NCBI RefSeq assembly: GCF_030124175.1 | Contig: NZ_JASKMT010000002.1 | Coordinates: forward strand, 1 to 64,000 | Source of the DNA: Streptomyces sp. 549 | GTDB taxonomy: Bacteria; Actinomycetota; Actinomycetes; Streptomycetales; Streptomycetaceae | Direction of reading: 5' to 3' | Length of the DNA stretch: 64,000 bases | Shown here: in pieces, positions 1 to 64,000 of the stretch | How positions within the stretch are numbered: position 1 is the first letter of the stretch | Layout: each line of letters opens with the position of its first letter | Position numbers and translations under genes: made by a program | The notes under the pieces: model-generated | Database searches by the model: none | What the model saw: only the letters and a program-made list of their open reading frames with translations | Told to the model about the DNA's origin: nothing

Positions 1-1131
1 CCTGAACCGTCCGCCCCCGAACCGCCCGAGCCCGACCCGTCCGCCCCCGACCCCTCCGCCCCGCGTGCCGGGAGCGGGTCCGCCCCGGCTGTGGCCCGGT
101 GGCCGCTGCACGCGGACGTCACCGGATTCACCACGCTGACGCTGGACGCCGTACCGGGCACCACGCTGGCGGTGGTCGGACCGAACGGCGCCGGCAAGAC
201 GACGCTGCTGCGGGCGCTGCTCGGGCTGACGCCCCGGGCGCGGGCCGACCTGCGGCTCGGTGACCTGGAAGCGGGCGCGCTGCCGCCGCACCGGCGGCAG
301 GTCGCCTGGGTGCCGCAGGACGGGGCGTTGTTCCCGCACCTGTCGGCGCTGGCCAACACCGCCTACGGGCTGCGGGCGCGCGGCGTCCGCCGGGCCGAGG
401 CGGTGCGGTCCGCGCAGGACTGGCTGGACCGGCTGGGTGTGGGGCACCTGGCGCGGCGGCGGCCCGCCCAGCTCTCCGGCGGCCAGGCGCAGCGCGTGGC
501 CCTGGCGCGGGCGCTGGCGGCCCGGCCGCGGCTGCTGCTGCTGGACGAGCCGCTGGCCGCGCTCGACCAGACGACCCGTGCCCGGGTGCGGCACACGCTG
601 CGCACCCACCTCGCCGACTTCGGCGGCGTCTGCGTGCTGGTGACGCATGACCCGGTCGAGGCGGTGTCGCTCGCCGACCGGGTTCTGGTGCTGGAGGAGG
701 GCCGCCTGGTACAGGACGCACCGCCGCAGGACGTCGCCCGGCATCCGCGGTCGCCGTGGGTGGCGCGCATGTTGGGCCGCAACGCCTGGCCGGGCACCAC
801 CACCGAAGGCGGACTGGACCCGGCGGACGGCGGCCGGCTGGTCGCCGCCGACCCGCTGCCCCCGCACGGGGAGGCGCTGGCGGTGTTCCCGCCGGAGGCG
901 GTGTCCCTGCACCGGGAGCGCCCCGCGGGCAGCCCGCGCAACGTGTGGCCGGGCACGGTGCGGGAGATCGTCGCGGTGGGCAGCCGGATGCGGGTGCTGG
1001 TGGCCTCCGGCTCGGCCCCGGACCTGGTGGCCGAGATCACCCCGCAGTCCGCCGCCGAACTGGGCCTGGCCGAGGGCGTCGCGGTGTGGAGCAGCGTGAA
1101 GGCAACCGAGGTGACCCTCGTCCCGCAGTGA
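1..1131 (+). CDS. modC: Molybdate-type ABC transporter ATP-binding protein (5' partial)
   Basis: ATPase subunit of an ABC importer, most like ModC, which would drive molybdate uptake at the inner face of the membrane. Counting from the GTG at 91, Walker A (GPNGAGKTT) is near residue 30, the LSGGQ signature near 129, Walker B (LLLLDEP) near 150 and the switch His in VLVTHD near 187. The last ~70 residues look like a TOBE/MOP ligand-binding domain, as in ModC. The frame is open without a stop to base 1 through a Pro/Ser/Asp-rich stretch, so the gene probably begins outside the window, perhaps as a fusion to a permease; GTG at 91 is the fallback start. The substrate is inferred from the family only. 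Confidence 0.8.
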   Translation, partial: PEPSAPEPPEPDPSAPDPSAPRAGSGSAPAVARWPLHADVTGFTTLTLDAVPGTTLAVVGPNGAGKTTLLRALLGLTPRARADLRLGDLEAGALPPHRRQVAWVPQDGALFPHLSALANTAYGLRARGVRRAEAVRSAQDWLDRLGVGHLARRRPAQLSGGQAQRVALARALAARPRLLLLDEPLAALDQTTRARVRHTLRTHLADFGGVCVLVTHDPVEAVSLADRVLVLEEGRLVQDAPPQDVARHPRSPWVARMLGRNAWPGTTTEGGLDPADGGRLVAADPLPPHGEALAVFPPEAVSLHRERPAGSPRNVWPGTVREIVAVGSRMRVLVASGSAPDLVAEITPQSAAELGLAEGVAVWSSVKATEVTLVPQ

Positions 1132-1140
1132 CCCCCGGCC

Positions 1141-1180
1141 CACCACCCCCACCGGGCTCACCACCCCCACCGGGCTCACC
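1141..1180. repeat. Two-copy tandem repeat after modC
   Basis: An 18-bp unit (cccccaccgggctcacca) occurs about twice just after the modC stop. It is C-rich with no dyad and no visible function. Confidence 0.5.
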
Positions 1181-1325
1181 ACTCCCTCCGGAAGGCACCC
1201 GAAGCCCCGCTCGTCCCCGCCGTGGCGCTCCCGCGCGGTGCGGTCAGCGGAACCGGGCGGTGCCGCTGCGGGATTGGCCGTCCGAACCGCTGGGCCGGGC
1301 GCTGTTCGGCGGCCATAATCAGCGC

Positions 1326-1724
1326 ATGTCTTCAGTGCAGGAGAGTTCTCAGACCGGCCCCGGCCGGCCCCGCGCGGCCGTGGCGGCCCGCTACGTCCAG
1401 GACGGCGCCTACGTCGTGGTGGTGGAAGGGGAGCTCGACCTCGACACGGTCGAGGTGCTGCGCGCGGCGTTCGACGACCCCGAACGGCAGGGCAGCGTGT
1501 GCACGGTGGCCGACGTGTCCGGCGTCACCTTCGCCGACTCGACGGCTCTGAACGTCCTGCTCCAGGTGCACGCCGACCGCGACCTGCGCCTGGCCTCGCC
1601 GTCCGAGGGCGTGCGACGGCTGCTGCGGGTCAGCGGGGCGGACGCGGTGCTGCGCACCTACGCGTCCGTGCCCGAGGCGGTGGCCGACACCCCGCCCGCG
1701 CCGCCCATCGACCCCCCCGTCTGA
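1326..1724 (+). CDS. STAS-domain anti-sigma factor antagonist
   Basis: A 132-residue single STAS domain of the SpoIIAA/RsbV/BldG type. Such proteins bind an anti-sigma kinase when unphosphorylated and so free a partner sigma factor. The segment VSGVTFADSTALNVLL holds the usual phosphoacceptor region, with Ser72 after Asp71; the normal Gly after the Ser is replaced (DSTA rather than DSxG). The C-terminal VRRLLRVSGAD...LRTYASVPEA matches the usual last helix and strand. ATG at 1326 gives a family-size protein. It is convergent with the SigB/SigF-type sigma gene, so a role in that partner-switching circuit is plausible but inferred. Confidence 0.85.
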   Translation: MSSVQESSQTGPGRPRAAVAARYVQDGAYVVVVEGELDLDTVEVLRAAFDDPERQGSVCTVADVSGVTFADSTALNVLLQVHADRDLRLASPSEGVRRLLRVSGADAVLRTYASVPEAVADTPPAPPIDPPV

Positions 1725-1726
1725 CC

Positions 1727-1812
1727 CACGACCCGACCCGACCCGACCCGACTCGGTCCGACACGACACGACACGACCGGTCCGACACGACCGGTCCGAC
1801 ACGACCGGCCCC
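1727..1812. repeat. Low-complexity GACCC/GACAC tandem repeats
   Basis: Just past the STAS stop, GACCC units pass into GACAC units and then into two copies of the 14-mer acgaccggtccgac. Slippage-prone sequence with no evident gene. Confidence 0.7.
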
Positions 1813-1851
1813 TCGGCCCGGCCCCGCGGGCTTTCCGCGGGCATGACGCAG

Positions 1852-1903
1852 CCGCCCCGGGTGGTGGACCGCCTCAGATGAGGAGGTCCACCACCCGGGG
1901 CGG
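1852..1903. terminator. Bidirectional terminator hairpin (19-bp stem)
   Basis: Arms 1852-1870 and 1885-1903 are perfectly complementary (CCGCCCCGGGTGGTGGACC and its complement) around a 14-nt loop. It lies between the convergent STAS and sigma-factor genes, as expected for a shared terminator. There is no U tract, which is common in Streptomyces. Confidence 0.85.
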
Positions 1904-1977
1904 CGGTGTCTGTCGGCGGGGCCGGGCGTCCGGCAGGTCCCGGGGGTCCCCGGTTGGCCCGGGACGGTCCTGGCCGG

Positions 1978-2880
1978 TCAGCGATCTGTGAGCAGGCCCT
2001 TGCGCAGCTTGGTCAGGGTGCGGGTCAGCAGCCGTGAGATGTGCATCTGCGACAGGCCCAGTTCCTCGCCGATCTGCGACTGCGTCATCTCGGAGCCGAA
2101 GCGCATCTCCAGGATCTGCTGCTCCCGCGCGTCGAGCTGGGCGATCAGCGGCTGCAGGGCGTGCAGGTTCTCCACGCACTCCAGGGCCGGGTCGATCTCA
2201 CCCAGCCGGTCGGCCACCGACGGGCCGGCGCTGCCGTCGCCGCTCTCGTCGGGAGTGGTGTCCAGCGAGCCGGCCGTGTAGCCGTTGCTGGCGACCAGCC
2301 CCTCGATGATCTCCTCTTCTTCGAGGTTCAGCCGCTCGGCCAGCTCCGCGGTCGTGGGCGCGCGGCCCAGCCGCTGGGACATGTCGTCCTGGGCCTTCGC
2401 CAGGTCTATGCGCAGCTCCTGCAGGCGGCGCGGCACGCGCACCGACCAGCTGGTGTCGCGGAAGAAGCGCTTGATCTCGCCCATGATGTACGGCACGGCG
2501 AAGGTGGTGAACTCCACCTCGCGGGACGGGTCGAAGCGGTCGATGGCCTTGATCAGGCCGATCGTGCCGACCTGCACGATGTCCTCGGTGTCGCCGGTGC
2601 GGTTGCGGAACTTGCGTGCCGCGTAGCGGACCAGGGTGAGGTTGATCTCGATCAGGGTGTTGCGCGCGTACTGGTACTCCGGAGTGCCCTCTTCCAGCGT
2701 CTGCAGCCGCGCGAGGAACAGCCGGGACATCTCCCTGGCGTCCTTCGGCGCGACCCGCTGGGTCTCCACCACCAGCGGAAGGTCCGTGCTGACCTCTTCG
2801 GTCGGGAGGTCCGCAGCGGGGACCTCAGCCGTTTCCGTTGCGTGCGGCGAGCGCAGGCCGGTGGATTCGGTGACGTTCAC
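1978..2880 (-). CDS. SigB/SigF-group alternative RNA polymerase sigma factor
   Basis: A 300-residue group-3 sigma-70 factor for stress or differentiation genes. Region 2 includes DIVQVGTIGLIKAIDRFDP and FTTFAVPYIMGEIKRFFRD; region 3 follows with VPRRLQELRIDL; the C-terminal SQIGEELGLSQMHISRLLTR is the region 4.2 helix-turn-helix that reads the -35 element. GTG at 2880 is preferred because GGGAGGG precedes it; the frame stays open further upstream but without a good ribosome site. The upstream GCAT-N15-GGGTAC element suggests autoregulation. Streptomyces have many paralogues (SigB, F, G, H, I, K, L, M, N), so no symbol is given. Confidence 0.93.
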   Translation of the reverse strand: MNVTESTGLRSPHATETAEVPAADLPTEEVSTDLPLVVETQRVAPKDAREMSRLFLARLQTLEEGTPEYQYARNTLIEINLTLVRYAARKFRNRTGDTEDIVQVGTIGLIKAIDRFDPSREVEFTTFAVPYIMGEIKRFFRDTSWSVRVPRRLQELRIDLAKAQDDMSQRLGRAPTTAELAERLNLEEEEIIEGLVASNGYTAGSLDTTPDESGDGSAGPSVADRLGEIDPALECVENLHALQPLIAQLDAREQQILEMRFGSEMTQSQIGEELGLSQMHISRLLTRTLTKLRKGLLTDR

Positions 2881-2916
2881 GAAGCCCTCCCAGGACGTTT
2901 GTCGGACGACAATCGC

Positions 2917-2941
2917 GTACCCGGGGACCCACCGCCTATGC
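2917..2941 (-). promoter_or_regulatory. SigB-type promoter GCAT-N15-GGGTAC
   Basis: On the minus strand GCAT (2941-2938) and GGGTAC (2922-2917) are separated by 15 nt and lie 37 nt before the sigma-factor start. This matches the Streptomyces SigB consensus GNNT-N14-16-GGGTAY as I recall it, and implies positive autoregulation. Confidence 0.65.
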
Positions 2942-3084
2942 AGTCCGCTGAAGAAAGATGCCGGTGTGGTGTGCGTCACGTCGGGCACGCGTACGTCACT
3001 GGACCTCCTTCCCCGTGTCGGCCCGCGCACTCGGAAGAATGACGCCGAATGCTCCGTGCCAGGTCAGAGGGGTGCTGGCTGATC

Positions 3085-3300
3085 ATGGTGCGTCGGCTGT
3101 GCGCGGTCCGGGGCGTTCTGCGGCTCACCGGTGTGACCGGCGCCGTGGCCCGCGCTCTTCAGGTCACCGGCCTCAGCACCTACTGCACCGACCCGCCCGA
3201 AGCCGCCGAAGGACCCGCGGAGGGACCTGGCGGGCCCGGCCCGCGGGCCCGGTCTGACCCGCCCGCCGCGCGAGGGGCGGGATCGCCCCGGCGGGTCTAG
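3085..3300 (+). pseudogene. Possible STAS-domain remnant
   Basis: A short frame reads VRRLCAVRGVLRLTGV...ALQVTGL, which resembles the C-terminal helix/strand of STAS anti-sigma antagonists, followed by a Pro/Gly-rich tail. The N-terminal STAS half and the DS motif are absent. It may be a decayed antagonist beside the sigma factor, or chance coding. Otherwise the 2942-3355 interval shows no gene. Confidence 0.25.
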
Positions 3301-3355
3301 CGTGGCACCAGACGGCCTGCCCGCCGGGGCGGCCACCGGGCGAAAGGGCGCGGTC

Positions 3356-4144
3356 ATGTCCGGACGAGCCGAGGGTGTGCCCTGCTGGGCCGACGCGGTG
3401 CTGCCCGACCTGGAAGCGGGCAGGAAGTTCTACGGTGAGCTGTTCGGCTGGACGTTCCAGCAGGCCGCGCCTGAGTACGGCGGCTACACGCAGGCCGAGT
3501 CCGACGGCCGGCTGGTCGCGGCCCTGTCGCCGCCGATGCCCGGCGCTGACATGCCGGCCGCGTGGACGGTGTACCTCGCCTCCTCCGACGCCGACGCCGC
3601 CGCGGCCCGCATCACCGACCAGGGCGGGCAGGTGCTCCAGGAGCCGATGACGGTCGGCGACTTCGGGCGCATGCTGATCGCACAGCCGCCCGGCGGGGGC
3701 GTGTTCGGGGTATGGCAGCCCGGCACCCACCAGGGTTTCCAGCGGGAGGGCGAGCCGAACTCCTACATCTGGACCGAGGTCCTCACCCGCGAGCCAGAAG
3801 CGGTCGACACGTTCTTCGAGACCGTCTTCCCCTTCCGCGGCGCCCAACTGGACGACGACACGGTCGACTACCGCATCTGGGAGACCGACGGCGAGCAGGT
3901 CGCCGGCCGGATGCGCATGACGGACGAGTTCCCCGACGAACTCCCGGCCCACCTGGCCGTGTACTTCGCCGTGTCCGACTGCGACGCCGCGATCGAGACC
4001 GTCCGGCGGCTCGGCGGGACGGTCGAGTTCGGACCGGCGGACACACCGTACGGCCGGCTCGCCTCGGTGGCCGACCCGCAGGGCGCCCGCTTCCACGTCG
4101 TCGACCCCGCCACCACCGTCGGCGAGGCCCCGGCGACACGCTGA
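3356..4144 (+). CDS. Two-domain VOC (glyoxalase/bleomycin-resistance fold) protein
   Basis: A 262-residue protein made of two vicinal-oxygen-chelate domains, about 1-125 and 130-262. Each begins with a Trp-rich strand followed by a FYGELFGW- or FFETVFPF-like helix and ends with DP-G-F-V type strands (ADPQGARFHVVDP in the second). Members bind small hydrophobic ligands or metals; the substrate cannot be told. ATG at 3356 has GAAAGGG at good spacing; an in-frame GTG at 3302 is less likely. It stands alone before egtA. Confidence 0.85.
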   Translation: MSGRAEGVPCWADAVLPDLEAGRKFYGELFGWTFQQAAPEYGGYTQAESDGRLVAALSPPMPGADMPAAWTVYLASSDADAAAARITDQGGQVLQEPMTVGDFGRMLIAQPPGGGVFGVWQPGTHQGFQREGEPNSYIWTEVLTREPEAVDTFFETVFPFRGAQLDDDTVDYRIWETDGEQVAGRMRMTDEFPDELPAHLAVYFAVSDCDAAIETVRRLGGTVEFGPADTPYGRLASVADPQGARFHVVDPATTVGEAPATR

Positions 4145-4367
4145 CGGCCCCCGCACCGCCACCCGGCGGCGTCCGGAGGCGCCCGGCGGTGTCGCTGACC
4201 TGCCGGGCACCGCGGCCGCACCGGGCGGGACGGACCCGGGCCCGGCGGGAACGGCCGGTGAGAGCATGCGCCGCGATGTTTCGCAAGAGACCCCCGCGGG
4301 GCAGACACATGCCTTGTGCGCCCCTGCGGGGGTCAGTGCCATGGGCCGCAACCGACGAGGAGACGCC

Positions 4368-5594
4368 ATGGACACCGCCCTGTCCGAATCCGACGCCGAG
4401 GACCACATCGGCGGGATCTGCTTCAAGACCGGCCCGCCGCGACGTGTCGGTGTCGAGCTGGAATGGCTCGTGCACGACCGTGACGACCCGACCGCCCAGG
4501 TGCCCGCCGCGCGACTCGACCCCGGCCTGGCACCCCTCTTCCACCCCGGAGCGCTGCCCGGCCGCGGCAGACTCACCCGGGAGCCCGGCGGACAGCTGGA
4601 ACTCAGCTCGGCGCCCGGCGACTCCCTCACCGACTGCGTGTCCACCACCGCAGCCGACCTGGCCGTTCTCCGCGACACCCTCGCCCGCTCGGGCGTGGTG
4701 CTCGACGGCCAGGGACTCGACCCGTTCCGCACCCCGCCGCGGGTGCTCGACGACCCGCGCTACCGTGCGATGGAGGCCCACTTCGACCGGGAGGGGCCCT
4801 GGGGGCGCACGATGATGCGCGCCACCGCCGCCGTCCAGGTCAGCCTCGACGCCGGGGACGACTCCGACGGCCCCACCGGCTACCGGCACCGCTGGCGGCT
4901 GGCCCACCGGCTGGGGCCGGTCCTGGTCGCCGCGTTCGCCAACTCGCCGCTGTGGCGTGGCCGCCCCACCGGTTGGGTCTCCACCCGGCAGCGCGTCTGG
5001 GCAGACACCGACCCGGCGCGCACCCGCCCGCCCGCACCGAACGGCGAACCCCGCACGGCGTGGACCCGCTACGCGCTGGACGCCCCGCTGCTGTGCCTGC
5101 GGCGGCACGCCGACGGGCCCGGCCCGGCCGACTGGACCGCGCCACCGCGCCTGACGTTCCGGTCCTGGCTGCGCGGCGGCTGCGCCGAGCGGCCGCCGAC
5201 GGTCGCCGACCTCGACTACCACCTGGGCACGCTCTTCCCGCCCGTCCGGCCCCGCGGCTGGCTGGAGCTGCGGATGATCGACGCCCAGCCCGATGACGGC
5301 TGGATCGCCGCCACGGCCGTCACCAGCACCCTGCTCGACGACCCGCGGGCCGCCGACGCCGCGATGGCCGCCACCGAACCGCTCACCGGCGGCGACATCT
5401 GGCTGAGGGCCGCCCGCCACGGCCCCGCCGACCCGCTGCTCGGACCGGCGGTGCGCGAATGCGTCGCCGCGGCCGAGGCGGCCCTGGGCCGTACCGCCCC
5501 CGGCGGCGTGCCGCACCGTGCGGTCGCCGCCTTCGCCGAGCGCTACGCCGAGCGGGGCCGCTGCCCCGCCGACGACCGACTAGGAGCCCTGTGA
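4368..5594 (+). CDS. egtA: Glutamate-cysteine ligase EgtA, ergothioneine biosynthesis
   Basis: ATP-dependent ligase of the GCS2 class (408 residues) making gamma-glutamylcysteine, the sulfur donor for EgtB. Family features seen are RRVGVELEWLVHD at the N-terminus, GGQLELSS, and a C-terminal LELRMIDAQPDDGW segment. ATG at 4368 follows GAGGAG, whereas in-frame upstream starts have no ribosome site. It is the first gene of egtABCD, and its TGA overlaps the egtB ATG by one base. The function is assigned from sequence and operon context together. Confidence 0.93.
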   Translation: MDTALSESDAEDHIGGICFKTGPPRRVGVELEWLVHDRDDPTAQVPAARLDPGLAPLFHPGALPGRGRLTREPGGQLELSSAPGDSLTDCVSTTAADLAVLRDTLARSGVVLDGQGLDPFRTPPRVLDDPRYRAMEAHFDREGPWGRTMMRATAAVQVSLDAGDDSDGPTGYRHRWRLAHRLGPVLVAAFANSPLWRGRPTGWVSTRQRVWADTDPARTRPPAPNGEPRTAWTRYALDAPLLCLRRHADGPGPADWTAPPRLTFRSWLRGGCAERPPTVADLDYHLGTLFPPVRPRGWLELRMIDAQPDDGWIAATAVTSTLLDDPRAADAAMAATEPLTGGDIWLRAARHGPADPLLGPAVRECVAAAEAALGRTAPGGVPHRAVAAFAERYAERGRCPADDRLGAL

Positions 5595-6994
5595 TGCCCC
5601 GGCAGGACCACCTCGGGACCCCCCGCCCCCACCACCCGGCACCCCCCGCCCCGGCCCCGACTCCCGCCCGCCCCCGCACCCCGGAGGCCGTCCGGGCCCG
5701 TGCGCACACCGCGCTGACCCGGGCCAGGGCCCGGACGCTGGGCCTGACCGACTGCCTCGACGAGGCGGAGCTGATGGCCCAGCACTCGCCGCTGATGTCC
5801 CCGCTCGCCTGGGACCTCGCGCACGTCGGCAACCAGGAGGAGATCTGGCTGCTGCGCGGAGCCGGCGGGCGGCCCCCGCTGCGGCCCGACCTGGACGCCG
5901 TCTACGACGCGTTCCGGACTCCGCGCGCCGACCGGCCCGCCCTGCCGATGCTGCCGCCCGACCAGGCCCGCGCCTACGTCGGCGAGGTGCGGGAGCGGGC
6001 CCTCGACGTGCTGGCCGGCGTGCCGCTTGAGGGTCCGCGGCTGTTCGACGGCGGGTTCGTCTTCGGCATGGTCGCCCAGCACGAGCAGCAGCACGACGAG
6101 ACGATGCTCGCCACCCACCAGCTCCGCCGCGGCCCCGCGGTACTGGCCGACCCGCCGCCCCCGGCCGCGGACCCGGCCGGGCTGCCCGCCGAAGTGCTGG
6201 TCCCCGAGGGCCCGTCCACCATGGGCACGGACGACGACCCCTGGGCGCTGGACAACGAGCGGCCCGCGCACCGGCTGCGGCTGCCCGCCTTCTGGCTGGA
6301 CTCCGCCCCCGTCACCTGCGGCGCCTACCGGCAGTTCGTCGAGGACGGCGGCTACCGGGACGCACGCTGGTGGCATCCCGACGGCTGGGCGCAGGTCCAG
6401 CGGACCGGCATGCAGGCGCCGCTCTTCTGGCGGCAGGAGGGCGGAGGCTGGCTGCGGCGCCGCTTCGGGCGGGTCGAGCCGGTGCCCGACGGGCAACCGG
6501 TGCTGCACGTCTCCTGGTACGAGGCCGACGCCTACGCCCGCTGGGCCGGGCGGCGGCTGCCCACCGAGGCGGAGTGGGAGAAGGCCGCCCGCCACGACCC
6601 GGCCACCGGCCGCGACCTGCGCTACCCGTGGGGCGACGCCGAGCCGGGCGCTGAGCACGCGAACCTCGGCCAGCGCCACCTGCAACCCGCACCGGCCGGC
6701 GCCTACCCGGCGGGCCGCGCGCCCTGCGGCGCGGGGCAGCTGCTCGGTGACGTCTGGGAGTGGACGTCCTCCGACTTCGCGCCCTACCCGGGGTTCGAGT
6801 CCTTCCCCTACCGGGAGTACTCGCAGGTGTTCTTCGGCGCCGGTTCCGGCCCGGAGGGCTACAAGGTGCTGCGCGGCGGCTCGTTCGGCACCGACCCCGT
6901 CGCCTGCCGGGCCACGTTCCGCAACTGGGACCACCCGGTCCGGCGCCAGATCTTCGCCGGGTTCCGCACCTGCCGTTCCGCAGGGGCCGCCTGA
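5594..6994 (+). CDS. egtB: Hercynine/gamma-Glu-Cys oxidative sulfurization enzyme EgtB
   Basis: Non-haem iron sulfoxide synthase (466 residues) joining hercynine and gamma-glutamylcysteine with O2. The N-terminal DinB-like four-helix part carries the likely iron ligands His77 (in DLAHVGN) and the His163-x3-His167 pair (QHEQQHDET). The C-terminal formylglycine-generating-enzyme fold includes HVSWYEADAYARWAGRRLPTE, LGDVWEWT and VLRGGSFGTDP. The ATGA junctions with egtA and egtC imply translational coupling. A Pro-rich N-terminal extension of about 35 residues precedes the domain. Confidence 0.95.
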   Translation: MPRQDHLGTPRPHHPAPPAPAPTPARPRTPEAVRARAHTALTRARARTLGLTDCLDEAELMAQHSPLMSPLAWDLAHVGNQEEIWLLRGAGGRPPLRPDLDAVYDAFRTPRADRPALPMLPPDQARAYVGEVRERALDVLAGVPLEGPRLFDGGFVFGMVAQHEQQHDETMLATHQLRRGPAVLADPPPPAADPAGLPAEVLVPEGPSTMGTDDDPWALDNERPAHRLRLPAFWLDSAPVTCGAYRQFVEDGGYRDARWWHPDGWAQVQRTGMQAPLFWRQEGGGWLRRRFGRVEPVPDGQPVLHVSWYEADAYARWAGRRLPTEAEWEKAARHDPATGRDLRYPWGDAEPGAEHANLGQRHLQPAPAGAYPAGRAPCGAGQLLGDVWEWTSSDFAPYPGFESFPYREYSQVFFGAGSGPEGYKVLRGGSFGTDPVACRATFRNWDHPVRRQIFAGFRTCRSAGAA

Positions 6995-8001
6995 TGTGCC
7001 GCCACCTCGCCTACCTCGGTCCGCCGGTGGCGCTGGCCGACGTGGTCACCGGCCCGGCCGGCGGGCTCTACGAGCAGTCCTGGGCGCCGCGCAGGCAGCG
7101 GTACGGCACAGTCAACGCGGACGGCTTCGGCATCGGCTGGTACCCCCGCCCCGATCCCGCCGCACGCCCCGATCCCGCCGCCCGCCCCGACCCCGCCGCA
7201 CGCCCCGACCCCGCCACCGATCCCGACCCCGCCACCGATCCCGACCCCGCCACCGGTCCCTCCGCACGCCCGTCCGGGCACCCTGCCCACCGTGGGGACC
7301 ACCGCGCCGCCGGCCGTCCGGCCCGCTACCGGCGGGCGGTCCCGATCTGGGCCGACGCCAACCTGCCCGACCTGGCCCGCGCCCTGCGGAGCACCGCGGT
7401 GCTGGCCGCGGTCCGCGACGCCACGCCCGGCACCAGCCAGGACGAGGCCGCAGCCGCACCCTTCGCCGGGGACCGCTGGCTGTTCAGCCACAACGGCGCG
7501 ATACCCGACTGGGAGCGGCTGCCCGCCGACCTGGGTCTCACCGTGGACCCGGCCGAACTGCTCGGCCTGGAGGCCCGATGCGACTCGGCGCTGCTGTGGG
7601 CGCTGGTGCTGAGGGACCTGCGTGCGGGCGAGCCGGCCGGGGACGTGCTCGCAGGTCTCACCCGGCGGATCTCCGCCGTGCGCCCCGGCGCCCGGCTGAA
7701 CCTGCTGCTCACCGACGGCGCCACCGTCACCGCCACCCGCTGCGGCGACACACTCTGGTACCGCGCCCCCACCACCGCCGGGCACGTGCCCGGCACCCCG
7801 ACGCGGCTTCCGGCCGGCTCGTTGCCGGACCCCCGCGGGGGCACCGCGTCCGGAGGAGTGCTCGTCGCCTCCGAACCGGACACCGGGCCAGGCTGGCAGG
7901 AAGTGCCCGACGGCTCCCTGCTGACCGCCACCCCCACCGCCGTACGCACGCTCGCGCTGGCGCCGGCCCGCGCAGCCGTCGAGAGGACCCGCCCCGCATG
8001 A
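6994..8001 (+). CDS. egtC: Gamma-glutamyl-hercynylcysteine sulfoxide amidohydrolase EgtC
   Basis: Class II glutamine amidotransferase-fold hydrolase (335 residues) removing the gamma-glutamyl group from the EgtB product. Cys2, directly after the initiator Met (MCRHLAYLG), is the expected N-terminal nucleophile; NADGFGIGWY and FSHNGAI are family motifs. Odd feature: after GWYPRP there is a roughly 35-residue run of PDPAAR and PDPATD repeats, then a disordered stretch, before the fold resumes at RYRRAVPIWADANL. Overlaps: 1 nt with egtB, 4 nt with egtD. Confidence 0.93.
   Translation: MCRHLAYLGPPVALADVVTGPAGGLYEQSWAPRRQRYGTVNADGFGIGWYPRPDPAARPDPAARPDPAARPDPATDPDPATDPDPATGPSARPSGHPAHRGDHRAAGRPARYRRAVPIWADANLPDLARALRSTAVLAAVRDATPGTSQDEAAAAPFAGDRWLFSHNGAIPDWERLPADLGLTVDPAELLGLEARCDSALLWALVLRDLRAGEPAGDVLAGLTRRISAVRPGARLNLLLTDGATVTATRCGDTLWYRAPTTAGHVPGTPTRLPAGSLPDPRGGTASGGVLVASEPDTGPGWQEVPDGSLLTATPTAVRTLALAPARAAVERTRPA
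7147..7260. repeat. In-frame PDPAAR/PDPATD tandem repeat in egtC
   Basis: Six to seven units of about 18 bp (cgccccgatcccgccgca type), all multiples of three, so copy-number change keeps the frame. The units drift from PDPAAR to PDPATD along the array. Confidence 0.85.
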
Positions 8002-8972
8002 CCGCACACTTCACCCTCGACCACCGGCTGCCGCCCGGCCACTTCGCGGACGCGCTGCGCTCAGACGTGCTGAAGGGGCTCACCGCCCGGCCCAGGACAC
8101 TGCCGCCCAAGTGGTTCTACGACGGGCGCGGCAGTGCGCTCTTCGAGGAGATCACCACGCTGCCCGAGTACTACCCGACCCGTGCCGAGCAGCAGATCCT
8201 CCAGGACCGGGCGGCGGAGATCGCCGACACCGCGGGACGGGTGCGGACCCTGGCCGAGCTGGGCTCCGGCTCCTCCCGCAAGACCCGGCTGCTGCTGGAC
8301 GCGCTGCGCCAGCGGTCCGGCCTGGAGTGCTACGCGCCGCTGGACGTCAGCGAGGACGCACTCGCCGAGGCCGGGGCGTCGCTCGTCGCCGACTACCCGG
8401 ACCTGCGCGTCGCGGCGGCCGTCACCGACTACGAGACGGACCTGACGCTGCCCGCCGACGGGCCGGTGCTGGTGGCGTTCCTCGGCGGCACCCTGGGCAA
8501 CCTGGACGCCGGCGCCCGGCGCTCCTTCTACGGCGCGCTTCGGGGGCAGCTCGGCGCGGACGACGCCGTGCTGCTGGGCGTGGACCTGGTGAAGCCGCCC
8601 GAGGTGCTGGTGCCGGCCTACGACGACTCGCAGGGCGTGACGGCGGAGTTCAACAAGAACGTGCTGCGGGTGCTCAACCGGGAACTCGGCGCCGACTTCG
8701 ACCCGGACGCGTTCACCCATGTGGCGCTGTGGAACGAGGCCGAGTCCCGCATCGAGATGCGGCTGCGGTCCCGGGCGCGCCAGTCGGTGCGGCTGCCCGC
8801 CCTGGACCTCGACGTGGAGTTCGAGCGCGGTGAGGAGCTGCGGACCGAGATCTCGGTGAAGTTCCGCGAGGCCGAACTCACCGCCGAACTCGCCGGGTCG
8901 GGCTTCGCCGTCTCGCACTGGTGGACGGACCGGGCCGACCGGTTCGCGGTGCTGCTGGCCCGTCCCGTCTGA
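7998..8972 (+). CDS. egtD: L-histidine N-alpha-methyltransferase EgtD
   Basis: SAM-dependent trimethylation of L-histidine to hercynine, the committed ergothioneine step; 324 residues, family-typical. Visible signatures are PPKWFYDGRGSALFEEIT near the N-terminus, the SAM-binding LAELGSGSSRKT near residue 90, FLGGTLGNL, and a C-terminal HWWTDRADRFAVLLARP. Start ATG 7998 overlaps the egtC stop by 4 nt. No egtE-like PLP C-S lyase follows; that last step must be encoded elsewhere or done by another lyase. Confidence 0.95.
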   Translation: MTAHFTLDHRLPPGHFADALRSDVLKGLTARPRTLPPKWFYDGRGSALFEEITTLPEYYPTRAEQQILQDRAAEIADTAGRVRTLAELGSGSSRKTRLLLDALRQRSGLECYAPLDVSEDALAEAGASLVADYPDLRVAAAVTDYETDLTLPADGPVLVAFLGGTLGNLDAGARRSFYGALRGQLGADDAVLLGVDLVKPPEVLVPAYDDSQGVTAEFNKNVLRVLNRELGADFDPDAFTHVALWNEAESRIEMRLRSRARQSVRLPALDLDVEFERGEELRTEISVKFREAELTAELAGSGFAVSHWWTDRADRFAVLLARPV

Positions 8973-9247
8973 CCCGCTGCCAGGACCCGGCCGGACCTCA
9001 CCCGTTCGGCCGGGTCCCGGCGGGTGCGGGACCGGGGCCGGGACCGGGGGAGGGACCGCGCCCGGACCGGGGCTCGTCCCATCGGCCGTCACCCGAACGG
9101 GTGCACGCGGCCGTTCGTCGCCCGAATGGCCCAGTTCAGGGCGACATGGCGCGCGTACCACCCGAATCTGGGATCAACAGGTACACCCGGGTCGGGGAGC
9201 GGGGCTTACCACGGCAGAGGTGGGAACCCGCTCGTAGGAGGTGCCGC
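8973..9247. other. GC-rich gap between egtD and the SRPBCC gene
   Basis: Contains ccggaccggggc-type short repeats around 9025-9075 and no convincing ORF, terminator or DosR-like box. The SRPBCC promoter must lie here but is not recognisable. Confidence 0.5.
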
Positions 9248-9817
9248 ATGCCGCAGGTACAGGTCTATGTGTCCGTTCCCCTGCCCGTCGACGAGGTGTT
9301 CTGGTTCCTCGCCGACGGGGCTAACCTTCCGCGCTGGCACTCCGGGGTGATGGAGATCCGCCCGGAGGATCCGGGCGGTCCGGTGTGGGGCGAGGGATGC
9401 ACCTACCAGTACCGCTTCCCCGGACGGCACCGCGACTTCCGGCTGGCGTGCTGCGCCTACGAGCCCGGCAACCGGGTGGGTTTTGTCGGGGAGCGCATGT
9501 GGACCCCGCTGGGCACGCAGCTGCCGCGCTACGACTTCCGGGTGTGGCCGCAGGGCCGCGGCTGCCGGGTCGGCCTCCAGGTCACCAGCCACCTCGCCGG
9601 CGGCATGCTCGCGCTGTGGCCGGTGGTCGCCATGGGCTGGCGCCGCGACCTGCCCGAGGACGCCCAGCGGCTGCACGACGTGCTCACCGGCACGGAGGAG
9701 ACCGCCGAGATCGGCTTCGAGCCCGGCTTCGCCTGCATCGAGGCCATCACCCCGCGCCCCCGCGCCCAGCACCGCCGCCCCACCCGCCGCTTCCGCCTCC
9801 CCGCCACCCACGTCTGA
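9248..9817 (+). CDS. SRPBCC (START-like) family protein
   Basis: A 189-residue protein whose N-terminus (VYVSVPLPVDEVFWFLADGANLPRWHSGV) is the first strand and helices of the Bet v1/SRPBCC ligand-binding fold; later strands alternate regularly (TYQYRFPG, YDFRVWP, CRVGLQVTSHL) and end in a long helix. A basic, Arg-rich tail of about 15 residues follows the fold. ATG 9248 has a strong GTAGGAGGT site. The ligand is unknown. It stands at the left edge of the dormancy cluster, but no clear OsdR box precedes it. Confidence 0.8.
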   Translation: MPQVQVYVSVPLPVDEVFWFLADGANLPRWHSGVMEIRPEDPGGPVWGEGCTYQYRFPGRHRDFRLACCAYEPGNRVGFVGERMWTPLGTQLPRYDFRVWPQGRGCRVGLQVTSHLAGGMLALWPVVAMGWRRDLPEDAQRLHDVLTGTEETAEIGFEPGFACIEAITPRPRAQHRRPTRRFRLPATHV

Positions 9818-9864
9818 CCGGCCACCTGGCCGACCTCCCGCCCGCACCCCGCACCGACGGGGGA

Positions 9865-9898
9865 GGGCCGGTCGGGCCCTGACGGGGACCACCGGCCC
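9865..9898 (+). promoter_or_regulatory. Tandem DosR/OsdR-like boxes upstream of ppdK
   Basis: GGGCC-N5-GGCCC at 9865-9879 and GGGAC-CACC-GGCCC at 9885-9898 begin 20 bp (two helical turns) apart, and the second ends 67 bp before ppdK. The second has the M. tuberculosis DosR-box architecture GGGAC-N4-GTCCC with one changed base. Confidence 0.6.
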
Positions 9899-9965
9899 CT
9901 GCCGGTCGGACCCTCCGCCTCGCACGCTGGAATTGTCAGCGACCCGACGACGCGGAGGCCCTGCG

Positions 9966-12614
9966 ATGGCCCGCTACATCCTCGACTTCTCCGAGGGAAC
10001 CAAGGACATGGCGGCCCTGCTCGGCGGGAAGGGCGCCAACCTCGCCGAGATGACGCGCATGGGACTGCCCGTGCCGCCCGGCTTCACCGTCACCACCGAG
10101 GCCTGCCGGGCCTACCTGGAGTCCGGCACGGAGCCGGAGGAGCTGGCCGGGGAGCTGGCCGACCGGCTCGCCGCGCTGGAGGACGCGGCCGGGCGCCGCC
10201 TCGGCGACGCCGACGACCCGCTGCTGCTCTCGGTACGGTCCGGGGCGCGCTTCTCCATGCCCGGCATGATGGAGACGGTGCTCGACATCGGGCTCAACGA
10301 CACCACGGTGACCGCGCTGGCCAGGCACTCCGGCGACACCTGGTTCGCGTACGACTGCTACCGGCGGCTGCTCCAGATGTTCGGCGCCACCGTGCTCGGC
10401 ATCGACGCCCAGGAGTTCGCCCGGGTCCGGGAGACCGAGCACGACCCCGAGGCACAGGTCACCGCGTTCAAGCGGCTGATCCGCGAGCACAGCGGTGCCG
10501 ACTTCCCGCAGGACCCGGCGGAACAGCTCCGGCGGGCCGTGCACGCCGTCTTCGGCTCGTGGAACGGCGAGCGCGCCCGGGTCTACCGCAGGCGCGAGCA
10601 CATCCCCGACGATCTGGGCACCGCGGTCAACGTGCAGATGATGGTCTTCGGCAACCTCGGTGCAGACTCCGGCAGCGGGGTGGCCTTCACCCGCGACCCG
10701 GCCACCGGCCGGCCCGGCGTGTACGGCGACTACCTGCCGTCCGCGCAGGGCGAGGACGTCGTCTCCGGCAGCCACAACGCGCTACCGGTGCGGGAGCTGG
10801 AACGGCTCGACCCGGCCGCCTGGGACCGGCTGCGGTCCTGCCTGGAACTGCTGGAGGACCGCTACCGCGACCTCTGCGACGTGGAGTTCACCGTCGAGCG
10901 CGGCACCTTGTGGATGCTCCAGACCCGGGTCGGCAAGCGCACCCCGGAGGCCGCGTTCCGCATCGCCGGGCAACTGGTCGACGAGGGCCGCGTCAGTGAG
11001 GACGAGGCCCTGGGCAGGCTGAGCGGCGCCGCGCTGGGCCGGCTGATGTTCCCGCGCTTCACCCACGAGGGCACCGCCCCGGTGCTGGCGCGCGGCGTGC
11101 CCGCCTCGCCCGGCGCAGCGGTCGGCGCCGTGGTCTTCGACTCGGCGACCGCGGTGCGCCGCGCGGCCGGCGGCGAGGCCGTCGTCCTGGTCCGGCAGGA
11201 GACCAACCCCGACGACCTGCCCGGCATGATCGCCGCACGGGCGGTGCTGACCAGCCGCGGCGGCAAGACCAGCCACGCCGCGGTCGTGGCCCGCGGCATG
11301 GGCCGGGTCTGCGTCTGCGGGGCCGAGTCGCTGAGGGTGGACGAGGACGCGCGCCGCTTCACCACCTTCGACGGGACCGTGGTGGAGGAGGGCACGGTGG
11401 TCTCCGTGGACGGCACCGCCGGCACCGTGCACCTGGGAGCCCTGCCGCTCACCGACTCCCCGCTCGTCCGCTCCTTCGACGCACCCCGAGCGGCTGCCGA
11501 AGCCGGGACCGCCGACGCCCGGACTGCCGCCCCCGACACCGGCACCGGTACGGACTCCGGCAGCGACACGGACGCCGACGCGGAGGCGCTGACCGTTCGG
11601 TCCGTGCACCGCTTGCTGGGCCGGGCGGACGCAGTGCGCCGGCTGGAGGTCCGCGCCAACGCCGACACCCCCGAGGACGCGGCGCTGGCCCGCCGGTTCG
11701 GCGCCCAGGGCATCGGGCTGTGCCGGACCGAGCACATGTTCCTCGGCGAACGCCGCCAACTCGTCGAGGCACTGCTGACGGCTTCCGACGACAACGCCCG
11801 CAAGACGGCGCTGGAGGCCCTGCTGCCTCCGCAGCGGGCCGACTTCACCGGCATTCTCGAAGCGATGGACGGCCTTCCCGTCACCATCCGGCTGCTCGAC
11901 CCGCCGCTGCACGAGTTCCTGCCCGGCCGTTCGGTCGAGCAGAACCCGATGCTGGGCCTGCGCGGGGTCCGCCTGGGCCTGACCGTGCCGGGCCTGATGG
12001 CCCTCCAGGCCAGGGCCATCGCGGAGGCCGTGGCGGAGCGCCGCCGGGCGGGCGGTGACCCGCGTGCGGAGATCATGATCCCGCTGGTCGCGACCGTGCG
12101 GGAGTTCACCCTGGCCCGCGCGGAGGTGGAGCGGGTGCTCGCGGAGGTGACCGCGAGCACCGGCATCGACGTGAGCTGCCCCGTCGGGACCATGATCGAA
12201 CTGCCGCGCGCCGCTCTCACCGCCGGGCGGATCGCCGCGGAGGCCGACTTCTTCTCCTTCGGCACGAACGACCTGACGCAGACCACCTGGGGCTTCTCCC
12301 GGGACGACGCGGAGAGCTCCTTCCTGCCGGAGTACCTGGCGCAGAACGTGCTTGCCGTGTCCCCGTTCGAGACCGTCGACGAGGAGGGCGTGGGCCGCCT
12401 GATCGGCCTGGCCGTCACGGAGGGACGCGAAGCCAGGCCCGGCCTGGAGACCGGCGTCTGCGGTGAGCACGGCGGCGACCCCGAGTCGGTGCACGTCTTC
12501 CACCGCCTCGGCCTGGACTACGTGTCCTGCTCGCCGTACCGGGTGCCGGTCGCCCGACTGGAGGCCGGCCGGGCCGCCCTGGCTGGGCCGGCGCGGGCGG
12601 AGGTGGGGACATGA
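9966..12614 (+). CDS. ppdK: Pyruvate, phosphate dikinase
   Basis: Interconverts pyruvate + ATP + Pi and PEP + AMP + PPi; 882 residues. Order: N-terminal nucleotide-binding domain (GGKGANLAEMTRMGLPVPPGFT; SVRSGARFSMPGMM), phosphohistidine domain with His437 in GGKTSHAAV, and a C-terminal PEP/pyruvate TIM barrel with GIGLCRTEHMF and Cys832 in CGEHGG, close to the usual PPDK Cys831. A low-complexity insert of ~45 residues rich in Ala, Asp, Thr and Ser (about 505-545) sits between the last two. It overlaps the next gene by 4 nt. In the DosR-type setting it probably saves ATP by using PPi during oxygen limitation (inference). Confidence 0.96.
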   Translation: MARYILDFSEGTKDMAALLGGKGANLAEMTRMGLPVPPGFTVTTEACRAYLESGTEPEELAGELADRLAALEDAAGRRLGDADDPLLLSVRSGARFSMPGMMETVLDIGLNDTTVTALARHSGDTWFAYDCYRRLLQMFGATVLGIDAQEFARVRETEHDPEAQVTAFKRLIREHSGADFPQDPAEQLRRAVHAVFGSWNGERARVYRRREHIPDDLGTAVNVQMMVFGNLGADSGSGVAFTRDPATGRPGVYGDYLPSAQGEDVVSGSHNALPVRELERLDPAAWDRLRSCLELLEDRYRDLCDVEFTVERGTLWMLQTRVGKRTPEAAFRIAGQLVDEGRVSEDEALGRLSGAALGRLMFPRFTHEGTAPVLARGVPASPGAAVGAVVFDSATAVRRAAGGEAVVLVRQETNPDDLPGMIAARAVLTSRGGKTSHAAVVARGMGRVCVCGAESLRVDEDARRFTTFDGTVVEEGTVVSVDGTAGTVHLGALPLTDSPLVRSFDAPRAAAEAGTADARTAAPDTGTGTDSGSDTDADAEALTVRSVHRLLGRADAVRRLEVRANADTPEDAALARRFGAQGIGLCRTEHMFLGERRQLVEALLTASDDNARKTALEALLPPQRADFTGILEAMDGLPVTIRLLDPPLHEFLPGRSVEQNPMLGLRGVRLGLTVPGLMALQARAIAEAVAERRRAGGDPRAEIMIPLVATVREFTLARAEVERVLAEVTASTGIDVSCPVGTMIELPRAALTAGRIAAEADFFSFGTNDLTQTTWGFSRDDAESSFLPEYLAQNVLAVSPFETVDEEGVGRLIGLAVTEGREARPGLETGVCGEHGGDPESVHVFHRLGLDYVSCSPYRVPVARLEAGRAALAGPARAEVGT

Positions 12615-13390
12615 ACGGGCACGGCATGAACGGGCAGGGCGTGAGCGGGCCCGGCACGAGCGGGCAGGGCGTGAACACCCGCAGACTGGTCGGCTGGCGG
12701 TGGCGGCGCAACCCGCTGCGGCGCCCCTCCGACGTCCTGGAGGCGTGGGTGGCGCTGCTGACGGCCGTGCTGCTGGTCGTGGGCACGGCCACGGCGGCGG
12801 TGATGATGTTCCTGTCGGTCACCCAGCAGCTCGCCGCGCAGCGCTACGAGCACCGCCCGGTCGCCGCGGTGCTGCTGGAGCCCTCCGACCCGGCGGTCGC
12901 GCCGCCCTCCGAGGGCGGCGGTCCCGGCGCCCGGGTGCACGCCGAGGTGCGGTGGACGGACGGCAGCGGGGTGCCGCGCACCGCGCGCACCCTGGTGGAG
13001 CCCGGACGGCCCGCAGGCAGCCACGTCACGCTGTGGGTCGACGGCGGCGACCGGTTCGTACCGGAGCCGCCGAGCCCGGGGGAGGCTGTCGGGCAGGGCG
13101 CGATGACGGCGGTGCTGGCCGCCTCCCTGGTGGGTGCCGCGGTGGTGGCGCTGCGGCACGGCGCGGTCGCGCTCATCGACCGGCGGCGGGCGCGGCAGTG
13201 GGAGTTCGAGTGGGCCGAGCTGGGCCCGTGGTGGCAGGAGGGCGCCACGGGCAGGGGTCCGGCGCCCGGCCCGCCGGGACCGGCGGACACACCGCCGCCC
13301 GGACCTGCCGCGTCCCCCGGCTCGGCGTCCCCCGGCGCGGTCGCCCCCGGCGGCCCGGACGGACCGCCGCCGGGCCCGTCCGGCCGGTAG
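12611..13390 (+). CDS. Rv1733c-like two-helix membrane protein
   Basis: A 259-residue protein with TM segments near residues 46-70 (ALLTAVLLVVGTATAAVMMF) and 160-180 (TAVLAASLVGAAVVAL), enclosing an extracytoplasmic domain with an AEVRWTDGSG...ARTLVEPGRPAGSHVTLWVDGGD pattern. This architecture and motif are those of Rv1733c, a DosR-regulon protein of M. tuberculosis of unknown function. The N-terminus has a degenerate NGHGM/NGQGV repeat and the C-terminus is Pro/Gly-rich. It is translationally coupled to ppdK (ATGA). Confidence 0.85.
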   Translation: MNGHGMNGQGVSGPGTSGQGVNTRRLVGWRWRRNPLRRPSDVLEAWVALLTAVLLVVGTATAAVMMFLSVTQQLAAQRYEHRPVAAVLLEPSDPAVAPPSEGGGPGARVHAEVRWTDGSGVPRTARTLVEPGRPAGSHVTLWVDGGDRFVPEPPSPGEAVGQGAMTAVLAASLVGAAVVALRHGAVALIDRRRARQWEFEWAELGPWWQEGATGRGPAPGPPGPADTPPPGPAASPGSASPGAVAPGGPDGPPPGPSGR

Positions 13391-13462
13391 AGCCGTGCCT
13401 CCGGGGCCGTCCCTGCCCGTACCGACAGCCCGCCCGGGGTGACGCGCGGCCGGGCGTTCCAT

Positions 13463-13492
13463 CGCTGGGTGTTCCGGCGCTGGGTGTTCCGG
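13463..13492. repeat. 15-bp tandem duplication
   Basis: Two perfect copies of cgctgggtgttccgg in the gap between the Rv1733c-like and DoxX-like genes. No function seen. Confidence 0.6.
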
Positions 13493-13566
13493 TGTCCGGC
13501 ACTCCCGCAACGGGCTGCGCGATCACGCCGGTTGGCCTCCGGCAGGGCCAACCGGCTACAGAGAGA

Positions 13567-13602
13567 GGGACGTTCGGCGGACGGGCAGGGCCTGTTGTGC
13601 CC
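13567..13602 (+). promoter_or_regulatory. Weak tandem DosR/OsdR-like boxes upstream of the DoxX-like gene
   Basis: GGGAC-GTTC-GGCGG (13567-13580) and GGGCC-N5-TGCCC (13588-13602) begin 21 bp apart and end 82 bp before the start. Each is degenerate, but the tandem spacing copies that at ppdK. Confidence 0.35.
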
Positions 13603-13684
13603 CTGCTCGGTGTTCCCCGTGCGCGGGATCGTGTACATGCCGAACCGGACGACCGGGCGGCGGGCATCCACGGAGGGAACGCTC

Positions 13685-14263
13685 ATGACGCTGCACCGGC
13701 AACAGAACCCGACCGCACCCACCACCACCGGCCTCGCGGAGACGCCGACCGCTGCCGGGAGGGCCCTGGCGGCGCTCCGCCTCCTGATGGGCTTCCTGTT
13801 CCTCTGGGCGTTCTTCGACAAGGTCTTCGGCTGGGGCTACGCCACCACGTCCGAGCGGGCCTGGATCAACGGGGGGTCACCCACGCAGGGTTACCTGGGC
13901 CAGGTCAAGGTCGGCCCCCTGGAGTCCACGTTCCACTCCTGGGCCGGCACCGCCTGGGCGGACTGGCTGTTCATGCTGGGCCTGCTCGCGATCGGCACCG
14001 CGCTGGTCGCCGGGGTCGCCCTGCGGCTCGCCGCCGCCTCGGGCACGCTGATGATGGCGCTGATGTGGGTGGCGGAGTGGCCGCCGGCCCGCGAGCTGTC
14101 CGACGGCACCCCGAGCATGTCGGTCAACCCGCTCGTGGAGTACCACGTGATCTACGCGGCGGTCCTGGTCGTGCTGGCGCTGACCGCCGCGGGCGGGGTC
14201 TGGGGACTGGGCCGCGCCTGGGCCCGGCTGCCGCTCGTCGCCCGCACCCCCTGGCTGCGGTGA
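13685..14263 (+). CDS. DoxX-like integral membrane protein
   Basis: A 192-residue protein with about four TM helices (ALRLLMGFLFLWAFFDKVF; WLFMLGLLAIGTALVAGVALRLAA; GTLMMALMWVAEW; YHVIYAAVLVVLALTAAGGVWGL). The FLFLWAFFDK start and overall size fit the DoxX/DoxD (thiosulfate:quinone oxidoreductase small subunit-like) superfamily. ATG 13685 follows GGAGGGAA. Its function is unknown; a membrane redox role would fit the hypoxia setting. Confidence 0.75.
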   Translation: MTLHRQQNPTAPTTTGLAETPTAAGRALAALRLLMGFLFLWAFFDKVFGWGYATTSERAWINGGSPTQGYLGQVKVGPLESTFHSWAGTAWADWLFMLGLLAIGTALVAGVALRLAAASGTLMMALMWVAEWPPARELSDGTPSMSVNPLVEYHVIYAAVLVVLALTAAGGVWGLGRAWARLPLVARTPWLR

Positions 14264-14291
14264 CCCGCTCCGCGGCGACCCGCACCCGCAC

Positions 14292-14325
14292 CGGCCGACC
14301 GGCCCCTGGAAGGGCCGGTCGGCCC
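14292..14325 (+). promoter_or_regulatory. Tandem DosR/OsdR-like boxes (or hairpin) upstream of 14460
   Basis: CGGCC-GACC-GGCCC (14292-14305) and GGGCC-GGTC-GGCCC (14312-14325) begin exactly 20 bp apart. The same bases form a hairpin (GACCGGCCC / GGGCCGGTC, 14297-14320), so a terminator for the DoxX-like gene is an alternative reading. Confidence 0.55.
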
Positions 14326-14459
14326 CTGCTGCCGGCGGCTCCGGCGGACGAACCTGGACGGACAGCCGGGCGGACCGCGTGCCGCTCCGGTGGGGCCGGC
14401 GAGGTGCCGGGCCACGGAAGGCGGCGCGACAGCCGCCGCCCCGTCCGTCGGAGGACAGC

Positions 14460-14729
14460 ATGGCGCACGTCGGTCCGGACCCCGCCGCGCAGTTGCCGCG
14501 GGCGGACCGCGGCGCCACGGCACCGGTGCCCGCCCGGCTACGCGCCCGGACACCCGGGCTGCGGGTGGCGGGCGGCTCGGTGACCGTGCTCGACCCGGTC
14601 ACCGGTGGGCGGCCCGGCCGCTCCGTCGCCACCGCCGTCTTCACCGCCGCCGTCTCCGACCCGACCCGGCCCGGTGCGGCCGTCTGGGCCGACCCGGTCG
14701 CCCGCCACCTGTCCCGGGTGCGCGGCTGA
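14460..14729 (+). CDS. Small hypothetical protein in the dormancy cluster
   Basis: 89 residues starting MAHVGPDPAAQLP, with an ATG preceded by CGGAGGA. It has a basic middle and a beta-rich LRVAGGSVTVLDPVTGGRPGRSVATAVF segment; no signal peptide, TM helix or known motif. Codon bias matches the neighbours, so it is probably real. It lies behind the tandem boxes at 14292-14325. Confidence 0.55.
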   Translation: MAHVGPDPAAQLPRADRGATAPVPARLRARTPGLRVAGGSVTVLDPVTGGRPGRSVATAVFTAAVSDPTRPGAAVWADPVARHLSRVRG

Positions 14730-14744
14730 CCCCGCGCCCGCACG

Positions 14745-14759
14745 GGGACGACCCGGCCC
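14745..14759 (+). promoter_or_regulatory. Candidate OsdR-like box upstream of HAD-GH65
   Basis: GGGAC-GACCC-GGCCC (5-nt spacer, like the first ppdK box) ends 62 bp before the HAD start. A single degenerate element. Confidence 0.35.
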
Positions 14760-14821
14760 GCGCGGGTACCCGGCGGGCCACCGCCGCGCGCCGCGACCGC
14801 GGCCCGCCGAGAGGAGTAAAC

Positions 14822-15838
14822 GTGGTGGGAGCGACACCGGCCGACCCGCGATCGACCGGCGAGGACACCGCCGTCCCGGGCGCGCGACTGCGCACGGTAC
14901 GGGCGGTGGTGTTCGACACCGACGGCGTCATCACCGACTCCGCCCGGCTGCACGCCGCCGCCTGGAAGCAGGCGTTCGACCACTTCCTGCGGGAGCAGGC
15001 CGACCGGGCCGACCACCCCGCCGCCCACCCCGGCAGGGGAGGCGCCGACCACCCCGCCCGGAGGGAGCCCGCCCAGGACGGACGGGACGCCTTCCGTCCG
15101 TTCGACGTCCGGGCCGACTACCTGCGGTACGTCGACGGCAAGTCCCGCCTGGACGGCGCCGCGGACTTCCTGGCCTCCCGAGGGCTTCACCTGCCGCCGG
15201 AGACCGTGGCTGCCGTGGCCGGGGCCAAGGACCGCCTGTTCACCGCGGCGCTGGCCGAGGGCGGCAGCCGTGCCGTACCGGCCTACCCGGGCACGGTCCG
15301 GCTGCTGCGCGCCCTGCACCGCGCCGGAGTGCCGTGCGCGGCGGTGTCCGCGTCCCGGCACGCCCGGGACCTGCTGTGCCGGGCCGATGTGCTCGACCTG
15401 CTGGTCACCGTCGTGGACGGCAACGAGGCCGCCCGCCTGGGCCTGCCCGGCAAACCCGATCCGGCGCTGTTCGAGGAGGCCGCCCGACGGCTCGGTTCGC
15501 CGGCCCGGGAGACCGCGGTCGTCGAGGACGCGCTGGCCGGGGTCGAGGCAGGCCGGCGCGGCGGCTTCGGTTTGGTGGTCGGCGTGTACCGCGCTGACCG
15601 CGACCCCGCCCACCCGGCCGACCCCGCCGACCCGCCCGCCGGTCCCGCCGGGGACCCCGACACCGGCGGGGGCGCCGCCGCCCTGCACGAGCACGGCGCC
15701 GACCTGGTGGTCACCGACCTCGCCGAGCTGCTGGACGAGACCGCCGGAGCCGCGCACGCCAAGAACGCGCACGCCGAAGAAGCTGACCGGCACAGGAACA
15801 GGAACGCGCACACCGAGGACGAAGGGGGACCGGCATGA
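14822..15838 (+). CDS. HAD-superfamily hydrolase, beta-phosphoglucomutase-like
   Basis: 338-residue HAD phosphatase/mutase. FDTDGVITDS supplies the nucleophile Asp32 and acid/base Asp34; the cap domain with the DYLRYVDGKSRLDGAADFL type segment follows; VSASRHA is motif II, GKPDPALFEEAA carries the motif III Lys, and VVEDALAGVEAG is motif IV. The GTG pair at 14822/14825 follows AGGAGTAA. A Pro/Asp-rich insert and a basic tail are extra. It overlaps the GH65 gene by 4 nt; HAD plus GH65 is the classic beta-PGM/disaccharide phosphorylase pair, so conversion of beta-glucose 1-phosphate to glucose 6-phosphate is likely. Confidence 0.88.
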   Translation: MVGATPADPRSTGEDTAVPGARLRTVRAVVFDTDGVITDSARLHAAAWKQAFDHFLREQADRADHPAAHPGRGGADHPARREPAQDGRDAFRPFDVRADYLRYVDGKSRLDGAADFLASRGLHLPPETVAAVAGAKDRLFTAALAEGGSRAVPAYPGTVRLLRALHRAGVPCAAVSASRHARDLLCRADVLDLLVTVVDGNEAARLGLPGKPDPALFEEAARRLGSPARETAVVEDALAGVEAGRRGGFGLVVGVYRADRDPAHPADPADPPAGPAGDPDTGGGAAALHEHGADLVVTDLAELLDETAGAAHAKNAHAEEADRHRNRNAHTEDEGGPA

Positions 15839-18294
15839 CCGACTGGCTGTGGGAGTACGAGGGGTACCGGCCCGAGGAGGAACGCCTGCGGGAGGCGCTG
15901 TGCACGGTCGGCAACGGCGTCTTCGCCACCAGGGGTGCCGCGCCCGAGGCCACCGCGTCCGACGCCCACTACCCGGGGACGTACGCCGCCGGGTGCTACA
16001 ACCGGCTGGTCTCGGAGGTGGCGGGCCGGCAGGTGGAGAACGAGGACGCGGTCAACCTGCCCAACTGGCTTCCGCTGCGCTTCCGCACGCACTCCGACGA
16101 GCCGTGGTGGACACCCGACGCGGACGCGCCGCTGGAGTACCGCCAGACGCTCGACCTGCGGGCCGGCACGCTGTCCCGCACGATGCTGGTCCAGGACCGC
16201 GAGGGGCGTCGGCTCCGCGTCCGGCAGTGCCGGCTCGTCCACCTCGGCGACCCCCATCTGGCGGCGCTGCGCACCACGTTCACCGCCGAGGGCTGGTCCG
16301 GTTCGGTCGAGGTCGAGTCGGCACTCGACGGGGACGTGCGCAACGAGGGCGTGGCCCGGTACCGGGCGCTGGCCGGGCAGCACCTCACCGGCCTGAGCAC
16401 CGGGGTGACGGCGGACGGTGACGTGTGGCTGCGCTGCCGCACCACGCAGTCGGCGATCACGGTGGCGCTGGCCGCCCGCACCCGCGTGTCGGTCGACACC
16501 GCCACCACCGGCACCGACCTCGGTGAGAGCCGCGCGTCGACCCTGCTGACCGTGCCGCTCGCCGACGGCGTGCCCGCGAGCGTCGACAAGACCGTGGCGC
16601 TGCACACCTCCAGGGACCGGGCGATCAGCGACCCGCTGCACGCCGCGAGGGACCGCGTCGCCCGCGCCGCGGAGTTCCCCGTGCTGCTCTCCTCCCACCG
16701 CCACGCGTGGGACCGGGTGTGGCGGCGGACCGAGCTGTCGGTGCCGGGGGAGGCGGGCCGCATCCTGCGGCTGCACCTGTTCCACGTGCTGCAGACGCTG
16801 TCGCCGCACACGGCCGGACTGGACGCGGGTGTGCCCGCCCGCGGTCTGCACGGCGAGGCGTACCGGGGGCACGTCTTCTGGGACGAGCTGTTCGTGCTGC
16901 CGTTCCTCAACCTGCACCTGCCGGAGGTCTCCCGGGCGCTGCTGAGCTACCGGCACCGACGGCTGCCCGCCGCCTGCCGCGCGGCGGACGACGCGGGGCG
17001 CAGGGGGGCGATGTTCCCGTGGCAGAGCGGCAGCGACGGGCGCGAGGAGACGCAGACCCTGCACCTGAACCCGCGCTCCGGCCGCTGGCTCCCCGACCAC
17101 TCCCACCTCCAGCACCACGTGGGTTCCGCGGTGGCGTACAACGTGTGGCAGTACTGCCAGGCCACCGGGGACACCGACTTCCTGCACGACGAGGGCGCCG
17201 AGACGCTGCTCCAGGTCGCACGGTTCTGGGCGGACGCCGCCACCTGGGACGCGGGGGAGGGCCGCTACCGCATCAGGGGGGTGGTCGGCCCGGACGAGTA
17301 CCACGAGGCGTACCCGCTCGCCGACACCCCCGGCATCGACGACAACGCCTACACCAACGTCACCGCGGCCTGGGTGCTGGCCCGCGCGCTGGAACTGATG
17401 CGCAACCTGCCCGCGCCGCGGTTGGCGGAACTGACCGAGCAGCTCGCGCTGGACACGGCGGAACGGGACCGCTGGGAGGACGTCTCGCGCAAGCTGCGGG
17501 TGCCGTTCCACGCCGGGGTGATCAGCCAGTTCGAGGGCTACGGCGAGCTGGCCGAACTCGACTGGGACGCCTACCGGGATCGCTACGGCGACATCCGCCG
17601 CATGGACCGCATCCTGGAGTCCGAGGGCGACAGCGTCAACCACTACCAGGTCTCCAAGCAGGCCGACGCCCTGATGCTCGGCTACCTCTTCTCCCCGGCC
17701 GAACTGACCGCGCTGTTCCGGCGGTTGGGCTACCCGATGGACGACGCGCTGTGGCAGCGCACGGTGGACCACTACCTGCGGCGCACCAGCCACGGCTCGA
17801 CGCTCAGCGGGCTGGTGCACGCCTGGGTGCTGGCCAGGGCGCGGCGGCCGGGGGCGTGGGAGTTCGCCCAGGAGGCGCTGCGCGGCGACGTCGCGGACAT
17901 CCAGGGCGGCACCACCGAGGAGGGCATCCACCTGGGCGCGATGGCCGGGACGCTGGACCTGGTGCAGCGCGGCCTGACCGGCCTGGAGGCCCGCGAGGAC
18001 GCCCTGTGGCTCGACCCGGCGCCGCTGCCGGAACTTTCCGGGTTCGGCTTCTCGGTGCGCTACCGCGGCTACTGGGGTGTGCGCATCCAACTGCGGGACG
18101 GAACTCTGCACGTGGGCCTGCCGCGCTCGGCCCAGGCACCGGTCCACTTCGTCGTCCCGGGCCGCACGTTCACCGTGCCGCCGGGCGAGTCCCGCCGCGT
18201 CGAACTGTCCGAGCCCGCGCCCGCGCCGACCGAGTCCCCGGCCGAGTCCCCGGTCCGCGAAGGACGGCTGACGGACGGGCTGGCGGACTGCTGA
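15835..18294 (+). CDS. Glycoside hydrolase family 65 disaccharide phosphorylase
   Basis: 819-residue GH65 enzyme (maltose/trehalose/kojibiose phosphorylase type), cleaving an alpha-glucoside with inorganic phosphate to beta-glucose 1-phosphate. N-terminal beta-sandwich from WLWEYEGY and CTVGNGVFATRG; (alpha/alpha)6 barrel with GEAYRGHVFWDELFVLPF, the phosphate-side SYRHRRLPAA, and the catalytic acid Glu488 in VVGPDEYHE; a C-terminal sheet follows. The exact disaccharide is not determinable. Phosphorolysis saves one ATP per disaccharide compared with hydrolysis, which fits a dormancy regulon. Convergent with the osdK-like gene, 44 nt away. Confidence 0.92.
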   Translation: MTDWLWEYEGYRPEEERLREALCTVGNGVFATRGAAPEATASDAHYPGTYAAGCYNRLVSEVAGRQVENEDAVNLPNWLPLRFRTHSDEPWWTPDADAPLEYRQTLDLRAGTLSRTMLVQDREGRRLRVRQCRLVHLGDPHLAALRTTFTAEGWSGSVEVESALDGDVRNEGVARYRALAGQHLTGLSTGVTADGDVWLRCRTTQSAITVALAARTRVSVDTATTGTDLGESRASTLLTVPLADGVPASVDKTVALHTSRDRAISDPLHAARDRVARAAEFPVLLSSHRHAWDRVWRRTELSVPGEAGRILRLHLFHVLQTLSPHTAGLDAGVPARGLHGEAYRGHVFWDELFVLPFLNLHLPEVSRALLSYRHRRLPAACRAADDAGRRGAMFPWQSGSDGREETQTLHLNPRSGRWLPDHSHLQHHVGSAVAYNVWQYCQATGDTDFLHDEGAETLLQVARFWADAATWDAGEGRYRIRGVVGPDEYHEAYPLADTPGIDDNAYTNVTAAWVLARALELMRNLPAPRLAELTEQLALDTAERDRWEDVSRKLRVPFHAGVISQFEGYGELAELDWDAYRDRYGDIRRMDRILESEGDSVNHYQVSKQADALMLGYLFSPAELTALFRRLGYPMDDALWQRTVDHYLRRTSHGSTLSGLVHAWVLARARRPGAWEFAQEALRGDVADIQGGTTEEGIHLGAMAGTLDLVQRGLTGLEAREDALWLDPAPLPELSGFGFSVRYRGYWGVRIQLRDGTLHVGLPRSAQAPVHFVVPGRTFTVPPGESRRVELSEPAPAPTESPAESPVREGRLTDGLADC

Positions 18295-18338
18295 CGGCGG
18301 GTGACGGACGGGACGGGCGACCGGCGGACGGGGTGCGG

Positions 18339-20075
18339 TCAGTCCGAGGAGAGGGGGACGCACCACACGAGGTGGGTGCCGGTGCCGTCGTCCAGGGCGG
18401 GCTCGGCGGTGAAGGAGCCGCCGAGCAGTTCCGCGCGGCTGCGCATGTTGGTCAGCCCGCCGGTGTGCTGGTTGGCGCCGATGCCCACGCCGTCGTCGGT
18501 GAGCGTCAGCACCAGCTCGTCGGCGACGGTGACGGTCACCTCCATGCGGCGCGCCCTGGCGTGCCGCGCGGTGTTGCTCAGCGCCTCGGCCAGCACCGCC
18601 AGCAGGTGGTCCCCGGTCTCCGGCGGCACGTCGGTGTCCAGCGTGCCCTCCATGATCAGGGAGGGGGTGAAGCCGAGCGTGCGGTTCGCGCTGTTCACGG
18701 CCGCCGAGATCCGGCCGCGCAGGCCCTGGTCACCGGGGGCCGAGCCCTCGGAGCGAAGCGCGAAGATGGTGGAGCGGATGATCTTGATGGTCTCGTCGAG
18801 GTCGTCCACCGCCCGGGTGACCCGCTCGGCGGCTTCGGGGCGGTCGATGAGCCGACCCACGCTCTGGAGCGTCATGCCGGTCGCGAACAGCCGCTGGATC
18901 GCCAGGTCGTGCAGGTCGCGGGCGATCCGGTCGCGGTCCTGGAGCAGCACCAGCTGGTCCGACTCGGCCCGGTGCCGGGCCAACTCCAGCGCCAGCGCGG
19001 CCTGTGCGGCGAACACCGAGAGCAGTTCCACCTCGTTGTCGTTGAACGAGGCTCGGCCCGCGAACCGGGCCAGGCGCAGCGCGCCGGGGGCCTGCTCCTG
19101 CGGGGAGAACAGGGTCACCGCGACCGTCGGTCCGTGCGGTCGCTCCAGCCCGGGGAAGTTGTAGCCGTGGCCGGAGGACCGGATGTCCGTGGTGGTGCTG
19201 GGCTTGCCGGTGCGCGCGGCCTCGCTCGCCAGCGAGTCGTCGAACGGCACGACCAGGCCGGTGAGCCGGTCGGCCTCGGCGCCCTCCGCGACGGAGACCC
19301 GCAGCGAGCCCTGCTCGCCCGACGGCAGCAGCACACACGCCGAGTCGGCATGAGCCAGTTTGAGGGCGTGCTGGGCGATCATGCGCAGCACGGTCTGCGC
19401 GTTGGCGCCGGACAGCAGTGTGCGGGAGATCTCCCCGCTGGCCTCCAACCACTTCTCCCGCAGCCGGCTCTCGTTGTAGAGGCGGGCGTTGTCGATGGCG
19501 ACACCGGCGGCCACGGACAGCGTGGTGAGCACGGCCTCGTCGTCGGCGTCGAACTGGGCGCCGCCGTGCTTCTCGGTCAGGTACAGGTTGCCGAAGACCT
19601 CGTCGCGCACCCGGATGGGCACTCCGAGGAAGGAGCGCATCGGCGGGTGGTTGTCGGGGAAGCCGTGGCTGGCCGGGTGGTCCGCGAGATCCTCAAGGCG
19701 CAGCGGCTGCGGATTGCGGATCAGCTCGCCGAGAATGCCGTGGCCGGACGGCAGCGGCCCGATCTGCCGGGCCAGGTCCTCGGAGATGCCCACCGGGAGG
19801 AACTGCGAAAGCCGCTGGTGGTCGCCGATGACACCCAGCGCGCCGTACTCGGCGTCGGTGAGCGCGACCGCCGCCTCCACGATCCGCCGCAGCACCTGGG
19901 CGAGGTCCAGCTCGCGGCCGACGCTGAGCACCGCCTCCAGCAGGCTGTGCATGCGGTCCTGCGTCGTCCGCGCTGCGTCCAGCCGGGACTGGAGCTCGTC
20001 CAGCAACTGGTCGAGCCTCAACTGCGGAAGACCCGGCCGCGAGGTCAGCCCATGGCCACCGGTCTCATCGGGCAT
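18339..20075 (-). CDS. osdK: Two-GAF sensor histidine kinase, DevS/DosT/OsdK type
   Basis: 578-residue soluble kinase. GAF-A (about 55-200) ends with HPPMRSFLGVPIRVRDEVFGNLYLT; His143 in this motif is positioned like the haem ligand of M. tuberculosis DosS (His149, from memory). GAF-B is about 222-370. The HisKA_3 helix has phosphoacceptor His389 in RDLHDLAIQR, and the HATPase has the N-box LAEALSNTARHA and DDGVGIG. It would sense O2/NO/redox through haem and phosphorylate the OsdR-like regulator. It follows the USP gene by 28 nt on the same strand and lies ~7 kb from the regulator. Gene symbol by analogy. Confidence 0.88.
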   Translation of the reverse strand: MPDETGGHGLTSRPGLPQLRLDQLLDELQSRLDAARTTQDRMHSLLEAVLSVGRELDLAQVLRRIVEAAVALTDAEYGALGVIGDHQRLSQFLPVGISEDLARQIGPLPSGHGILGELIRNPQPLRLEDLADHPASHGFPDNHPPMRSFLGVPIRVRDEVFGNLYLTEKHGGAQFDADDEAVLTTLSVAAGVAIDNARLYNESRLREKWLEASGEISRTLLSGANAQTVLRMIAQHALKLAHADSACVLLPSGEQGSLRVSVAEGAEADRLTGLVVPFDDSLASEAARTGKPSTTTDIRSSGHGYNFPGLERPHGPTVAVTLFSPQEQAPGALRLARFAGRASFNDNEVELLSVFAAQAALALELARHRAESDQLVLLQDRDRIARDLHDLAIQRLFATGMTLQSVGRLIDRPEAAERVTRAVDDLDETIKIIRSTIFALRSEGSAPGDQGLRGRISAAVNSANRTLGFTPSLIMEGTLDTDVPPETGDHLLAVLAEALSNTARHARARRMEVTVTVADELVLTLTDDGVGIGANQHTGGLTNMRSRAELLGGSFTAEPALDDGTGTHLVWCVPLSSD

Positions 20076-20103
20076 CGGACCTCCGGAGTGTCGCCCTGTG
20101 ACC

Positions 20104-20952
20104 TCAGCCTAGAGGAACCACCGCCACCGGACAGTGCGCGCGGTGCAGTATGGCGTGATGCACCGAGGACAGGCCGATACCTTTGCGTCCCTTCCGCCCC
20201 TCGGCCCCCACCACCAGCAACTCCGCGCCGTAGGAGGCGTCCAGTAGCGCCGTCTTGGCGGGCCCTTCGACGTGCCGGTGCTCCACCTGCACCCCGGGGT
20301 GTGAGCGCGGCGCCTCCGCCAGCACCTGCGTCGCGGTCCGCCGCGCCGGGGTCGGCTGCTCGCCGCACGGGGCGCCGGTGCCTTCCGCGGGCGGCGCGTC
20401 CGGCCGCCCGGCCCGGACCGCCAGCACCTCCCCGCCCAGCCGCTCGGCCTCGTCCAGCGCGAAGACCGCCGCCCCTGCGTCCGTGCGGTCGGCCACGCCG
20501 AGCACCACGCGGGGCCGGCTGCCGTAGCTGACGCCCACCCGGCCGCGCATCACCACCACCGGGCAGCGCGCCTGGGCGGCGACGCCGGAGCCGACCGACC
20601 CCAGCAGCAGGGAGGCGAGCGTGCCGCGCCTGCGTGAGCCGAGTACCAGCAGCGAGGCGTTCCGGGCGGCGTGCAGCAGACCGGACACGGTGGGTTCGGC
20701 GAGCAGTTCGGTGGCCACGGACACGGCCGGGGCCCGCTGCCCGGCCCGTCCGGTCGCGTCCACCAGCATGGACCGCTTGCGCAGCCGTTCCGCCGGGGAG
20801 CGGTCGTCGCCCTGGTGGCGGTCCCACAGGAAGGCGTGCGCTATGACCAGCGGCACCGTGTCGTGCTGCGCCCGGTCGGCCGCCCAGTCCACCGCGGTGA
20901 GAGCCGTCGGCGAACCGTCCACCCCCACCACCACTGGTCCGCGTCGCTGCAT
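20104..20952 (-). CDS. Tandem-domain universal stress protein
   Basis: 282 residues with two UspA domains. Domain 1 starts VVVGVDGSPTALTAVDWA and ends in the nucleotide loop GSRRRGTLASLLLGSVGSGV; domain 2 starts VVLGVADRTDAG and ends VVGAEGRKGRKGIGLSSV with CPVAVVPLG. Homologues Rv1996, Rv2005c and Rv2623 belong to the mycobacterial DosR regulon and bind ATP. It is the first gene of a USP-osdK operon, 105 bp downstream of the 21058-21071 palindrome. Confidence 0.92.
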   Translation of the reverse strand: MQRRGPVVVGVDGSPTALTAVDWAADRAQHDTVPLVIAHAFLWDRHQGDDRSPAERLRKRSMLVDATGRAGQRAPAVSVATELLAEPTVSGLLHAARNASLLVLGSRRRGTLASLLLGSVGSGVAAQARCPVVVMRGRVGVSYGSRPRVVLGVADRTDAGAAVFALDEAERLGGEVLAVRAGRPDAPPAEGTGAPCGEQPTPARRTATQVLAEAPRSHPGVQVEHRHVEGPAKTALLDASYGAELLVVGAEGRKGRKGIGLSSVHHAILHRAHCPVAVVPLG

Positions 20953-21057
20953 GTCGGTCCGCCTCCCGCCCGCCCCGGTCCGGTCCGTCCGGCACCAGGC
21001 CCCCCAGCCTGGTCCGTCGGGCCGTCGCCCGTGCAGGGTCAGCCGGTACCCGCAGAA

Positions 21058-21071
21058 GGGCCGAACGGCCC
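21058..21071 (-). promoter_or_regulatory. OsdR-like palindrome upstream of USP-osdK
   Basis: GGGCC-GAAC-GGCCC with a further C, one of three GGGCCG-NN-CGGCCCC palindromes in the cluster. It lies 105 bp before the USP start. Confidence 0.6.
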
Positions 21072-21497
21072 CATGCGCAGAAGCCGTCCGTCCCTCACTC
21101 TGGGTGTCGAGGAAAGCACGGACTGCGGCACTCGTGGGGGGTGACCCGGTCTCCGTGCGGCGGCCCGCCCGGCCACCTCACCGGCAGGTGCGGCACGTCC
21201 GACCGAGCGGCTCACGGACGTCACCGACCGTCCCGACCACCGGTGCAGAGGTGGGTACCCGGCCGGGCCGCCCCACCCTCGGGCACCCGGGCCGCCGACG
21301 CGGCCCGGGTGCCGTTCCCGTGCCGCGCGTCTTCCCGTGCCACGCGTCCCGCCCGCCCGCGCGCGTTCCCTGTGCCCGATACGTCCCGTCAGCCCCGTCC
21401 CCGCCCCCGTCCGCCGGGGAATGGCCGACGCGCGGTGAGGTACCCGGTCCCGGAACGCGGGGTCCCGGAACGCGGGGTCCGGGGTCCCGGTGGCGGA

Positions 21498-21533
21498 GGG
21501 CCGGTCTGCCCACCGGTAGGGCCCATCCGGCCC
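21498..21533 (+). promoter_or_regulatory. Tandem OsdR-like boxes upstream of GNAT-ACS
   Basis: GGGCC-GGTC-TGCCC (21498-21511) and GGGCC-N5-GGCCC (21519-21533) begin 21 bp apart, repeating the paired layout at ppdK. The distance to the ATG is 134 bp. Confidence 0.5.
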
Positions 21534-21667
21534 CTGCGGCTCCGCGGCGCCGTGGCGGACCGTGGAGGTGTCAGCAGCGGACCGCAGGGCTCGCGGCGGA
21601 CGCCGAGCACGACCGGAACGGTCCACCACCGCACCGGCGACACCGCCCAGGCAACCGGGAGATCGCG

Positions 21668-24451
21668 ATGACACCCCCCGTGTCCACCTCAGCCCGCTCG
21701 CAGGCAGCGCCTCAGGCCGCCTACGCGCTGCTGGCCGACGGCACCACCGTGCAGCTCAGGGAGGCGCGTCCGGCCGACCGGGCCGCGGTGCTGCGGATGT
21801 ACGAGGGCATGACCGCACAGCACCTGCGCTACCGCTTCTTCGGCAGCGGGCGCCGGGTCACCGAGCGGTCCGCGGAACGCATCTGTGCGGCCGGCCGGCG
21901 CGGTGAGCGCGCGCTGCTGGCGCTGGTCGGCGACGAGGTGCTGGGCTCCGCCGAGTTCCACCGCGACCCGGACCACCCCGACACCGCCGACATGGCCATC
22001 GCCGTGGCCGACGCCTGGCACCACCGCGGGGTGGGCACCCTGCTGCTGGAGCACCTGGCGCACCTGGCCCGCAACGACGGCCTGCGGGCCTTCACCGCCG
22101 ACGCGCTCGCCGAGAACACCGCCCTGCTGGAACTGGTCGCCGACATCGGCCTGCACACCACCCGCACCCTGGACGGCACCGAGGTGCGCTGCCTCATCTC
22201 GCTCGACCCGGACGAGAACTACCTGACGGCGGTCGACAGCCGCGCCAGGCACGCCGACACGGCCAGCCTGGAACCGCTGCTGCGGCCCCGCTCGGTGGCC
22301 GTGGTCGGGGTGGGACGCAGTCCGGACTCCGTGGGCCGCGCCCTGCTGCACAACCTGGTCGAGCACGGGTTCACCGGTTCGCTCCAGGCCGTCAGCCGCC
22401 ACCTGGCGACCGTCGGCGACGTGCCGGTGCGCGCCTCCGTCGAGGAGCTGCCCGAGGCGCCCGACCTGGCGGTGCTGGCCGTGCCGGCCCACTCGCTGGC
22501 CGAAGTGGCCGAGCAGTGCGGACGGTTGGGCGTGCGGGCGCTGCTGGCGGTGTCGGCCGGCCTGGACGACACCGAGGGCGCCGCGCTGCTGAACGCCTGC
22601 CGCACACACGGCATGCGGCTCGTCGGCCCCAACTGCCTGGGGCTGGCCAACACCGAGGACGGCCTCTCGCTCGACGCGACCTTCGCCGCGTCCGCGCCGG
22701 CCGCCGGGACCGCCGGGGTCGCCGTGCAGTCCGGCGGGGTGGGCATCGCGCTGCTGGACGCGCTGTCCCGGCTGGGCATCGGCGTCTCCACCTTCGTCTC
22801 GCTCGGTGACAAGTACGACGTCAGCGGCAACGACCTGCTCCAGTGGTGGGAGGGCGACGGGCGCACCGACATGGCGCTGCTGCACCTGGAGTCGTTCGGC
22901 AACCCGCGGGCGTTCTCCCGCACCGCCCGCCGCCTCGCCCGGCACATGCCGGTGCTGACCGTCGACGCGGGCCGGTCCGAGGCCGGCCGCCGGGCCGCCG
23001 CCACCCACACCGCGGCGATGGCCACCCCGACCGTCACCAGGCAGGCGCTGTTCACCCAGGCGGGTGTGATCGCGGCCCGCTCGCTCGCCGAACTCACCGC
23101 GACGGCAGCCCTGCTGCACTCGCAGCCGCTGCCCGCCGGCTTCCGCGTCGCGGTCGTCTCCAACGCGGGCGGCGCCGCCGTACTCGCCGCCGACGCGCTC
23201 GTGGAAGCCGGACTGACCGTGCCCGAACTTCCCGCGCCGCTCATCGGCGAGCTGGCCCGGGTGCTGCCCGGTGGCGCGAGCGCCACCAACCCCGTGGACG
23301 CCACCGCGGCCGTCACGGCCGGACAACTCGACCGCTGCCTGCGCCTGCTGGACCGGCACGGCGCGGTCGACGCGGTCCTGGTCGCGCTGGTGCCCACCGC
23401 TGTCCCCGCGGCGGCCGGAAACCATCCGACGAAGGTCCTGGTTCCCCCGGCCGGGCACCGGAGCCGTCCGGTCGTCGCGGTACTGCCCGGCCAGGAGGCC
23501 ACCGTGCGCATGCTGCGCACCCCCGGCACTCCGGGAGACGCCGCCTCCGGGAGCGACGCCCCCGGAGCCACCGGCGACCGGGCGGTGCCCGCCTACGCCG
23601 ACCCGACCACTGCCGCCGCCGCCCTGGCCCACGCCGCCGGCTACGGCCGCTGGCGGGCCCGGCCCGCAGGCACCGTGCCGGAGTTGGAGGGCACCGACCC
23701 TGCCACCGCCACGGCCCTCGTCGAGGAGTACCTCGACCGGCACCCGCAGGGCGGCTGGGCCGACCCGAAGCTGTGCGGCGCCCTGCTCGACGCCTACGGC
23801 ATCGCGCAGCCGCCGTGGGCGTGGGCCACCGACGAGGAGGAGGCCGCCGCCGCGGCCCGCGCGCTGGGCGGCCGGATCGCGCTCAAGGCGTCCTGGCCGG
23901 GCCTGGTCCACAAGTCCGACGTCGGGGCCGTCCGGCTCGACCTGGACGGCCCCGAGCAGGTCAGTGAGGCGTTCCGCGACCTGCGCGGCACCTTCGGCGA
24001 CGTGCTCGCCGGGGCGGTCGTGCAGCCGATGGCGCCGCGCGGCACCGAACTGGTGGCCGGAGTCGTGCAGGACGAGGTGTTCGGCCCGCTGGTCCTCTTC
24101 GGACTCGGCGGCACCGTCACCGAACTGCTCGCCGACCACGCCGCCCGCCTCGCCCCGCTCACCGACCGGGACGTGCACGATCTGATCACGTCCCCGCGCT
24201 GCGCACCGCTGCTCTTCGGCTACCGCAGCGGACGCACCGCCCAACTGCCAGCTCTGGAGGGCCTGCTGCACCGGCTCTCCGCGATGGCCTGCGACCTGCC
24301 GCAACTCGCCGAGGCCGAGTTCAACCCTGTGCTCGCCGGGCCCACGACCACCATGCCGCTCGACGTGAGAATCCGGCTGCTCCCGCGTGCCGCGCACGAT
24401 CCGTATCTGCGCCGGCTCCGCGAGCGCCCCCACCCTGGAGGAGAACGATGA
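21668..24451 (+). CDS. GNAT acetyltransferase-acyl-CoA synthetase (ADP-forming) fusion protein
   Basis: 927 residues. The N-terminal ~185 are a GNAT domain (VQLREARPADRAAVLRMYEGMT; HHRGVGTLLLEHLAHLAR for acetyl-CoA). Next is a CoA-binding Rossmann domain (LLRPRSVAVVGVGRSPDSVG), a succinyl-CoA-ligase-like part with conserved His447 in ATHTAAMA, and a C-terminal ATP-grasp (GGRIALKASWPGLVHKSDVGAV). Comparable Pat-type fusions acetylate lysines, often of acetyl-CoA synthetase, under starvation; that role is inferred. Start ATG 21668, poor SD. It overlaps the following USP gene by 4 nt. Confidence 0.9.
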   Translation: MTPPVSTSARSQAAPQAAYALLADGTTVQLREARPADRAAVLRMYEGMTAQHLRYRFFGSGRRVTERSAERICAAGRRGERALLALVGDEVLGSAEFHRDPDHPDTADMAIAVADAWHHRGVGTLLLEHLAHLARNDGLRAFTADALAENTALLELVADIGLHTTRTLDGTEVRCLISLDPDENYLTAVDSRARHADTASLEPLLRPRSVAVVGVGRSPDSVGRALLHNLVEHGFTGSLQAVSRHLATVGDVPVRASVEELPEAPDLAVLAVPAHSLAEVAEQCGRLGVRALLAVSAGLDDTEGAALLNACRTHGMRLVGPNCLGLANTEDGLSLDATFAASAPAAGTAGVAVQSGGVGIALLDALSRLGIGVSTFVSLGDKYDVSGNDLLQWWEGDGRTDMALLHLESFGNPRAFSRTARRLARHMPVLTVDAGRSEAGRRAAATHTAAMATPTVTRQALFTQAGVIAARSLAELTATAALLHSQPLPAGFRVAVVSNAGGAAVLAADALVEAGLTVPELPAPLIGELARVLPGGASATNPVDATAAVTAGQLDRCLRLLDRHGAVDAVLVALVPTAVPAAAGNHPTKVLVPPAGHRSRPVVAVLPGQEATVRMLRTPGTPGDAASGSDAPGATGDRAVPAYADPTTAAAALAHAAGYGRWRARPAGTVPELEGTDPATATALVEEYLDRHPQGGWADPKLCGALLDAYGIAQPPWAWATDEEEAAAAARALGGRIALKASWPGLVHKSDVGAVRLDLDGPEQVSEAFRDLRGTFGDVLAGAVVQPMAPRGTELVAGVVQDEVFGPLVLFGLGGTVTELLADHAARLAPLTDRDVHDLITSPRCAPLLFGYRSGRTAQLPALEGLLHRLSAMACDLPQLAEAEFNPVLAGPTTTMPLDVRIRLLPRAAHDPYLRRLRERPHPGGER

Positions 24452-25302
24452 CCGACTTCGCTCACACCACGCCCCTGTCCCCTCGTGTCCTGGTCGGCTT
24501 CGACGTCTCCGAGCACTCCGCCGCTGCCCTGGAGCGGGCCGCCGAGGAAGCCGTCCTGCGGGACGCGCCGCTGGAGATCCTCTGCGGCTGGCCCTGGGAG
24601 CTGCTGCCCCCGGAGGAGGGCGACCACTCCGGCACCACCCTCCACGACCGGTCCCGCCACCTGGTGGAACACGCCGGTGACAAGCTGCGCGAGCGGCACC
24701 CGCAGCTGCGGGTCATCCCGTCCATGACGTCCAAGGCCGCGGCCGAGGCGCTGGTGCACGGCAGCGAGGGCGCGGTGCTCACCGTCGTCGGCAGCCGCGG
24801 CCACGGGGGCTTCGTCGGGCTGCTGCTCGGCTCGGTGAGCCTGCGCGTCGCCGCACACACCGCCGGCCCGCTGATGGTGGTCCGCGGCGACGGCCGCCGC
24901 GACCACAACCGGGTGCTGCTCGGGGTGGACGGGGACACCGACCCCGCCGCGATCGAGTTCGCCTTCGAGGAGGCCAAGCGGCACGGCGTGGAACTGCACG
25001 TGGTACACGCCTTCGACTTCTCGCCCAACCCGGAGGACGTCCAGCACGAGGCGGCGGCCCAGACGATCGCGCAGTTCGCCGTCGCGCAGACGGCCGAGAA
25101 GTACCCGGACGTGCGGTACCGCACCGAGACGGTGCAGGGCCCTCCCGGCCGGGAGCTGGTGAAGGCGTCGAAGGAGGCCGACGTGATCGTGGTCGGCGGC
25201 CACCACCGCAAGCACCGGCTCGGCATGCAGCTCGGCCCGGTCCTGCACGCCGTGCTGCACCACTCGCACTGCCCGGTCGTCCTGGTTCCCGTCCGGCACT
25301 GA
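24448..25302 (+). CDS. Tandem-domain universal stress protein
   Basis: 284 residues, two UspA domains. RVLVGFDVSEHSAAALERA begins domain 1, and VVGSRGHGGFVGLLLGSVS is a textbook ATP-binding G-2x-G-9x-G-S loop. Domain 2 runs from RVLLGVDGDTDP to VVGGHHRKHRLGMQLGPV with CPVVLVPV. Coupled to the GNAT-ACS gene (ATGA). A paralogue lies at 20104-20952. Confidence 0.93.
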   Translation: MTDFAHTTPLSPRVLVGFDVSEHSAAALERAAEEAVLRDAPLEILCGWPWELLPPEEGDHSGTTLHDRSRHLVEHAGDKLRERHPQLRVIPSMTSKAAAEALVHGSEGAVLTVVGSRGHGGFVGLLLGSVSLRVAAHTAGPLMVVRGDGRRDHNRVLLGVDGDTDPAAIEFAFEEAKRHGVELHVVHAFDFSPNPEDVQHEAAAQTIAQFAVAQTAEKYPDVRYRTETVQGPPGRELVKASKEADVIVVGGHHRKHRLGMQLGPVLHAVLHHSHCPVVLVPVRH

Positions 25303-25340
25303 CCCGTCCGGCACTGCCCCGTCCGGCACTGACCCGACCG
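25301..25340. repeat. 18-bp tandem repeats after the USP stop
   Basis: About two and a half units of cactgacccgtccgg/cactgccccgtccgg overlapping the 3' end of the USP gene, apparently a short duplication of its last codons. Confidence 0.5.
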
Positions 25341-25387
25341 TCCGCGGCCCGGAAAGCGGCGGAGCAGGAAAGACGAAGGAGGAGAAG

Positions 25388-26119
25388 ATGAAGCACCGCC
25401 TGATCGCCAGTGTCATGACCCGCGACGTGGTCGCGGTCGAGCGGGGGACCCCACTGAAGGAGGCAGCCGATCTGCTTGCCAGGCACCGGGTCAGCGGTCT
25501 GCCGGTGGTGGACGAGGACGAGCAGGTGCTCGGCGTCGTGTCGCTGACCGACCTGACCCTGCGCCAGGCCGGTCAGGGCATCGACCCGCCGGCCGGCTGG
25601 GTGGCCCGCCTCAGCCGCGGCGCCCGGCGCGACCACGCGCTCCGCGCGAAGGCCGGCGCCCGCACCGCGGGTGAGCTGATGTCGAGCCCGGCGGTCACCG
25701 TCGGGCCCCGGCAGACGGTGGTGGACGCCGCCCGACTGATGGCCGCGCACAACGTCGAGCGCCTTCCGGTGATCGACGAGGAGGGGCGGCTGACGGGCAT
25801 CGTGACCCGCCGCGACCTGCTCGGGGTCTTCCTGCGGTCCGACGAGGAGATCCGCCGCGAGGTCATCGACGAGGTCCTGGTGCGGGCGCTGTGGCTGCCG
25901 CCGCAGTACCTGCGGGTGGACGTCAGGGAGGGCGTCGTCACGCTCACCGGCAAGCTGCCCCGGCGCAGCGAGATCCGGATCGCCGAGCGCCTCACCGAGC
26001 GCGTCGACGGAGTGGCCGGGGTGATCGCCGAACTCGGTTACGAGGAGGACGACTCGCACCTCCAGCCCACCGAGCGCGCCCTGCACGGCATCGCCGAGGA
26101 ATGGATGAGGAAGCTGTGA
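25388..26119 (+). CDS. CBS-BON domain protein
   Basis: 243 residues: CBS pair (VMTRDVVAVERGTPLKEAADLL; SSPAVTVGPRQTVVDAARLMAAHNVERLPVIDE) followed by a C-terminal BON domain (VRALWLPPQYLRVDVREGVVTLTGKLPRRSEI). CBS pairs bind adenosine nucleotides; the DosR-regulon Hrp1 (Rv2626c) is a CBS-only relative. Good GGAGGAG site before ATG 25388. It starts the CBS-BON / cNMP / CBS-BON series. Confidence 0.92.
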   Translation: MKHRLIASVMTRDVVAVERGTPLKEAADLLARHRVSGLPVVDEDEQVLGVVSLTDLTLRQAGQGIDPPAGWVARLSRGARRDHALRAKAGARTAGELMSSPAVTVGPRQTVVDAARLMAAHNVERLPVIDEEGRLTGIVTRRDLLGVFLRSDEEIRREVIDEVLVRALWLPPQYLRVDVREGVVTLTGKLPRRSEIRIAERLTERVDGVAGVIAELGYEEDDSHLQPTERALHGIAEEWMRKL

Positions 26120-26132
26120 GGAGGGAACTGCG

Positions 26133-26594
26133 ATGCGCACCATGAAGGGCTTCTTCGGGTCGCTGCCGCCGGGTCACCGCGACCGGCTGCGGGCCCTGGG
26201 CCGGGACGTGACGTTCGAGGCCGGCACGCGGATCTTCGACGAGGGCCGCCGGGCGGACCGCTTCTGGGTGGTCCACTCCGGCTCGGTCGCGCTGGACATG
26301 CACGTGCCCGGCCGGCAGCCGGTCGTCGTGGAGACCATCGGCCACGGCGAACTGCTCGGCTGGTCCTGGCTGTTCGACCCCTTCTCCTGGCACCTGGGCG
26401 CCGAGGCGGTGAGCCCTGTGCGGGCCCACGAGTACGACGCCGAGGCCGTCCGGCTGCTGTGCCGGGAGGATTCCGAACTCGGCCAGGCCCTGACGCTGGC
26501 GGTGGCCGGCGTCATCTCCCACCGCCTGCAGCGGGCCCGCAGCCGGCTGCTCGACGTGTACGGCCCCTACGCCTCCCCGAGGAGTCAGCTGTGA
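26133..26594 (+). CDS. Stand-alone cyclic-nucleotide-binding-domain protein
   Basis: 153 residues containing only a cNMP-binding beta-roll (GTRIFDEGRRADRFWVVHSGSVALDM; GHGELLGWSWLF at the phosphate-cassette position) and a terminal helix; no Crp helix-turn-helix follows. The cassette lacks the usual Arg-Ser/Ala pair, so cAMP binding is doubtful. It overlaps the next gene by 4 nt (GTGA). ATG at 26142 is an alternative start. Confidence 0.85.
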   Translation: MRTMKGFFGSLPPGHRDRLRALGRDVTFEAGTRIFDEGRRADRFWVVHSGSVALDMHVPGRQPVVVETIGHGELLGWSWLFDPFSWHLGAEAVSPVRAHEYDAEAVRLLCREDSELGQALTLAVAGVISHRLQRARSRLLDVYGPYASPRSQL

Positions 26595-27349
26595 AGGACC
26601 GACCGCACGACCCGGCCGCCGAGCGGCTGCTGACGGACGACGGCCCCGGCCCCGCCGGCCCCGGCCCTGACGGTCCCGTTGAGGGCCGGGAGGGCGGCGT
26701 GGCGCACACCGTGTGCGACGTGATGACCAGCACGGTCATCGGCATCGGCCGCGACGCGCCGTTCAAGGAGATCGTGCGCACCCTGGAGGAGTGGCGGATC
26801 AGCGCCCTGCCGGTGCTGGAGGGCGAGAGCGTCGTCGTCGGCGTGGTGTCCGAGGCGGACCTGCTGGCCAAGGAGCAGTTCCACGACCACACGCCGTCCC
26901 GCATGGAGGAGATGCGGGTGATGCGGCAGCTGGTCAAGGCGAGCGGCGTCACGGCGGGCGAGTTGATGACCTCGCCGGCCGTCACCGTGCACGCCGACGC
27001 GCCGCTGTCGCTGGCCGCCCGCATGATGGCCGTGCACGGCGTCAAGCGGCTGCCGGTGACGGACGACCTGGGGCGGCTGGAGGGCATCGTCAGCCGCAGC
27101 GACCTGTTGAAGGTCTTCCTGCGGGAGGACGAGGACATCGCCCGGGAGGTCCGCAGCGAGGTCGTCGAGCTTCTCTTCCCCACCCGGGACATAGGCGTCA
27201 CGGTGAGTGAGGGTGTGGTGACCCTGGACGGCGAGATCGGGGACACCTCGACGATCCCGGTGGCGGCCCGACTCGCCCGGGCGGTGGAGGGGGTGGTCAG
27301 CGTTGAGATGAGGCTGCACGGTGAGCACCGGCGACCCGTGCAGTTCTGA
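26591..27349 (+). CDS. CBS-BON domain protein, second copy
   Basis: 252 residues: disordered N-terminus of ~37 residues, CBS pair (VCDVMTSTVIGIGRDAPFKEIVRTL; MTSPAVTVHADAPLSLAARMMAVHGVKRLPV) and BON (DIGVTVSEGVVTLDGEIGDTS). Paralogue of the 25388 gene. GTG 26591 overlaps the cNMP gene stop; a second GTG at 26700 would remove the disordered leader. An adenine-nucleotide sensing role is inferred. Confidence 0.9.
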   Translation: MKDRPHDPAAERLLTDDGPGPAGPGPDGPVEGREGGVAHTVCDVMTSTVIGIGRDAPFKEIVRTLEEWRISALPVLEGESVVVGVVSEADLLAKEQFHDHTPSRMEEMRVMRQLVKASGVTAGELMTSPAVTVHADAPLSLAARMMAVHGVKRLPVTDDLGRLEGIVSRSDLLKVFLREDEDIAREVRSEVVELLFPTRDIGVTVSEGVVTLDGEIGDTSTIPVAARLARAVEGVVSVEMRLHGEHRRPVQF

Positions 27350-27393
27350 CCGGCGGCGCGCGGCGCCGGATGCGCTTCGCTCGTGCGGCGGCA

Positions 27394-27407
27394 GGGCCGT
27401 TCGGCCC
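27394..27407 (+). promoter_or_regulatory. OsdR-like palindrome upstream of osdR
   Basis: GGGCC-GTTC-GGCCC, flanked by CCTT, 37 bp before the regulator start. It implies autoregulation of the response regulator. Confidence 0.6.
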
Positions 27408-27444
27408 CTTTGCTGTACGAGTGACGCTGAGTGATCATTGCCCT

Positions 27445-28134
27445 ATGAACGATGCCGCGCCGGTGACTCCCATCCGGGTCTTCCTCCTCGACGACCACGA
27501 GGTCGTGCGACGGGGGCTCTCCGACCTGCTCGACAGCGAACCCGACCTCTCCGTGGTCGGGGATGCCGGCACCGCACGCGAGGCGCTGGCCCGTGCCCCC
27601 GCCGTGCGCCCGCACGTCGCCGTGCTGGACGTGCGGCTCGGCGGCGCGGGCGAGACCGGCGACCAGGAGGGCATCGAGGTCTGCCGCGAACTGCGCGCCC
27701 GCATGCCGGAGTTGGCCTGCCTGATGCTGACCTCCTTCGACGACGACGAGGCGCTGTTCGACGCGATCATGGCGGGTGCCTCCGGGTACGTGCTGAAGCA
27801 GATCAAGGGCTCCGACCTGGTCTCGGCGATCCGGACGGTGGCGAGCGGCCAGTCGATGCTCGACCCGGGCGCCACTGCCCGCGTCATGGCCCGGCTGCGC
27901 GGACCGGAGAAGCCCGACACCCCGCCGGAGCTGGCCCGGCTCTCGCCGCGGGAGCGCGAGATCCTGGAACTCATCGGCGACGGTATGACGAACCGCCAGA
28001 TCGCCGAGCGGCTCTTCCTCGCGGAGAAGACGGTGAAGAACCGCATCTCGGCGATCCTCTCCAAGCTCGGCGTGGCCCGCCGGGTGCAGGCCGCCGTCAT
28101 CGCCGAGCGCATCCGCGAGCGCGACCGCTCCTGA
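27445..28134 (+). CDS. osdR: DevR/DosR-type response regulator (OsdR-like)
   Basis: 229-residue NarL-family regulator. Receiver: acidic pair in FLLDDHEVVRRGLSDLL, phosphoacceptor Asp62 in VAVLDVRL, and GASGYVLKQIKG. DNA-binding half: LSPREREILELIGDGMTNRQIAERLFLAEKTVKNRISAIL. The motifs follow M. tuberculosis DosR almost word for word; a 7-residue insert (GGAGETG) after beta-3 is extra. The partner kinase is probably 18339-20075. The upstream palindrome at 27394 suggests self-control. Symbol by analogy with Streptomyces OsdR. Confidence 0.9.
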   Translation: MNDAAPVTPIRVFLLDDHEVVRRGLSDLLDSEPDLSVVGDAGTAREALARAPAVRPHVAVLDVRLGGAGETGDQEGIEVCRELRARMPELACLMLTSFDDDEALFDAIMAGASGYVLKQIKGSDLVSAIRTVASGQSMLDPGATARVMARLRGPEKPDTPPELARLSPREREILELIGDGMTNRQIAERLFLAEKTVKNRISAILSKLGVARRVQAAVIAERIRERDRS

Positions 28135-28214
28135 GCCACTACCGCACCCATGCCACGACCGCACCTGACTCACTACCGCACCTGAGCACCGCCACCGGCC
28201 ACGACAGGTGCGGA

Positions 28215-28256
28215 CGGCTGCCGGGCACGCCCCCTGGGGGACGTGCCCGGCAGCCG
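28215..28256. terminator. Strong terminator hairpin (15-bp stem)
   Basis: CGGCTGCCGGGCACG and its exact complement flank a 12-nt loop that can pair further (cccc/gggg), followed by TTCT. It separates osdR from the convergent glucanase gene and probably serves both. Confidence 0.9.
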
Positions 28257-28288
28257 TTCTCGCGTTGAGGGGCGTTCGGCCCGGGTGC

Positions 28289-29587
28289 TCAGGCGGGAGT
28301 GTTCCACTTCTGGTTGGCGGCGCCCGTGCACGTCCACAGCTGGAGGCGGGTGCCGTTGGCCGCGTTGCTGCCGGTGACGTCCGCACACTTGTCGGCCGCC
28401 GGGTTGACGATGTCCCGGGCGCCGCTCACCGCCCACTGCTGGTTGGGTCTGCCGTTGCAGTCCCACAGTTGCAGCGTGGTGCCGTTCGCCGTGCCGTTGG
28501 CGGTGGCGTCGAGGCACTTGCCCAGGGCCCGCAGGGTGCCGTCGCCGGCGCGTGTCCAGCGCTGGGCCGCGGTGCCGTTGCAGTCGTAGAGCTGCACGGG
28601 TGTGCCGTTGCCGGTGTTGGCGCCGGCGACGTCCATGCACTTGCCGGCCAGTCCGCTGATCTGCCCGGCGGCGCCCGGACCGTCGCTGGTGGTGACCCGG
28701 ACGTGGTCCACGACGAGCTGCTGCGGGAACCGGGTGCTGCCGTCCGGGTCGCCCGGCCAGAACCCGCCGACGGCCAGGTTCATGATGAGGAAGAAGTCCT
28801 TGTTGAACACCCACTGGCGTCCGCCGAGGTCGGCCGGGGTGCGGGTCTGGTAGACGGTGCCGTCCACCGACCAGCTGATGCGGTCCGGCGACCAGTCGAT
28901 GGCGAAGGTGTGGAAGTCGTCCGCGAACGCCCGGCCGCCCGGCAGGGTGTAGCCGGCGCCGATGCCGCCCTCACCGAAGTAGCCGGGCCCGTGCAGGGTG
29001 CCGTGCACGGTGCCGGGCTCGAAGCCGACGTTCTCCATGATGTCGATCTCGCCGGTGGCCGGCCAGCCGACGTCGCCGAAGTCGTCGCCCAGCATCCAGA
29101 ACGCGGGCCACATGCCCTGGCCGCGGGGCAGCTTCATCCGGGTCTCGACGTGCCCGTACCTCGCGGTGAACCGACCGGCGGTGTTCAGCCGGGCCGAGGT
29201 GTACTCGCACCGCCCGTACCAGCACTGGTAGTTGTTCGGGTTCTCGCGCCGGGCGGTGATGACCAGCTGGCCCTGCCCGTTGAGCGCGGCGTTGCTGCTG
29301 CCCGCGGTGTAGTACTGCCGTTCGTGGTTGTTGACGTTGTCGCCGGTCTCCAGCTGCCACTTGCGGCCGTCGACGGCGGAACCGGCCGGGCCGTCGAAGG
29401 TGTCCTCGAAGGTCACCGCGGCGGGGGCGACGGGCGCGGCGTCAGCAGCGGGGGCGGGTGCGCCGTCGCTGCCGGTGCCGCCGGCGGCCGGTGAGGTGGC
29501 GGTCAGCGTCAGGGAGAGGGCGGCGGCGAGTACCGCGGAGAGCAGTGCGGAGGAGCGCAGGCGGCTTCGGCTGTGTCTGAGGGACAT
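28289..29587 (-). CDS. Secreted GH16 beta-glucanase with C-terminal CBM13
   Basis: 432 residues: signal peptide (basic start, then SALLSAVLAAALSLTLTATSPAAG), a GH16 laminarinase-type domain (about 58-300) with catalytic ExDxxE at Glu180, Asp182, Glu185 (GEIDIMENVG), then a ricin-B/CBM13 trefoil with three Q-x-W repeats (QRW, QQW, QKW). Predicted extracellular endo-beta-1,3-glucanase acting on laminarin or fungal wall glucan. ATG 29587 is chosen over GTG 29599 because GAGG is correctly placed. Probably unrelated to the dormancy genes. Confidence 0.93.
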   Translation of the reverse strand: MSLRHSRSRLRSSALLSAVLAAALSLTLTATSPAAGGTGSDGAPAPAADAAPVAPAAVTFEDTFDGPAGSAVDGRKWQLETGDNVNNHERQYYTAGSSNAALNGQGQLVITARRENPNNYQCWYGRCEYTSARLNTAGRFTARYGHVETRMKLPRGQGMWPAFWMLGDDFGDVGWPATGEIDIMENVGFEPGTVHGTLHGPGYFGEGGIGAGYTLPGGRAFADDFHTFAIDWSPDRISWSVDGTVYQTRTPADLGGRQWVFNKDFFLIMNLAVGGFWPGDPDGSTRFPQQLVVDHVRVTTSDGPGAAGQISGLAGKCMDVAGANTGNGTPVQLYDCNGTAAQRWTRAGDGTLRALGKCLDATANGTANGTTLQLWDCNGRPNQQWAVSGARDIVNPAADKCADVTGSNAANGTRLQLWTCTGAANQKWNTPA

Positions 29588-30035
29588 GCGGTACCTCACA
29601 TGCGGTGGGGGCGCGGTGGGGTGACGGGCGCGGCAGACCGCGTGCCGGGCCCGGAGACAGTGGGACCCGGGCCCGGCACGGAACTGGTCCGTACCTGTGA
29701 AGCACTGCGAGTGAACCGTCTTGAAGAGAACCCGTCAAGACATGCGTTCAGACCCGGTTCGTGCCCAACTCCTGAACGGGAGACCGAGTCTGAGAGCGCG
29801 ACCACCCGGCGCGTGCCGGTCGTCGCCGTGAACACGTGAACTCGGCGCGCTACCCGCGAGGGGGTGTAGCCCTCCGGGGTCACGGTCCCGAACGGCCGGG
29901 TCATGCACGTCCGGCTGTACGGGATACCGCCAGCTCAGAGCGGTGATGAGAGGGAAAGGTGAACGCAGAGTGAACAGATATCCGCATTGTCCGAGAGGTG
30001 CGTCTTGCGGTTTTTCCTCCCCGTACCCTGGATAG
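29588..30035. other. Control region between glucanase and ArsR genes
   Basis: Divergent promoter region of 448 bp. Holds a PHO-box-like pair (listed) and short inverted repeats TCTTGA/TCAAGA (29719-29740) and GTTCAG/CTGAAC (29749-29776). No convincing gene. Confidence 0.55.
29954..29975 (-). promoter_or_regulatory. PHO box (PhoP direct repeats) before the ArsR gene
   Basis: On the minus strand GTTCACTCTGC and GTTCACCTTTC follow one another at exactly 11-nt spacing, matching the GTTCA-type 11-nt PhoP direct-repeat unit of Streptomyces. It lies 60 bp before the ArsR start and 367 bp before the glucanase start. Confidence 0.65.
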
Positions 30036-30464
30036 ATGAGCATCGCTGCCGCCCCCCACCAGGCGCTCTCACAGACCGGCACCCCGTCCGCGAGTCCCGT
30101 TGACGCCCCGTCCGCAGTCCCGGCCCGGAGGCCGGGTTCCGAGGCGGGGGGTGCGGAGGACTGCGTGACCGCGCTGGCCGGCTCCCTGATGGACCGCGAG
30201 GAGGCCGAGGCGATGGCGCAGTCGCTCAAGGCCGTGGCCGATCCCACCCGCCTCCAGTTGCTGCACCTGATCAAGTCGGCGCCGGGCGGCGAGGCGTGCG
30301 TCTGCGACCTCACCGAGTGCCTGGGGCTGCGGCAACCCACCATCAGCCACCATCTCAAGATCCTGGTCGCCGCCGGCCTGCTGACGCGTGAGCGCCGCGG
30401 CACCTGGTCCTGGTTCGCCGTCGACCCCAAGGGACTTGAGGCGCTGCGCCGCATGGTCGGCTGA
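30036..30464 (+). CDS. ArsR/SmtB-family transcriptional repressor
   Basis: 142 residues: disordered N-terminus of ~50, then a winged helix with KAVADPTRLQLLHLI, the sensor-type EACVCDLTEC (Cys88, Cys90, Cys95, the alpha3 CxC arrangement of arsenic-sensing ArsR) and the recognition helix RQPTISHHLKILVAAGLL. It would dissociate from DNA on binding As(III) or a similar metalloid. It sits 353 bp before pstS and behind a PHO box, tying it to phosphate control. No ars genes are in the window. Confidence 0.88.
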   Translation: MSIAAAPHQALSQTGTPSASPVDAPSAVPARRPGSEAGGAEDCVTALAGSLMDREEAEAMAQSLKAVADPTRLQLLHLIKSAPGGEACVCDLTECLGLRQPTISHHLKILVAAGLLTRERRGTWSWFAVDPKGLEALRRMVG

Positions 30465-30817
30465 CGGACGGTCGCTGCGCCCCGGTGCCCGTCCGTTCAC
30501 CTGTTCGCTCTCACGTCACCTGTTCGCTCTTCGTCGACTCGTTCGTTCATCCGCCGGCCTGCCCCGAAGTTCCGCAGCCCGGCTCCGGTCTCCCGGAGCC
30601 GGGCCGTGACGCGTGGGTCAAACGGGGTCAAGGGGTGGCAAGTTCGACCCGTCGAGTCGGTCATATAGATACACGGCTATGGTTCCGTCGAGTGACACGA
30701 CGCGTACACCGCGCGTTCACATAGGCGGGCTTCGATCCATGTGTCTGCCGGGGGTGCCTCACGGGACTCCCACCGATGCCGGCCATTCGACACCGGCCCG
30801 AGCACAAGGATCCAGTT
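30465..30817. other. pstS leader region
   Basis: 353 bp before pstS. Contains a 15-bp direct repeat tcacctgttcgctct (30497-30511 and 30516-30530, period 19) and the PHO-box pair at 30704. A-T-rich patch gtcatatagatacacggctat (30659-30679) could hold the promoter. No gene seen. Confidence 0.55.
30704..30725 (+). promoter_or_regulatory. PHO box upstream of pstS
   Basis: GTACACCGCGC and GTTCACATAGG are adjacent 11-nt direct repeats, preceded by a weaker TGACACGACGC. Position, 92 bp before pstS, fits PhoP activation under phosphate limitation. Confidence 0.6.
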
Positions 30818-31788
<971 letters not shown>

Positions 31789-31792
<4 letters not shown>

Positions 31793-32736
31793 CCAGCTCC
31801 ACCACGCGACCGCCCGCGGGGACCGGCACCCGGTCCCTGCGGCGGTCCCGCCCCCGCCACGGCGAAGCCGTCATCAAGGTCCTGCTGCTGGCCGCCGCAC
31901 TGGTGTCGGTGGCCACCACGGTGGGGATCGTCATCTCGCTGATCCCCCCGGCCGTCGAGTTCTTCGGCGAGGTCGACCCGGTCGCCTTCCTCACCGGAAC
32001 CGAGTGGACGCCGCTGTTCGCCGACAAGAGCTTCGGTGTGCTGCCCCTGGTGGCGGCCACCCTGATGATCACCGTCATCGCGATCGCCGTCGCGGTCCCG
32101 GTCGGTCTCGGTGCCGCCGTCTACCTCAGCGAGTACGCCAGCCGGCGCACCCGGCAGCTGCTCAAGCCGATGCTGGAGGTGCTGGCCGGCATCCCCACGG
32201 TCGTCTACGGCTTCTTCGCACTGGCCTTCATCACCCCACTGCTCCAGGACGTCATGCCAGCCGGGTGGGCGCCCGAGGTCCGCAACGGCCTCGCCGCCGG
32301 CCTCGTCATGGGCGTGATGATCGTGCCGACCATCGCCTCCCTCACCGAGGACGCCCTCTCGGCCGTCCCGCACTCCCTGCGCGACGGCGCGTTCGCGCTG
32401 GGCTCCGGCAAGCGCATCGTGTCGGTGCGCGTCGTGGTGCCCGCCGCGTTCTCCGGCATCGTGGCCGCCTGCGTCCTGGGCATCTCCCGGGCCGTCGGCG
32501 AGACGATGATCGTGCTCATCGCCGCCGGCTCGCAGCCGCAGTTCACCCTGAACCCGCTGGTCGAGATGGAGACCATGACGGCCTTCATCGCCCGGGCCGC
32601 CTCCGGTGACGTGCCGGTCGGCTCGATCGCCTACAACACCATCTTCGCGGTGGGCTCGCTGCTGTTCCTGGCGACCTTCGTGATGAACATCATCAGCATC
32701 CGGCTGGTCCGCAAGTACCGGGAGGTGTACGAATGA
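31789..32736 (+). CDS. pstC: Phosphate ABC transporter permease PstC
   Basis: 315 residues, six predicted TM helices, with the inner-membrane coupling motif region SLRDGAFALGSGKRIVSVRVVVPAAFSGI (EAA-like loop). GTG 31789 overlaps the pstS stop by 4 nt, as does its own stop with pstA. Forms the channel with PstA. Confidence 0.95.
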
Positions 32737-33644
32737 GCGCCCCGACCCTCACCAAGCAGTCACCTCCGGCGCCCGCCGGCCGCAGGAACCTGGCAGGGCC
32801 GCGTTTCCGGCCCGCCGAGAGCCTGTTCCGCTGGATGCTGCTGGCCTGCCTCGCCATCGGCATGGTCTTCCTGGCGGCGCTGCTCACCTACGTCATCGTC
32901 GAGGCCTGGCCGCGGCTGGACTCCCGCCTGTGGACCAACTTCCCCTCGGTGCGCAGGCCGGAGAACGCCGGCGCGCAGTCGGCCATCATGGGCACGGTCT
33001 GGGTCATCTCCTTCACCGCCCTGTTCTGCCTGCCGACCGGCATCATGGCGGCGATCTACCTGGAGGAGTACGCCGACGGGGAACGCTGGTACAACCGGCT
33101 GATCGAGCTGAACATCCAGAATCTCGCCGCGGTGCCGTCCATCATCTACGGCATCCTCGGACTGGGCCTGCTGGCGCGGCAGTTCGGCCTGGGAACAACG
33201 GTGCTGACGGCGGCGCTCACGCTGTCGCTGCTCGTGCTTCCGGTGGTCGTCATCGCCTCCCGCGAGGCCATCCGGGCCGTGCCGCAGTCCATCCGGCAGG
33301 CCTCCCTCGCGCTCGGCGCCACCAAGTGGCAGACCGTCAGCCGCCAGGTGCTGCCCGCCGCCGTACCCGGCATGGCCACCGGTTCGATCCTGGCCCTCTC
33401 CCGGGCCATCGGCGAGGCCGCCCCGGTGATCATGCTGGGCGCCGTCACCTTCGTCATGTTCAACCCCGAGGGCCTGCAGAGCTCCTACACGGTGCTCCCG
33501 GTGCAGATCTTCAACTGGATCAGTGAGTCCCGGCAGGAGTTCCACCACCTCGCCGCAGCCGCCATCCTCATGCTGCTCGCCATCCTGCTGCTGATGAACA
33601 CCGCCGCCATCTGGCTCCGCAACCGCTACAGCCAGCGCTGGTGA
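32733..33644 (+). CDS. pstA: Phosphate ABC transporter permease PstA
   Basis: 303 residues, six TM helices, with [19 protein letters not shown] and the EAA-loop [26 protein letters not shown] typical of PstA. Coupled by 4-nt overlap to pstC; the pstB frame also opens at its stop (GTGA). Confidence 0.95.
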
Positions 33645-33709
33645 CCGCCGTGAACCAGCCCCCGAACACCACGACCACCGGCCCTGCCGCAGCTCACCAG
33701 GGAGCCTCG

Positions 33710-34663
33710 ATGACCGACTCCGCACGCTCCGCCCCGGCCCACGAAGCGCCGCCGCGCGACGCCGCCCCCGCCGCGGAGGCCGCACCCACCCCAGAGGCCG
33801 CGCCCGCGCCGCTCGCCGAGGAGGCGCAGGGGCTGGCCGTCTCCGTCGGCGGACGCCGCCGCAGCCGCCGCGGCACCTCCCTCGACGAGCCCGTGTTCCA
33901 GGTCTCCGACCTGGACATCTGGTACGGCCAGCACCGTGCCGTGCGCGACGTGTCGCTGACCATCGGGCACCGCAACATCACCGCCATGATCGGCCCGTCC
34001 GGCTGCGGCAAGTCCACCGTGCTGCGCTGCCTCAACCGGATGAACGACCTCATCCCCGGCGCCCGCGTGGACGGCAAGGTCTCCTACCACGGCCAGGACC
34101 TCTACGGCCCCGAGGTCGACCCGATCGAGGTCCGCCGCCAGATCGGCATGGTGTTCCAGAAGCCCAACCCGTTCCCCAAGTCGATCTACGACAACGTGGC
34201 CTACGGCCCGCGCGTCAACGGCGTGAAGAGCGGCCTGGACGACATCGTCGAGGAGGCGCTGACCGGCGCCGCGCTCTGGGACGAGGTCAAGGACAAGCTG
34301 AAGAACAGCGCGCTGGCGCTGTCCGGCGGCCAGCAGCAGCGGCTGTGCATCGCCCGCACCATCGCGGTCAAGCCCGAGGTCATCCTCATGGACGAGCCGT
34401 GCTCGGCGCTCGACCCGATCGCCACGGCCAAGATCGAGGACCTGATGGACGAACTCTCCCGGGAGTACACCATCGTCATCGTCACCCACAACATGCAGCA
34501 GGCCGCCCGCGTCTCCGACTACACCGCCTTCTTCACGGCCGGCACCGACCCGTCGGACGGTCAGCGCTACGGCAACCTCGTCGAGTACGACACCACCGAG
34601 AAGATCTTCGAGAACCCGTCCGACCAGCGCACCGAGGACTACATCACCGGTCGCTTCGGCTGA
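33710..34663 (+). CDS. pstB: Phosphate ABC transporter ATP-binding protein
   Basis: Energises PstCA. Walker [10 protein letters not shown], signature [16 protein letters not shown], Walker [14 protein letters not shown] and switch [12 protein letters not shown] are all present. From ATG 33710 (GGGAG upstream) it has 317 residues, including ~60 disordered Ala/Pro-rich residues not present in the usual ~258-residue PstB. A GTG at 33641 overlapping the pstA stop would add 23 more residues; either start is possible. Confidence 0.94.
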
Positions 34664-34724
34664 GGCGCCCACCGGGGGGCAGGACGCCGCACCGCACGAC
34701 GCGACCGCAGGGAAGAGGGGAAGG

Positions 34725-35483
34725 ATGACCACCGTGACACCGGAGGCGGAGCCGCACGTCAGACCCGCCGGGCACCGCTTCGACCAGGCGGTCCGCCCGG
34801 CCCGCTCGTCCGTGCTGCTCGCCGACTCCGACGAGGCCGTCGCCGCCGAGGTGGCCGGCGGCCTCACCGGGGCCGGCATCCCCGTCACCGTCTGCCGGGA
34901 CGGCGCCGAGGTGCTGCTGCGCGCCGGAATGCAGCAGCCGGCGCTGGTCCTGCTCGGCGCCCCGCTGGCCGTGGTCGACGCGGCCACGGTCACCGGCCTG
35001 CTGAACCGTATCTGCCCGTCGCCCGTGGTGGTCGGCGTCGGCGCGGAGCACGCCGCCGAGGCGGTGGCGGCGCTGTCGGCCGGCGCCACCGCGCTCGTCG
35101 CCCGCCCCTACCGGCTCGCGGAACTGCTGCCGCTGCTCCAGCCCACCGCCGCCGGCGACGGCTCCGCCGAGCGGCTGCGCGTCGGCGACATCGAACTCGA
35201 CCCGGCCGGACTGCACGTGTACGTGCGCGGGCAGGCCGTCCGCCTGCCGCTGCGCGAGTTCGAACTGCTCCGCTACCTGATGCGCCACGGCAACCAGGTG
35301 GTGCCGCGCAAGCAGATACTCCAGGACCTGTGGGGCACCGAGGTCACCGACACCAACACGCTGACCGTGCACGTCAAGCGGCTCCGCGCGAAGCTCGCCG
35401 CCGTCGAGGGCAGCTGCTGCACCATCGACACCGTCCGCGGCCTCGGCTACCGCCTGGAGTGCCCCGAAGCCGCCGACCGCTGA
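34725..35483 (+). CDS. Atypical OmpR/PhoB-type regulator with a degenerate receiver
   Basis: 252 residues. The C-terminal winged helix is complete (LPLREFELLRYLMRHGNQVVPRKQILQDLW; TVHVKRLRAKL; TVRGLGYRLE). The receiver keeps the acidic pair (LLADSDE) but the phosphoacceptor site reads LVLLGAPL, with Gly78 where Asp is expected, and the conserved Lys is Arg (VARPYR). It should therefore not be controlled by aspartyl phosphorylation. It lies 61 bp after pstB and is not PhoP, which has a full receiver. Target genes unknown. Confidence 0.88.
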   Translation: MTTVTPEAEPHVRPAGHRFDQAVRPARSSVLLADSDEAVAAEVAGGLTGAGIPVTVCRDGAEVLLRAGMQQPALVLLGAPLAVVDAATVTGLLNRICPSPVVVGVGAEHAAEAVAALSAGATALVARPYRLAELLPLLQPTAAGDGSAERLRVGDIELDPAGLHVYVRGQAVRLPLREFELLRYLMRHGNQVVPRKQILQDLWGTEVTDTNTLTVHVKRLRAKLAAVEGSCCTIDTVRGLGYRLECPEAADR

Positions 35484-35548
35484 CCCTCCTGGGGGCTGAC
35501 CTCATGGCGGCTGGGGCCTGGTGCCCCCAGGTTCAGGGGCGGGGCGTC

Positions 35549-36580
35549 TCAGGTGGCGAGCGGGTCGAGGTGGAGGGGCTGGACCCGGCCCTCCAGCAGC
35601 GCCGCCAGGCCGTTGACGGCGGCGACGGCCGGGTCGGTGGCGACCTGCACCGGCATCGTCGTCGCCTGCCGCAGACGCTCGTCGAGGCCGGGCAGCAGCG
35701 CGCTGCCGCCGGTCAGCATGATGCCCCGGTCGGCGAGGTCGGCGACCAGGTCCGGCGGGCACCGGTGCAGCACACTGCGGATCGCGTCGACCAGCATGTT
35801 GACCGGGGGCTGGAGCACCGCCCGCACGTCCTCCGGGTCGACCTGGACCGTGCGGGCCAGCCCGGTGGCGACGTCCCGCCCGAGCACCACGGTGTTGACG
35901 GGGCCGGCCAGCCCGACCGCCGCCACGTCCCGGTGCAGGGCCCGGACGGCCAGCGAGGGCAGCGTCAGCTCGTAGCGGCTGCGCAGGTGCTGGACCACCG
36001 CGTGGTCGATGGTGTCGCCGCCCACCGGGACCTTCGCGGCGGCCACGATCGCTCCCAGGGACAGCACCGCCACCTCGGTCGCCGCCGCCCCGCACGACAC
36101 CACCATCGTCGCCTCGGGCCGCTCCACCGGCAGCCCGCAGCCGACGGCCGCCGCGACCAGCGTGTCCACCAACTCCACCCGGCGGGCGCCCAGTCCGGCC
36201 ATCGTCTCCGCCACCGCCCGGCGGGCCAGCGGGTCGGCGTCGTGCGGTACGCAGGCGGCGGCCCGCAGCAGTGGGTTGCGCCGCCAGGACCTGCGCACCT
36301 TCTCACCCACCATGGTGCGCAGCATGCGCTGCGCCATGTGGATGTCGACCACCGTGCCGTTGGCGATCGGCCGGACCACCCGGATGTGCGCGGGCGTGCG
36401 CCCGGCCATGCGCTCGGCCGGGGACCCGACGGCGATGAGCGCCCCGGACCGCATGTTCACCGCGACGATCGACGGCTCGTCGACCACCAGCCCGGCCTGC
36501 TTGAGATACACCCGGCTCCGCGACGCCCCCAGATCGACGGCGACCGTGCATCGACGCACCTGCTCATGGCTGAAGGTCAC
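35549..36580 (-). CDS. MreB/Mbl-like actin homologue with a degraded ATPase site
   Basis: 343 residues with the MreB plan. Phosphate-1 is VAVDLGASRSRVYL and the adenosine motif is MLTGGSALLPGLDERL. Phosphate-2, normally VDIGGGTTEVAV, reads VSCGAAATEVAV (162-171), and the usual LIEEPMAAA catalytic-Glu segment reads LVDTLVAAA. It probably binds but does not hydrolyse ATP. GTG 36580 follows GGGGAG. It is an orphan with no mreCD or rodA nearby; a role in spore-wall or cytoskeleton control like Streptomyces Mbl is only possible. Confidence 0.85.
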   Translation of the reverse strand: MTFSHEQVRRCTVAVDLGASRSRVYLKQAGLVVDEPSIVAVNMRSGALIAVGSPAERMAGRTPAHIRVVRPIANGTVVDIHMAQRMLRTMVGEKVRRSWRRNPLLRAAACVPHDADPLARRAVAETMAGLGARRVELVDTLVAAAVGCGLPVERPEATMVVSCGAAATEVAVLSLGAIVAAAKVPVGGDTIDHAVVQHLRSRYELTLPSLAVRALHRDVAAVGLAGPVNTVVLGRDVATGLARTVQVDPEDVRAVLQPPVNMLVDAIRSVLHRCPPDLVADLADRGIMLTGGSALLPGLDERLRQATTMPVQVATDPAVAAVNGLAALLEGRVQPLHLDPLAT

Positions 36581-36685
36581 AGTGGTACTCCCCGGAAGAG
36601 CGCGACGGACGTTCCCCTCATCGTGGGGCGGCGGCTCCCGGGCCGCCCGCCGGACTGGTCCGGACGGGCGCCCCGGGGGGCGGGG

Positions 36686-36889
36686 CTACACGGGCCGGTC
36701 CAGCTCCCCCGGCGTGGGGCCGGGCGTCAGCCCCGGCGCGTGGGCGGGGCAGGCGTAGAGGGTGGCTCCGGGACCGCTGGTGCTCTGCACCCACCGGACG
36801 GGGACCGGGGCGGAGGTGGGCTCGCGGCACGTGACGCAGAGCGCGACGAGCACGTCGGGAGGCGGCCCGGTCAGCCCGCCGACGTTCAC
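36686..36889 (-). CDS. Small Cys-rich hypothetical protein
   Basis: 67 residues with CVTC...YACPAH, a possible CxxC/CxxH zinc ribbon, and a Pro-rich tail. GTG 36889 overlaps the stop of the preceding 133-residue gene by 4 nt, which supports it as real. Function unknown. Confidence 0.6.
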   Translation of the reverse strand: MNVGGLTGPPPDVLVALCVTCREPTSAPVPVRWVQSTSGPGATLYACPAHAPGLTPGPTPGELDRPV

Positions 36890-37287
36890 GCGGGCACCCC
36901 CGCAGCGGCGAAGGCGGACCGCGTGAACGGGGCTCCGGGGTAGGTGTACGGGTAGTCGACACCGAGGGTCGCGAGCGCGGCAGCCCGCTGCCGCTCATGG
37001 ACGACGCCGGGCACCACCTGCATGTCCGCGACGGCATGCGGTGTCGCCGCGAGGACGTACGGGCGGACGAGTACCACGTCCTCACCCCGCAGCGGTGCGC
37101 GCAGCGCCCGCACGTGCTCGGGGGTCGGCGTCAGCCACTGAGCGGACGTGGACGTGAGCCCACTGCGGGTGGGGGCGGGATCGGGGCTCGGCGCGGGCTC
37201 GGTGACGGGGCGTGCGCCGTGGCGCCCACGGACGGGCAGCACCATTCGCAGCACCCACACCAGGGCACGGGCGATAACATCGCGCAT
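36886..37287 (-). CDS. Hypothetical protein with N-terminal hydrophobic helix
   Basis: 133 residues: DVIARALVWVLRMVLPVRG may be a membrane or signal-like helix, then a Pro-rich linker, then a conserved-looking LTPTPEHVRALRAPLRGEDVVLVRPYVLAA and a YPYTYPGAPFTR end. AAGGAG precedes ATG 37287. Operon of two with the 67-residue gene. Not recognised. Confidence 0.65.
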   Translation of the reverse strand: MRDVIARALVWVLRMVLPVRGRHGARPVTEPAPSPDPAPTRSGLTSTSAQWLTPTPEHVRALRAPLRGEDVVLVRPYVLAATPHAVADMQVVPGVVHERQRAAALATLGVDYPYTYPGAPFTRSAFAAAGVPA

Positions 37288-37321
37288 AAGTCGTTCAGCT
37301 CCTTGAAAGCTGTTCGGTGGA

Positions 37322-37367
37322 GCCCCGGCGGACCGGTCCTAAGCGGTCCGCCGGGGCGTTTTGTTGT
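37322..37367. terminator. Terminator with 14-bp stem and T tract
   Basis: GCCCCGGCGGACCG (37322-37335) pairs with 37344-37357 over an 8-nt loop and is followed on the + strand by GTTTTGTTGT. On the minus strand it lies between the MazG-like gene and the 133-residue gene, so it can end the MazG transcript; the T tract, however, points to a rightward transcript with no known gene. Confidence 0.8.
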
Positions 37368-37493
37368 GGTACTTCGGAGGGGCAGCGAGGCTCGGCCCGT
37401 CCGCCTCGGGAGCGGACAGCGGAAGCTGGTGTCCGGGCCGGTTTGGCCGATCTGCAAACGGTCATGGCATCCGCGCCGGATGCGGTTCTGGAC

Positions 37494-37811
37494 CTAAGCG
37501 GTGAGGGACCGCTGGGCGACGTGCTCGACGCGCTCGGCGAAGATCCGCGCGGCGTCGGGATTGACCGTGACCAGGGCGACCATGGCGGTCAGAATGACGT
37601 CGACCAGCTCGTTCTGCACGTCCTCCCATGTGTGGCTCTCGCCTTTACGCGGGTTCGAGCGCATCACTCCGTGGACGGCCTCGGCCACCTCCCCGGCTTC
37701 TTCGGTGATCTTCAGGACGCGCAGCAGCCGCGCCTCCATGGGTGAGCCCTGGGTCTCCTCGTCCAGCCAGTCGACGAGGCGCTTGATGGTCATCCAGTCG
37801 GTGTCCTGCAT
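37494..37811 (-). CDS. MazG-like nucleotide pyrophosphohydrolase
   Basis: 105-residue all-alpha protein. LLRVLKITEEAGEVAEAVHG gives the EExxE-like metal site and ELVDVILTAMVAL the second acidic helix of the MazG/dUTPase-like fold, which hydrolyses (d)NTPs to NMP + PPi. ATG 37811 follows GGAGGAA. It lies 164 nt after the methyltransferase on the same strand and may share its transcript. Nucleotide-pool cleaning or a defence role cannot be separated. Confidence 0.82.
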   Translation of the reverse strand: MQDTDWMTIKRLVDWLDEETQGSPMEARLLRVLKITEEAGEVAEAVHGVMRSNPRKGESHTWEDVQNELVDVILTAMVALVTVNPDAARIFAERVEHVAQRSLTA

Positions 37812-37975
37812 GGCCGATTCCTCCGTGGCGGTCGCTGGGCGTGGAGGGGAGGGGACGCTACCGGAGCGGGTAGGCAGGAACCGGGCAAGGCGAGCGGATA
37901 CCTCAGAAGGAGTGACGGCGGGAGGGGAGGGGCGAGCCGGGGGGCGAGAGCCGGGCGCCTTTGCTCGTGCCGGGC

Positions 37976-39115
37976 TCAGCCCTCGCCCAGGGACGCGTGC
38001 CACTTTCCGCGTGACAGGTGCACAACGCCGTCGGGGGTGATGCGGACGTGCGCGCCGTAGAGGGGCAGTGCGCCTTCGGTGTTCAGCCGGTTGCGGATGC
38101 GTTCGAGGGCGTCCCAGAGCCGTTGCGGGCCGCCTTGGTGCACCTCGGGCGGGTCGGTCCACACGGCGGACGCACGCGCCCAGGACCCGTCCGGGTGGAA
38201 CAGCCATGCCGTGCGACGGTCGCCGAGTTCTTCGTAGTGGGTCTCCACTCCCGGGGCGGTCAGGGTGAGGTGCGTACTCACCTCCCAGGCGTCGGAGACG
38301 TTGAGTACGGGGTAGCGGCCGGTGCTGACCTCTTCCCCTTCCTGGTCCCTGGCGTGCGGGAAGCTCTCGATGAGGTGGGGCGGGTGGCCGGAGCCGTGGC
38401 GCGCGTGCATGAACCCGGCCCAGTCGCGTTCGACTCGGCCGACAGCGCCCCCGTCCGGTGTCTTCTCCGCTCCGATGATCATTGTCGTGCCGGTGAGAGT
38501 GGTGACCAGTCGTCCACCAGGCCGCAGAGCACGCAACCACCCTGGGGGAACGCGGGGCATCGCCACCATGGCCACGATCCGGTCGTACCCGCCGGGGAGT
38601 TCCTTCGTGGCGTCCACGGTCACCAGCTCCGGCCGGTACCCGACTGCCGCGAGTCGTTCCCGGGCGGTGTCGGTCAGGTACGGGTCCACGTCCACGCTGC
38701 TCACGTACCGGTCGCCGAAACGGTGACACAACAGCGCCGTGGAGTACCCGGACGCGGTTCCCACGTCGAGAATCCTCATCCCCTCGGCCGGTCGGGCGTG
38801 CCGCAGCATCTGCACCACCAGCGACGGAAGGGTGGACGAAGAAGTGGGCCACCACGCGGGCCGGTTCTCGGGCTCGGCATGGTCGGCGTGGAGTGAGCCC
38901 GTGCGAGTGACCAGGGTGGTGTCGCTGTAGGCCGCGCGCAGCCACAGCTCGGGGTTGGCCGGGCCGTCCGCCAACAGTGCGCCGTCGTGCTCGGCCCACC
39001 ACCAGCGGGGCACGAACAGGTGGCGAGGGGTGAGGCGAACGGCGTCCCGCCATCGGGACTGCGGATGCGTCACCTCGTCTGCCAGGGCGGCTGCGTGCTG
39101 TGCCCATTCCGTCAT
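37976..39115 (-). CDS. PCMT-like SAM-dependent methyltransferase
   Basis: 379 residues. N-terminal half resembles protein-L-isoaspartate O-methyltransferase: RHLFVPRWWW, SSSTLPSLVVQML in place of the usual SQPYIVA, SAM motif I LDVGTASGYSTALL (116-128) and VTVDATKELPGGYDRIV. The ~180-residue C-terminal part (ESFPHARDQEGEEVS onward) is not recognised and may choose the substrate. ATG 39115 overlaps the radical SAM stop by 4 nt, so the two enzymes are made together and may act on the same product. Confidence 0.85.
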   Translation of the reverse strand: MTEWAQHAAALADEVTHPQSRWRDAVRLTPRHLFVPRWWWAEHDGALLADGPANPELWLRAAYSDTTLVTRTGSLHADHAEPENRPAWWPTSSSTLPSLVVQMLRHARPAEGMRILDVGTASGYSTALLCHRFGDRYVSSVDVDPYLTDTARERLAAVGYRPELVTVDATKELPGGYDRIVAMVAMPRVPPGWLRALRPGGRLVTTLTGTTMIIGAEKTPDGGAVGRVERDWAGFMHARHGSGHPPHLIESFPHARDQEGEEVSTGRYPVLNVSDAWEVSTHLTLTAPGVETHYEELGDRRTAWLFHPDGSWARASAVWTDPPEVHQGGPQRLWDALERIRNRLNTEGALPLYGAHVRITPDGVVHLSRGKWHASLGEG

Positions 39116-39996
39116 CGCGCACCGTCCGGGGAGTTGGGGAACTGCGGCAGACACGCCGGTTGTCCAGGCTGGCAGCTCTGGTCGTCCGGGGAACAGCCCT
39201 GAGCGCGTGGTGGGGGAACGCTCGCTGAGAGCCGTGCCCATGCCTTCCCACCGAGCAGTTCGCCGAGTCGGGTTTCGCGTACGTTCCCTGCCGGGAAGTC
39301 GCGGGAGAGCACGCAGCCGGCGAGGTCGCCGTTCGGGAGGACGGCGGCACGTCCACGGGTGCACCGGCCGCACATCTCGTCCAGCGTCGGGGACTGCCCC
39401 GGCAGGGCAGAGCGCCCGACGGCCCGCGCCCGGTCGGTCGTGATGTGCCTGACGCCCATGGATTCCAGCTCGGCGCGGGCTTCGGCCACGTGCTGTCCCG
39501 GCAGGACCTCCACGAGCCCGGCCCGCACGGTCGCGCCCCTGGTGACGGCTTCCCGGATGTGGCACCGGGTCCGGGTGTAGCTGCCCGCACGTCCGGTGAT
39601 CCTGTCGTGTTCCTCGGGCTCGTCGCTGTAGTAGCTCGTCGCCAGCGTCAGGCCCTCACGGGTGAGCAGATCCCACCAGCCGGGGGCGACGTGGAAGAGA
39701 TTGCTGTAGACCTCCACCCCCATCCCGAGCGAGAGCGCGAGTTCAGCGAACTCCCGCCAGTGCGGATGGACGGTTGGCTCTCCCCCGATGAGCTGGACGG
39801 AACAGACGCCGAGCGCCGCCGCGTCGATGATCACCCCTCGCCAGTCCGCAGGCGTCATGGCGCCGTGCGTCGCCTGCGGGCTGGACTCGGACAGGCAGTG
39901 TGTACAGGTGAGTTGGCACCGTCCGGTGATCTCCAGCTCCAGCGACGCGATGCCGATGGGAAAGGCGGCGGAGGGTGGTTCAAGCAGAGTGGTCAC
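39112..39996 (-). CDS. Radical SAM enzyme with SPASM-like C-terminal cysteines
   Basis: 294 residues. CX3CX2C at Cys27, Cys31, Cys34 (GRCQLTCTHC) binds the [4Fe-4S] cluster, and GGEP (71-74) the SAM amine. The C-terminal Cys209-x2-Cys212, Cys228, Cys268, Cys275, Cys282 resemble a SPASM/twitch auxiliary-cluster region, typical of peptide-modifying enzymes. GTG 39996 follows GAAGGGAA. It belongs to a run of six same-strand genes. No obvious precursor peptide is visible beside it, so the substrate may be a protein, a cryptic peptide or a small molecule. Confidence 0.87.
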   Translation of the reverse strand: MTTLLEPPSAAFPIGIASLELEITGRCQLTCTHCLSESSPQATHGAMTPADWRGVIIDAAALGVCSVQLIGGEPTVHPHWREFAELALSLGMGVEVYSNLFHVAPGWWDLLTREGLTLATSYYSDEPEEHDRITGRAGSYTRTRCHIREAVTRGATVRAGLVEVLPGQHVAEARAELESMGVRHITTDRARAVGRSALPGQSPTLDEMCGRCTRGRAAVLPNGDLAGCVLSRDFPAGNVRETRLGELLGGKAWARLSASVPPPRAQGCSPDDQSCQPGQPACLPQFPNSPDGAR

Positions 39997-40015
39997 GGCG
40001 ATTGTTCCCTTCGTC

Positions 40016-40510
40016 CTACGAGCGGTGGTGGTTCCGGGGCCGGTGCGCTTCCTGCGGGGGACGCGGCAGTCCGCCGATGCGGTGGGGTATCGGCTCGGGT
40101 GATGCCCGGTCGGGTTCGTCGGCGGGCAGCAGGGATGGGGAGACGGACAGGGCGTAGGTGCAGTCCGTGTCCGCGAACGTGCGGAACAGTGGATGCCCGG
40201 CCTTGAGATGCTGTCGCGCCTCGCGTTGCCCGTCCCGGTCGGCAGCCCATGTGCGGAGTCGAGTGGGGCAGTCGGGGAAGGGAACGGTCGGCAAGCGCAT
40301 GAACAGCCTCACCCACGTCGAGTGCTGCGGGTCGGGGTCGAGTCGATCCGCGATCCGCAGCGCCGCAGTGCGAAGCCACCGAAGCGCGAGGATTGTTGAG
40401 ATCGATTGGAAGGTGCCCAGGACGTACGGCACGGTCTCGCCCGTGCCGTACACAAGACCGTCGGCGCGCACTTCGCACCGGTAGCCCGCAGGCTGCGAAC
40501 CGTTGCTCAT
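40016..40510 (-). CDS. Hypothetical protein in the radical SAM operon
   Basis: 164 residues: beta-rich start YRCEVRADGLVYGTGETVPYVLGTF, then a helix STILALRWLRTAALRIADRL, and a Pro/Arg/His-rich tail of ~40. No known motif. ATG 40510 overlaps the upstream gene stop by 4 nt; the radical SAM gene follows after 19 nt. Confidence 0.7.
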   Translation of the reverse strand: MSNGSQPAGYRCEVRADGLVYGTGETVPYVLGTFQSISTILALRWLRTAALRIADRLDPDPQHSTWVRLFMRLPTVPFPDCPTRLRTWAADRDGQREARQHLKAGHPLFRTFADTDCTYALSVSPSLLPADEPDRASPEPIPHRIGGLPRPPQEAHRPRNHHRS

Positions 40511-40776
40511 GACGGGCACCCCAGCCACATGACCCACGGGCGTTCGATCACCTCGGCGTAACTGGTGTGCTCGGGGTTGGCTCGCAAGTGCTCGAACGTC
40601 CAGGCCTGAGCGTCGAGCGGGTCGGTGTGCTTGTCGGACTCGGCGCCGCACTCCGTGTCGTCGTCCGTGAGGGACAGGCAGCGGAACCGGTGTGTGAGCG
40701 GGGGAGCGTCGTCGTCCTGGTCGGGCCGGAGAGTCCAGTCGACGAACCGGAACACGCGACGGGCCGCCGTGGTCAC
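40507..40776 (-). CDS. Small hypothetical protein in the radical SAM operon
   Basis: 89 residues: RVFRFVDWTLRPDQDDD, RFRCLSLTDDDTECGAES, then HTDPLDAQAWTFEHLRANPEHTSY and a Trp-rich end. Reads like a small globular Streptomyces family of unknown function. 4-nt overlaps on both sides. Confidence 0.7.
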   Translation of the reverse strand: MTTAARRVFRFVDWTLRPDQDDDAPPLTHRFRCLSLTDDDTECGAESDKHTDPLDAQAWTFEHLRANPEHTSYAEVIERPWVMWLGCPS

Positions 40777-41033
40777 AGCAGTTCACCCCGGCTTCGAGCG
40801 TTGCACCGCGCGTTCTCGGCCTGCAACCTCTCCATCGGGTCCGCAGGACGCACGTGCTCGGGCTCGGCTTCCCACTCCGTCCCACCGCAGACCGGGCGCA
40901 ACGCCCAGTAGGGGCCGGCGACCCCTCGGAACTCCCCGATACGGCCGCCACTGCTGATGTCCAGCACGAGCGTGCCGAGTTGCGGGGGGCCCGGAGGTTC
41001 CTGCGCGTTCGGGCAAACGTTCTCGCCGTCCAC
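40773..41033 (-). CDS. Small hypothetical protein, first gene of the radical SAM operon
   Basis: 86 residues: LGTLVLDISSGGRIGEFRGVAGPYWALRPVCGGTEWEAEPEHVRPAD, a compact beta-rich core. GTG 41033 follows GGAGAGGAG. Codes for the first protein of the operon and lies divergent from the XRE gene across 93 bp. Not recognised. Confidence 0.7.
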   Translation of the reverse strand: MDGENVCPNAQEPPGPPQLGTLVLDISSGGRIGEFRGVAGPYWALRPVCGGTEWEAEPEHVRPADPMERLQAENARCNARSRGELL

Positions 41034-41070
41034 CTGTCGCTCCTCTCCGTAGTCATTCCACTACCAAGGA

Positions 41071-41090
41071 GGCTCAGAGTGGCTTAGAGT
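41071..41090. promoter_or_regulatory. 10-bp direct repeat in the divergent XRE/operon promoter
   Basis: GGCTCAGAGT then GGCTTAGAGT, back to back (one helical turn), in the 93-bp gap between the minus-strand operon and the XRE gene. A candidate operator for the XRE protein. Confidence 0.4.
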
Positions 41091-41126
41091 CGAGCGGTCT
41101 TCAACGTGGCGTAATAGGGGGGCACA

Positions 41127-41966
41127 TTGGTAAACCGCAAAGAGCTGAACCCGGAGGCAAGTCCGCAAGCAGCCTTCGGTGCGCGTCTGCGCAGGCTGCG
41201 CGAGGCGCGCGGGTGGACCCAGGACCACCTTGCAGTTCTGGTCGGCTATACGGGTCGGCACGTGTCGGCGGTGGAAACTGGTCGCAAACCGCCAACCCTT
41301 CCTTTTGTGCGCAAGATTGACGAAGCGTTAGGGACGGGTGGCGGCACCGAATCGTTCGAGCGCGAGTGGCGGGAGGTCAAGCACGGCAGCCTGTTGGAAG
41401 GCTTCCCGGAGTACGTGGGCTATGAGGGCCGGGCAGTCGAGATCAGGCTGTTCGAGATCGGGCTTGTCCCTGGCTTGTTGCAGACACCGGAGTACGCGCG
41501 GGCCTTGGCCGACGGCGATGTACAGCGGGGGGCCATCACACCCGAGCAGGCCGCAGAGCGAGTCTCGTTCTTGGCCGCGCGACAAGAGGCGTTGGTACGG
41601 CCCCGACCGCCCATGGTGCTCGTCGTCATGGATGAGAGCTGCCTCCATCACGCTGTTGGCGGCCCGGAAGTGATGAGCGCCCAGCTTCAGAGACTGGTAG
41701 AGGTGGCCTCCCTCCCCAACTGGATCATCCAGGTGGCACCGTTCGGCATAGGCGCACGAAGGGCGTTCAACCTCCCAGTCAATCTGCTCACCCTTGCCGA
41801 CCGATCCGTCGTTGCGTACGCCGAATCACAGGCACAGGGGCACGTCGAGCGGGAAACTTCCTTCGTGGTGCCCATGCTCACGGCCTACCATCAACTACAG
41901 GGCGAGTCGCTGTCGCAGGCAGCGGCCGTGGCCAAGATCAGCCAGTTGCGAAAGGGCACCCCGTGA
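41127..41966 (+). CDS. Scr1-type XRE regulator with DUF5753
   Basis: 279 residues. Helix-turn-helix about 16-70 (ARLRRLREARGWTQDHLAVLVGYTGRHVSAVETGRKPP), then a DUF5753-type domain (FEIGLVPGLLQTPEYARAL; RQEALVRPRPPMVLVVMDESCLHHAVGG; LPNWIIQVAPFGIG). Start is TTG 41127 after GGGGGG. It overlaps the first DUF397 gene by 4 nt. Such pairs (whiJ-like or Scr1/Scr2-like) are common in Streptomyces, with the DUF397 protein countering the regulator. It probably controls itself and the divergent operon. Confidence 0.92.
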   Translation: MVNRKELNPEASPQAAFGARLRRLREARGWTQDHLAVLVGYTGRHVSAVETGRKPPTLPFVRKIDEALGTGGGTESFEREWREVKHGSLLEGFPEYVGYEGRAVEIRLFEIGLVPGLLQTPEYARALADGDVQRGAITPEQAAERVSFLAARQEALVRPRPPMVLVVMDESCLHHAVGGPEVMSAQLQRLVEVASLPNWIIQVAPFGIGARRAFNLPVNLLTLADRSVVAYAESQAQGHVERETSFVVPMLTAYHQLQGESLSQAAAVAKISQLRKGTP

Positions 41967-42172
41967 CGACCGAATCCCCTCGTTGGTTCAAGTCCTCGTA
42001 CAGCTCGAACGGCGGCAACTGCATCGAGGTCGCCGCCAACTTCGCCGCCTCGCGCGGCACTGTCCCTGTCCGTGACTCCAAGAACCTGGCCGGTCCGGTT
42101 CTGGTCTTCCCTGCTGGCTCGTTCGCTTCCTTCGTGGCGAGCGTCAAGGTTGGAGAATCCGGCACCGTCTGA
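41963..42172 (+). CDS. DUF397 protein, copy 1
   Basis: 69 residues with the family signature WFKSSYSSNGGNCIEVA...VPVRDSKNLAGPVLVF and FVASVKVG. GTG 41963 is coupled to the XRE gene. DUF397 proteins partner DUF5753 XRE regulators in toxin-antitoxin-like or developmental switches. Confidence 0.92.
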   Translation: MTTESPRWFKSSYSSNGGNCIEVAANFAASRGTVPVRDSKNLAGPVLVFPAGSFASFVASVKVGESGTV

Positions 42173-42276
42173 CCAGTCGGCAAGGGCACTGCGTCAGGGC
42201 AGTTCCGCCGTGCTCTGCATGGCACTTTGCTGTGCATGCACCCGGTCGTGATCGAACGATTATGAAAGGGCACCCC

Positions 42277-42486
42277 GTGACGACCGAACCCCCCTGTTGG
42301 GTCAAGTCCTCCTACAGCGAGAACGGCGGCCAGTGCGTCGAGGTCGCCACGAACCTTGCCGTCTCGCGTGGCACTGTCTCCGTCCGTGACTCCAAGGGCC
42401 CGGCCGGTCCGGCACTGGCCTTCCGTGCCGATGCGTTCTCCTCGTTCGTCGCGGGCGTCCAGGTCGGAGACCTCGGCACCGTCTGA
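42277..42486 (+). CDS. DUF397 protein, copy 2 (tandem duplicate)
   Basis: 69 residues, nearly collinear with copy 1: CWVKSSYSENGGQCVEVAT...VSVRDSKGPAGPALAF. The ribosome site and start (gaaagggcaccccgtgacga) repeat those of copy 1, so this is a recent tandem duplication including the initiation region. ATG 42262 is a less likely start. Confidence 0.9.
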   Translation: MTTEPPCWVKSSYSENGGQCVEVATNLAVSRGTVSVRDSKGPAGPALAFRADAFSSFVAGVQVGDLGTV

Positions 42487-42504
42487 CCGGCGATCCAGCG
42501 CTGC

Positions 42505-42554
42505 CCCCACCGTGACGCACGGTGGGGCATGGCGGGACACCCCCGCCATGCCCC
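42505..42554. terminator. Two overlapping hairpins between convergent genes
   Basis: CCCCACCGTG/CACGGTGGGG (42505-42527) and a 13-bp stem GGGGCATGGCGGG with its complement (42524-42554) share 4 nt, so only one can form fully. They lie between DUF397 and the convergent hisS-like gene. Otherwise 42487-42787 shows no gene. Confidence 0.75.
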
Positions 42555-42787
42555 CGTAACGGGAGCGGGTCGCGCGAGGATGTCCGGCCGCTGACCTCGG
42601 AAGGGCTCGCCCCGGCGAGGCTCGGGCAGCCCGTCACCCATGCGGAAGTCGGCTTCTCGGCCTCCGAGAGCGGGACGGAGGCGGCGCCACCCACCACGGT
42701 TGGCGGGATTGCGGAGCGGGGGCATCGTCTATGTCCACTGCGACACCGCGGCCCACTCGTCGAGGTAGAGCAGCGCCGTGATCGTCT

Positions 42788-44125
42788 TCAACTGGATGGT
42801 GCGCACCGCCGGAAGAGGTCTTCGGCGGCCTGATCGAACGGGACCTGTACCTGCTCGCCGCTGTCCATGTCCCGCAGCGTGACCGTACCGGCCTCGCGCT
42901 CGGTTGCGCCGTAGATGACGCAGAATCGGGCCCCCTGCTCGCTGGCCCACTTCATCTGTTTGGCGAACTTGCCGCTTGACCCGAGATAGACGCCGGTACG
43001 CACACCGGCCCGGCGGATTTGGGCTGCCAGCCGGAAGCTGTCGGCGGCCTGCTCCTCTCCCATGACCGTGACGGCTACCTCGATCTGCGCATACGGGGCT
43101 TCCTCGGTCTGGGAAAGCAGGGGCAGGATGCGTTCGATGCCCAGAGAGCCCCCGCAGGCAGGTGCGTCCTTGCCTCCGAGGCGTCCGATAAGGCTGTCGT
43201 ATCGTCCTCCGGATGCGATCGATCCGGGCACGTCGGGAGCGACCACCTCGAAGATGATGCCGGTGTAGTAGTCGAGTCCGCGCACGAGGTTCGGCGTGAA
43301 CCCGATCCGCTCGGACGGGATCGTGTCCTTGGCCAGTTCCAGCAGGTGGTCCACCTCGGCCAGGCCGGCCTGACCGGTTTCGCTGGACTTCAGCCGTGTC
43401 CGGACGCGCTCGACCGCATCGGCTGCCGTGAGATCGTCCACCAGGCCCTGGGCCATCTCCTGTGACAGTCCACGACTGGCTACCAGCTCACTAACAACGG
43501 CTTCCGGAGAGAGCTTGTCGAGCTTGTCGAGCGTGATCAGCGCACCCGAACCCAGCTCGTCGGGAACCTCGTACGCCTCCAGCAGCCCGAACAGGGCGTG
43601 CCGGGAGTTCACCAGGAATCGGAACTCCGGCACACCGAGTGAGTCAAGCGCGTCGTGCAGCGCCAGGACCACCTCGGCGTCTGACAGGGGTGAGGACGAG
43701 CCCACGATGTCCAGGTCGCACTGCACGAATTCGCGGAACCGCCCCTTCCCCGGCCGGTCCGCTCGCCAGACCGGGGCGATGGCGTACCGCTTGTACGGAG
43801 AGGGGAGCTGGCTGCCGTATGCCGCTGCCGCTCGTGCCAGGGGGACGGTGAGGTCGTAGCGCAATGCGAGATCGGCCTCTCCGCTCGCTTCGTGCTCGCC
43901 GCGCCGGAGGATCTTGAAGATCAGCTTGTCCCCTTCGTCGCCGTACTTGCCGGTGAGGACGTCCAGCCGCTCAAAAGCAGGGGTCTGGAGAGGCTGGAAG
44001 CCGTAGCGGGCGAACACGGTCCGAATCGTCGCGAAAGCGTGCTCGCGCCTCTCGTACTCGGCTGCGAGGAAGTCGCGGGTCCCGGATGCGGGGTCGAACT
44101 GCTTCAAGGAGGCCATGAGGGCCAT
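42788..44125 (-). CDS. hisS: Second histidyl-tRNA synthetase
   Basis: 445 residues (442 from ATG 44116). Class II aaRS: FDPASGTRDFLAAEY at the start, motif 2 region YKRYAIAPVWRADRPGKGRFREFVQCDLDIVG, His-A motif LVRGLDYYTG, His-B SIASGGRYDSLIG, motif 3 ACGGSLGIERI, and a C-terminal anticodon-binding domain (EQAADSFRLAAQIRRAGVRTGVYLG). The KYGDEGDKLIFK segment resembles the eukaryote/archaea-like HisRS type, not the bacterial housekeeping type I would expect, so this is likely an acquired paralogue. No Shine-Dalgarno is seen before either ATG. Confidence 0.9.
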   Translation of the reverse strand: MALMASLKQFDPASGTRDFLAAEYERREHAFATIRTVFARYGFQPLQTPAFERLDVLTGKYGDEGDKLIFKILRRGEHEASGEADLALRYDLTVPLARAAAAYGSQLPSPYKRYAIAPVWRADRPGKGRFREFVQCDLDIVGSSSPLSDAEVVLALHDALDSLGVPEFRFLVNSRHALFGLLEAYEVPDELGSGALITLDKLDKLSPEAVVSELVASRGLSQEMAQGLVDDLTAADAVERVRTRLKSSETGQAGLAEVDHLLELAKDTIPSERIGFTPNLVRGLDYYTGIIFEVVAPDVPGSIASGGRYDSLIGRLGGKDAPACGGSLGIERILPLLSQTEEAPYAQIEVAVTVMGEEQAADSFRLAAQIRRAGVRTGVYLGSSGKFAKQMKWASEQGARFCVIYGATEREAGTVTLRDMDSGEQVQVPFDQAAEDLFRRCAPSS

Positions 44126-44385
44126 AGTCCCGAACGCTGGTGGTCGAGAGCAAAACGCTTCGCCGTGGTGTTTCTTCCCGATATCATCCGCCCCCACCTC
44201 CGGAACCACCACGCGCCAACCCTGTATGAGCGCGCACGCGAGACCGTCCGGTCCGAGCTGGTCCCAGCCTGACGGAGGTTCCGTCATACCCCCGGCTCGG
44301 GAGGTATGGCGGGTCCACGAAATCAAGCGGTGTGTGCCCCAGACCTGGCGTCCTGACGTGGCATCACAATGTGCCATCGCCACAG
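44126..44385. other. Leader region upstream of the hisS-like gene
   Basis: About 260 bp before hisS (minus strand) with a dyad atgccatc..., cacaatgtgccat near 44363-44378 and no clear T-box or specifier helix. No ORF stands out. Confidence 0.4.
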
Positions 44386-44423
44386 CAGGGCGGACCCCGA
44401 GGGTCGAACCCTCGTGGGCCCTG
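44386..44423 (-). terminator. Terminator after the XRE gene
   Basis: CGAGGGT-CGA-ACCCTCG (44398-44414) inside CAGGGC/GCCCTG arms (44386-44391, 44418-44423), 3 bp past the XRE stop on the minus strand. The inner sequence resembles a tRNA T-arm but is only a hairpin. Confidence 0.6.
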
Positions 44424-44426
44424 TGC

Positions 44427-44654
44427 TCAGTTCTTGCGGTGACTGAGGAGGTCGCCCGGCTGGCACTCCAGCACCTCGCAGAGGCGGGTCAGGGTGGTGA
44501 AGCGCACGGCTCTCGCCCGGCCGTTCTTGAGGATCGACAGGTTCACATGCGTGACTCCGACCTTGTCGGCCAGCTCGGCCAAGGTCATCCCGCGTTCCTC
44601 CAGCAGTCGGTCGAGGTGGACCTCGATCGCGTGCTCCTGCTTGTCCTCGGACAT
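44427..44654 (-). CDS. Small XRE-family DNA-binding protein
   Basis: 75 residues, nearly all helix-turn-helix: RLLEERGMTLAELADKVGVTHVNLSILKNGRARAVRFTTLTRLCEVLECQPGDLL. ATG 44654 overlaps the DUF2975 stop. This is the usual YozG-like partner of DUF2975 membrane proteins and probably represses its own operon through the dyad at 45304-45344. Confidence 0.9.
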   Translation of the reverse strand: MSEDKQEHAIEVHLDRLLEERGMTLAELADKVGVTHVNLSILKNGRARAVRFTTLTRLCEVLECQPGDLLSHRKN

Positions 44655-45298
44655 CAGACCGTTCCGTCGAGGTCTTCTCGCATGGTGATGCCGACTCGCA
44701 TGATCCGGGCGAAGGAGAGGACACCGAGGCCGGTGAGGATCGCCATGAAGGGAGCGTCCCACGTCCACAGTCCGGAGACAACGCTGATGTCGCCGCCCTG
44801 GCTCAGGGAGTCGATGAGAGCCTTCTCGGCCGTGGCCACGGCAATCGCGGTGAGCACGCTGCCGGCCAGCAGCCACCAGCCCAGCCTGCGCAGCCGCTCT
44901 GCGGTCCGGGCGGTGTAGAGGCCGTCGCGCTCCGCACTTCGGATCAGTTGGAGGACAAGCAGGAGCGCTCCGACGATGAAAACGAAGGGGATGAGCTGGG
45001 TTGTGGTGTTGAGCAGGCTCTGGACCGTACTCGGGTCTTCCGTGCAGTAGTTCGGGTGGGCGCTGAGGTCGACCGTTGCTCCCGGTACGGGCTTGAGACC
45101 CCCAGTCGGTGCCTCGCCGACGCTGACCGTCGTGGCTGTATCCATGACGCAGACCGGCTTGTCGCCGACGCCGAGGACGTGCACGCCGTCCACGAACAGC
45201 GCGGCGAGCAAGCCCACGCCCACCAGCCCCGCGACCAGCGTCACGATGGCCGTGACCGCCGTTGACATCGGCTCCAGCGGATTGCGTACCCTCGCCAT
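44654..45298 (-). CDS. DUF2975 membrane protein
   Basis: 214 residues with four TM helices (about 15-35 VTAIVTLVAGLVGVGLLAALFV; 104-124 LIPFVFIVGALLLVLQLI; 143-160 WWLLAGSVLTAIAVAT; 185-200), an extracytoplasmic Cys-containing loop between 1 and 2, and the RSAERDGLYTARTAERLRRLGW segment common in DUF2975. GGGGG precedes ATG 45298. Operon with the XRE gene. Confidence 0.85.
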   Translation of the reverse strand: MARVRNPLEPMSTAVTAIVTLVAGLVGVGLLAALFVDGVHVLGVGDKPVCVMDTATTVSVGEAPTGGLKPVPGATVDLSAHPNYCTEDPSTVQSLLNTTTQLIPFVFIVGALLLVLQLIRSAERDGLYTARTAERLRRLGWWLLAGSVLTAIAVATAEKALIDSLSQGGDISVVSGLWTWDAPFMAILTGLGVLSFARIMRVGITMREDLDGTV

Positions 45299-45303
45299 GA
45301 TAC

Positions 45304-45344
45304 CCCCGTATCGATTATCGATGTTATCGAAAAACGATACGGGG
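45304..45344. promoter_or_regulatory. Operator dyad of the DUF2975-XRE operon
   Basis: CCCCGTATCG (45304-45313) and CGATACGGGG (45335-45344) form perfect 10-bp arms; the interior carries further ATCGAT/TATCGA half sites. It begins 6 bp before the start codon, ideal for repression by the XRE protein. It is AT-rich compared with its surroundings. Confidence 0.7.
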
Positions 45345-45519
45345 ACTAGTGGGGGTTTGGCAACTGACAGCCAGGCGCGATCGTTGAGCTTTGCGTAGAC
45401 CCCCCCCGTCCGGATTGCCTGCGAAGACCGGCACGACGGAGGCTCGCCGCACCTTCCGGCGTGGGAGGTTCGGCGGGGTGGGAAGTCGTGCCGCTGAGCA
45501 GTCCGTCGCACAGGCCTCC
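45345..45519. other. Non-coding stretch beside the DUF5753 remnant
   Basis: No gene supported. Includes a dyad around ctccgtc/gacggag (45436-45442, 45517-45523). The following 45621-45862 stretch is also empty apart from the promoter of the 91-residue gene. Confidence 0.4.
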
Positions 45520-45620
45520 GTCATGGCGGGGCGCCAAGAGGCGTTGTCGCCACTCACGGCGCTCGTCTTTTTTGGAGGAGAGCTGACTCCCTCACGCTGT
45601 TGGCGGCCCGGAGACGGGAC
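45520..45620 (+). pseudogene. Frameshifted remnant of an XRE/DUF5753 regulator
   Basis: One frame reads SVMAGRQEAL, and a second reads HAVGGPE about 25 codons on; the intact gene at 41127 has SFLAARQEAL and HAVGGPE in one frame at similar spacing. At base level caagaggcgttg, gcgctcgtc and cacgctgttggcggcccggag match 41582-41670. The reading frame is broken between them and no HTH part remains. Confidence 0.7.
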
Positions 45621-45862
45621 TCCAGGGACATCGCGTCCTCTGCCGGGGCCGTGCCCTAGCATCGGGTGGGCCGGTGTCTGTGCTGTCGTTTGTGCTGGCT
45701 GGCAACCAGCGGTCTCCGTCGGCGCCGTAGTCGCAACTCGCTCCTACAAGTCCGGACATTGCCTGAAGGCCGAGGTTTGCTCCACTCGGCCTTCGCCCCC
45801 GAGAAGCACAAGTGCGGCGAGCGAGACTGTCAGAAGAAGTAGCCGCTCAGTAGGGAAAAACG

Positions 45863-46138
45863 TTGACCACGCTCGCGCTCCTTGCCCTGTGGGGCCTCTT
45901 CCTCTCCTTGGCTGTGCTGTCTCTGACCGGACGTCGCCGCAACGGCCTCACGCCTGTGCAACGCTGGATCACCAGTCATCGGTTGTCGTACAGCGTGGCC
46001 GTCGGCTGCCTCGTGGGAGCGGCTGTGGCTGTCGCTGCGGCCAACCCGTGGTTTGCGCTCACCGGCCTCGTCGTGGGGGCTGGAAGCTGGGTTGCGATGC
46101 CGCACGCCGAGGCACGGCTGCGAGGCCGCCACGCCTGA
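45863..46138 (+). CDS. Small two-to-three-helix membrane protein
   Basis: 91 residues: TLALLALWGLFLSLAVLSL, RLSYSVAVGCLVGAAVAVAAA and FALTGLVVGAGSWVAM are hydrophobic helices separated by basic segments. TTG start at 45863 after AGGGAAAA. Function unknown; real by hydrophobic pattern rather than homology. Confidence 0.5.
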   Translation: MTTLALLALWGLFLSLAVLSLTGRRRNGLTPVQRWITSHRLSYSVAVGCLVGAAVAVAAANPWFALTGLVVGAGSWVAMPHAEARLRGRHA

Positions 46139-46302
46139 GGTCCGGGTTTCGACTACGGGGTAGGCGCTGATGCCGGGGGAGGAGGCGGGCACGAAGTGCC
46201 ACCTCTTCCCCCGGCATTCTCGCAAACTGGTCCCGGCATGGCAGGGGCCCCACCGCGCCCCCCCCACTCGGGAGGCACGGCGGGGCCGTTGGCCGCCGTG
46301 GC

Positions 46303-48231
46303 TCAGATCGCCGCCGCTGACGCCGCCGTCGCCCGGCCCGACGGGTCGGGCGGCTCTGGCGCGTGCTCGTCGGACTCGCTGAACTGGGTGCGGTAGAGCT
46401 GCTCGTAGCGTCCGCCTCGGGCCAGCAGCTCCTCGTGCGTGCCGCGTTCGACGATGCGGCCGTGCTCCAGGACGAGGATCTGGTCGGCCTGCCGGATCGT
46501 CGACAGCCGGTGTGCGATGACGACGGACGTGCGCCCGGACAGCGCCTCGGCGAGCGCCTCCTGCACGGCTGCCTCCGAGGTCGAGTCCAGGTGGGCGGTG
46601 GCCTCGTCGAGGATCACCACCCGGGGCTGGGCCAGCAGCAGGCGGGCGATGGTCAGGCGCTGCCGCTCCCCGCCGGACAGCCGGTAGCCGCGCTCCCCGA
46701 CGACGGTGTCCAGTTGGTCGGGCAGTGAGGCGATCAGCTCCTCCAGCCGGGCCCTGCGCAGCGCGTCCCACATCTCCTCCTCCGTCGCCTCCGGCCGGGC
46801 CAGCAGCAGGTTGGCGCGGATGGAGTCGTGGAAGAGGTGCCCGTCCTGGGTGACCATGCCCAGCGTGCGGCGCAGCGTCTCGGCGCTGAGGTCGCGCACG
46901 TCCACGCCGCCCAGCCGTACCGTGCCCCGGTCGGTGTCGTAGAGGCGCGGCGCCAGTTGCGCGATGGTGGACTTGCCCGCTCCTGACGAGCCGACGAGGG
47001 CGACGAGTTGGCCGGGCTCGGCCCGGAAGCTGACGTCGTGCAGCACCTGTTCGCCGCCGCGGGTGTCCAGCGTCGCGACCTCCTCCAGGGAGGCGAGCGA
47101 CACCTTGTCCGCCGACGGGTAGGCGAAGTCCACCGCCTCGAACTCCACGCCCACCGGTCCGTCCGGCACCTCGCGGGCGTCCGGCTTCTCCTGGATCAGC
47201 GGCTTGAGGTCCAGCACCTCGAAGACGCGCTGGAAGCTGACGAGCGCGCTCATCACCTCGACCCGGGCGCTGGCCAGTGAGGTCAGCGGTGCGTACAGCC
47301 GGGTCAGCAGCAGGGCGAGGGAGACGACCGTGCCGGCGTCGAGGCTGCCCCGCAGTGCGAAGAACCCGCCGAGTCCGTAGACCAGCGCCAGGGCGAGCGC
47401 GGAGACCAGGGTCAGGGCCGTCACGAACGTCATTTGCAGCATCGCGGTGCGCACCCCGATGTCACGGACCCGTCCCGCCCGCTGGGCGAACTCCGCCGAC
47501 TCCTGCTCGGGCCGCCCGAACAGCTTGACCAGCGTGGCGCCCGGGGCGGAGAACCGCTCGGTCATCTGCGTGCTCATGGTGGAGTTGTGGTTCGCCGCCT
47601 CCCGCGAGAGCTGCGCGAGCCGGGCGCCCATCCGGCGGGCCGGGAGCACGAAGACCGGCAGCAGGACCAGCGCCAGCAGGGTGATCTGCCAGGACAGCTG
47701 GAGCATCACCGCGAGCGTCAGCAGCAGCGTCACCACGTTGCTGACCAGCCCCGACAGGGTGTCGCTGAAGGCCCGCTGGGCGCCGATCACGTCGTTGTTC
47801 AGGCGGCTGACCAGCGCACCCGTGCGGGTCCTGGTGAAGAACGCCACCGGCATGCGCTGCACGTGGTCGTAGACCGCGGTGCGCAGGTCGAGGATGAGCC
47901 CTTCGCCGATGCGGGCCGACAGCCAGCGCGTCAGCAGCCCGATCGCGGCCTCCGCGACCGCGATGAGCGCGATCAGGACGGCCAGCATCACCACGGTGCG
48001 CTGCGCCGCCCCGTCCACGATGGCGTTGACGACCCGCCCCGCGAGCAGCGGAGTGGCCACCGCGAGCACCGCGGAGACCGTGCTGAACAGCAGGAACAGC
48101 AGCAGCATCCGCCGGTGCGGCTGGGCGAACGCGAAGATGCGCCGCAGCGTGGCCCGGGAGAACGGGCGCTGGTCGTCGGTCGCGTGCCGGGCGTTGTACA
48201 TCGCGTTCCACGCGGTGATTTCCATGGACAT
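46303..48231 (-). CDS. ABC exporter, fused permease and ATPase
   Basis: 642 residues. N-terminal six-helix exporter domain (about 35-320; AFFTRTRTGALVSRLNNDV is the coupling-helix segment), linker, then ATPase domain with Walker A GSSGAGKST, Q-loop VTQDGHLFHDS, signature LSGGERQR, Walker B VVILDEATAHLD and switch His VVIAHRLST. A half transporter of the MsbA/LmrA/multidrug kind, working as a homodimer. ATG 48231 follows GGAGG. Substrate unknown; gene stands alone. Confidence 0.93.
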   Translation of the reverse strand: MSMEITAWNAMYNARHATDDQRPFSRATLRRIFAFAQPHRRMLLLFLLFSTVSAVLAVATPLLAGRVVNAIVDGAAQRTVVMLAVLIALIAVAEAAIGLLTRWLSARIGEGLILDLRTAVYDHVQRMPVAFFTRTRTGALVSRLNNDVIGAQRAFSDTLSGLVSNVVTLLLTLAVMLQLSWQITLLALVLLPVFVLPARRMGARLAQLSREAANHNSTMSTQMTERFSAPGATLVKLFGRPEQESAEFAQRAGRVRDIGVRTAMLQMTFVTALTLVSALALALVYGLGGFFALRGSLDAGTVVSLALLLTRLYAPLTSLASARVEVMSALVSFQRVFEVLDLKPLIQEKPDAREVPDGPVGVEFEAVDFAYPSADKVSLASLEEVATLDTRGGEQVLHDVSFRAEPGQLVALVGSSGAGKSTIAQLAPRLYDTDRGTVRLGGVDVRDLSAETLRRTLGMVTQDGHLFHDSIRANLLLARPEATEEEMWDALRRARLEELIASLPDQLDTVVGERGYRLSGGERQRLTIARLLLAQPRVVILDEATAHLDSTSEAAVQEALAEALSGRTSVVIAHRLSTIRQADQILVLEHGRIVERGTHEELLARGGRYEQLYRTQFSESDEHAPEPPDPSGRATAASAAAI

Positions 48232-48335
48232 CCCGCACCTCCGTCGCTGAGTCGATGGCACGACCGTAGAACTTCAACTCGACTTGAAGTCAACTGTCGC
48301 TCGGCCGCCGCTACCGCCGGGGTGGGGTGGTGGGG

Positions 48336-49379
48336 TCACCGGTCCGCGTAGACGATCCACACCTGGCCCCGGTCGAACGGCATCGGTGCGCCGTCCGCTC
48401 GGGTGAACGTCGTGCCGGCCGTCTCCGATGACCGCTGCCACGTCGTCTCGAACGCCCGTCCGTCCCGCAGTACCGTCGCCTCGCCGCGGCCCACCGTCTC
48501 GATGTACGGCGTCACCGCGCCCGTGACGTCCCGGAAGTCCGACGGGCGCATCGTCACGTGCTGGACCACCACCGTCGGCGCCCCCAGCCGCCCGCCGCCG
48601 CTGTCCATCGCCGGGGTGCCGTCGAACGACGCCAGCCAGCGCCCCTCCTCCGCCGACCACGTGAACGACGTGCTCGCCGAGGAGTACCGCACCGTCCACT
48701 CCGACGCGGGCTTGCCGCCGCCGGGCGCCCGCCCGAAGCGGAACCCGATGTCGGACGGACGGCTCGCCTGCGGTGCCGCCCGCAGCGCCTCGGCCGGACG
48801 CAGGAACAGGTTGTGCGGCGCGGTCCGCCCGGCCTGGCGGAAGTACGCGCCGGGCACCTTGCCGGGCGGGAGCGCGAAGTTCGGCGACGCCTCCACCTGC
48901 CGCTCCAGCGCACTGCGCACACCCGAGTAGGCCAGCGCGGGCCGGTCGAACTGCCGCAGCAGCTCCAGGTCCGACTCCCGGACGCTGCGTACCGGACCGA
49001 GGGTCTCGGGATAGGAGCTGGAGTAGACGCCCATCAGCCGGCTCTGCCCGCCCTCTACCTTCTCCACGTAGACCAGGTCGGCCTGCTCAAGGCCGGTGTG
49101 CGGCCGGGCCCGCGCGTTGTTGTCGAACTTCACCGCCAGCACCTGCCCGCCCTCGGCTGTCCGCCCGGTGTACGGCGACGGCCCCCGGCCCTTGCCGTCC
49201 CCCTCGGCAGGCTGGCAGGCCGCGGCGGTCGCCAGCAGCGCCGCGACGGCGAACGCCGCCGCCACCCGTGCCCGCACCCCGCGCGGTCGCCGCCGGGAGC
49301 CGCTGTCCGGCCGGTGGGCGGCGGCGTTCGGCGGGGCGTCGGTGCCGGTCGGCGGGGCGCTGGGAGAACTCGGTGGCAT
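48336..49379 (-). CDS. DUF3048 (YerB-like) lipoprotein
   Basis: 347 residues. After a basic, Pro-rich N-terminus, FAVAALLATAAAC is a lipoprotein signal with Cys55. The mature part has the DUF3048 features AVKFDNNARARPHTGLEQADLVYVEKVEGG, GPVRSVRESDLELL and ends QVWIVYADR. YerB-like proteins are extracytoplasmic and of unclear function. Divergent from the APC permease. Confidence 0.87.
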   Translation of the reverse strand: MPPSSPSAPPTGTDAPPNAAAHRPDSGSRRRPRGVRARVAAAFAVAALLATAAACQPAEGDGKGRGPSPYTGRTAEGGQVLAVKFDNNARARPHTGLEQADLVYVEKVEGGQSRLMGVYSSSYPETLGPVRSVRESDLELLRQFDRPALAYSGVRSALERQVEASPNFALPPGKVPGAYFRQAGRTAPHNLFLRPAEALRAAPQASRPSDIGFRFGRAPGGGKPASEWTVRYSSASTSFTWSAEEGRWLASFDGTPAMDSGGGRLGAPTVVVQHVTMRPSDFRDVTGAVTPYIETVGRGEATVLRDGRAFETTWQRSSETAGTTFTRADGAPMPFDRGQVWIVYADR

Positions 49380-49660
49380 GACGGGCCTCCGCGAAAGAGT
49401 GTCGGTCCGGGAAGGACTACCTCGAACCACTCCTCCCTGCACTCTGCCACGGCCATCCGGCCCCTGCACAGCCTCCGGCGGGTGACGGGACGGCCACAGC
49501 GGCACCTGGCGCCCGGCACCCGGCGTCGGGCGCCGCAGGACACGACCCGGGCGGGGCCCGTCCGCCACGTCCGCTGCCCTAGGGTCGGCGGTGCTGAGGA
49601 CTTCGGCGGCAGCGCGGGACCCCCGGCGCGGGTCGCGTCGCCACGACGTGTGGAGTGGAC

Positions 49661-50962
49661 ATGAGCAGCTCGTCACCCGGCACGGAACCCGCGCAGCCGC
49701 AGCCGCAGCCGCAGCAGCCGCAGCTGGGCCGCCGGCTCGGGCTGCTCGACGCGGTCGTGATCGGGCTGGGCGCGATGCTGGGCGCCGGCGTCTTCGCCGC
49801 CCTGGCCCCGGCCGCCGGCGCCGCCGGATCGGGGCTGCTGCTGGGGCTCGCCCTGGCCGCGGCGGTGGCCTACTGCAACGCCACCTCGTCGGCCCGGCTG
49901 GCGGCCCGCTACCCGGCGTCGGGCGGCACGTACGTCTACGGCAGGGAGCGGCTGGGCGCGTTCTGGGGCCACCAGGCCGGGTGGGCCTTCGTGGTCGGCA
50001 AGACGGCGTCCTGCGCGGCGATGGCGCTGACCGTCGGCCTCTACGCCTGGCCGGACCAGGCGCACGCGGTGGCGGTGGCCGCCGTGGTGGCGCTGACGGC
50101 GGTCAACTACGCCGGAGTGCAGAAGTCCGCCTGGCTGACCAGGACGATCATCGCCGTGGTCCTCGCCGTGCTGGCGGCGGTCGTCACCGCCGCGCTCACC
50201 TCGGGCGAGGCGGACGCCGCCCGCCTGGACATCGGCGCGGACGCCACCCTCACCGGCGTGCTCCAGGCGGCCGGCCTGCTGTTCTTCGCCTTCGCCGGAT
50301 ACGCCCGCATCGCCACGCTCGGCGAGGAGGTCCGCGACCCGGCACGGACGATCCCGCGCGCCGTGCCGATCGCGCTGGGCATCACCCTGGCCGTGTACGC
50401 GGCGGTCGCGGTGGCGGTGCTGTCGGTGCTGGGCAGCGACGGCCTGGCGGGTGCGACCGCGCCCCTGGCCGACGCGGTCCGCGCGGCCGGCGTGCCCGAG
50501 CTGGCACCCGTGGTGCGGGTGGGCGCCGCGGTCGCGGCGCTGGGCTCGCTGCTGGCCCTGATCCTCGGCGTCTCCCGGACGACGCTGGCGATGGCCCGCG
50601 ACCGCCACCTGCCGTCCGCGCTGGCCGCCGTGCACCCGCGCTTCCAGGTCCCGCACCGCGCCGAACTCGCCGTCGGCGCGGTCGTCGCAGTGGCGGCGGC
50701 GACGGCGGACCTGCGGGCCGCGATCGGCTTCTCCTCCTTCTGTGTGCTGGCCTACTACGCGATCGCCAACGTCTCCGCCTGGACGCTCACCCGCGAGGAG
50801 GGCCGCCCGCCGCGCGTGGTGCCCGTCCTGGGACTGATCGGCTGCGCGGCCCTGGCCTTCGCGCTGCCGCTCGGCTCGGTACTGGCCGGCGCCGCCGTGC
50901 TCCTGGCCGGCGCCGCCACCTATGTCGCCCGCCGGGCCCTGGTGGGGCGGCGGCAGGAGTGA
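49661..50962 (+). CDS. APC-superfamily amino-acid permease
   Basis: 433 residues, about 11-12 TM helices. TM1 LLDAVVIGLGAMLGAGVFAAL contains the broken-helix GAMLGAGVF motif of APC transporters; TM6 region GLLFFAFAGYARIATLGEEVRDPARTIPRAV is also typical. ATG 49661 follows TGGAG; GTG 49655 also possible. Substrate not determinable. Confidence 0.9.
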   Translation: MSSSSPGTEPAQPQPQPQQPQLGRRLGLLDAVVIGLGAMLGAGVFAALAPAAGAAGSGLLLGLALAAAVAYCNATSSARLAARYPASGGTYVYGRERLGAFWGHQAGWAFVVGKTASCAAMALTVGLYAWPDQAHAVAVAAVVALTAVNYAGVQKSAWLTRTIIAVVLAVLAAVVTAALTSGEADAARLDIGADATLTGVLQAAGLLFFAFAGYARIATLGEEVRDPARTIPRAVPIALGITLAVYAAVAVAVLSVLGSDGLAGATAPLADAVRAAGVPELAPVVRVGAAVAALGSLLALILGVSRTTLAMARDRHLPSALAAVHPRFQVPHRAELAVGAVVAVAAATADLRAAIGFSSFCVLAYYAIANVSAWTLTREEGRPPRVVPVLGLIGCAALAFALPLGSVLAGAAVLLAGAATYVARRALVGRRQE

Positions 50963-51077
50963 GGCGGGCGGGAGTGAGGCGGGAGGGAATGAGCGGGCGG
51001 GGGTGGCGTGCGCGGCGGCTCTTGGCCGGTTTCGCGTCAATCAACCAGCCAGACGAGGCCGTTGACGACACCACTCG

Positions 51078-51506
51078 GTGAGCCTGCCCCAGCGTGAGCG
51101 GATGCCTGCCGCCCTGATCGTTTGGCTGCTCAGCGGCCTGGGGTTCGCGCTGCTGGGCGTCGCGGTGTTCTTCGCCGACGTGTTCGGCACGCCGTACTCC
51201 CTCGTCCTGCTGCTCTCCGCCTGCCTCGTGCTCAGCGGAACCCTCTCCGTCGCGCGAGGGCGCCCGGAAGGCGTGGTCCGGGTCCGTCGGGGCGCGTGGC
51301 TGGCGCTGGTCGTCGGCTCGCTGCCACTCAGTCTGTGGGCGGTGTCCACCGCAGTCGCCCATAGCGCCGAGCATTTCCTCCTCGGCCTGCGCGAGGGCGT
51401 CTGGCGGTACCTCCTGGTCCTGACCGTGCCGACCGCGATCGTGCTGCTCACCAGGCGGACCGCACTGGCGCGAGAAGCGGTCGACGCGTCTCGGCGTGGT
51501 CCGTAG
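51078..51506 (+). CDS. Four-helix membrane protein of unknown function
   Basis: 142 residues with hydrophobic helices ALIVWLLSGLGFALLGVAVFFADVF, SLVLLLSACLVLSGTL, WLALVVGSLPLSLWAV and YLLVLTVPTAIVLL. GTG 51078 (or ATG 51102). Not recognised. Confidence 0.65.
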   Translation: MSLPQRERMPAALIVWLLSGLGFALLGVAVFFADVFGTPYSLVLLLSACLVLSGTLSVARGRPEGVVRVRRGAWLALVVGSLPLSLWAVSTAVAHSAEHFLLGLREGVWRYLLVLTVPTAIVLLTRRTALAREAVDASRRGP

Positions 51507-51607
51507 CAGGCTTTTGAGGCGGCGCTTCCCCTGGTTCACGAGACCTAGGCTGATGGTCCGACGCGCCGCCCGATGCGCTTCCTCGCGCCTGCTGGTCGGA
51601 TGGCGGA

Positions 51608-52009
51608 GTGAGTGATCTTGTCAACGAGCCAGGCCCTGCTGTCCGCCTGCGCTTGAGCGAGGAAGAGAACGCCTGGCTGTGCACCGTGCGTCCGGACGGC
51701 TCTGCCCACGTCACGCCTGTCTGGTTCGTCTACCGGCGCTCCCGGTGGTGGATCGGCGTGGACGACAGCTCCGTCAAGGTCAGGAACATCCGAAAGGAGC
51801 CCCGGGTGACCCTGGCACTGGAGGACGGCCGGTTCCCGGTTGTCGCCGAAGGAGACGCATCACTGGTCAGTGACGGGTTCACCCGCGAGGTCGTGGTCGC
51901 GTTCGAGCAGAAGTACGGGTGGGACGTGTCCGCTCCGGGCCCCGACAGCAAGCGAGTGCTGGTGGAGGTACAGGTACGTCGGTGGTTGATGGCCGGCACG
52001 GCCCGATGA
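51608..52009 (+). CDS. PPOX-class (F420/FMN split-barrel) protein
   Basis: 133 residues. NAWLCTVRPDGSAHVTPVWFVYR is the first hairpin of the pyridoxamine-5'-phosphate-oxidase-like split barrel, and VRNIRKEPRVTLALED and VVAEGDASLV follow as expected. In actinobacteria such short proteins often bind F420H2 or FMN. GTG 51608 has a weak GGAG site. Not part of an operon. The gap 52010-52232 holds nothing recognisable. Confidence 0.85.
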   Translation: MSDLVNEPGPAVRLRLSEEENAWLCTVRPDGSAHVTPVWFVYRRSRWWIGVDDSSVKVRNIRKEPRVTLALEDGRFPVVAEGDASLVSDGFTREVVVAFEQKYGWDVSAPGPDSKRVLVEVQVRRWLMAGTAR

Positions 52010-52232
52010 CGGCGGCGGCAGGAGCAGCCGTGAGTGCTGAGTCCTGAGCCGTCGGTGGCAGATGTCCGAGTGGAGTAGGGCGACTTCGCGGCACCTACGG
52101 GCTGCGTTCCCGCAAGTGGGCGTTGAGCTGCTGACTTTGGTTCTGCCGTGAGGGCCTGTCAGTTCTCCTGGCGGGCCGTTTCGGTGTGCCGGGGCATGCC
52201 GGTGTTCCCCGAAGCGCCTGCCTGCGTGCGGC

Positions 52233-52592
52233 TCAGGCGTGCCAGGGCTCTCCGGTGACCTGGTGGTCGGCGTGGCTCAGGGCCTCGACGACCAGGCGGC
52301 GCAGGTGTCCGTCGGTGAGGGCGTACACCGCGTGCCGGCCTTCCCTCCGGGCGTGGACCAGGCCGGCCAGCCGGAGTTTGGCCAGGTGCTGGCTGACCGC
52401 GGTGCGGGCGGCGCCGCTCGCGGCGGTGAGGGCGGTGACGTCCGCCTCACCCTCGGCCAGCAGCCACAGCAGGTGCAGCCGGGTCGGATCGGCGAGCAGT
52501 GCGAACACCGACGAGGCGGTGTGGAGCTGTTCCGCCCCCGGGGCGCGTCGATGCCCCTCTGTTGCAACTGGGGCCTGTTCGCGTCCGGGCAT
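52233..52592 (-). CDS. ArsR-family repressor
   Basis: 119 residues: winged helix FALLADPTRLHLLWLLAEGEADVTALTAASGAARTAVSQHLAKLRLAGLVHARREGRHAVY. No Cys residues, so it is not an As/Sb Cys sensor; His residues near the C-terminus (DGHLRRL...HADHQVTGEPWHA) suggest Zn/Ni/Co sensing at the alpha5 site. Divergent from an MFS exporter across the operator at 52628-52651, a classic regulator/efflux pair. Confidence 0.9.
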   Translation of the reverse strand: MPGREQAPVATEGHRRAPGAEQLHTASSVFALLADPTRLHLLWLLAEGEADVTALTAASGAARTAVSQHLAKLRLAGLVHARREGRHAVYALTDGHLRRLVVEALSHADHQVTGEPWHA

Positions 52593-52627
52593 GCGCCCAT
52601 CGTAGTCCGCCGGACCTCCCCGATTTC

Positions 52628-52651
52628 ATACGTGCGCACGTGCGCACATAT
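52628..52651. promoter_or_regulatory. ArsR operator between repressor and MFS gene
   Basis: ATACGTGCGCACGTGCGCACATAT: two abutting GTGCGCAC palindromes flanked by AT, forming a near-perfect 24-bp dyad between the divergent genes. Suits a homodimeric ArsR protein. Confidence 0.75.
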
Positions 52652-52690
52652 AGCTAGGGTGGGAGGCGTCCGAGCCGCCGATCGAAGGAC

Positions 52691-54079
52691 GTGCCGGTGC
52701 TCTCCGTGCTGCGCAACCGCACCTACCGCCATCTCTTCGCCGCCCAGGTGATCGCGCTGGTCGGCACGGGTCTGGCCACGGTGGCGCTGAGCCTGCTGGC
52801 CTTCGACCTCGCAGGCGAGGACGCCTCCGCGGTGCTCGGCACCGCGCTGGCCGTCAAGATGCTCGCCTACGTGGTCGTCGCGCCGATGGTGGGCGCGGTC
52901 GCCGACCGGATACCCCGGCGCGCCCTGCTCGTCGCGATGGACCTCACCCGCGCCGGCATCGCGTTGAGCCTGCCGTTCGTCACCCAGACCTGGCAGATCT
53001 ACGTCCTGATCCTCGCCCTCCAGGCGGCGTCCGCGGCCTTCACCCCCGCGTTCCAGGCCACCCTTCCGGCGGTGCTGCCCGACGAGCGCGACTACACCCG
53101 GGCGCTGTCGATGTCGCGCCTGGCCTATGACCTGGAGAACCTCCTCAGCCCGGTACTGGCCGCGGTCCTGCTCTCGGTGGTCACCTACGGCTGGCTGTTC
53201 GCCGGCACCACGCTCGGCTTCCTGGCGTCCGCCGCCCTGGTCGTCTCCTGCGTGCTGCCGGGACCGACCCCCACCGCAGACCCGGCGCGAACCCGCCGCA
53301 GCGCCACGTTCGGCATCCGGCTGTACTGGGCCACCCCGCGCCTTCGCGCACTGCTGGCGATGGACCTCGCGGCCGCCGCGGCCGGGTCCATGGTCATCGT
53401 GAACACCGTCGTCCTCGTCCGGGACCACCTCGAACGGTCGGCCGGAGACGTCTCGCTCGCCCTGAGTGCCTTCGGGGCCGGGTCGGTGCTCGTCGCGCTC
53501 CTGCTGCCCCGGTACCTGGAACGGGTCGGTGACCGCGAGGTCATGCTGCCAGCCGCGTTCGGCCTCCCGGTCGTCTTCGCCGCCTACGGCACCGCCACCT
53601 CCGCAGTACCGTCCTGGCCTTTCCTTCTCGGGGCCTGGTTCGCCTTCGGCGCGGCCACTTCCGCGGTCCTCACCCCGGCCGGACGGCTGGTCCGCCGCTC
53701 GGCCGCGCCCGCCGACCTCCCCGCCGCGTTCGCCGCCCGGTTCTCCCTCACGCACGCCTGCTGGCTGCTGACCTACCCGCTGGCCGGCTGGCTCGCCGCC
53801 ACGGCCGGCATGCGAACCGCCTCCTGGGCGCTCGGTGGCATCGCCCTCGCGGGCGCGCTCGCCGCCGCACTGACCTGGCCCTCTGACGAGGGGCCACGAC
53901 GCGGCGGACTCACCGAGCGCCGGGGAGGGCGACGCCGCGGCGCCCGACATCACCGCCGGTCGTTCACGGAGGTGTGCGGCGGCAGCGCGAAGGGGCGGGA
54001 CAGCTTGGCGCCCCAGTTCCGCCACGCCGGGCACTCCAGCGGCGGTTGCCCGGTGAGGAAGCGGTTCACCTCGTGGTAG
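52691..54079 (+). CDS. MFS transporter (efflux type)
   Basis: 462 residues, about 11-12 TM helices, beginning LSVLRNRTYRHLFAAQVIALVGTGLATVALSLLAFDL and with the A-loop GAVADRIPRRALLVAMD between TM2 and TM3, as in MdtH/YfcJ-like exporters. GTG 52691. Probable metal or drug efflux under the divergent ArsR. The last ~60 residues are basic and past the final TM; the end overlaps the opposing hydrolase gene by 130 bp, so a stop-loss or frameshift near 53,900 is possible. Confidence 0.88.
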   Translation: MPVLSVLRNRTYRHLFAAQVIALVGTGLATVALSLLAFDLAGEDASAVLGTALAVKMLAYVVVAPMVGAVADRIPRRALLVAMDLTRAGIALSLPFVTQTWQIYVLILALQAASAAFTPAFQATLPAVLPDERDYTRALSMSRLAYDLENLLSPVLAAVLLSVVTYGWLFAGTTLGFLASAALVVSCVLPGPTPTADPARTRRSATFGIRLYWATPRLRALLAMDLAAAAAGSMVIVNTVVLVRDHLERSAGDVSLALSAFGAGSVLVALLLPRYLERVGDREVMLPAAFGLPVVFAAYGTATSAVPSWPFLLGAWFAFGAATSAVLTPAGRLVRRSAAPADLPAAFAARFSLTHACWLLTYPLAGWLAATAGMRTASWALGGIALAGALAAALTWPSDEGPRRGGLTERRGGRRRGARHHRRSFTEVCGGSAKGRDSLAPQFRHAGHSSGGCPVRKRFTSW

Positions 54080-55521
54080 TACACCGGTCTGATCGGTAGA
54101 TACGGATGTGCGACCCGCTGCGGGCAGACGTTGCGGTCCACCGGCAGCCGCCAGCCGTCCGGCATCAGCGGCAGGTCCGTCGCCGAGGTCACGCTCAACG
54201 CCCGCACCTGCGGCGGCAGCGGCTTCGCCAGCGCCGTGGAGGCGCCGTCCGGGGTGGCGAGCAGCTCCCGCGCGACCGGCGCGTCCGGTTCGAAGGCGAA
54301 GTCGACGCGCTCGGCCAGCGGCACCACCAGCCGCAGCAGGGCACCGGCCACCCGGGCCTCGCCCCGTTCCCCCGCCGGGGGGTATCCGAGCGGGCTCTGC
54401 GGGAACGGCCCGACCAGCAGCAGCACGTCCACCTCCGGTGCCTTCCCCTCCGCCACCGCCTGCCACGCCACCCACACCGCGAGCGAGTGGCCGGCCACCA
54501 CCAGCGGCCTCGGCAGATCCCTGACCTGCTCCGCGAAGATCTCCACCTGCTCCGCGAGTGGACGCTGGGTGTCCGGGGGGTGGTAGGGCGCGCCGGTACG
54601 GATCGGGCAGGAGGCAACCCCGCGCGGCTGACCGTCCCCCTCACCCGCGTACGAGAAGTAGTACGTCTGCTCGCAGGTGTAGCCGAGTCGCTCGACCTCC
54701 GTCTCGAAGATCGCGCCGCTGCCGGAAGACGAGTTGATGCCGGACATCAGCAGCAGCGAACCCGGCCGCGCCGGCGCCTGCGGGCCGTACCCCTCCCCGC
54801 CGCGGGTCGTCACGAAGACCGTCGCCGCCACCGCGCAGGCCACGGCCGCAGCGCCCAGGCGCAGCACCGGCCGGCCGCGCGGCGGGCGGCGCAACGCCAG
54901 CACAGCCGCCCCGGTCAGTAGAGCCGACACCGGGACCAGTGCGAGCGACCAGCCCGGACGCAGATCCGCGACCGCGCCGAGCAGCAGCAGCGCCACCGCG
55001 TACGGCAGCAGCACGGAGATCCGCAGGCCGTTCCGCCACGCCTCCCGGAACGCGCTGCGCAACCGCGTCTGCCCTTGCCAGGGCAGCGACGCCGTCCCGA
55101 ACCACACCAGTACGAGCAGCGACATCGCCGCCCAGAACAGCCGCGAGTACAGCAGCGACTGCGCCATGAACGCCATCTGCGCGGCCAGCGTCAGCGGCAC
55201 CCCGACAACCAGGTAGAACAGCACCGCGAACCGCACCCGGCCCCACGTCAGCCCACCAGTGAGCAGACACAGCACCACCACTCGTACGGTCAGCACCACC
55301 AGGAGCGCCGCCAGGAACTCCGGCTCGGAGTGCGAGCGCGCCAGCAGCACCCGCAGATCCGTGTACAGGTCGGCCGGGGGCAGCGCGACCGCGTGCACGA
55401 GCCCCGGCCAGCGCGGCAGCACCCCGGCAAACGCCAGCAGCAGCACCGCGCCGGTCAGTGCGGCCAGCGGCCACAGCCCCACCGCCGCCGACCGCAGGTC
55501 TGGACGAGTCAGCAGGGGCAT
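53950..55521 (-). CDS. Membrane-anchored alpha/beta-hydrolase-like protein
   Basis: 523 residues. N-terminal ~230 residues form about six TM helices; the C-terminal extracytoplasmic part has a hydrolase fold with LLLMSGINSSSGSGAIFE, the nucleophile elbow VVAGHSLAVW (GxSxA) and VDVLLLVGPFPQSPLG. ATG 55521 has GGAAGG at 6-8 nt; ATG 55527 lies too close to it. Substrate unknown. It overlaps the 3' end of the MFS gene. Confidence 0.75.
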   Translation of the reverse strand: MPLLTRPDLRSAAVGLWPLAALTGAVLLLAFAGVLPRWPGLVHAVALPPADLYTDLRVLLARSHSEPEFLAALLVVLTVRVVVLCLLTGGLTWGRVRFAVLFYLVVGVPLTLAAQMAFMAQSLLYSRLFWAAMSLLVLVWFGTASLPWQGQTRLRSAFREAWRNGLRISVLLPYAVALLLLGAVADLRPGWSLALVPVSALLTGAAVLALRRPPRGRPVLRLGAAAVACAVAATVFVTTRGGEGYGPQAPARPGSLLLMSGINSSSGSGAIFETEVERLGYTCEQTYYFSYAGEGDGQPRGVASCPIRTGAPYHPPDTQRPLAEQVEIFAEQVRDLPRPLVVAGHSLAVWVAWQAVAEGKAPEVDVLLLVGPFPQSPLGYPPAGERGEARVAGALLRLVVPLAERVDFAFEPDAPVARELLATPDGASTALAKPLPPQVRALSVTSATDLPLMPDGWRLPVDRNVCPQRVAHPYLPIRPVYYHEVNRFLTGQPPLECPAWRNWGAKLSRPFALPPHTSVNDRR

Positions 55522-55607
55522 CCTCATCCTTCCAGGTATAGCAGCCACCCACCCCGCCCCCACCCTGGCTCGCCGCCGCGTCCTCTCGCCTGCAACAGCC
55601 CTTCGCC

Positions 55608-55746
55608 CTGGAAGAGACGTGCTGGCCGCTGCGCGGCCTTCGCTTGGTCACGCCACGGCTTGAACTGCGGCTGCCTGACTTCGCGTTGCTGGTGGAGCTT
55701 GCGGCGCTGGCGTCGGCCGGTGCGCACGATCCGGCGGAGATGCCGG
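55608..55746 (+). pseudogene. GNAT acetyltransferase 5' fragment (collapsed copy)
   Basis: EETCWPLRGLRLVTPRLELRLPDFALLVELAALASAGAHDPAEMP is the N-terminal beta-strand/helix of RimJ/L-type GNAT enzymes, but with no start codon in frame. At AEMP it is joined to antisense sequence of another gene. Paralogous to 62513-62648, where the frame continues further. Confidence 0.75.
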
Positions 55747-55967
55747 CGCCCAGGCGCTCATCGGGAAGGTCCGTATGGGACGCATGGAGGCCTCGTCGCT
55801 GCGGCCGCCGCTGCCGGGCGCCACGTGCATCCGCCGCAGGTGGCCCACGCTGCGGGCCAGCGCTGACGCCATGCGGGCCACTGCCCGGGCCGCCGGTGCG
55901 CGCCCCTCCCCCTGCGGCGGAGCGGTCAACCCACAGGAAGCTGCCAAGAGACCCCTCTTCCTTTCCC
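55745..55967 (-). pseudogene. Deleted copy of the 333-residue protein gene at 62752
   Basis: On the minus strand the reading AASCGLTAPPQGEGRAPAARAVARMASALA joins directly to VGHLRRMHVAPGSGGRSDEASMRPIRTFPMSAWAP, the beginning and near-end of the 62752-63753 protein. About 670 bp of the middle and 220 bp of the end are missing. Confidence 0.75.
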
Positions 55968-56023
55968 GTCCGCCCGAGCGGCGGCACGGCGCGTATGCAC
56001 GAACGGCAGACTGCGGGGTTGCC

Positions 56024-56671
56024 TCAGTCCAGACCGGCGCGTTGTGCGGCCGTGGCGAGTGCGACCCGACTGGTGACGAGGAGCTTCCGCCTGAGAGCGG
56101 TGACATGTGTCTTGACGGTGGTCAGCCCGATGCCGAGCCGGGCCGCGATGGCCGCGTTCGAGTCCCCGGCGGCCACCAGCGCCAGAACCTCGTGTTCCTT
56201 CTTCGTCAGCAACGGAAGCCGCGCATCGCCGACGGCCTTGCTGCTTTGAACATCGGGTCCGTGCATCAGCCGTCCGATTGTGGTCCGGCTTTGGGAGGGG
56301 GTGCAGATGAACCCTCCTCCGGCGAGAACACGGACGGCGTGACCTAGGAACACGGGATCGCTGTCTTTCAGCAGGAATCCCGAAGCCCCAGCCCGCAGGG
56401 CCATTTCGAGATGTTCGGAGGTCTCAAAGGTGGTCAGCATTCCCACCGGTGGCGGGGACACGAGTGCCCGAATCGCGGTGAGCAATGTGAGCCCGTCGGG
56501 CGGCGGCATGACGATGTCCAGCAGAACCAGGTCAGGTGTGTCCTCCTGCACGCGCGCGAGTGCCGCGTCACTCGGGGTGACGTGCACCGACAGGTCGTGG
56601 TGGGAGCTCAGGATGCAGCGCAGGGCGTCCCGCACGAGCTCCTCGTCGTCCACGACGAGCACACGGATCAT
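56024..56671 (-). CDS. NarL/LuxR-family response regulator
   Basis: 215 residues. Receiver with VLVVDDEELVRDAL and phosphoacceptor in LVLLDIVMPPPDGL; the usual switch Thr is in MLTTFET and Lys in FLLKDSD. C-terminal HTH LTKKEHEVLALVAAGDSNAAIAARLGIGLTTVKTHVTALRRKL. GGGAG precedes ATG 56671. No kinase adjacent. Divergent from the small LuxR gene; likely controls the module that follows. Confidence 0.92.
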   Translation of the reverse strand: MIRVLVVDDEELVRDALRCILSSHHDLSVHVTPSDAALARVQEDTPDLVLLDIVMPPPDGLTLLTAIRALVSPPPVGMLTTFETSEHLEMALRAGASGFLLKDSDPVFLGHAVRVLAGGGFICTPSQSRTTIGRLMHGPDVQSSKAVGDARLPLLTKKEHEVLALVAAGDSNAAIAARLGIGLTTVKTHVTALRRKLLVTSRVALATAAQRAGLD

Positions 56672-56843
56672 CACTGACTCCCGACAGGTGAGCGGCCGAA
56701 GGTAGGAGAGCTGAAACCCTCCGCAGGGAGGAGATCGCCCCAAGTCCAGGGTGCGACTATTGCTTGCGCATCATAGGCCGGTCCGGAAGGACGGCTGCGC
56801 TCATGATCTGCGGCCGCAGGCCGTGCAACGGGGGAGAAGAACA

Positions 56844-57182
56844 GTGAACGGGACGGCGACCGCCGAATGCAGGACGGCCAGAGAATCCACTAGCCAAGCA
56901 TGCTCAGTTCCTGATGACATATCGCGGATCTGCGGGAACGACCTCTCCGTGCTGACCCACCGGGAACGGGAGACGCTCGTCAGGATCGGTGGCGGATTCA
57001 CCAATGCCGCGATCGCCCGCGGTCTCGGTATCAGCGAGAGGACCGTCAAGAAGCACGTCTCCAGCATACTCGAAAAACTTGCTGTCGCGTCCAGAGTGGA
57101 GGCCGCACTGATTGCGGTACTGCGCCACGGTGATCTGTGCGAGTCAGGGTGTACGCATGGCCACCTCCCGAAAGGCCACTAG
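56844..57182 (+). CDS. Stand-alone LuxR-type helix-turn-helix protein
   Basis: 112 residues: no receiver, only an N-terminal tail and HTH LSVLTHRERETLVRIGGGFTNAAIARGLGISERTVKKHVSSILEKLAVASRVEAA. GTG 56844 after GGGGGAG. It ends 77 bp before the small secreted-protein gene and is likely its transcription factor. Confidence 0.9.
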   Translation: MNGTATAECRTARESTSQACSVPDDISRICGNDLSVLTHRERETLVRIGGGFTNAAIARGLGISERTVKKHVSSILEKLAVASRVEAALIAVLRHGDLCESGCTHGHLPKGH

Positions 57183-57259
57183 CAGAAGTCCTCGTAGGTC
57201 AGGGATGTTTGCTGGGAGTGGAAAGGGCCGACCGGGCCGCTTTCCAGTAGGGAGGAATT

Positions 57260-57766
57260 ATGTCTGCCAAGGTCTCAAAGATGATGCGTGCACGCGCGGG
57301 CGCCTTCGTTGTCGCCGGTGCGGCAGTTCTCATGGCAGGAATGGCAGTACCGGCGCACGCCACTTCGGACTCCACTGTTTGGAACATTCCGGGCGGGAAC
57401 AAGATAACGGTCAACGCCTGGCACTGCGGTCTGTACGTGAATGCCTGCGACTGGAAGGCGTCCACAAAGATGAGCGGTTCCAACCCCAAGAACGCCCAGT
57501 GGATCCAGAACCGCGCCGAGTTGCGGGCGCATGGTGTGAGCGCCAGTCTGACGATCTCCAAGACGCCCTCGGCGACGCTCACCATGAAGAGCCGGTCGCT
57601 GGGCGAGGTCCGGCTGAGGAACACCAAGACCTGGATCGCCGACACCAGCGGCCAGATGAAGCCCAGCAAGTTGACCGTGCACGTCTCGACCAAGAGCTGC
57701 GGCTCCGCCCAGGTCAACAGCAGCATCAAGGTGAGCGAGAAGTGCGCCTACGCGGGCGCATTCTGA
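57260..57766 (+). CDS. Small secreted protein of the 57-62 kb module
   Basis: 168 residues. Signal peptide: basic start, hydrophobic GAFVVAGAAVLMAGMAV, cleavage after AHA (34). The mature ~134 residues are Ser/Thr/Lys-rich and basic with two Cys pairs (Cys56/Cys63 in WHCGLYVNAC, and two near the C-terminus), suggesting a compact disulfide-bonded extracellular protein. Excellent GGGAGGA site. Family not recognised. Could be a bacteriocin-like or signal protein, or an envelope component; that is inference from its ABC/lipoprotein neighbours. Confidence 0.88.
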   Translation: MSAKVSKMMRARAGAFVVAGAAVLMAGMAVPAHATSDSTVWNIPGGNKITVNAWHCGLYVNACDWKASTKMSGSNPKNAQWIQNRAELRAHGVSASLTISKTPSATLTMKSRSLGEVRLRNTKTWIADTSGQMKPSKLTVHVSTKSCGSAQVNSSIKVSEKCAYAGAF

Positions 57767-57768
57767 CC

Positions 57769-59457
57769 GTGTCGCGTGCAGGAGCCCTTCTTCGAAGGGC
57801 TCTCTGCGCGTGGTGCGGTTGCGCACTGATCGCCTCGTGCGCCGGCGCACCGGCTGAGCCTCATGCCCCGGAGCCGGTAACGCAACTCAGCGTGCTCGTC
57901 AGCTCGCAGAACGGTCTGTACTACCACCCGTTCCTTCGGGAGGAACCGGCCAGCCCGGAGGCACAGGCATATGCGCTACGCACGCTGGCTGAGGTAGGCG
58001 TCGATCCCAGGCTCAGCATCTCTGACGAGGAGGTTCGAGCCATGCGCGGCGATGCTGTCGCCGCGTCGCCGCTGTGGGGACGTACCTGGCTGATCCCGTT
58101 GCGTGCGGCTGGTGCGGAGGGGGCCCTGGTCGAGTCGGACGCCGCTGCGGTGGCCGAACTGCGTCGTGACGGCGGCTGGTACGTCGATCCGATGCTGGGT
58201 GACGGCACAGCGGCGGCGAGGATCGGCGGCACCTGGGCGGCCCTGGAACTCCTCGCGGCCACAGACGCCCTGGATGCGTTGCCGCAGCCGCAGACCACGA
58301 CCACTGCTGAGTGGCTGCGCGAACAAGCAGAGGCGGTGCAGAACATCGATGCTGCCGCTGCTGTCGCCCGTTCCCTGCAGCTGATCGGGATGCCTGTGCC
58401 CGACAGGTTGGTCAAGCGGTTCTCCGCGCCCTCAATGGACGGTTTTCCCGCGTTGAAGACGGACGCGCGTAACGCGCGGCTCGAAGAAACGTACAGCTAC
58501 GTTCTGCTTCGACGGTCCGCAGGCCAGCCCGCGAGGGTCGACCGGACGGCGTGGACCCGTGTTCTCGAGAACAGTGTGGGGAACCTCGACTACGAGCAGC
58601 TCCACAGCGTGGTGGCCATCCTGCGGTCGTCGGGAGCAGGCGCGGCCTCGTCAGCGTTCGAAAAGGTCCGGCAACGGCTGGAGACCAATCGCCTCGGCAA
58701 CGGAACGATCCGCGACCCCGACGCCTATCTCGGCAGTCTGGACGCCTCGCTCTACGTACAACGCCTCCAACTGATGGCTGGTGGAAGTGCGATCGACAGC
58801 GAGTTGGCGGAAGCGCTGGAAGGGGTTGCTGATTCGGACTACTTCAGCGGGACCGGACCGGAGCAGTTGATCTGGTCGGCGGTCTACAAGTCTGCCGGGG
58901 GGAAGCGTCCCTCCCGCCGGCCGGTGCGCACGCTCTGCCAGGACGGCCAGACGGTGCCCCGCAGCGTCACCGTCGCCAACGCCGCGGTCTGGCAGCGGAT
59001 GGCTCACGCCTGCACTCAAGCCGGGGGTACGGTCCGTGCGCCCCGCGTGAGCCAGTGGGACGTGGAGACGCCCGAGGGCGCTGTGGCAGCCGCGGAACTT
59101 GTTGTCGGCCTTTCCGAGGCGCGTCTGGAGCACAAGGTCCCCGCCTGGATCACCCCCGAGGGACTCGCCGCGTATGTCGCTCGCCCGAATCGTCTCCCCT
59201 CGGTGTACGACCTGGCCTTGGTGGTGCGAGCGCACAGCATCCTTGGTGCGGCCCCCGACAAAGCCATCGAAGGTGTGCTTGCCGACGGCCTGGCTCCGTA
59301 CCGGGGATGCCCTGAGCTTCCGGACCTCTACCAGGTCGGCGCCGGAAACAGCAGGTGTGACCTGCGGACCACCTGGGCGGTGTGGTCCCTGGACCGCCGC
59401 TTCGGTGGTGGACTCGATGTCCTCCCTGCCAGAACGGGTGCCGGTGCGCACTCATAG
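57769..59457 (+). CDS. Lipoprotein, all-helical (possible alpha/alpha-toroid)
   Basis: 562 residues from GTG 57769, 2 nt after the secreted-protein stop. The N-terminal ALCAWCGCALIASC is a lipobox-like signal with Cys24. The rest is helical with repeated segments such as GGWYVDPMLGDGTAAARIGGTWAALELLAAT and CDLRTTWAVWSLDRRFGG that recall prenyltransferase/terpene-cyclase alpha/alpha toroids; this is pattern-based only. Its tight coupling suggests it is a surface partner or immunity-like factor of the secreted protein. Confidence 0.75.
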   Translation: MSRAGALLRRALCAWCGCALIASCAGAPAEPHAPEPVTQLSVLVSSQNGLYYHPFLREEPASPEAQAYALRTLAEVGVDPRLSISDEEVRAMRGDAVAASPLWGRTWLIPLRAAGAEGALVESDAAAVAELRRDGGWYVDPMLGDGTAAARIGGTWAALELLAATDALDALPQPQTTTTAEWLREQAEAVQNIDAAAAVARSLQLIGMPVPDRLVKRFSAPSMDGFPALKTDARNARLEETYSYVLLRRSAGQPARVDRTAWTRVLENSVGNLDYEQLHSVVAILRSSGAGAASSAFEKVRQRLETNRLGNGTIRDPDAYLGSLDASLYVQRLQLMAGGSAIDSELAEALEGVADSDYFSGTGPEQLIWSAVYKSAGGKRPSRRPVRTLCQDGQTVPRSVTVANAAVWQRMAHACTQAGGTVRAPRVSQWDVETPEGAVAAAELVVGLSEARLEHKVPAWITPEGLAAYVARPNRLPSVYDLALVVRAHSILGAAPDKAIEGVLADGLAPYRGCPELPDLYQVGAGNSRCDLRTTWAVWSLDRRFGGGLDVLPARTGAGAHS

Positions 59458-59484
59458 AACCTCAAGAGAAGGAGCACCGGTCAG

Positions 59485-60186
59485 GTGAACGTGATGTGGG
59501 AGGCGAAGGGCGTGAGCAAGTCCTTCACGCTGCGGGGGAGCAGAGTCGACGCGCTGCATGAGGTGGACTTCCAGGTCCCCGCCGGCGAGGTGACAGCCCT
59601 GGTCGGGCACTCGGGTTCGGGTAAGTCGACCTTGCTGAACGTCCTCGGTCTGCTGACGCCGCCTGACAGCGGGCGGGTTCTGGTGGACGGCGTGGACACC
59701 ACGGGGCTTGCCGACGCGGAACTGTCACGGCTGAGAGGGGAGCGGCTGGGTTTTGTGTTCCAGGCCTACAACCTGCTTCCCCAGCACTCCGCGCTGCGCA
59801 ACGTGGTGCTTCCCTACCGGGGCCCCTACCGGGCCGGGCTCGAGCGTGCCCGTCACCTTCTTGACAGGGTCGGCCTTGCCTCGCGTGCCGGTCACCGGCC
59901 GGGTGAGCTCTCCGGCGGTGAGCAGCAGCGTGTGGCCCTCGCCCGGGCGCTGGTGAACGAGCCGTCAGTGATTCTCGCCGACGAGCCGACCGGCAACCTG
60001 GACACCGAGAGTGAGCAGCTCCTGCTGGCGCTCTTCCGGGAACTCGCCGCCGAGGGCCGGGCTGTGGTGATCGTCACTCACAACAAAGGCGTGTCGGCCA
60101 TGGCGGACTCCGTGCACACGATGGACAAAGGCCGCTTCACCCTTCCTTCGCTCATCTCCGAGGCCGAGGGGGACCCTTCGCTGTGA
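59485..60186 (+). CDS. LolD/MacB-type ABC ATPase
   Basis: 233 residues. Walker [11 protein letters not shown]-loop [18 protein letters not shown], signature [15 protein letters not shown], Walker [13 protein letters not shown] (the LolD/MacB/FtsE form) and [14 protein letters not shown] 59485 after AAGGAG. It pairs with the FtsX-like permease by a 4-nt overlap. Confidence 0.94.
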
Positions 60187-61400
60187 ACGTCTTTCAGCTT
60201 GCCGTGTCCAACGTCATCTCCCTGCGTCGCAGACTGATCGGGCTGGTGTTGTTGGTGTCGCTGGCGGCAGCCTTCTGCCTGGCCGCCATCGGCGTTGCCG
60301 ACCAGGCTCAGAACGCCGCGGACACCGGTGTCAAGGAGAGCACCGCGAACCGGAGCATCACCGTAGAGCGGCCGGTCGACCGCACTGACGTCTCGCCGCT
60401 GACAGAGCAGGCAGAACAACGTCTGGCGGCTCTTCCCGGCGTGGTGGACGTGCAGCATCAGGCGCAGGTGTCGTTCGCCTTCAAGGACGAGGCGATCGAC
60501 GGTGTACTGCTCTACGCCACGACCCACCGCAAGGCGTTGACCCCTCCCGTCACCGCGTCCGTACGGAAATCGCTGTTTCCGCTCCGAGCCGGCGAGATGG
60601 TGCTGCCCGCGCGAGCACAGGGAGACGATCTCCGAACCGTGTTGGGGAAGCGCATCACGGTCGACACCACGAGGTTCGTGAGTGACGGCGAGGGCACCGG
60701 GGCCACCAGCTCGGTTCGTGTGGTGGGTCTCTACGATCCGAGTTGGCAGCTCGACGGACCGGACGCGGCCTACACCGACGACGCCACCGTGGTGAACTGG
60801 GCGGCGGCGAAAGCAGGAGTGCCGGAGGACAGCTTCCTGAGCACTGTCGGCTACAACCAGCTCACCATCCTCACGGCCTCCTCCGGAGACGTCCCCGCTG
60901 TGCTCGACTCCGTGCAGGCAATGGGGTTTCCAGCCAGCACCCTGCAGCAGCAGCTGCACGCACTTCCGACCGTGCTCGAGCTGATCCGCCTGGTCGGCAA
61001 GGTGTTGCTCGGAGTCCTCGGGCTGCTGGCCTTCGCCGGAGCCATCACCGTCACCGGGGCCTTGTCCCGCCAACGAGCCCGGGAGATCGGCATCCTCAAG
61101 GCGCTCGGATTCCGTACGCGCACGGTCTGCGTTCTCCTGGTATTCGAGATGGTGCTTGTCGGGGCTGCCGCGGCGTTGCTCGGCCTGGTCGGGGGAGCCG
61201 TTCTCAGCACCGTCACCGCCGCGACGTTGCGTGGGATCCCTGATCTTGCGCCCTATCTGGGAGGCGGTCTGCTGCTGCCCTCGCCGGCCACTTCGAGCCT
61301 GCTGCTGGCAGCGACTGTCCTGGTGGTCGCAGCAGGCTCCCTGCTTCCTGCCCGTCGTGCCGCACGGCTGGCTCCCACCGACGCGATGAAGGACTGGTGA
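60183..61400 (+). CDS. FtsX-like ABC permease (MacB/LolC type)
   Basis: 405 residues. One N-terminal TM (LIGLVLLVSLAAAFCLAAIGVA), a ~220-residue extracytoplasmic domain, then three TMs (VLLGVLGLLAFAGAITVTGA; VLLVFEMVLVGAAAALLGLVGGAVL; LLLAATVLVVAAGSLL) with the FtsX RQRAREIGILKALGFRTRTV cytoplasmic loop. A mechanotransmission-type exporter working on periplasmic-side or membrane substrates, here probably the lipoproteins or secreted protein. Confidence 0.92.
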   Translation: MNVFQLAVSNVISLRRRLIGLVLLVSLAAAFCLAAIGVADQAQNAADTGVKESTANRSITVERPVDRTDVSPLTEQAEQRLAALPGVVDVQHQAQVSFAFKDEAIDGVLLYATTHRKALTPPVTASVRKSLFPLRAGEMVLPARAQGDDLRTVLGKRITVDTTRFVSDGEGTGATSSVRVVGLYDPSWQLDGPDAAYTDDATVVNWAAAKAGVPEDSFLSTVGYNQLTILTASSGDVPAVLDSVQAMGFPASTLQQQLHALPTVLELIRLVGKVLLGVLGLLAFAGAITVTGALSRQRAREIGILKALGFRTRTVCVLLVFEMVLVGAAAALLGLVGGAVLSTVTAATLRGIPDLAPYLGGGLLLPSPATSSLLLAATVLVVAAGSLLPARRAARLAPTDAMKDW

Positions 61401-61403
61401 GCC

Positions 61404-62423
61404 GTGCTCTCCTCCACTCGACGAACCTCCACCCGGCGCACTGCGTTGACCACTGCGCTGCTTGCCTGCACCGTCTGGAGCCTTGTGAGCTGCTCCGGTC
61501 CGGGCGGTGTGGACCTGGGGACGGATTGGGACGGAGCGCAGGCATTCGCTCTGGCGGAGGTCGGCGGTGAGCTGGCAGTGATCGGAGTCAACCCGAAGAG
61601 GGGCACTGCCGAGAGCCTGGCGGTGGTGCCCTCGCAGGCGGACGACGAGGACGCGGTGGTACCGCAGCTGGTGCACACGGCGGACGGGCGCTGGATCGTG
61701 TCGGTACCGCGCACGGGAGGCAAGCCGGACCGCCGATACGAGATCGACAAGGGTGAGCACACCCTCACTGCTCTGGGAGACGGCGCCGCCCTGCACGGCC
61801 TGTACGCGACGAGGAGCCGCCTGGTGGCGGTGCCGTCCGCATCAGGACCGCTGCTGGTCAGCGATCCCGAGGACGGATCGACCACGCGCACCGTGGTGTT
61901 GCCCGACCGTCTCCCCCTTGCCGCGGCTGACCGCCACTCGGACACGCTGTGCGTGGGGACCGACGCCGGCACGTACTCCGTGGTGGACGTGGTGAGCGGA
62001 CAGGTTCGCCCCGTTCCGGCGCGAGTCGGCGACCTTGAGGTCTCGGACCTGGCGTGCACGCGGGGGCGTCCGGTCCTCGTAGGGGGCAAGGGCGCGGACA
62101 CCTCCGTGCCGCGCATCGCGATGACCTCTGATGACGCCGCCACGGTCGTCCGGATCGAGGGTGGGCGGCCGGAGGCTGTCGCGGTGTCGGGCGACACGGT
62201 GGCGGTGGCGCTCCGGAGCCGAGCGGGCATCGAGTTGGTCGAGCTGGACCTCGGTGACGGGAGCGAGACGCGCCGGGTGGGCACCGAACTGTCGGGCGTG
62301 GACAGCCTCCGGCGTACGGCGACCGGGTGGCTGCTGTTCTCCCGGGACAGTGTCGCGGTGGTGCGCGACCAGGGGACGACCGTCGAAACCATCGACCTGC
62401 CGGGGCCGCTGCTCAGGGGGTGA
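61404..62423 (+). CDS. Lipoprotein with beta-propeller-like repeats
   Basis: 339 residues. Signal TTALLACTVWSLVSC, lipidated Cys30. The mature part is beta-rich with repeating strands (ELAVIGVNPKRG; GRWIVSVPRTG; SRLVAVPSASGPLLVSDPEDGS; DTLCVGTDAGTYSVVDVVSGQ; DTVAVALRSRAGIELVELDLGDG), as in a propeller. Three nt after the FtsX stop, so the fifth gene of the unit. Confidence 0.8.
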   Translation: MLSSTRRTSTRRTALTTALLACTVWSLVSCSGPGGVDLGTDWDGAQAFALAEVGGELAVIGVNPKRGTAESLAVVPSQADDEDAVVPQLVHTADGRWIVSVPRTGGKPDRRYEIDKGEHTLTALGDGAALHGLYATRSRLVAVPSASGPLLVSDPEDGSTTRTVVLPDRLPLAAADRHSDTLCVGTDAGTYSVVDVVSGQVRPVPARVGDLEVSDLACTRGRPVLVGGKGADTSVPRIAMTSDDAATVVRIEGGRPEAVAVSGDTVAVALRSRAGIELVELDLGDGSETRRVGTELSGVDSLRRTATGWLLFSRDSVAVVRDQGTTVETIDLPGPLLRG

Positions 62424-62512
62424 AGGCAGGCACGGACAGGTGGTGGAGAGCACGTGAGTGTCAACGGGGAAATCCGCTCGACACCCCGGGCCGCTCGTAG
62501 CAGCCTTCCGTC

Positions 62513-62762
62513 ATGGAAGAGACGTGCTGGCCGCTGCGCGGCCTCCGCCTGGCCACTGCCCCGGCTCGAACTGCGGTTGCCTGACTTCGCGTTGCTGGAG
62601 GAGTTGGCGCGGTTGGCGTCGGCCGGTGTGCACGGTCCGGCGGAGATGCCCTTCTCCGTGCCCTGGACGAAGGGGTCCCCGGAGGAAGCGGCCCGGTCCG
62701 TCTTCCAGTACGTGCTGCGCACGTTCGGGGGGCGGCAGCCGGCGCAAGGGGTCAGCGGCTGA
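62513..62762 (+). pseudogene. GNAT acetyltransferase remnant, frameshifted and truncated
   Basis: ATG at 62514 opens with MEETCWPLRGLRLA, then one extra base shifts to PRLELRLPDFALLEELARLASAGVHGPAEMPFSVPWTKGSPEEAARSVFQYVL, the start of a RimJ/L-like GNAT. It ends after ~95 codons, abutting the opposing gene, without the acetyl-CoA loop. Confidence 0.75.
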
Positions 62763-63753
62763 GTCCGGTGACGCGGTAACGGGCGAGGCAGTCCGCTCCC
62801 AGGTGGGTCGTGGCCTCGGTGAGTACACCCGTCGCCGGATCGACCGTGAAGCGGCACCTGGCCTCCTCGTCCGGCGCCCAGGCGCTCATCGGGAAGGTCC
62901 GCATGGGACGCACGGAGGCCTGGACGCTGCGGCCGCCGCTTCCGGGCACCACGTGCACCCGTCGCAGGTGGCCCACGATGCGGGCCGGTGTGAGCAGCTC
63001 CGTGAGCCGACGCACGGCACCCGGGGCGTGCGGGTCCGGATCGTCCCCCAGTACAAGCTGTCGCTCGACGCTGTCGGTGCCGGTCACGGTGACCGCCCAA
63101 GTGCGGTCACTGGTAGGCGCCGAGGTGGAGGCCTCAAGGTCCGACACGTCCGCGTCGAGGGTGACGTGCGCGGTGAGCACCGCTGGTTCCAGCAGGGTGG
63201 CCGCCATCCGCCCCAGAGCCCAGCCGGCACCGTACGTGCGAGCCGGTGGGGTCGACGACGTTGGGGCGACCGGATCGGGAGTGGCGAGTGAGGTGACGGT
63301 GTAGTGGGAGGGCTCACCGTCCCGCCAAGGCGTGTCGGCTTCCAGCAGGAAGCCGGTGGCCGTGTCGAGCGCGAGACGCACCGCCTCCGCTTCGGGGGAG
63401 GTCCAGGGGCCTTCGGCGCCCTGTGCCCACACCGGGTGCGGGACCAACTCCAGTTCCACGCAGCGCCGTCCGATGCGGGTGCTGTGGCGCGCGGACAGGG
63501 AGCCGATGTGGCAGAGCAGAGCGGCGGGATCGAACAGGGCGGCAACGCCCGGATCGCCGCCCTCCCGCTCCCGCATCGCGGCCGAGGTTCCGGCCACCGT
63601 GACGATGCTGGTGCCGCCACGCTCGACACAGGTGACGTCCGCCTCGAAGGCGGTGTCCTCCGCCAGCGCGGCCGCCATCCGGGCCACTGCCCAGACCGCC
63701 AGCTCGCGCCCGTCCCGTTCCGGCGGAGCGGTCAACCCACAGGAACCTGCCAA
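62752..63753 (-). CDS. Two-repeat protein of unknown function
   Basis: 333 residues from TTG 63753 (GGGGAG upstream). Two related halves: WAVARMAAALAEDTAFEADVTC...WTSPEAEAVRLALDTATGFLLEADT and WALGRMAATLLEPAVLTAHVTLD...FPMSAWAPDEEARCRFTVDPATGVLTEATTHLG, each ending in VDPATG-V-L-type strands and YRVTGL. The pattern recalls LolA/RseB-like half barrels, but there is no signal peptide. A deleted copy lies at 55.7-56.0 kb. Confidence 0.7.
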   Translation of the reverse strand: MAGSCGLTAPPERDGRELAVWAVARMAAALAEDTAFEADVTCVERGGTSIVTVAGTSAAMREREGGDPGVAALFDPAALLCHIGSLSARHSTRIGRRCVELELVPHPVWAQGAEGPWTSPEAEAVRLALDTATGFLLEADTPWRDGEPSHYTVTSLATPDPVAPTSSTPPARTYGAGWALGRMAATLLEPAVLTAHVTLDADVSDLEASTSAPTSDRTWAVTVTGTDSVERQLVLGDDPDPHAPGAVRRLTELLTPARIVGHLRRVHVVPGSGGRSVQASVRPMRTFPMSAWAPDEEARCRFTVDPATGVLTEATTHLGADCLARYRVTGLSR

Positions 63754-63807
63754 GAGACTCCCCTTCTCTCTTCATTGAGCTCTTCCGACCTTCCCTGGAT
63801 CGGGTGA

Positions 63808-64000
63808 TGGTCGTGGTCCGGGGGCCGTGACGTACGAAGGCCTTGTCCGTTGCGATGGTGCCAACAATCTCCCGGCGCAAGGAGCTTCGCGGTCACCCAT
63901 CGCGCCGCTCTCGACCTGCCTGATGCTCTCGTTTCGTGGGTGGAGGATCTGATCGGTACCCGAAGGTGTGAGATCGGCAGTCCCTGGCGGAAGCTGACCT
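63808..64000 (+). mobile_element. Probable transposase 5' end (runs off the window)
   Basis: An open frame to the window edge reads FAVTHRAALDLPDALVSWVEDLIGTRRCEIGSPWRKLT; the ALD-LP-LV-WV-LI and RRxEIGSPWRKL pattern resembles the N-terminus of DDE transposases of IS5-like Streptomyces elements, from memory. The first codon is uncertain (TTG 63850 possible) and no terminal inverted repeat was found. Confidence 0.4.

Follow-up and report, generated by a model that had tools for sequence, protein, structure and literature searches.

The 64-kb window analysed here, a stretch of Streptomyces DNA, carries on its minus strand a second gene for histidyl-tRNA synthetase (HisRS; 42788..44116). The gene belongs to a lineage separate from the canonical HisS of the same genomes, is under purifying selection, and in its relatives forms one half of a two-gene module on mobile elements, of which the window has lost the other half. 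Our preferred reading, put forward tentatively, is that this is a horizontally spread spare HisRS of foreign bacterial lineage, which would charge the host's tRNA-His when the housekeeping HisS is blocked.

The window encodes a complete HisRS

A sequence-only reading of the window had placed a full-length HisRS at 42788-44125. A HisRS gene does occupy this interval, but it lies on the minus strand, inside an ORF of 42788..44383, rather than on the plus strand. The encoded protein matches the HisRS profile TIGR00442 with 364.5 bits against a cut-off of 286.75, over profile positions 3-405 of 406, and has both the Pfam catalytic domain (PF13393) and the anticodon domain (PF03129), which bears out the claim that it is full-length. 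HisZ, the regulatory subunit of ATP-PRT, was considered and rejected: the HisZ models stay under their cut-off (185.4 versus 271.65 bits) and the anticodon domain is present.

The proposed start at 44125 fares less well than the body of the gene. The ATG of a MAS(L/M)KQF motif is common to nine close HisRS copies, which were themselves found via the MASLKQF motif, and it corresponds to 44116, giving a protein of 442 aa. The ATG at 44125 (445 aa) is in frame in no sequence but the window and one relative, L091, and it overlaps a conserved promoter-like block. On these alignments the likely start is 44116, not 44125. The block itself (44124..44153, minus strand), seen in an alignment of ten upstream regions, consists of TTGCTC, 18 nt and GACTAT, and lies 7 nt ahead of the ATG. 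About 40 bp ahead of the HisRS start are conserved in all ten regions, with small variations (GTTTTGC...TTCCGG...CTATG), and we infer that the block is perhaps a promoter giving a leaderless mRNA. In a separate blastn comparison of ten rows, similarity to the window starts 40-64 bp upstream of 44116 in eight; in L094 it starts at 44120 and in L095 only within the gene. Two of these rows, L090 and L004, are the same genome.

Purifying selection on the extra HisRS is shown by codon comparisons, in which dN/dS between the window and nine relatives is 0.07-0.12; the gene is intact in all ten Streptomyces-type copies compared.

The extra HisRS is of a bacterial lineage foreign to Streptomyces

The host genome (G000; 6.0 Mb, 99.89% complete) has a canonical hisS at G000:C45:126107-127309 (436.9 bits). 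The window gene is thus not the sole HisRS of its genome, and had rightly been called extra. The best local identity between the two is 38%, over residues 277-437. Copies of the extra lineage occur in 7 of 392 Streptomyces genomes, the window's own counted, and canonical hisS is present in all seven; the copy in one carrier, G202, is truncated and more distant.

We placed the gene in a maximum-likelihood tree of 74 rows, all bacterial, with no eukaryotic or archaeal row; identical sequences, loci L025-L083 save every fifth and five chosen ones, and the truncated copies L089 and L095 were omitted. The window HisRS and nine Streptomyces-type copies form a clade of 10 rows (100/100), nested in a clade of 25 actinomycete copies (100/100), which is joined in turn by copies from further families of this phylum to make 44 rows (100/99). 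The canonical HisS copies found in the same genomes stand apart as a clade of 12 rows (100/100), in agreement with the suggestion that the window gene is not a standard actinobacterial HisS. Copies from Bacteroidota and Myxococcota branch further out, and the deep placement of L081, L078, L035, L024 and L146 is unsure because long branches meet there.

The highest-scoring solved structure is 6nhi (288.5 bits), presumably the enzyme of a Bacteroidota species, followed by 3net (223), the human enzyme (about 212), 1wu7 (156), which we take to be archaeal, and the E. coli-type enzyme (about 127). Given that 6nhi comes ahead of the human enzyme and 1wu7, and that the tree, within its bacterial rows, places the gene beside bacterial lineages, the description of this HisRS as non-bacterial is not supported. 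Likewise, the N-terminal KYGDEGDKLIFK stretch is present as described, but the label eukaryote/archaeal-like overstated its meaning. Judged by tree and structure matches, the extra HisRS is foreign to Streptomyces yet of bacterial lineage.

Elsewhere this lineage is not always an addition. In seven of the eight genomes tested from other families of the phylum it is the only full HisRS match, the eighth, G574, having a partial match in addition, and it can thus apparently serve as a housekeeping enzyme. Nine genomes were tested from the part of the 25-row clade that lies outside the Streptomyces-type group: five also carry a canonical copy, the MAGs G779 and G780 have no other HisRS match, the one other match in G781 is partial, and in G782 there are four HisRS matches, none in the canonical set. 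From this it follows that the lineage is extra in Streptomyces and in some others, not everywhere. In the other families of the phylum, and further out in Myxococcota and Bacteroidota, HisRS of the same lineage is apparently the housekeeping enzyme, whereas here it is extra, sporadic and mobile.

The surroundings of some other copies deserve mention in their own right. A single genome, that of Nocardiopsis metallicus (L188, L189), has four HisRS-model matches. Two of these are separated by about 2 kb and lie next to genes that, read by eye, resemble those of a kinase and a polyprenyl synthase; the extra Nocardiopsis copies were compared by BLAST only. For the sister copies L017, L018 and L020, the neighbour is a PP-loop gene with weak likeness to Asn synthase, a kinase gene with weak likeness to APH, or a NUDIX gene together with one for a lanthipeptide dehydratase.

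Close relatives form a two-gene module on mobile DNA

Comparison of the loci indicates that in close relatives the gene is part of a compact two-gene module, made up of about 40 bp of promoter-like DNA, HisRS and a predicted helical protein of 203 aa. The ORF for this partner is conserved directly downstream of HisRS in four Streptomyces (L004-L007) and is found also in G044, G030, G184, the phage contig L152 and Actinomadura xylanilytica (L021). Across eight aligned copies, identity to L004 is 84-94% among Streptomyces and 63% for L021, and the C-terminus, HCDxCKKTITALLYLD, is nearly invariant. The partner occurs in 5 of 295 Streptomyces genomes, and these are exactly the five other genomes with close HisRS; a direct search of 19 HisRS-carrier genomes gave a partner match in six, complete in four. 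Within Streptomyces, then, the partner is found only where HisRS occurs, while elsewhere HisRS occurs without it. The two genes have similar dS, and in each of them pairwise dN/dS is 0.07-0.15.

The AlphaFold2 model of the partner is all-helical (pLDDT 83.7). No Pfam match was obtained for L004 or any of the eight members, and no PHROG match; the single PADLOC hit (E 0.054) is no evidence of a family, the best match to PDB sequences has E 0.097, and the best Foldseek match (E 0.16) is not significant. A second structural comparison returned generic helical bundles (best Z 12.4 over 123 residues), with designed proteins in all top ten rows, and is uninformative on function. Plasmid and phage records gave no match to the partner. 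Nor did 396 genomes drawn from the phylum, a result of little weight since none of them is known to hold an intact partner.

The settings of the module point to mobile elements of more than one kind. In L004 it lies about 2 kb from AICE genes (RepSA, FtsK-like, DUF2637 and GntR), and L006 has relatives of these AICE genes together with integrase-like ORFs, the latter read by eye. In G030, terminase, portal and capsid genes are followed by the module, with neck, major tail, tape measure and minor tail genes about 14 kb beyond on the same contig, which places the module between the blocks of head genes and tail genes in a prophage; in another phage contig, L152/L207, it occupies the same place. 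A search for mobile copies in plasmid and phage records brought up only HisRS relatives under 60% identity (28 plasmid records, 9 phage records). No gene besides HisRS and its partner is constant across the module contexts compared by ORF clustering and reading, and the module has no constant neighbour of biosynthetic or resistance type.

The surroundings of the window gene are likewise variable, which supports its earlier description as lying in an accessory context. Part of that description holds for other copies too: generic XRE and DUF397 genes recur in 7 and 5 of 20 loci, but the radical SAM gene is shared with none of the other copies. In the window, an XRE/DUF5753 regulator gene and two DUF397-type genes (41127..42486, plus strand) are generic and outside the module; on the upstream side, a gene for a DUF2975 protein and, directly behind it, one for a Cro/C1-type HTH protein (44427..45298, minus strand) lie outside both the module and the homologous block. 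At about 70-77% DNA identity, the XRE/DUF397 genes of the window recur in L005, on the opposite side of HisRS, and L007 has a DUF397 stretch in common with the window. A small window ORF has a counterpart in L005 alone, and one of methyltransferase type has counterparts in L008 and L020. The nearest relatives of the flanks reach at best 60% identity (a flanking protein), too distant for an empty-site comparison. Separately, 37976-39996 on the minus strand holds a radical SAM/SPASM gene and, behind it, a PCMT-like methyltransferase gene near an ATP-grasp peptide maturase type, under the model cut-off.

The window has lost the partner gene

Immediately behind the HisRS stop, blastn and tblastn reveal a partner remnant (42712..42787, minus strand) that had escaped the earlier reading. 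It holds the last codons, ITALLYLDE, to about 42756, with the stop changed, and then the DNA that follows the partner in L004. By blastn, window 42788-44178 aligns with L004 11329-9940 and window 42712-42789 with L004 12029-11952; therefore about 620 bp, most of the partner, are deleted in the window. The 78 bp piece behind the missing partner matches L004, L005, L006 and L090.

A broken partner in a carrier with intact HisRS is seen four times: in the window, where it is deleted; in G069, where it lies in two frames; in L009, where it lies in several; and in G777, the genome of L008, where only a C-terminal remnant is left, on another contig than HisRS. The reverse, HisRS broken and partner intact, was not seen in this sample, which was partly found through HisRS and so favours intact HisRS; the break in G069 could be a sequencing error. 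The G777 remnant (L187, G777:C277:2665-2784) is a lone, well-preserved piece of 40 C-terminal residues.

A single tRNA-His in each carrier tested

The window has no tRNA genes, and none of 22 loci scanned has a tRNA-His, with other tRNA genes in seven of the 22. At the level of whole genomes, a tRNA-His pattern gave one match in 13 of 14, including all seven carriers tested (a set that did not include L005-L007); two matches were found in G012, which is without the extra HisRS. The one match in each of these seven carriers speaks against a private tRNA-His, and a functional extra HisRS must therefore charge the ordinary tRNA. We also considered a tRNA-like or T-box leader, as a hairpin near 44400 looked tRNA-like, and rejected it: Rfam finds no family at gathering scores in 37000-46500.

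What the extra HisRS may do

If the gene is a spare synthetase, it would arrive with its own promoter-like DNA and load the host's single tRNA-His when an inhibitor or toxin blocks the housekeeping HisS. The 203-aa partner would then assist in that task, and its loss would leave the window with a HisRS-only derivative. The sequence-only reading had likewise proposed resistance to synthetase inhibitors, the role that we too tentatively favour. This presupposes that the extra enzyme charges that tRNA and is insensitive to the block, and that a natural HisRS-directed agent exists. We know of no HisRS-directed natural product. The available portions of PMC9437257 and PMC7916415 likewise name no natural HisRS inhibitor.

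The precedent for such a role lies in other synthetases. According to the available portions of PMC9437257, divergent second copies of SerRS, IleRS and TrpRS are resistance genes (albomycin SerRS2, mupirocin IleRS2, indolmycin TrpRS) that accompany known natural inhibitors; as these cases illustrate, a divergent spare synthetase is of use when the ordinary one is blocked. The extra HisRS resembles them in being a divergent second copy beside an intact housekeeping one, acquired by transfer. It differs in that no cognate antibiotic or antibiotic cluster has been identified here, and in belonging to a two-gene module with a partner of no known family. As far as the accessible part of its table goes, PMC9437257 lists no duplicated, aminoacylating HisRS, and the accessible parts of PMC9437257, PMC7916415 and PMC5313534 contain no second HisRS that accompanies a natural inhibitor. 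The histidine decarboxylase island of Lactobacillus parabuchneri is comparable to the extent that, in the part of PMC5313534 available, a hisS on transferred DNA is additional to a second, chromosomal hisS. That hisS is in a histidine decarboxylase cluster with a T-box leader, whereas here neither was found, nine neighbours having been scanned for the decarboxylase. No paper on a mobile HisRS in Streptomyces was among the matches listed in a search of openly licensed literature, a result that depends on the search phrases. Against a spare synthetase it can be said that a simple resistance gene leaves the linked partner unexplained, and that for some members of the 25-row clade the copy is not an addition.

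The main rival explanation, which we think unlikely, is that the two genes are a poison-antidote pair: the partner would act against canonical HisRS, tRNA-His or the decoding of histidine, and the carrier would be rescued by the foreign-type HisRS as an insensitive replacement. Toxin-antitoxin modules are small linked two-gene units on mobile elements. The present module resembles them in this, lying near AICE genes and within a prophage, and also in that one of its genes is broken more often; the exact coincidence of the partner with close HisRS among the Streptomyces genomes, and the asymmetry by which the partner is broken in four cases and HisRS in none of these, further favour the comparison. 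On the other hand, the candidate antidote is a complete enzyme, and the candidate toxin matches no toxin family, its only hit being that of PADLOC noted above. Retention of HisRS after loss of the partner could equally mean that the partner is dispensable, and the asymmetry rests on four cases, which are few and carry the sampling bias, the doubt over G069 and the separate contig of G777 described above. In its most specific form, a mobile element of a new type in which a helical protein disables the host HisRS or its tRNA, the foreign-type HisRS replaces it, and the window has lost the poison and kept the antidote, this explanation seems to us distinctly unlikely. A mobile HisRS linked to one conserved gene is a lead, pointing either to some natural agent that acts on HisRS or to a poison-antidote element of a new kind.

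We regard as improbable that HisRS and its partner make a histidine-containing product, with HisRS supplying His-tRNA or His-AMP to the partner. Some related HisRS genes do lie next to genes resembling an ATP-pyrophosphatase (L017, L018) or a kinase (L017, L020), both Pfam matches under cut-off, and in L020 next to one for a lanthipeptide dehydratase. Proteins like aminoacyl-tRNA synthetases are also known from such pathways, according to the accessible text of PMC9437257. Set against this, only HisRS and the partner are constant in the module contexts, and there is no extra tRNA-His in the seven carriers. An all-helical protein, as the partner is predicted to be, is unlike the known aminoacyl-tRNA-dependent transferases, and its model has no significant Foldseek match. 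The specialised tRNA-dependent chemistry suggested by the sequence-only reading is thus less likely, because the co-travelling partner is predicted to be all-helical and is lost while HisRS stays.

Finally, we give little credence to a neutral or decaying passenger, an acquired HisRS without special role in this strain: the deleted partner and the truncated G202 copy would suit it, but the ten Streptomyces-type copies compared are all intact with dN/dS of about 0.1 and a conserved promoter-like block ahead of the gene, with the proviso that the partner loss may be too recent to judge the window copy.

A second mobile synthetase and a possible prophage cargo site

Our preferred reading of the extra HisRS as a spare synthetase is supported by the occurrence in Streptomyces of a second mobile synthetase, a non-discriminating AspRS. 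The AspRS gene at L195:12464-13861 scores 379.8 with the non-discriminating model against a cut-off of 368.4, and we take it to be archaeal-type. Its relatives (L224-L236) are present in 16 of 199 Streptomyces genomes, two of which have two copies. When six AspRS loci were compared with up to 6 kb of flank per side, a block of about 1.6 kb was alike in all 15 pairings: the block alone in eleven, likeness extending further in three, and two further weak matches between L232 and L235. No constant partner was seen in the AspRS loci compared. CutA was considered as one and rejected, being present in L195 and absent in all eight other loci (each about 4.3 kb). With AspRS as well as HisRS mobile in this genus, spare synthetases may make up a broader class of mobile cargo.

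In capsid loci related to the prophage locus, the same two small genes follow the capsid gene in 31 of 31, and HisRS comes next in one of these; neck or connector genes are seen in four, within the covered and often short stretch. Downstream of the capsid, others carry a C5 methylase with GIY-YIG and Vsr genes, an N4/N6 DNA methylase, QueC or the non-discriminating AspRS. From this pattern we infer that the region behind the prophage head genes is a cargo site. Across the prophage family L193-L223 the variable region behind the capsid holds restriction-modification-type genes, DNA methylase, QueC, a weak DGQHR/DpdB-like match, an FxLD lanthipeptide and synthetase genes, and it is possibly a site for defence genes as well as for cargo.
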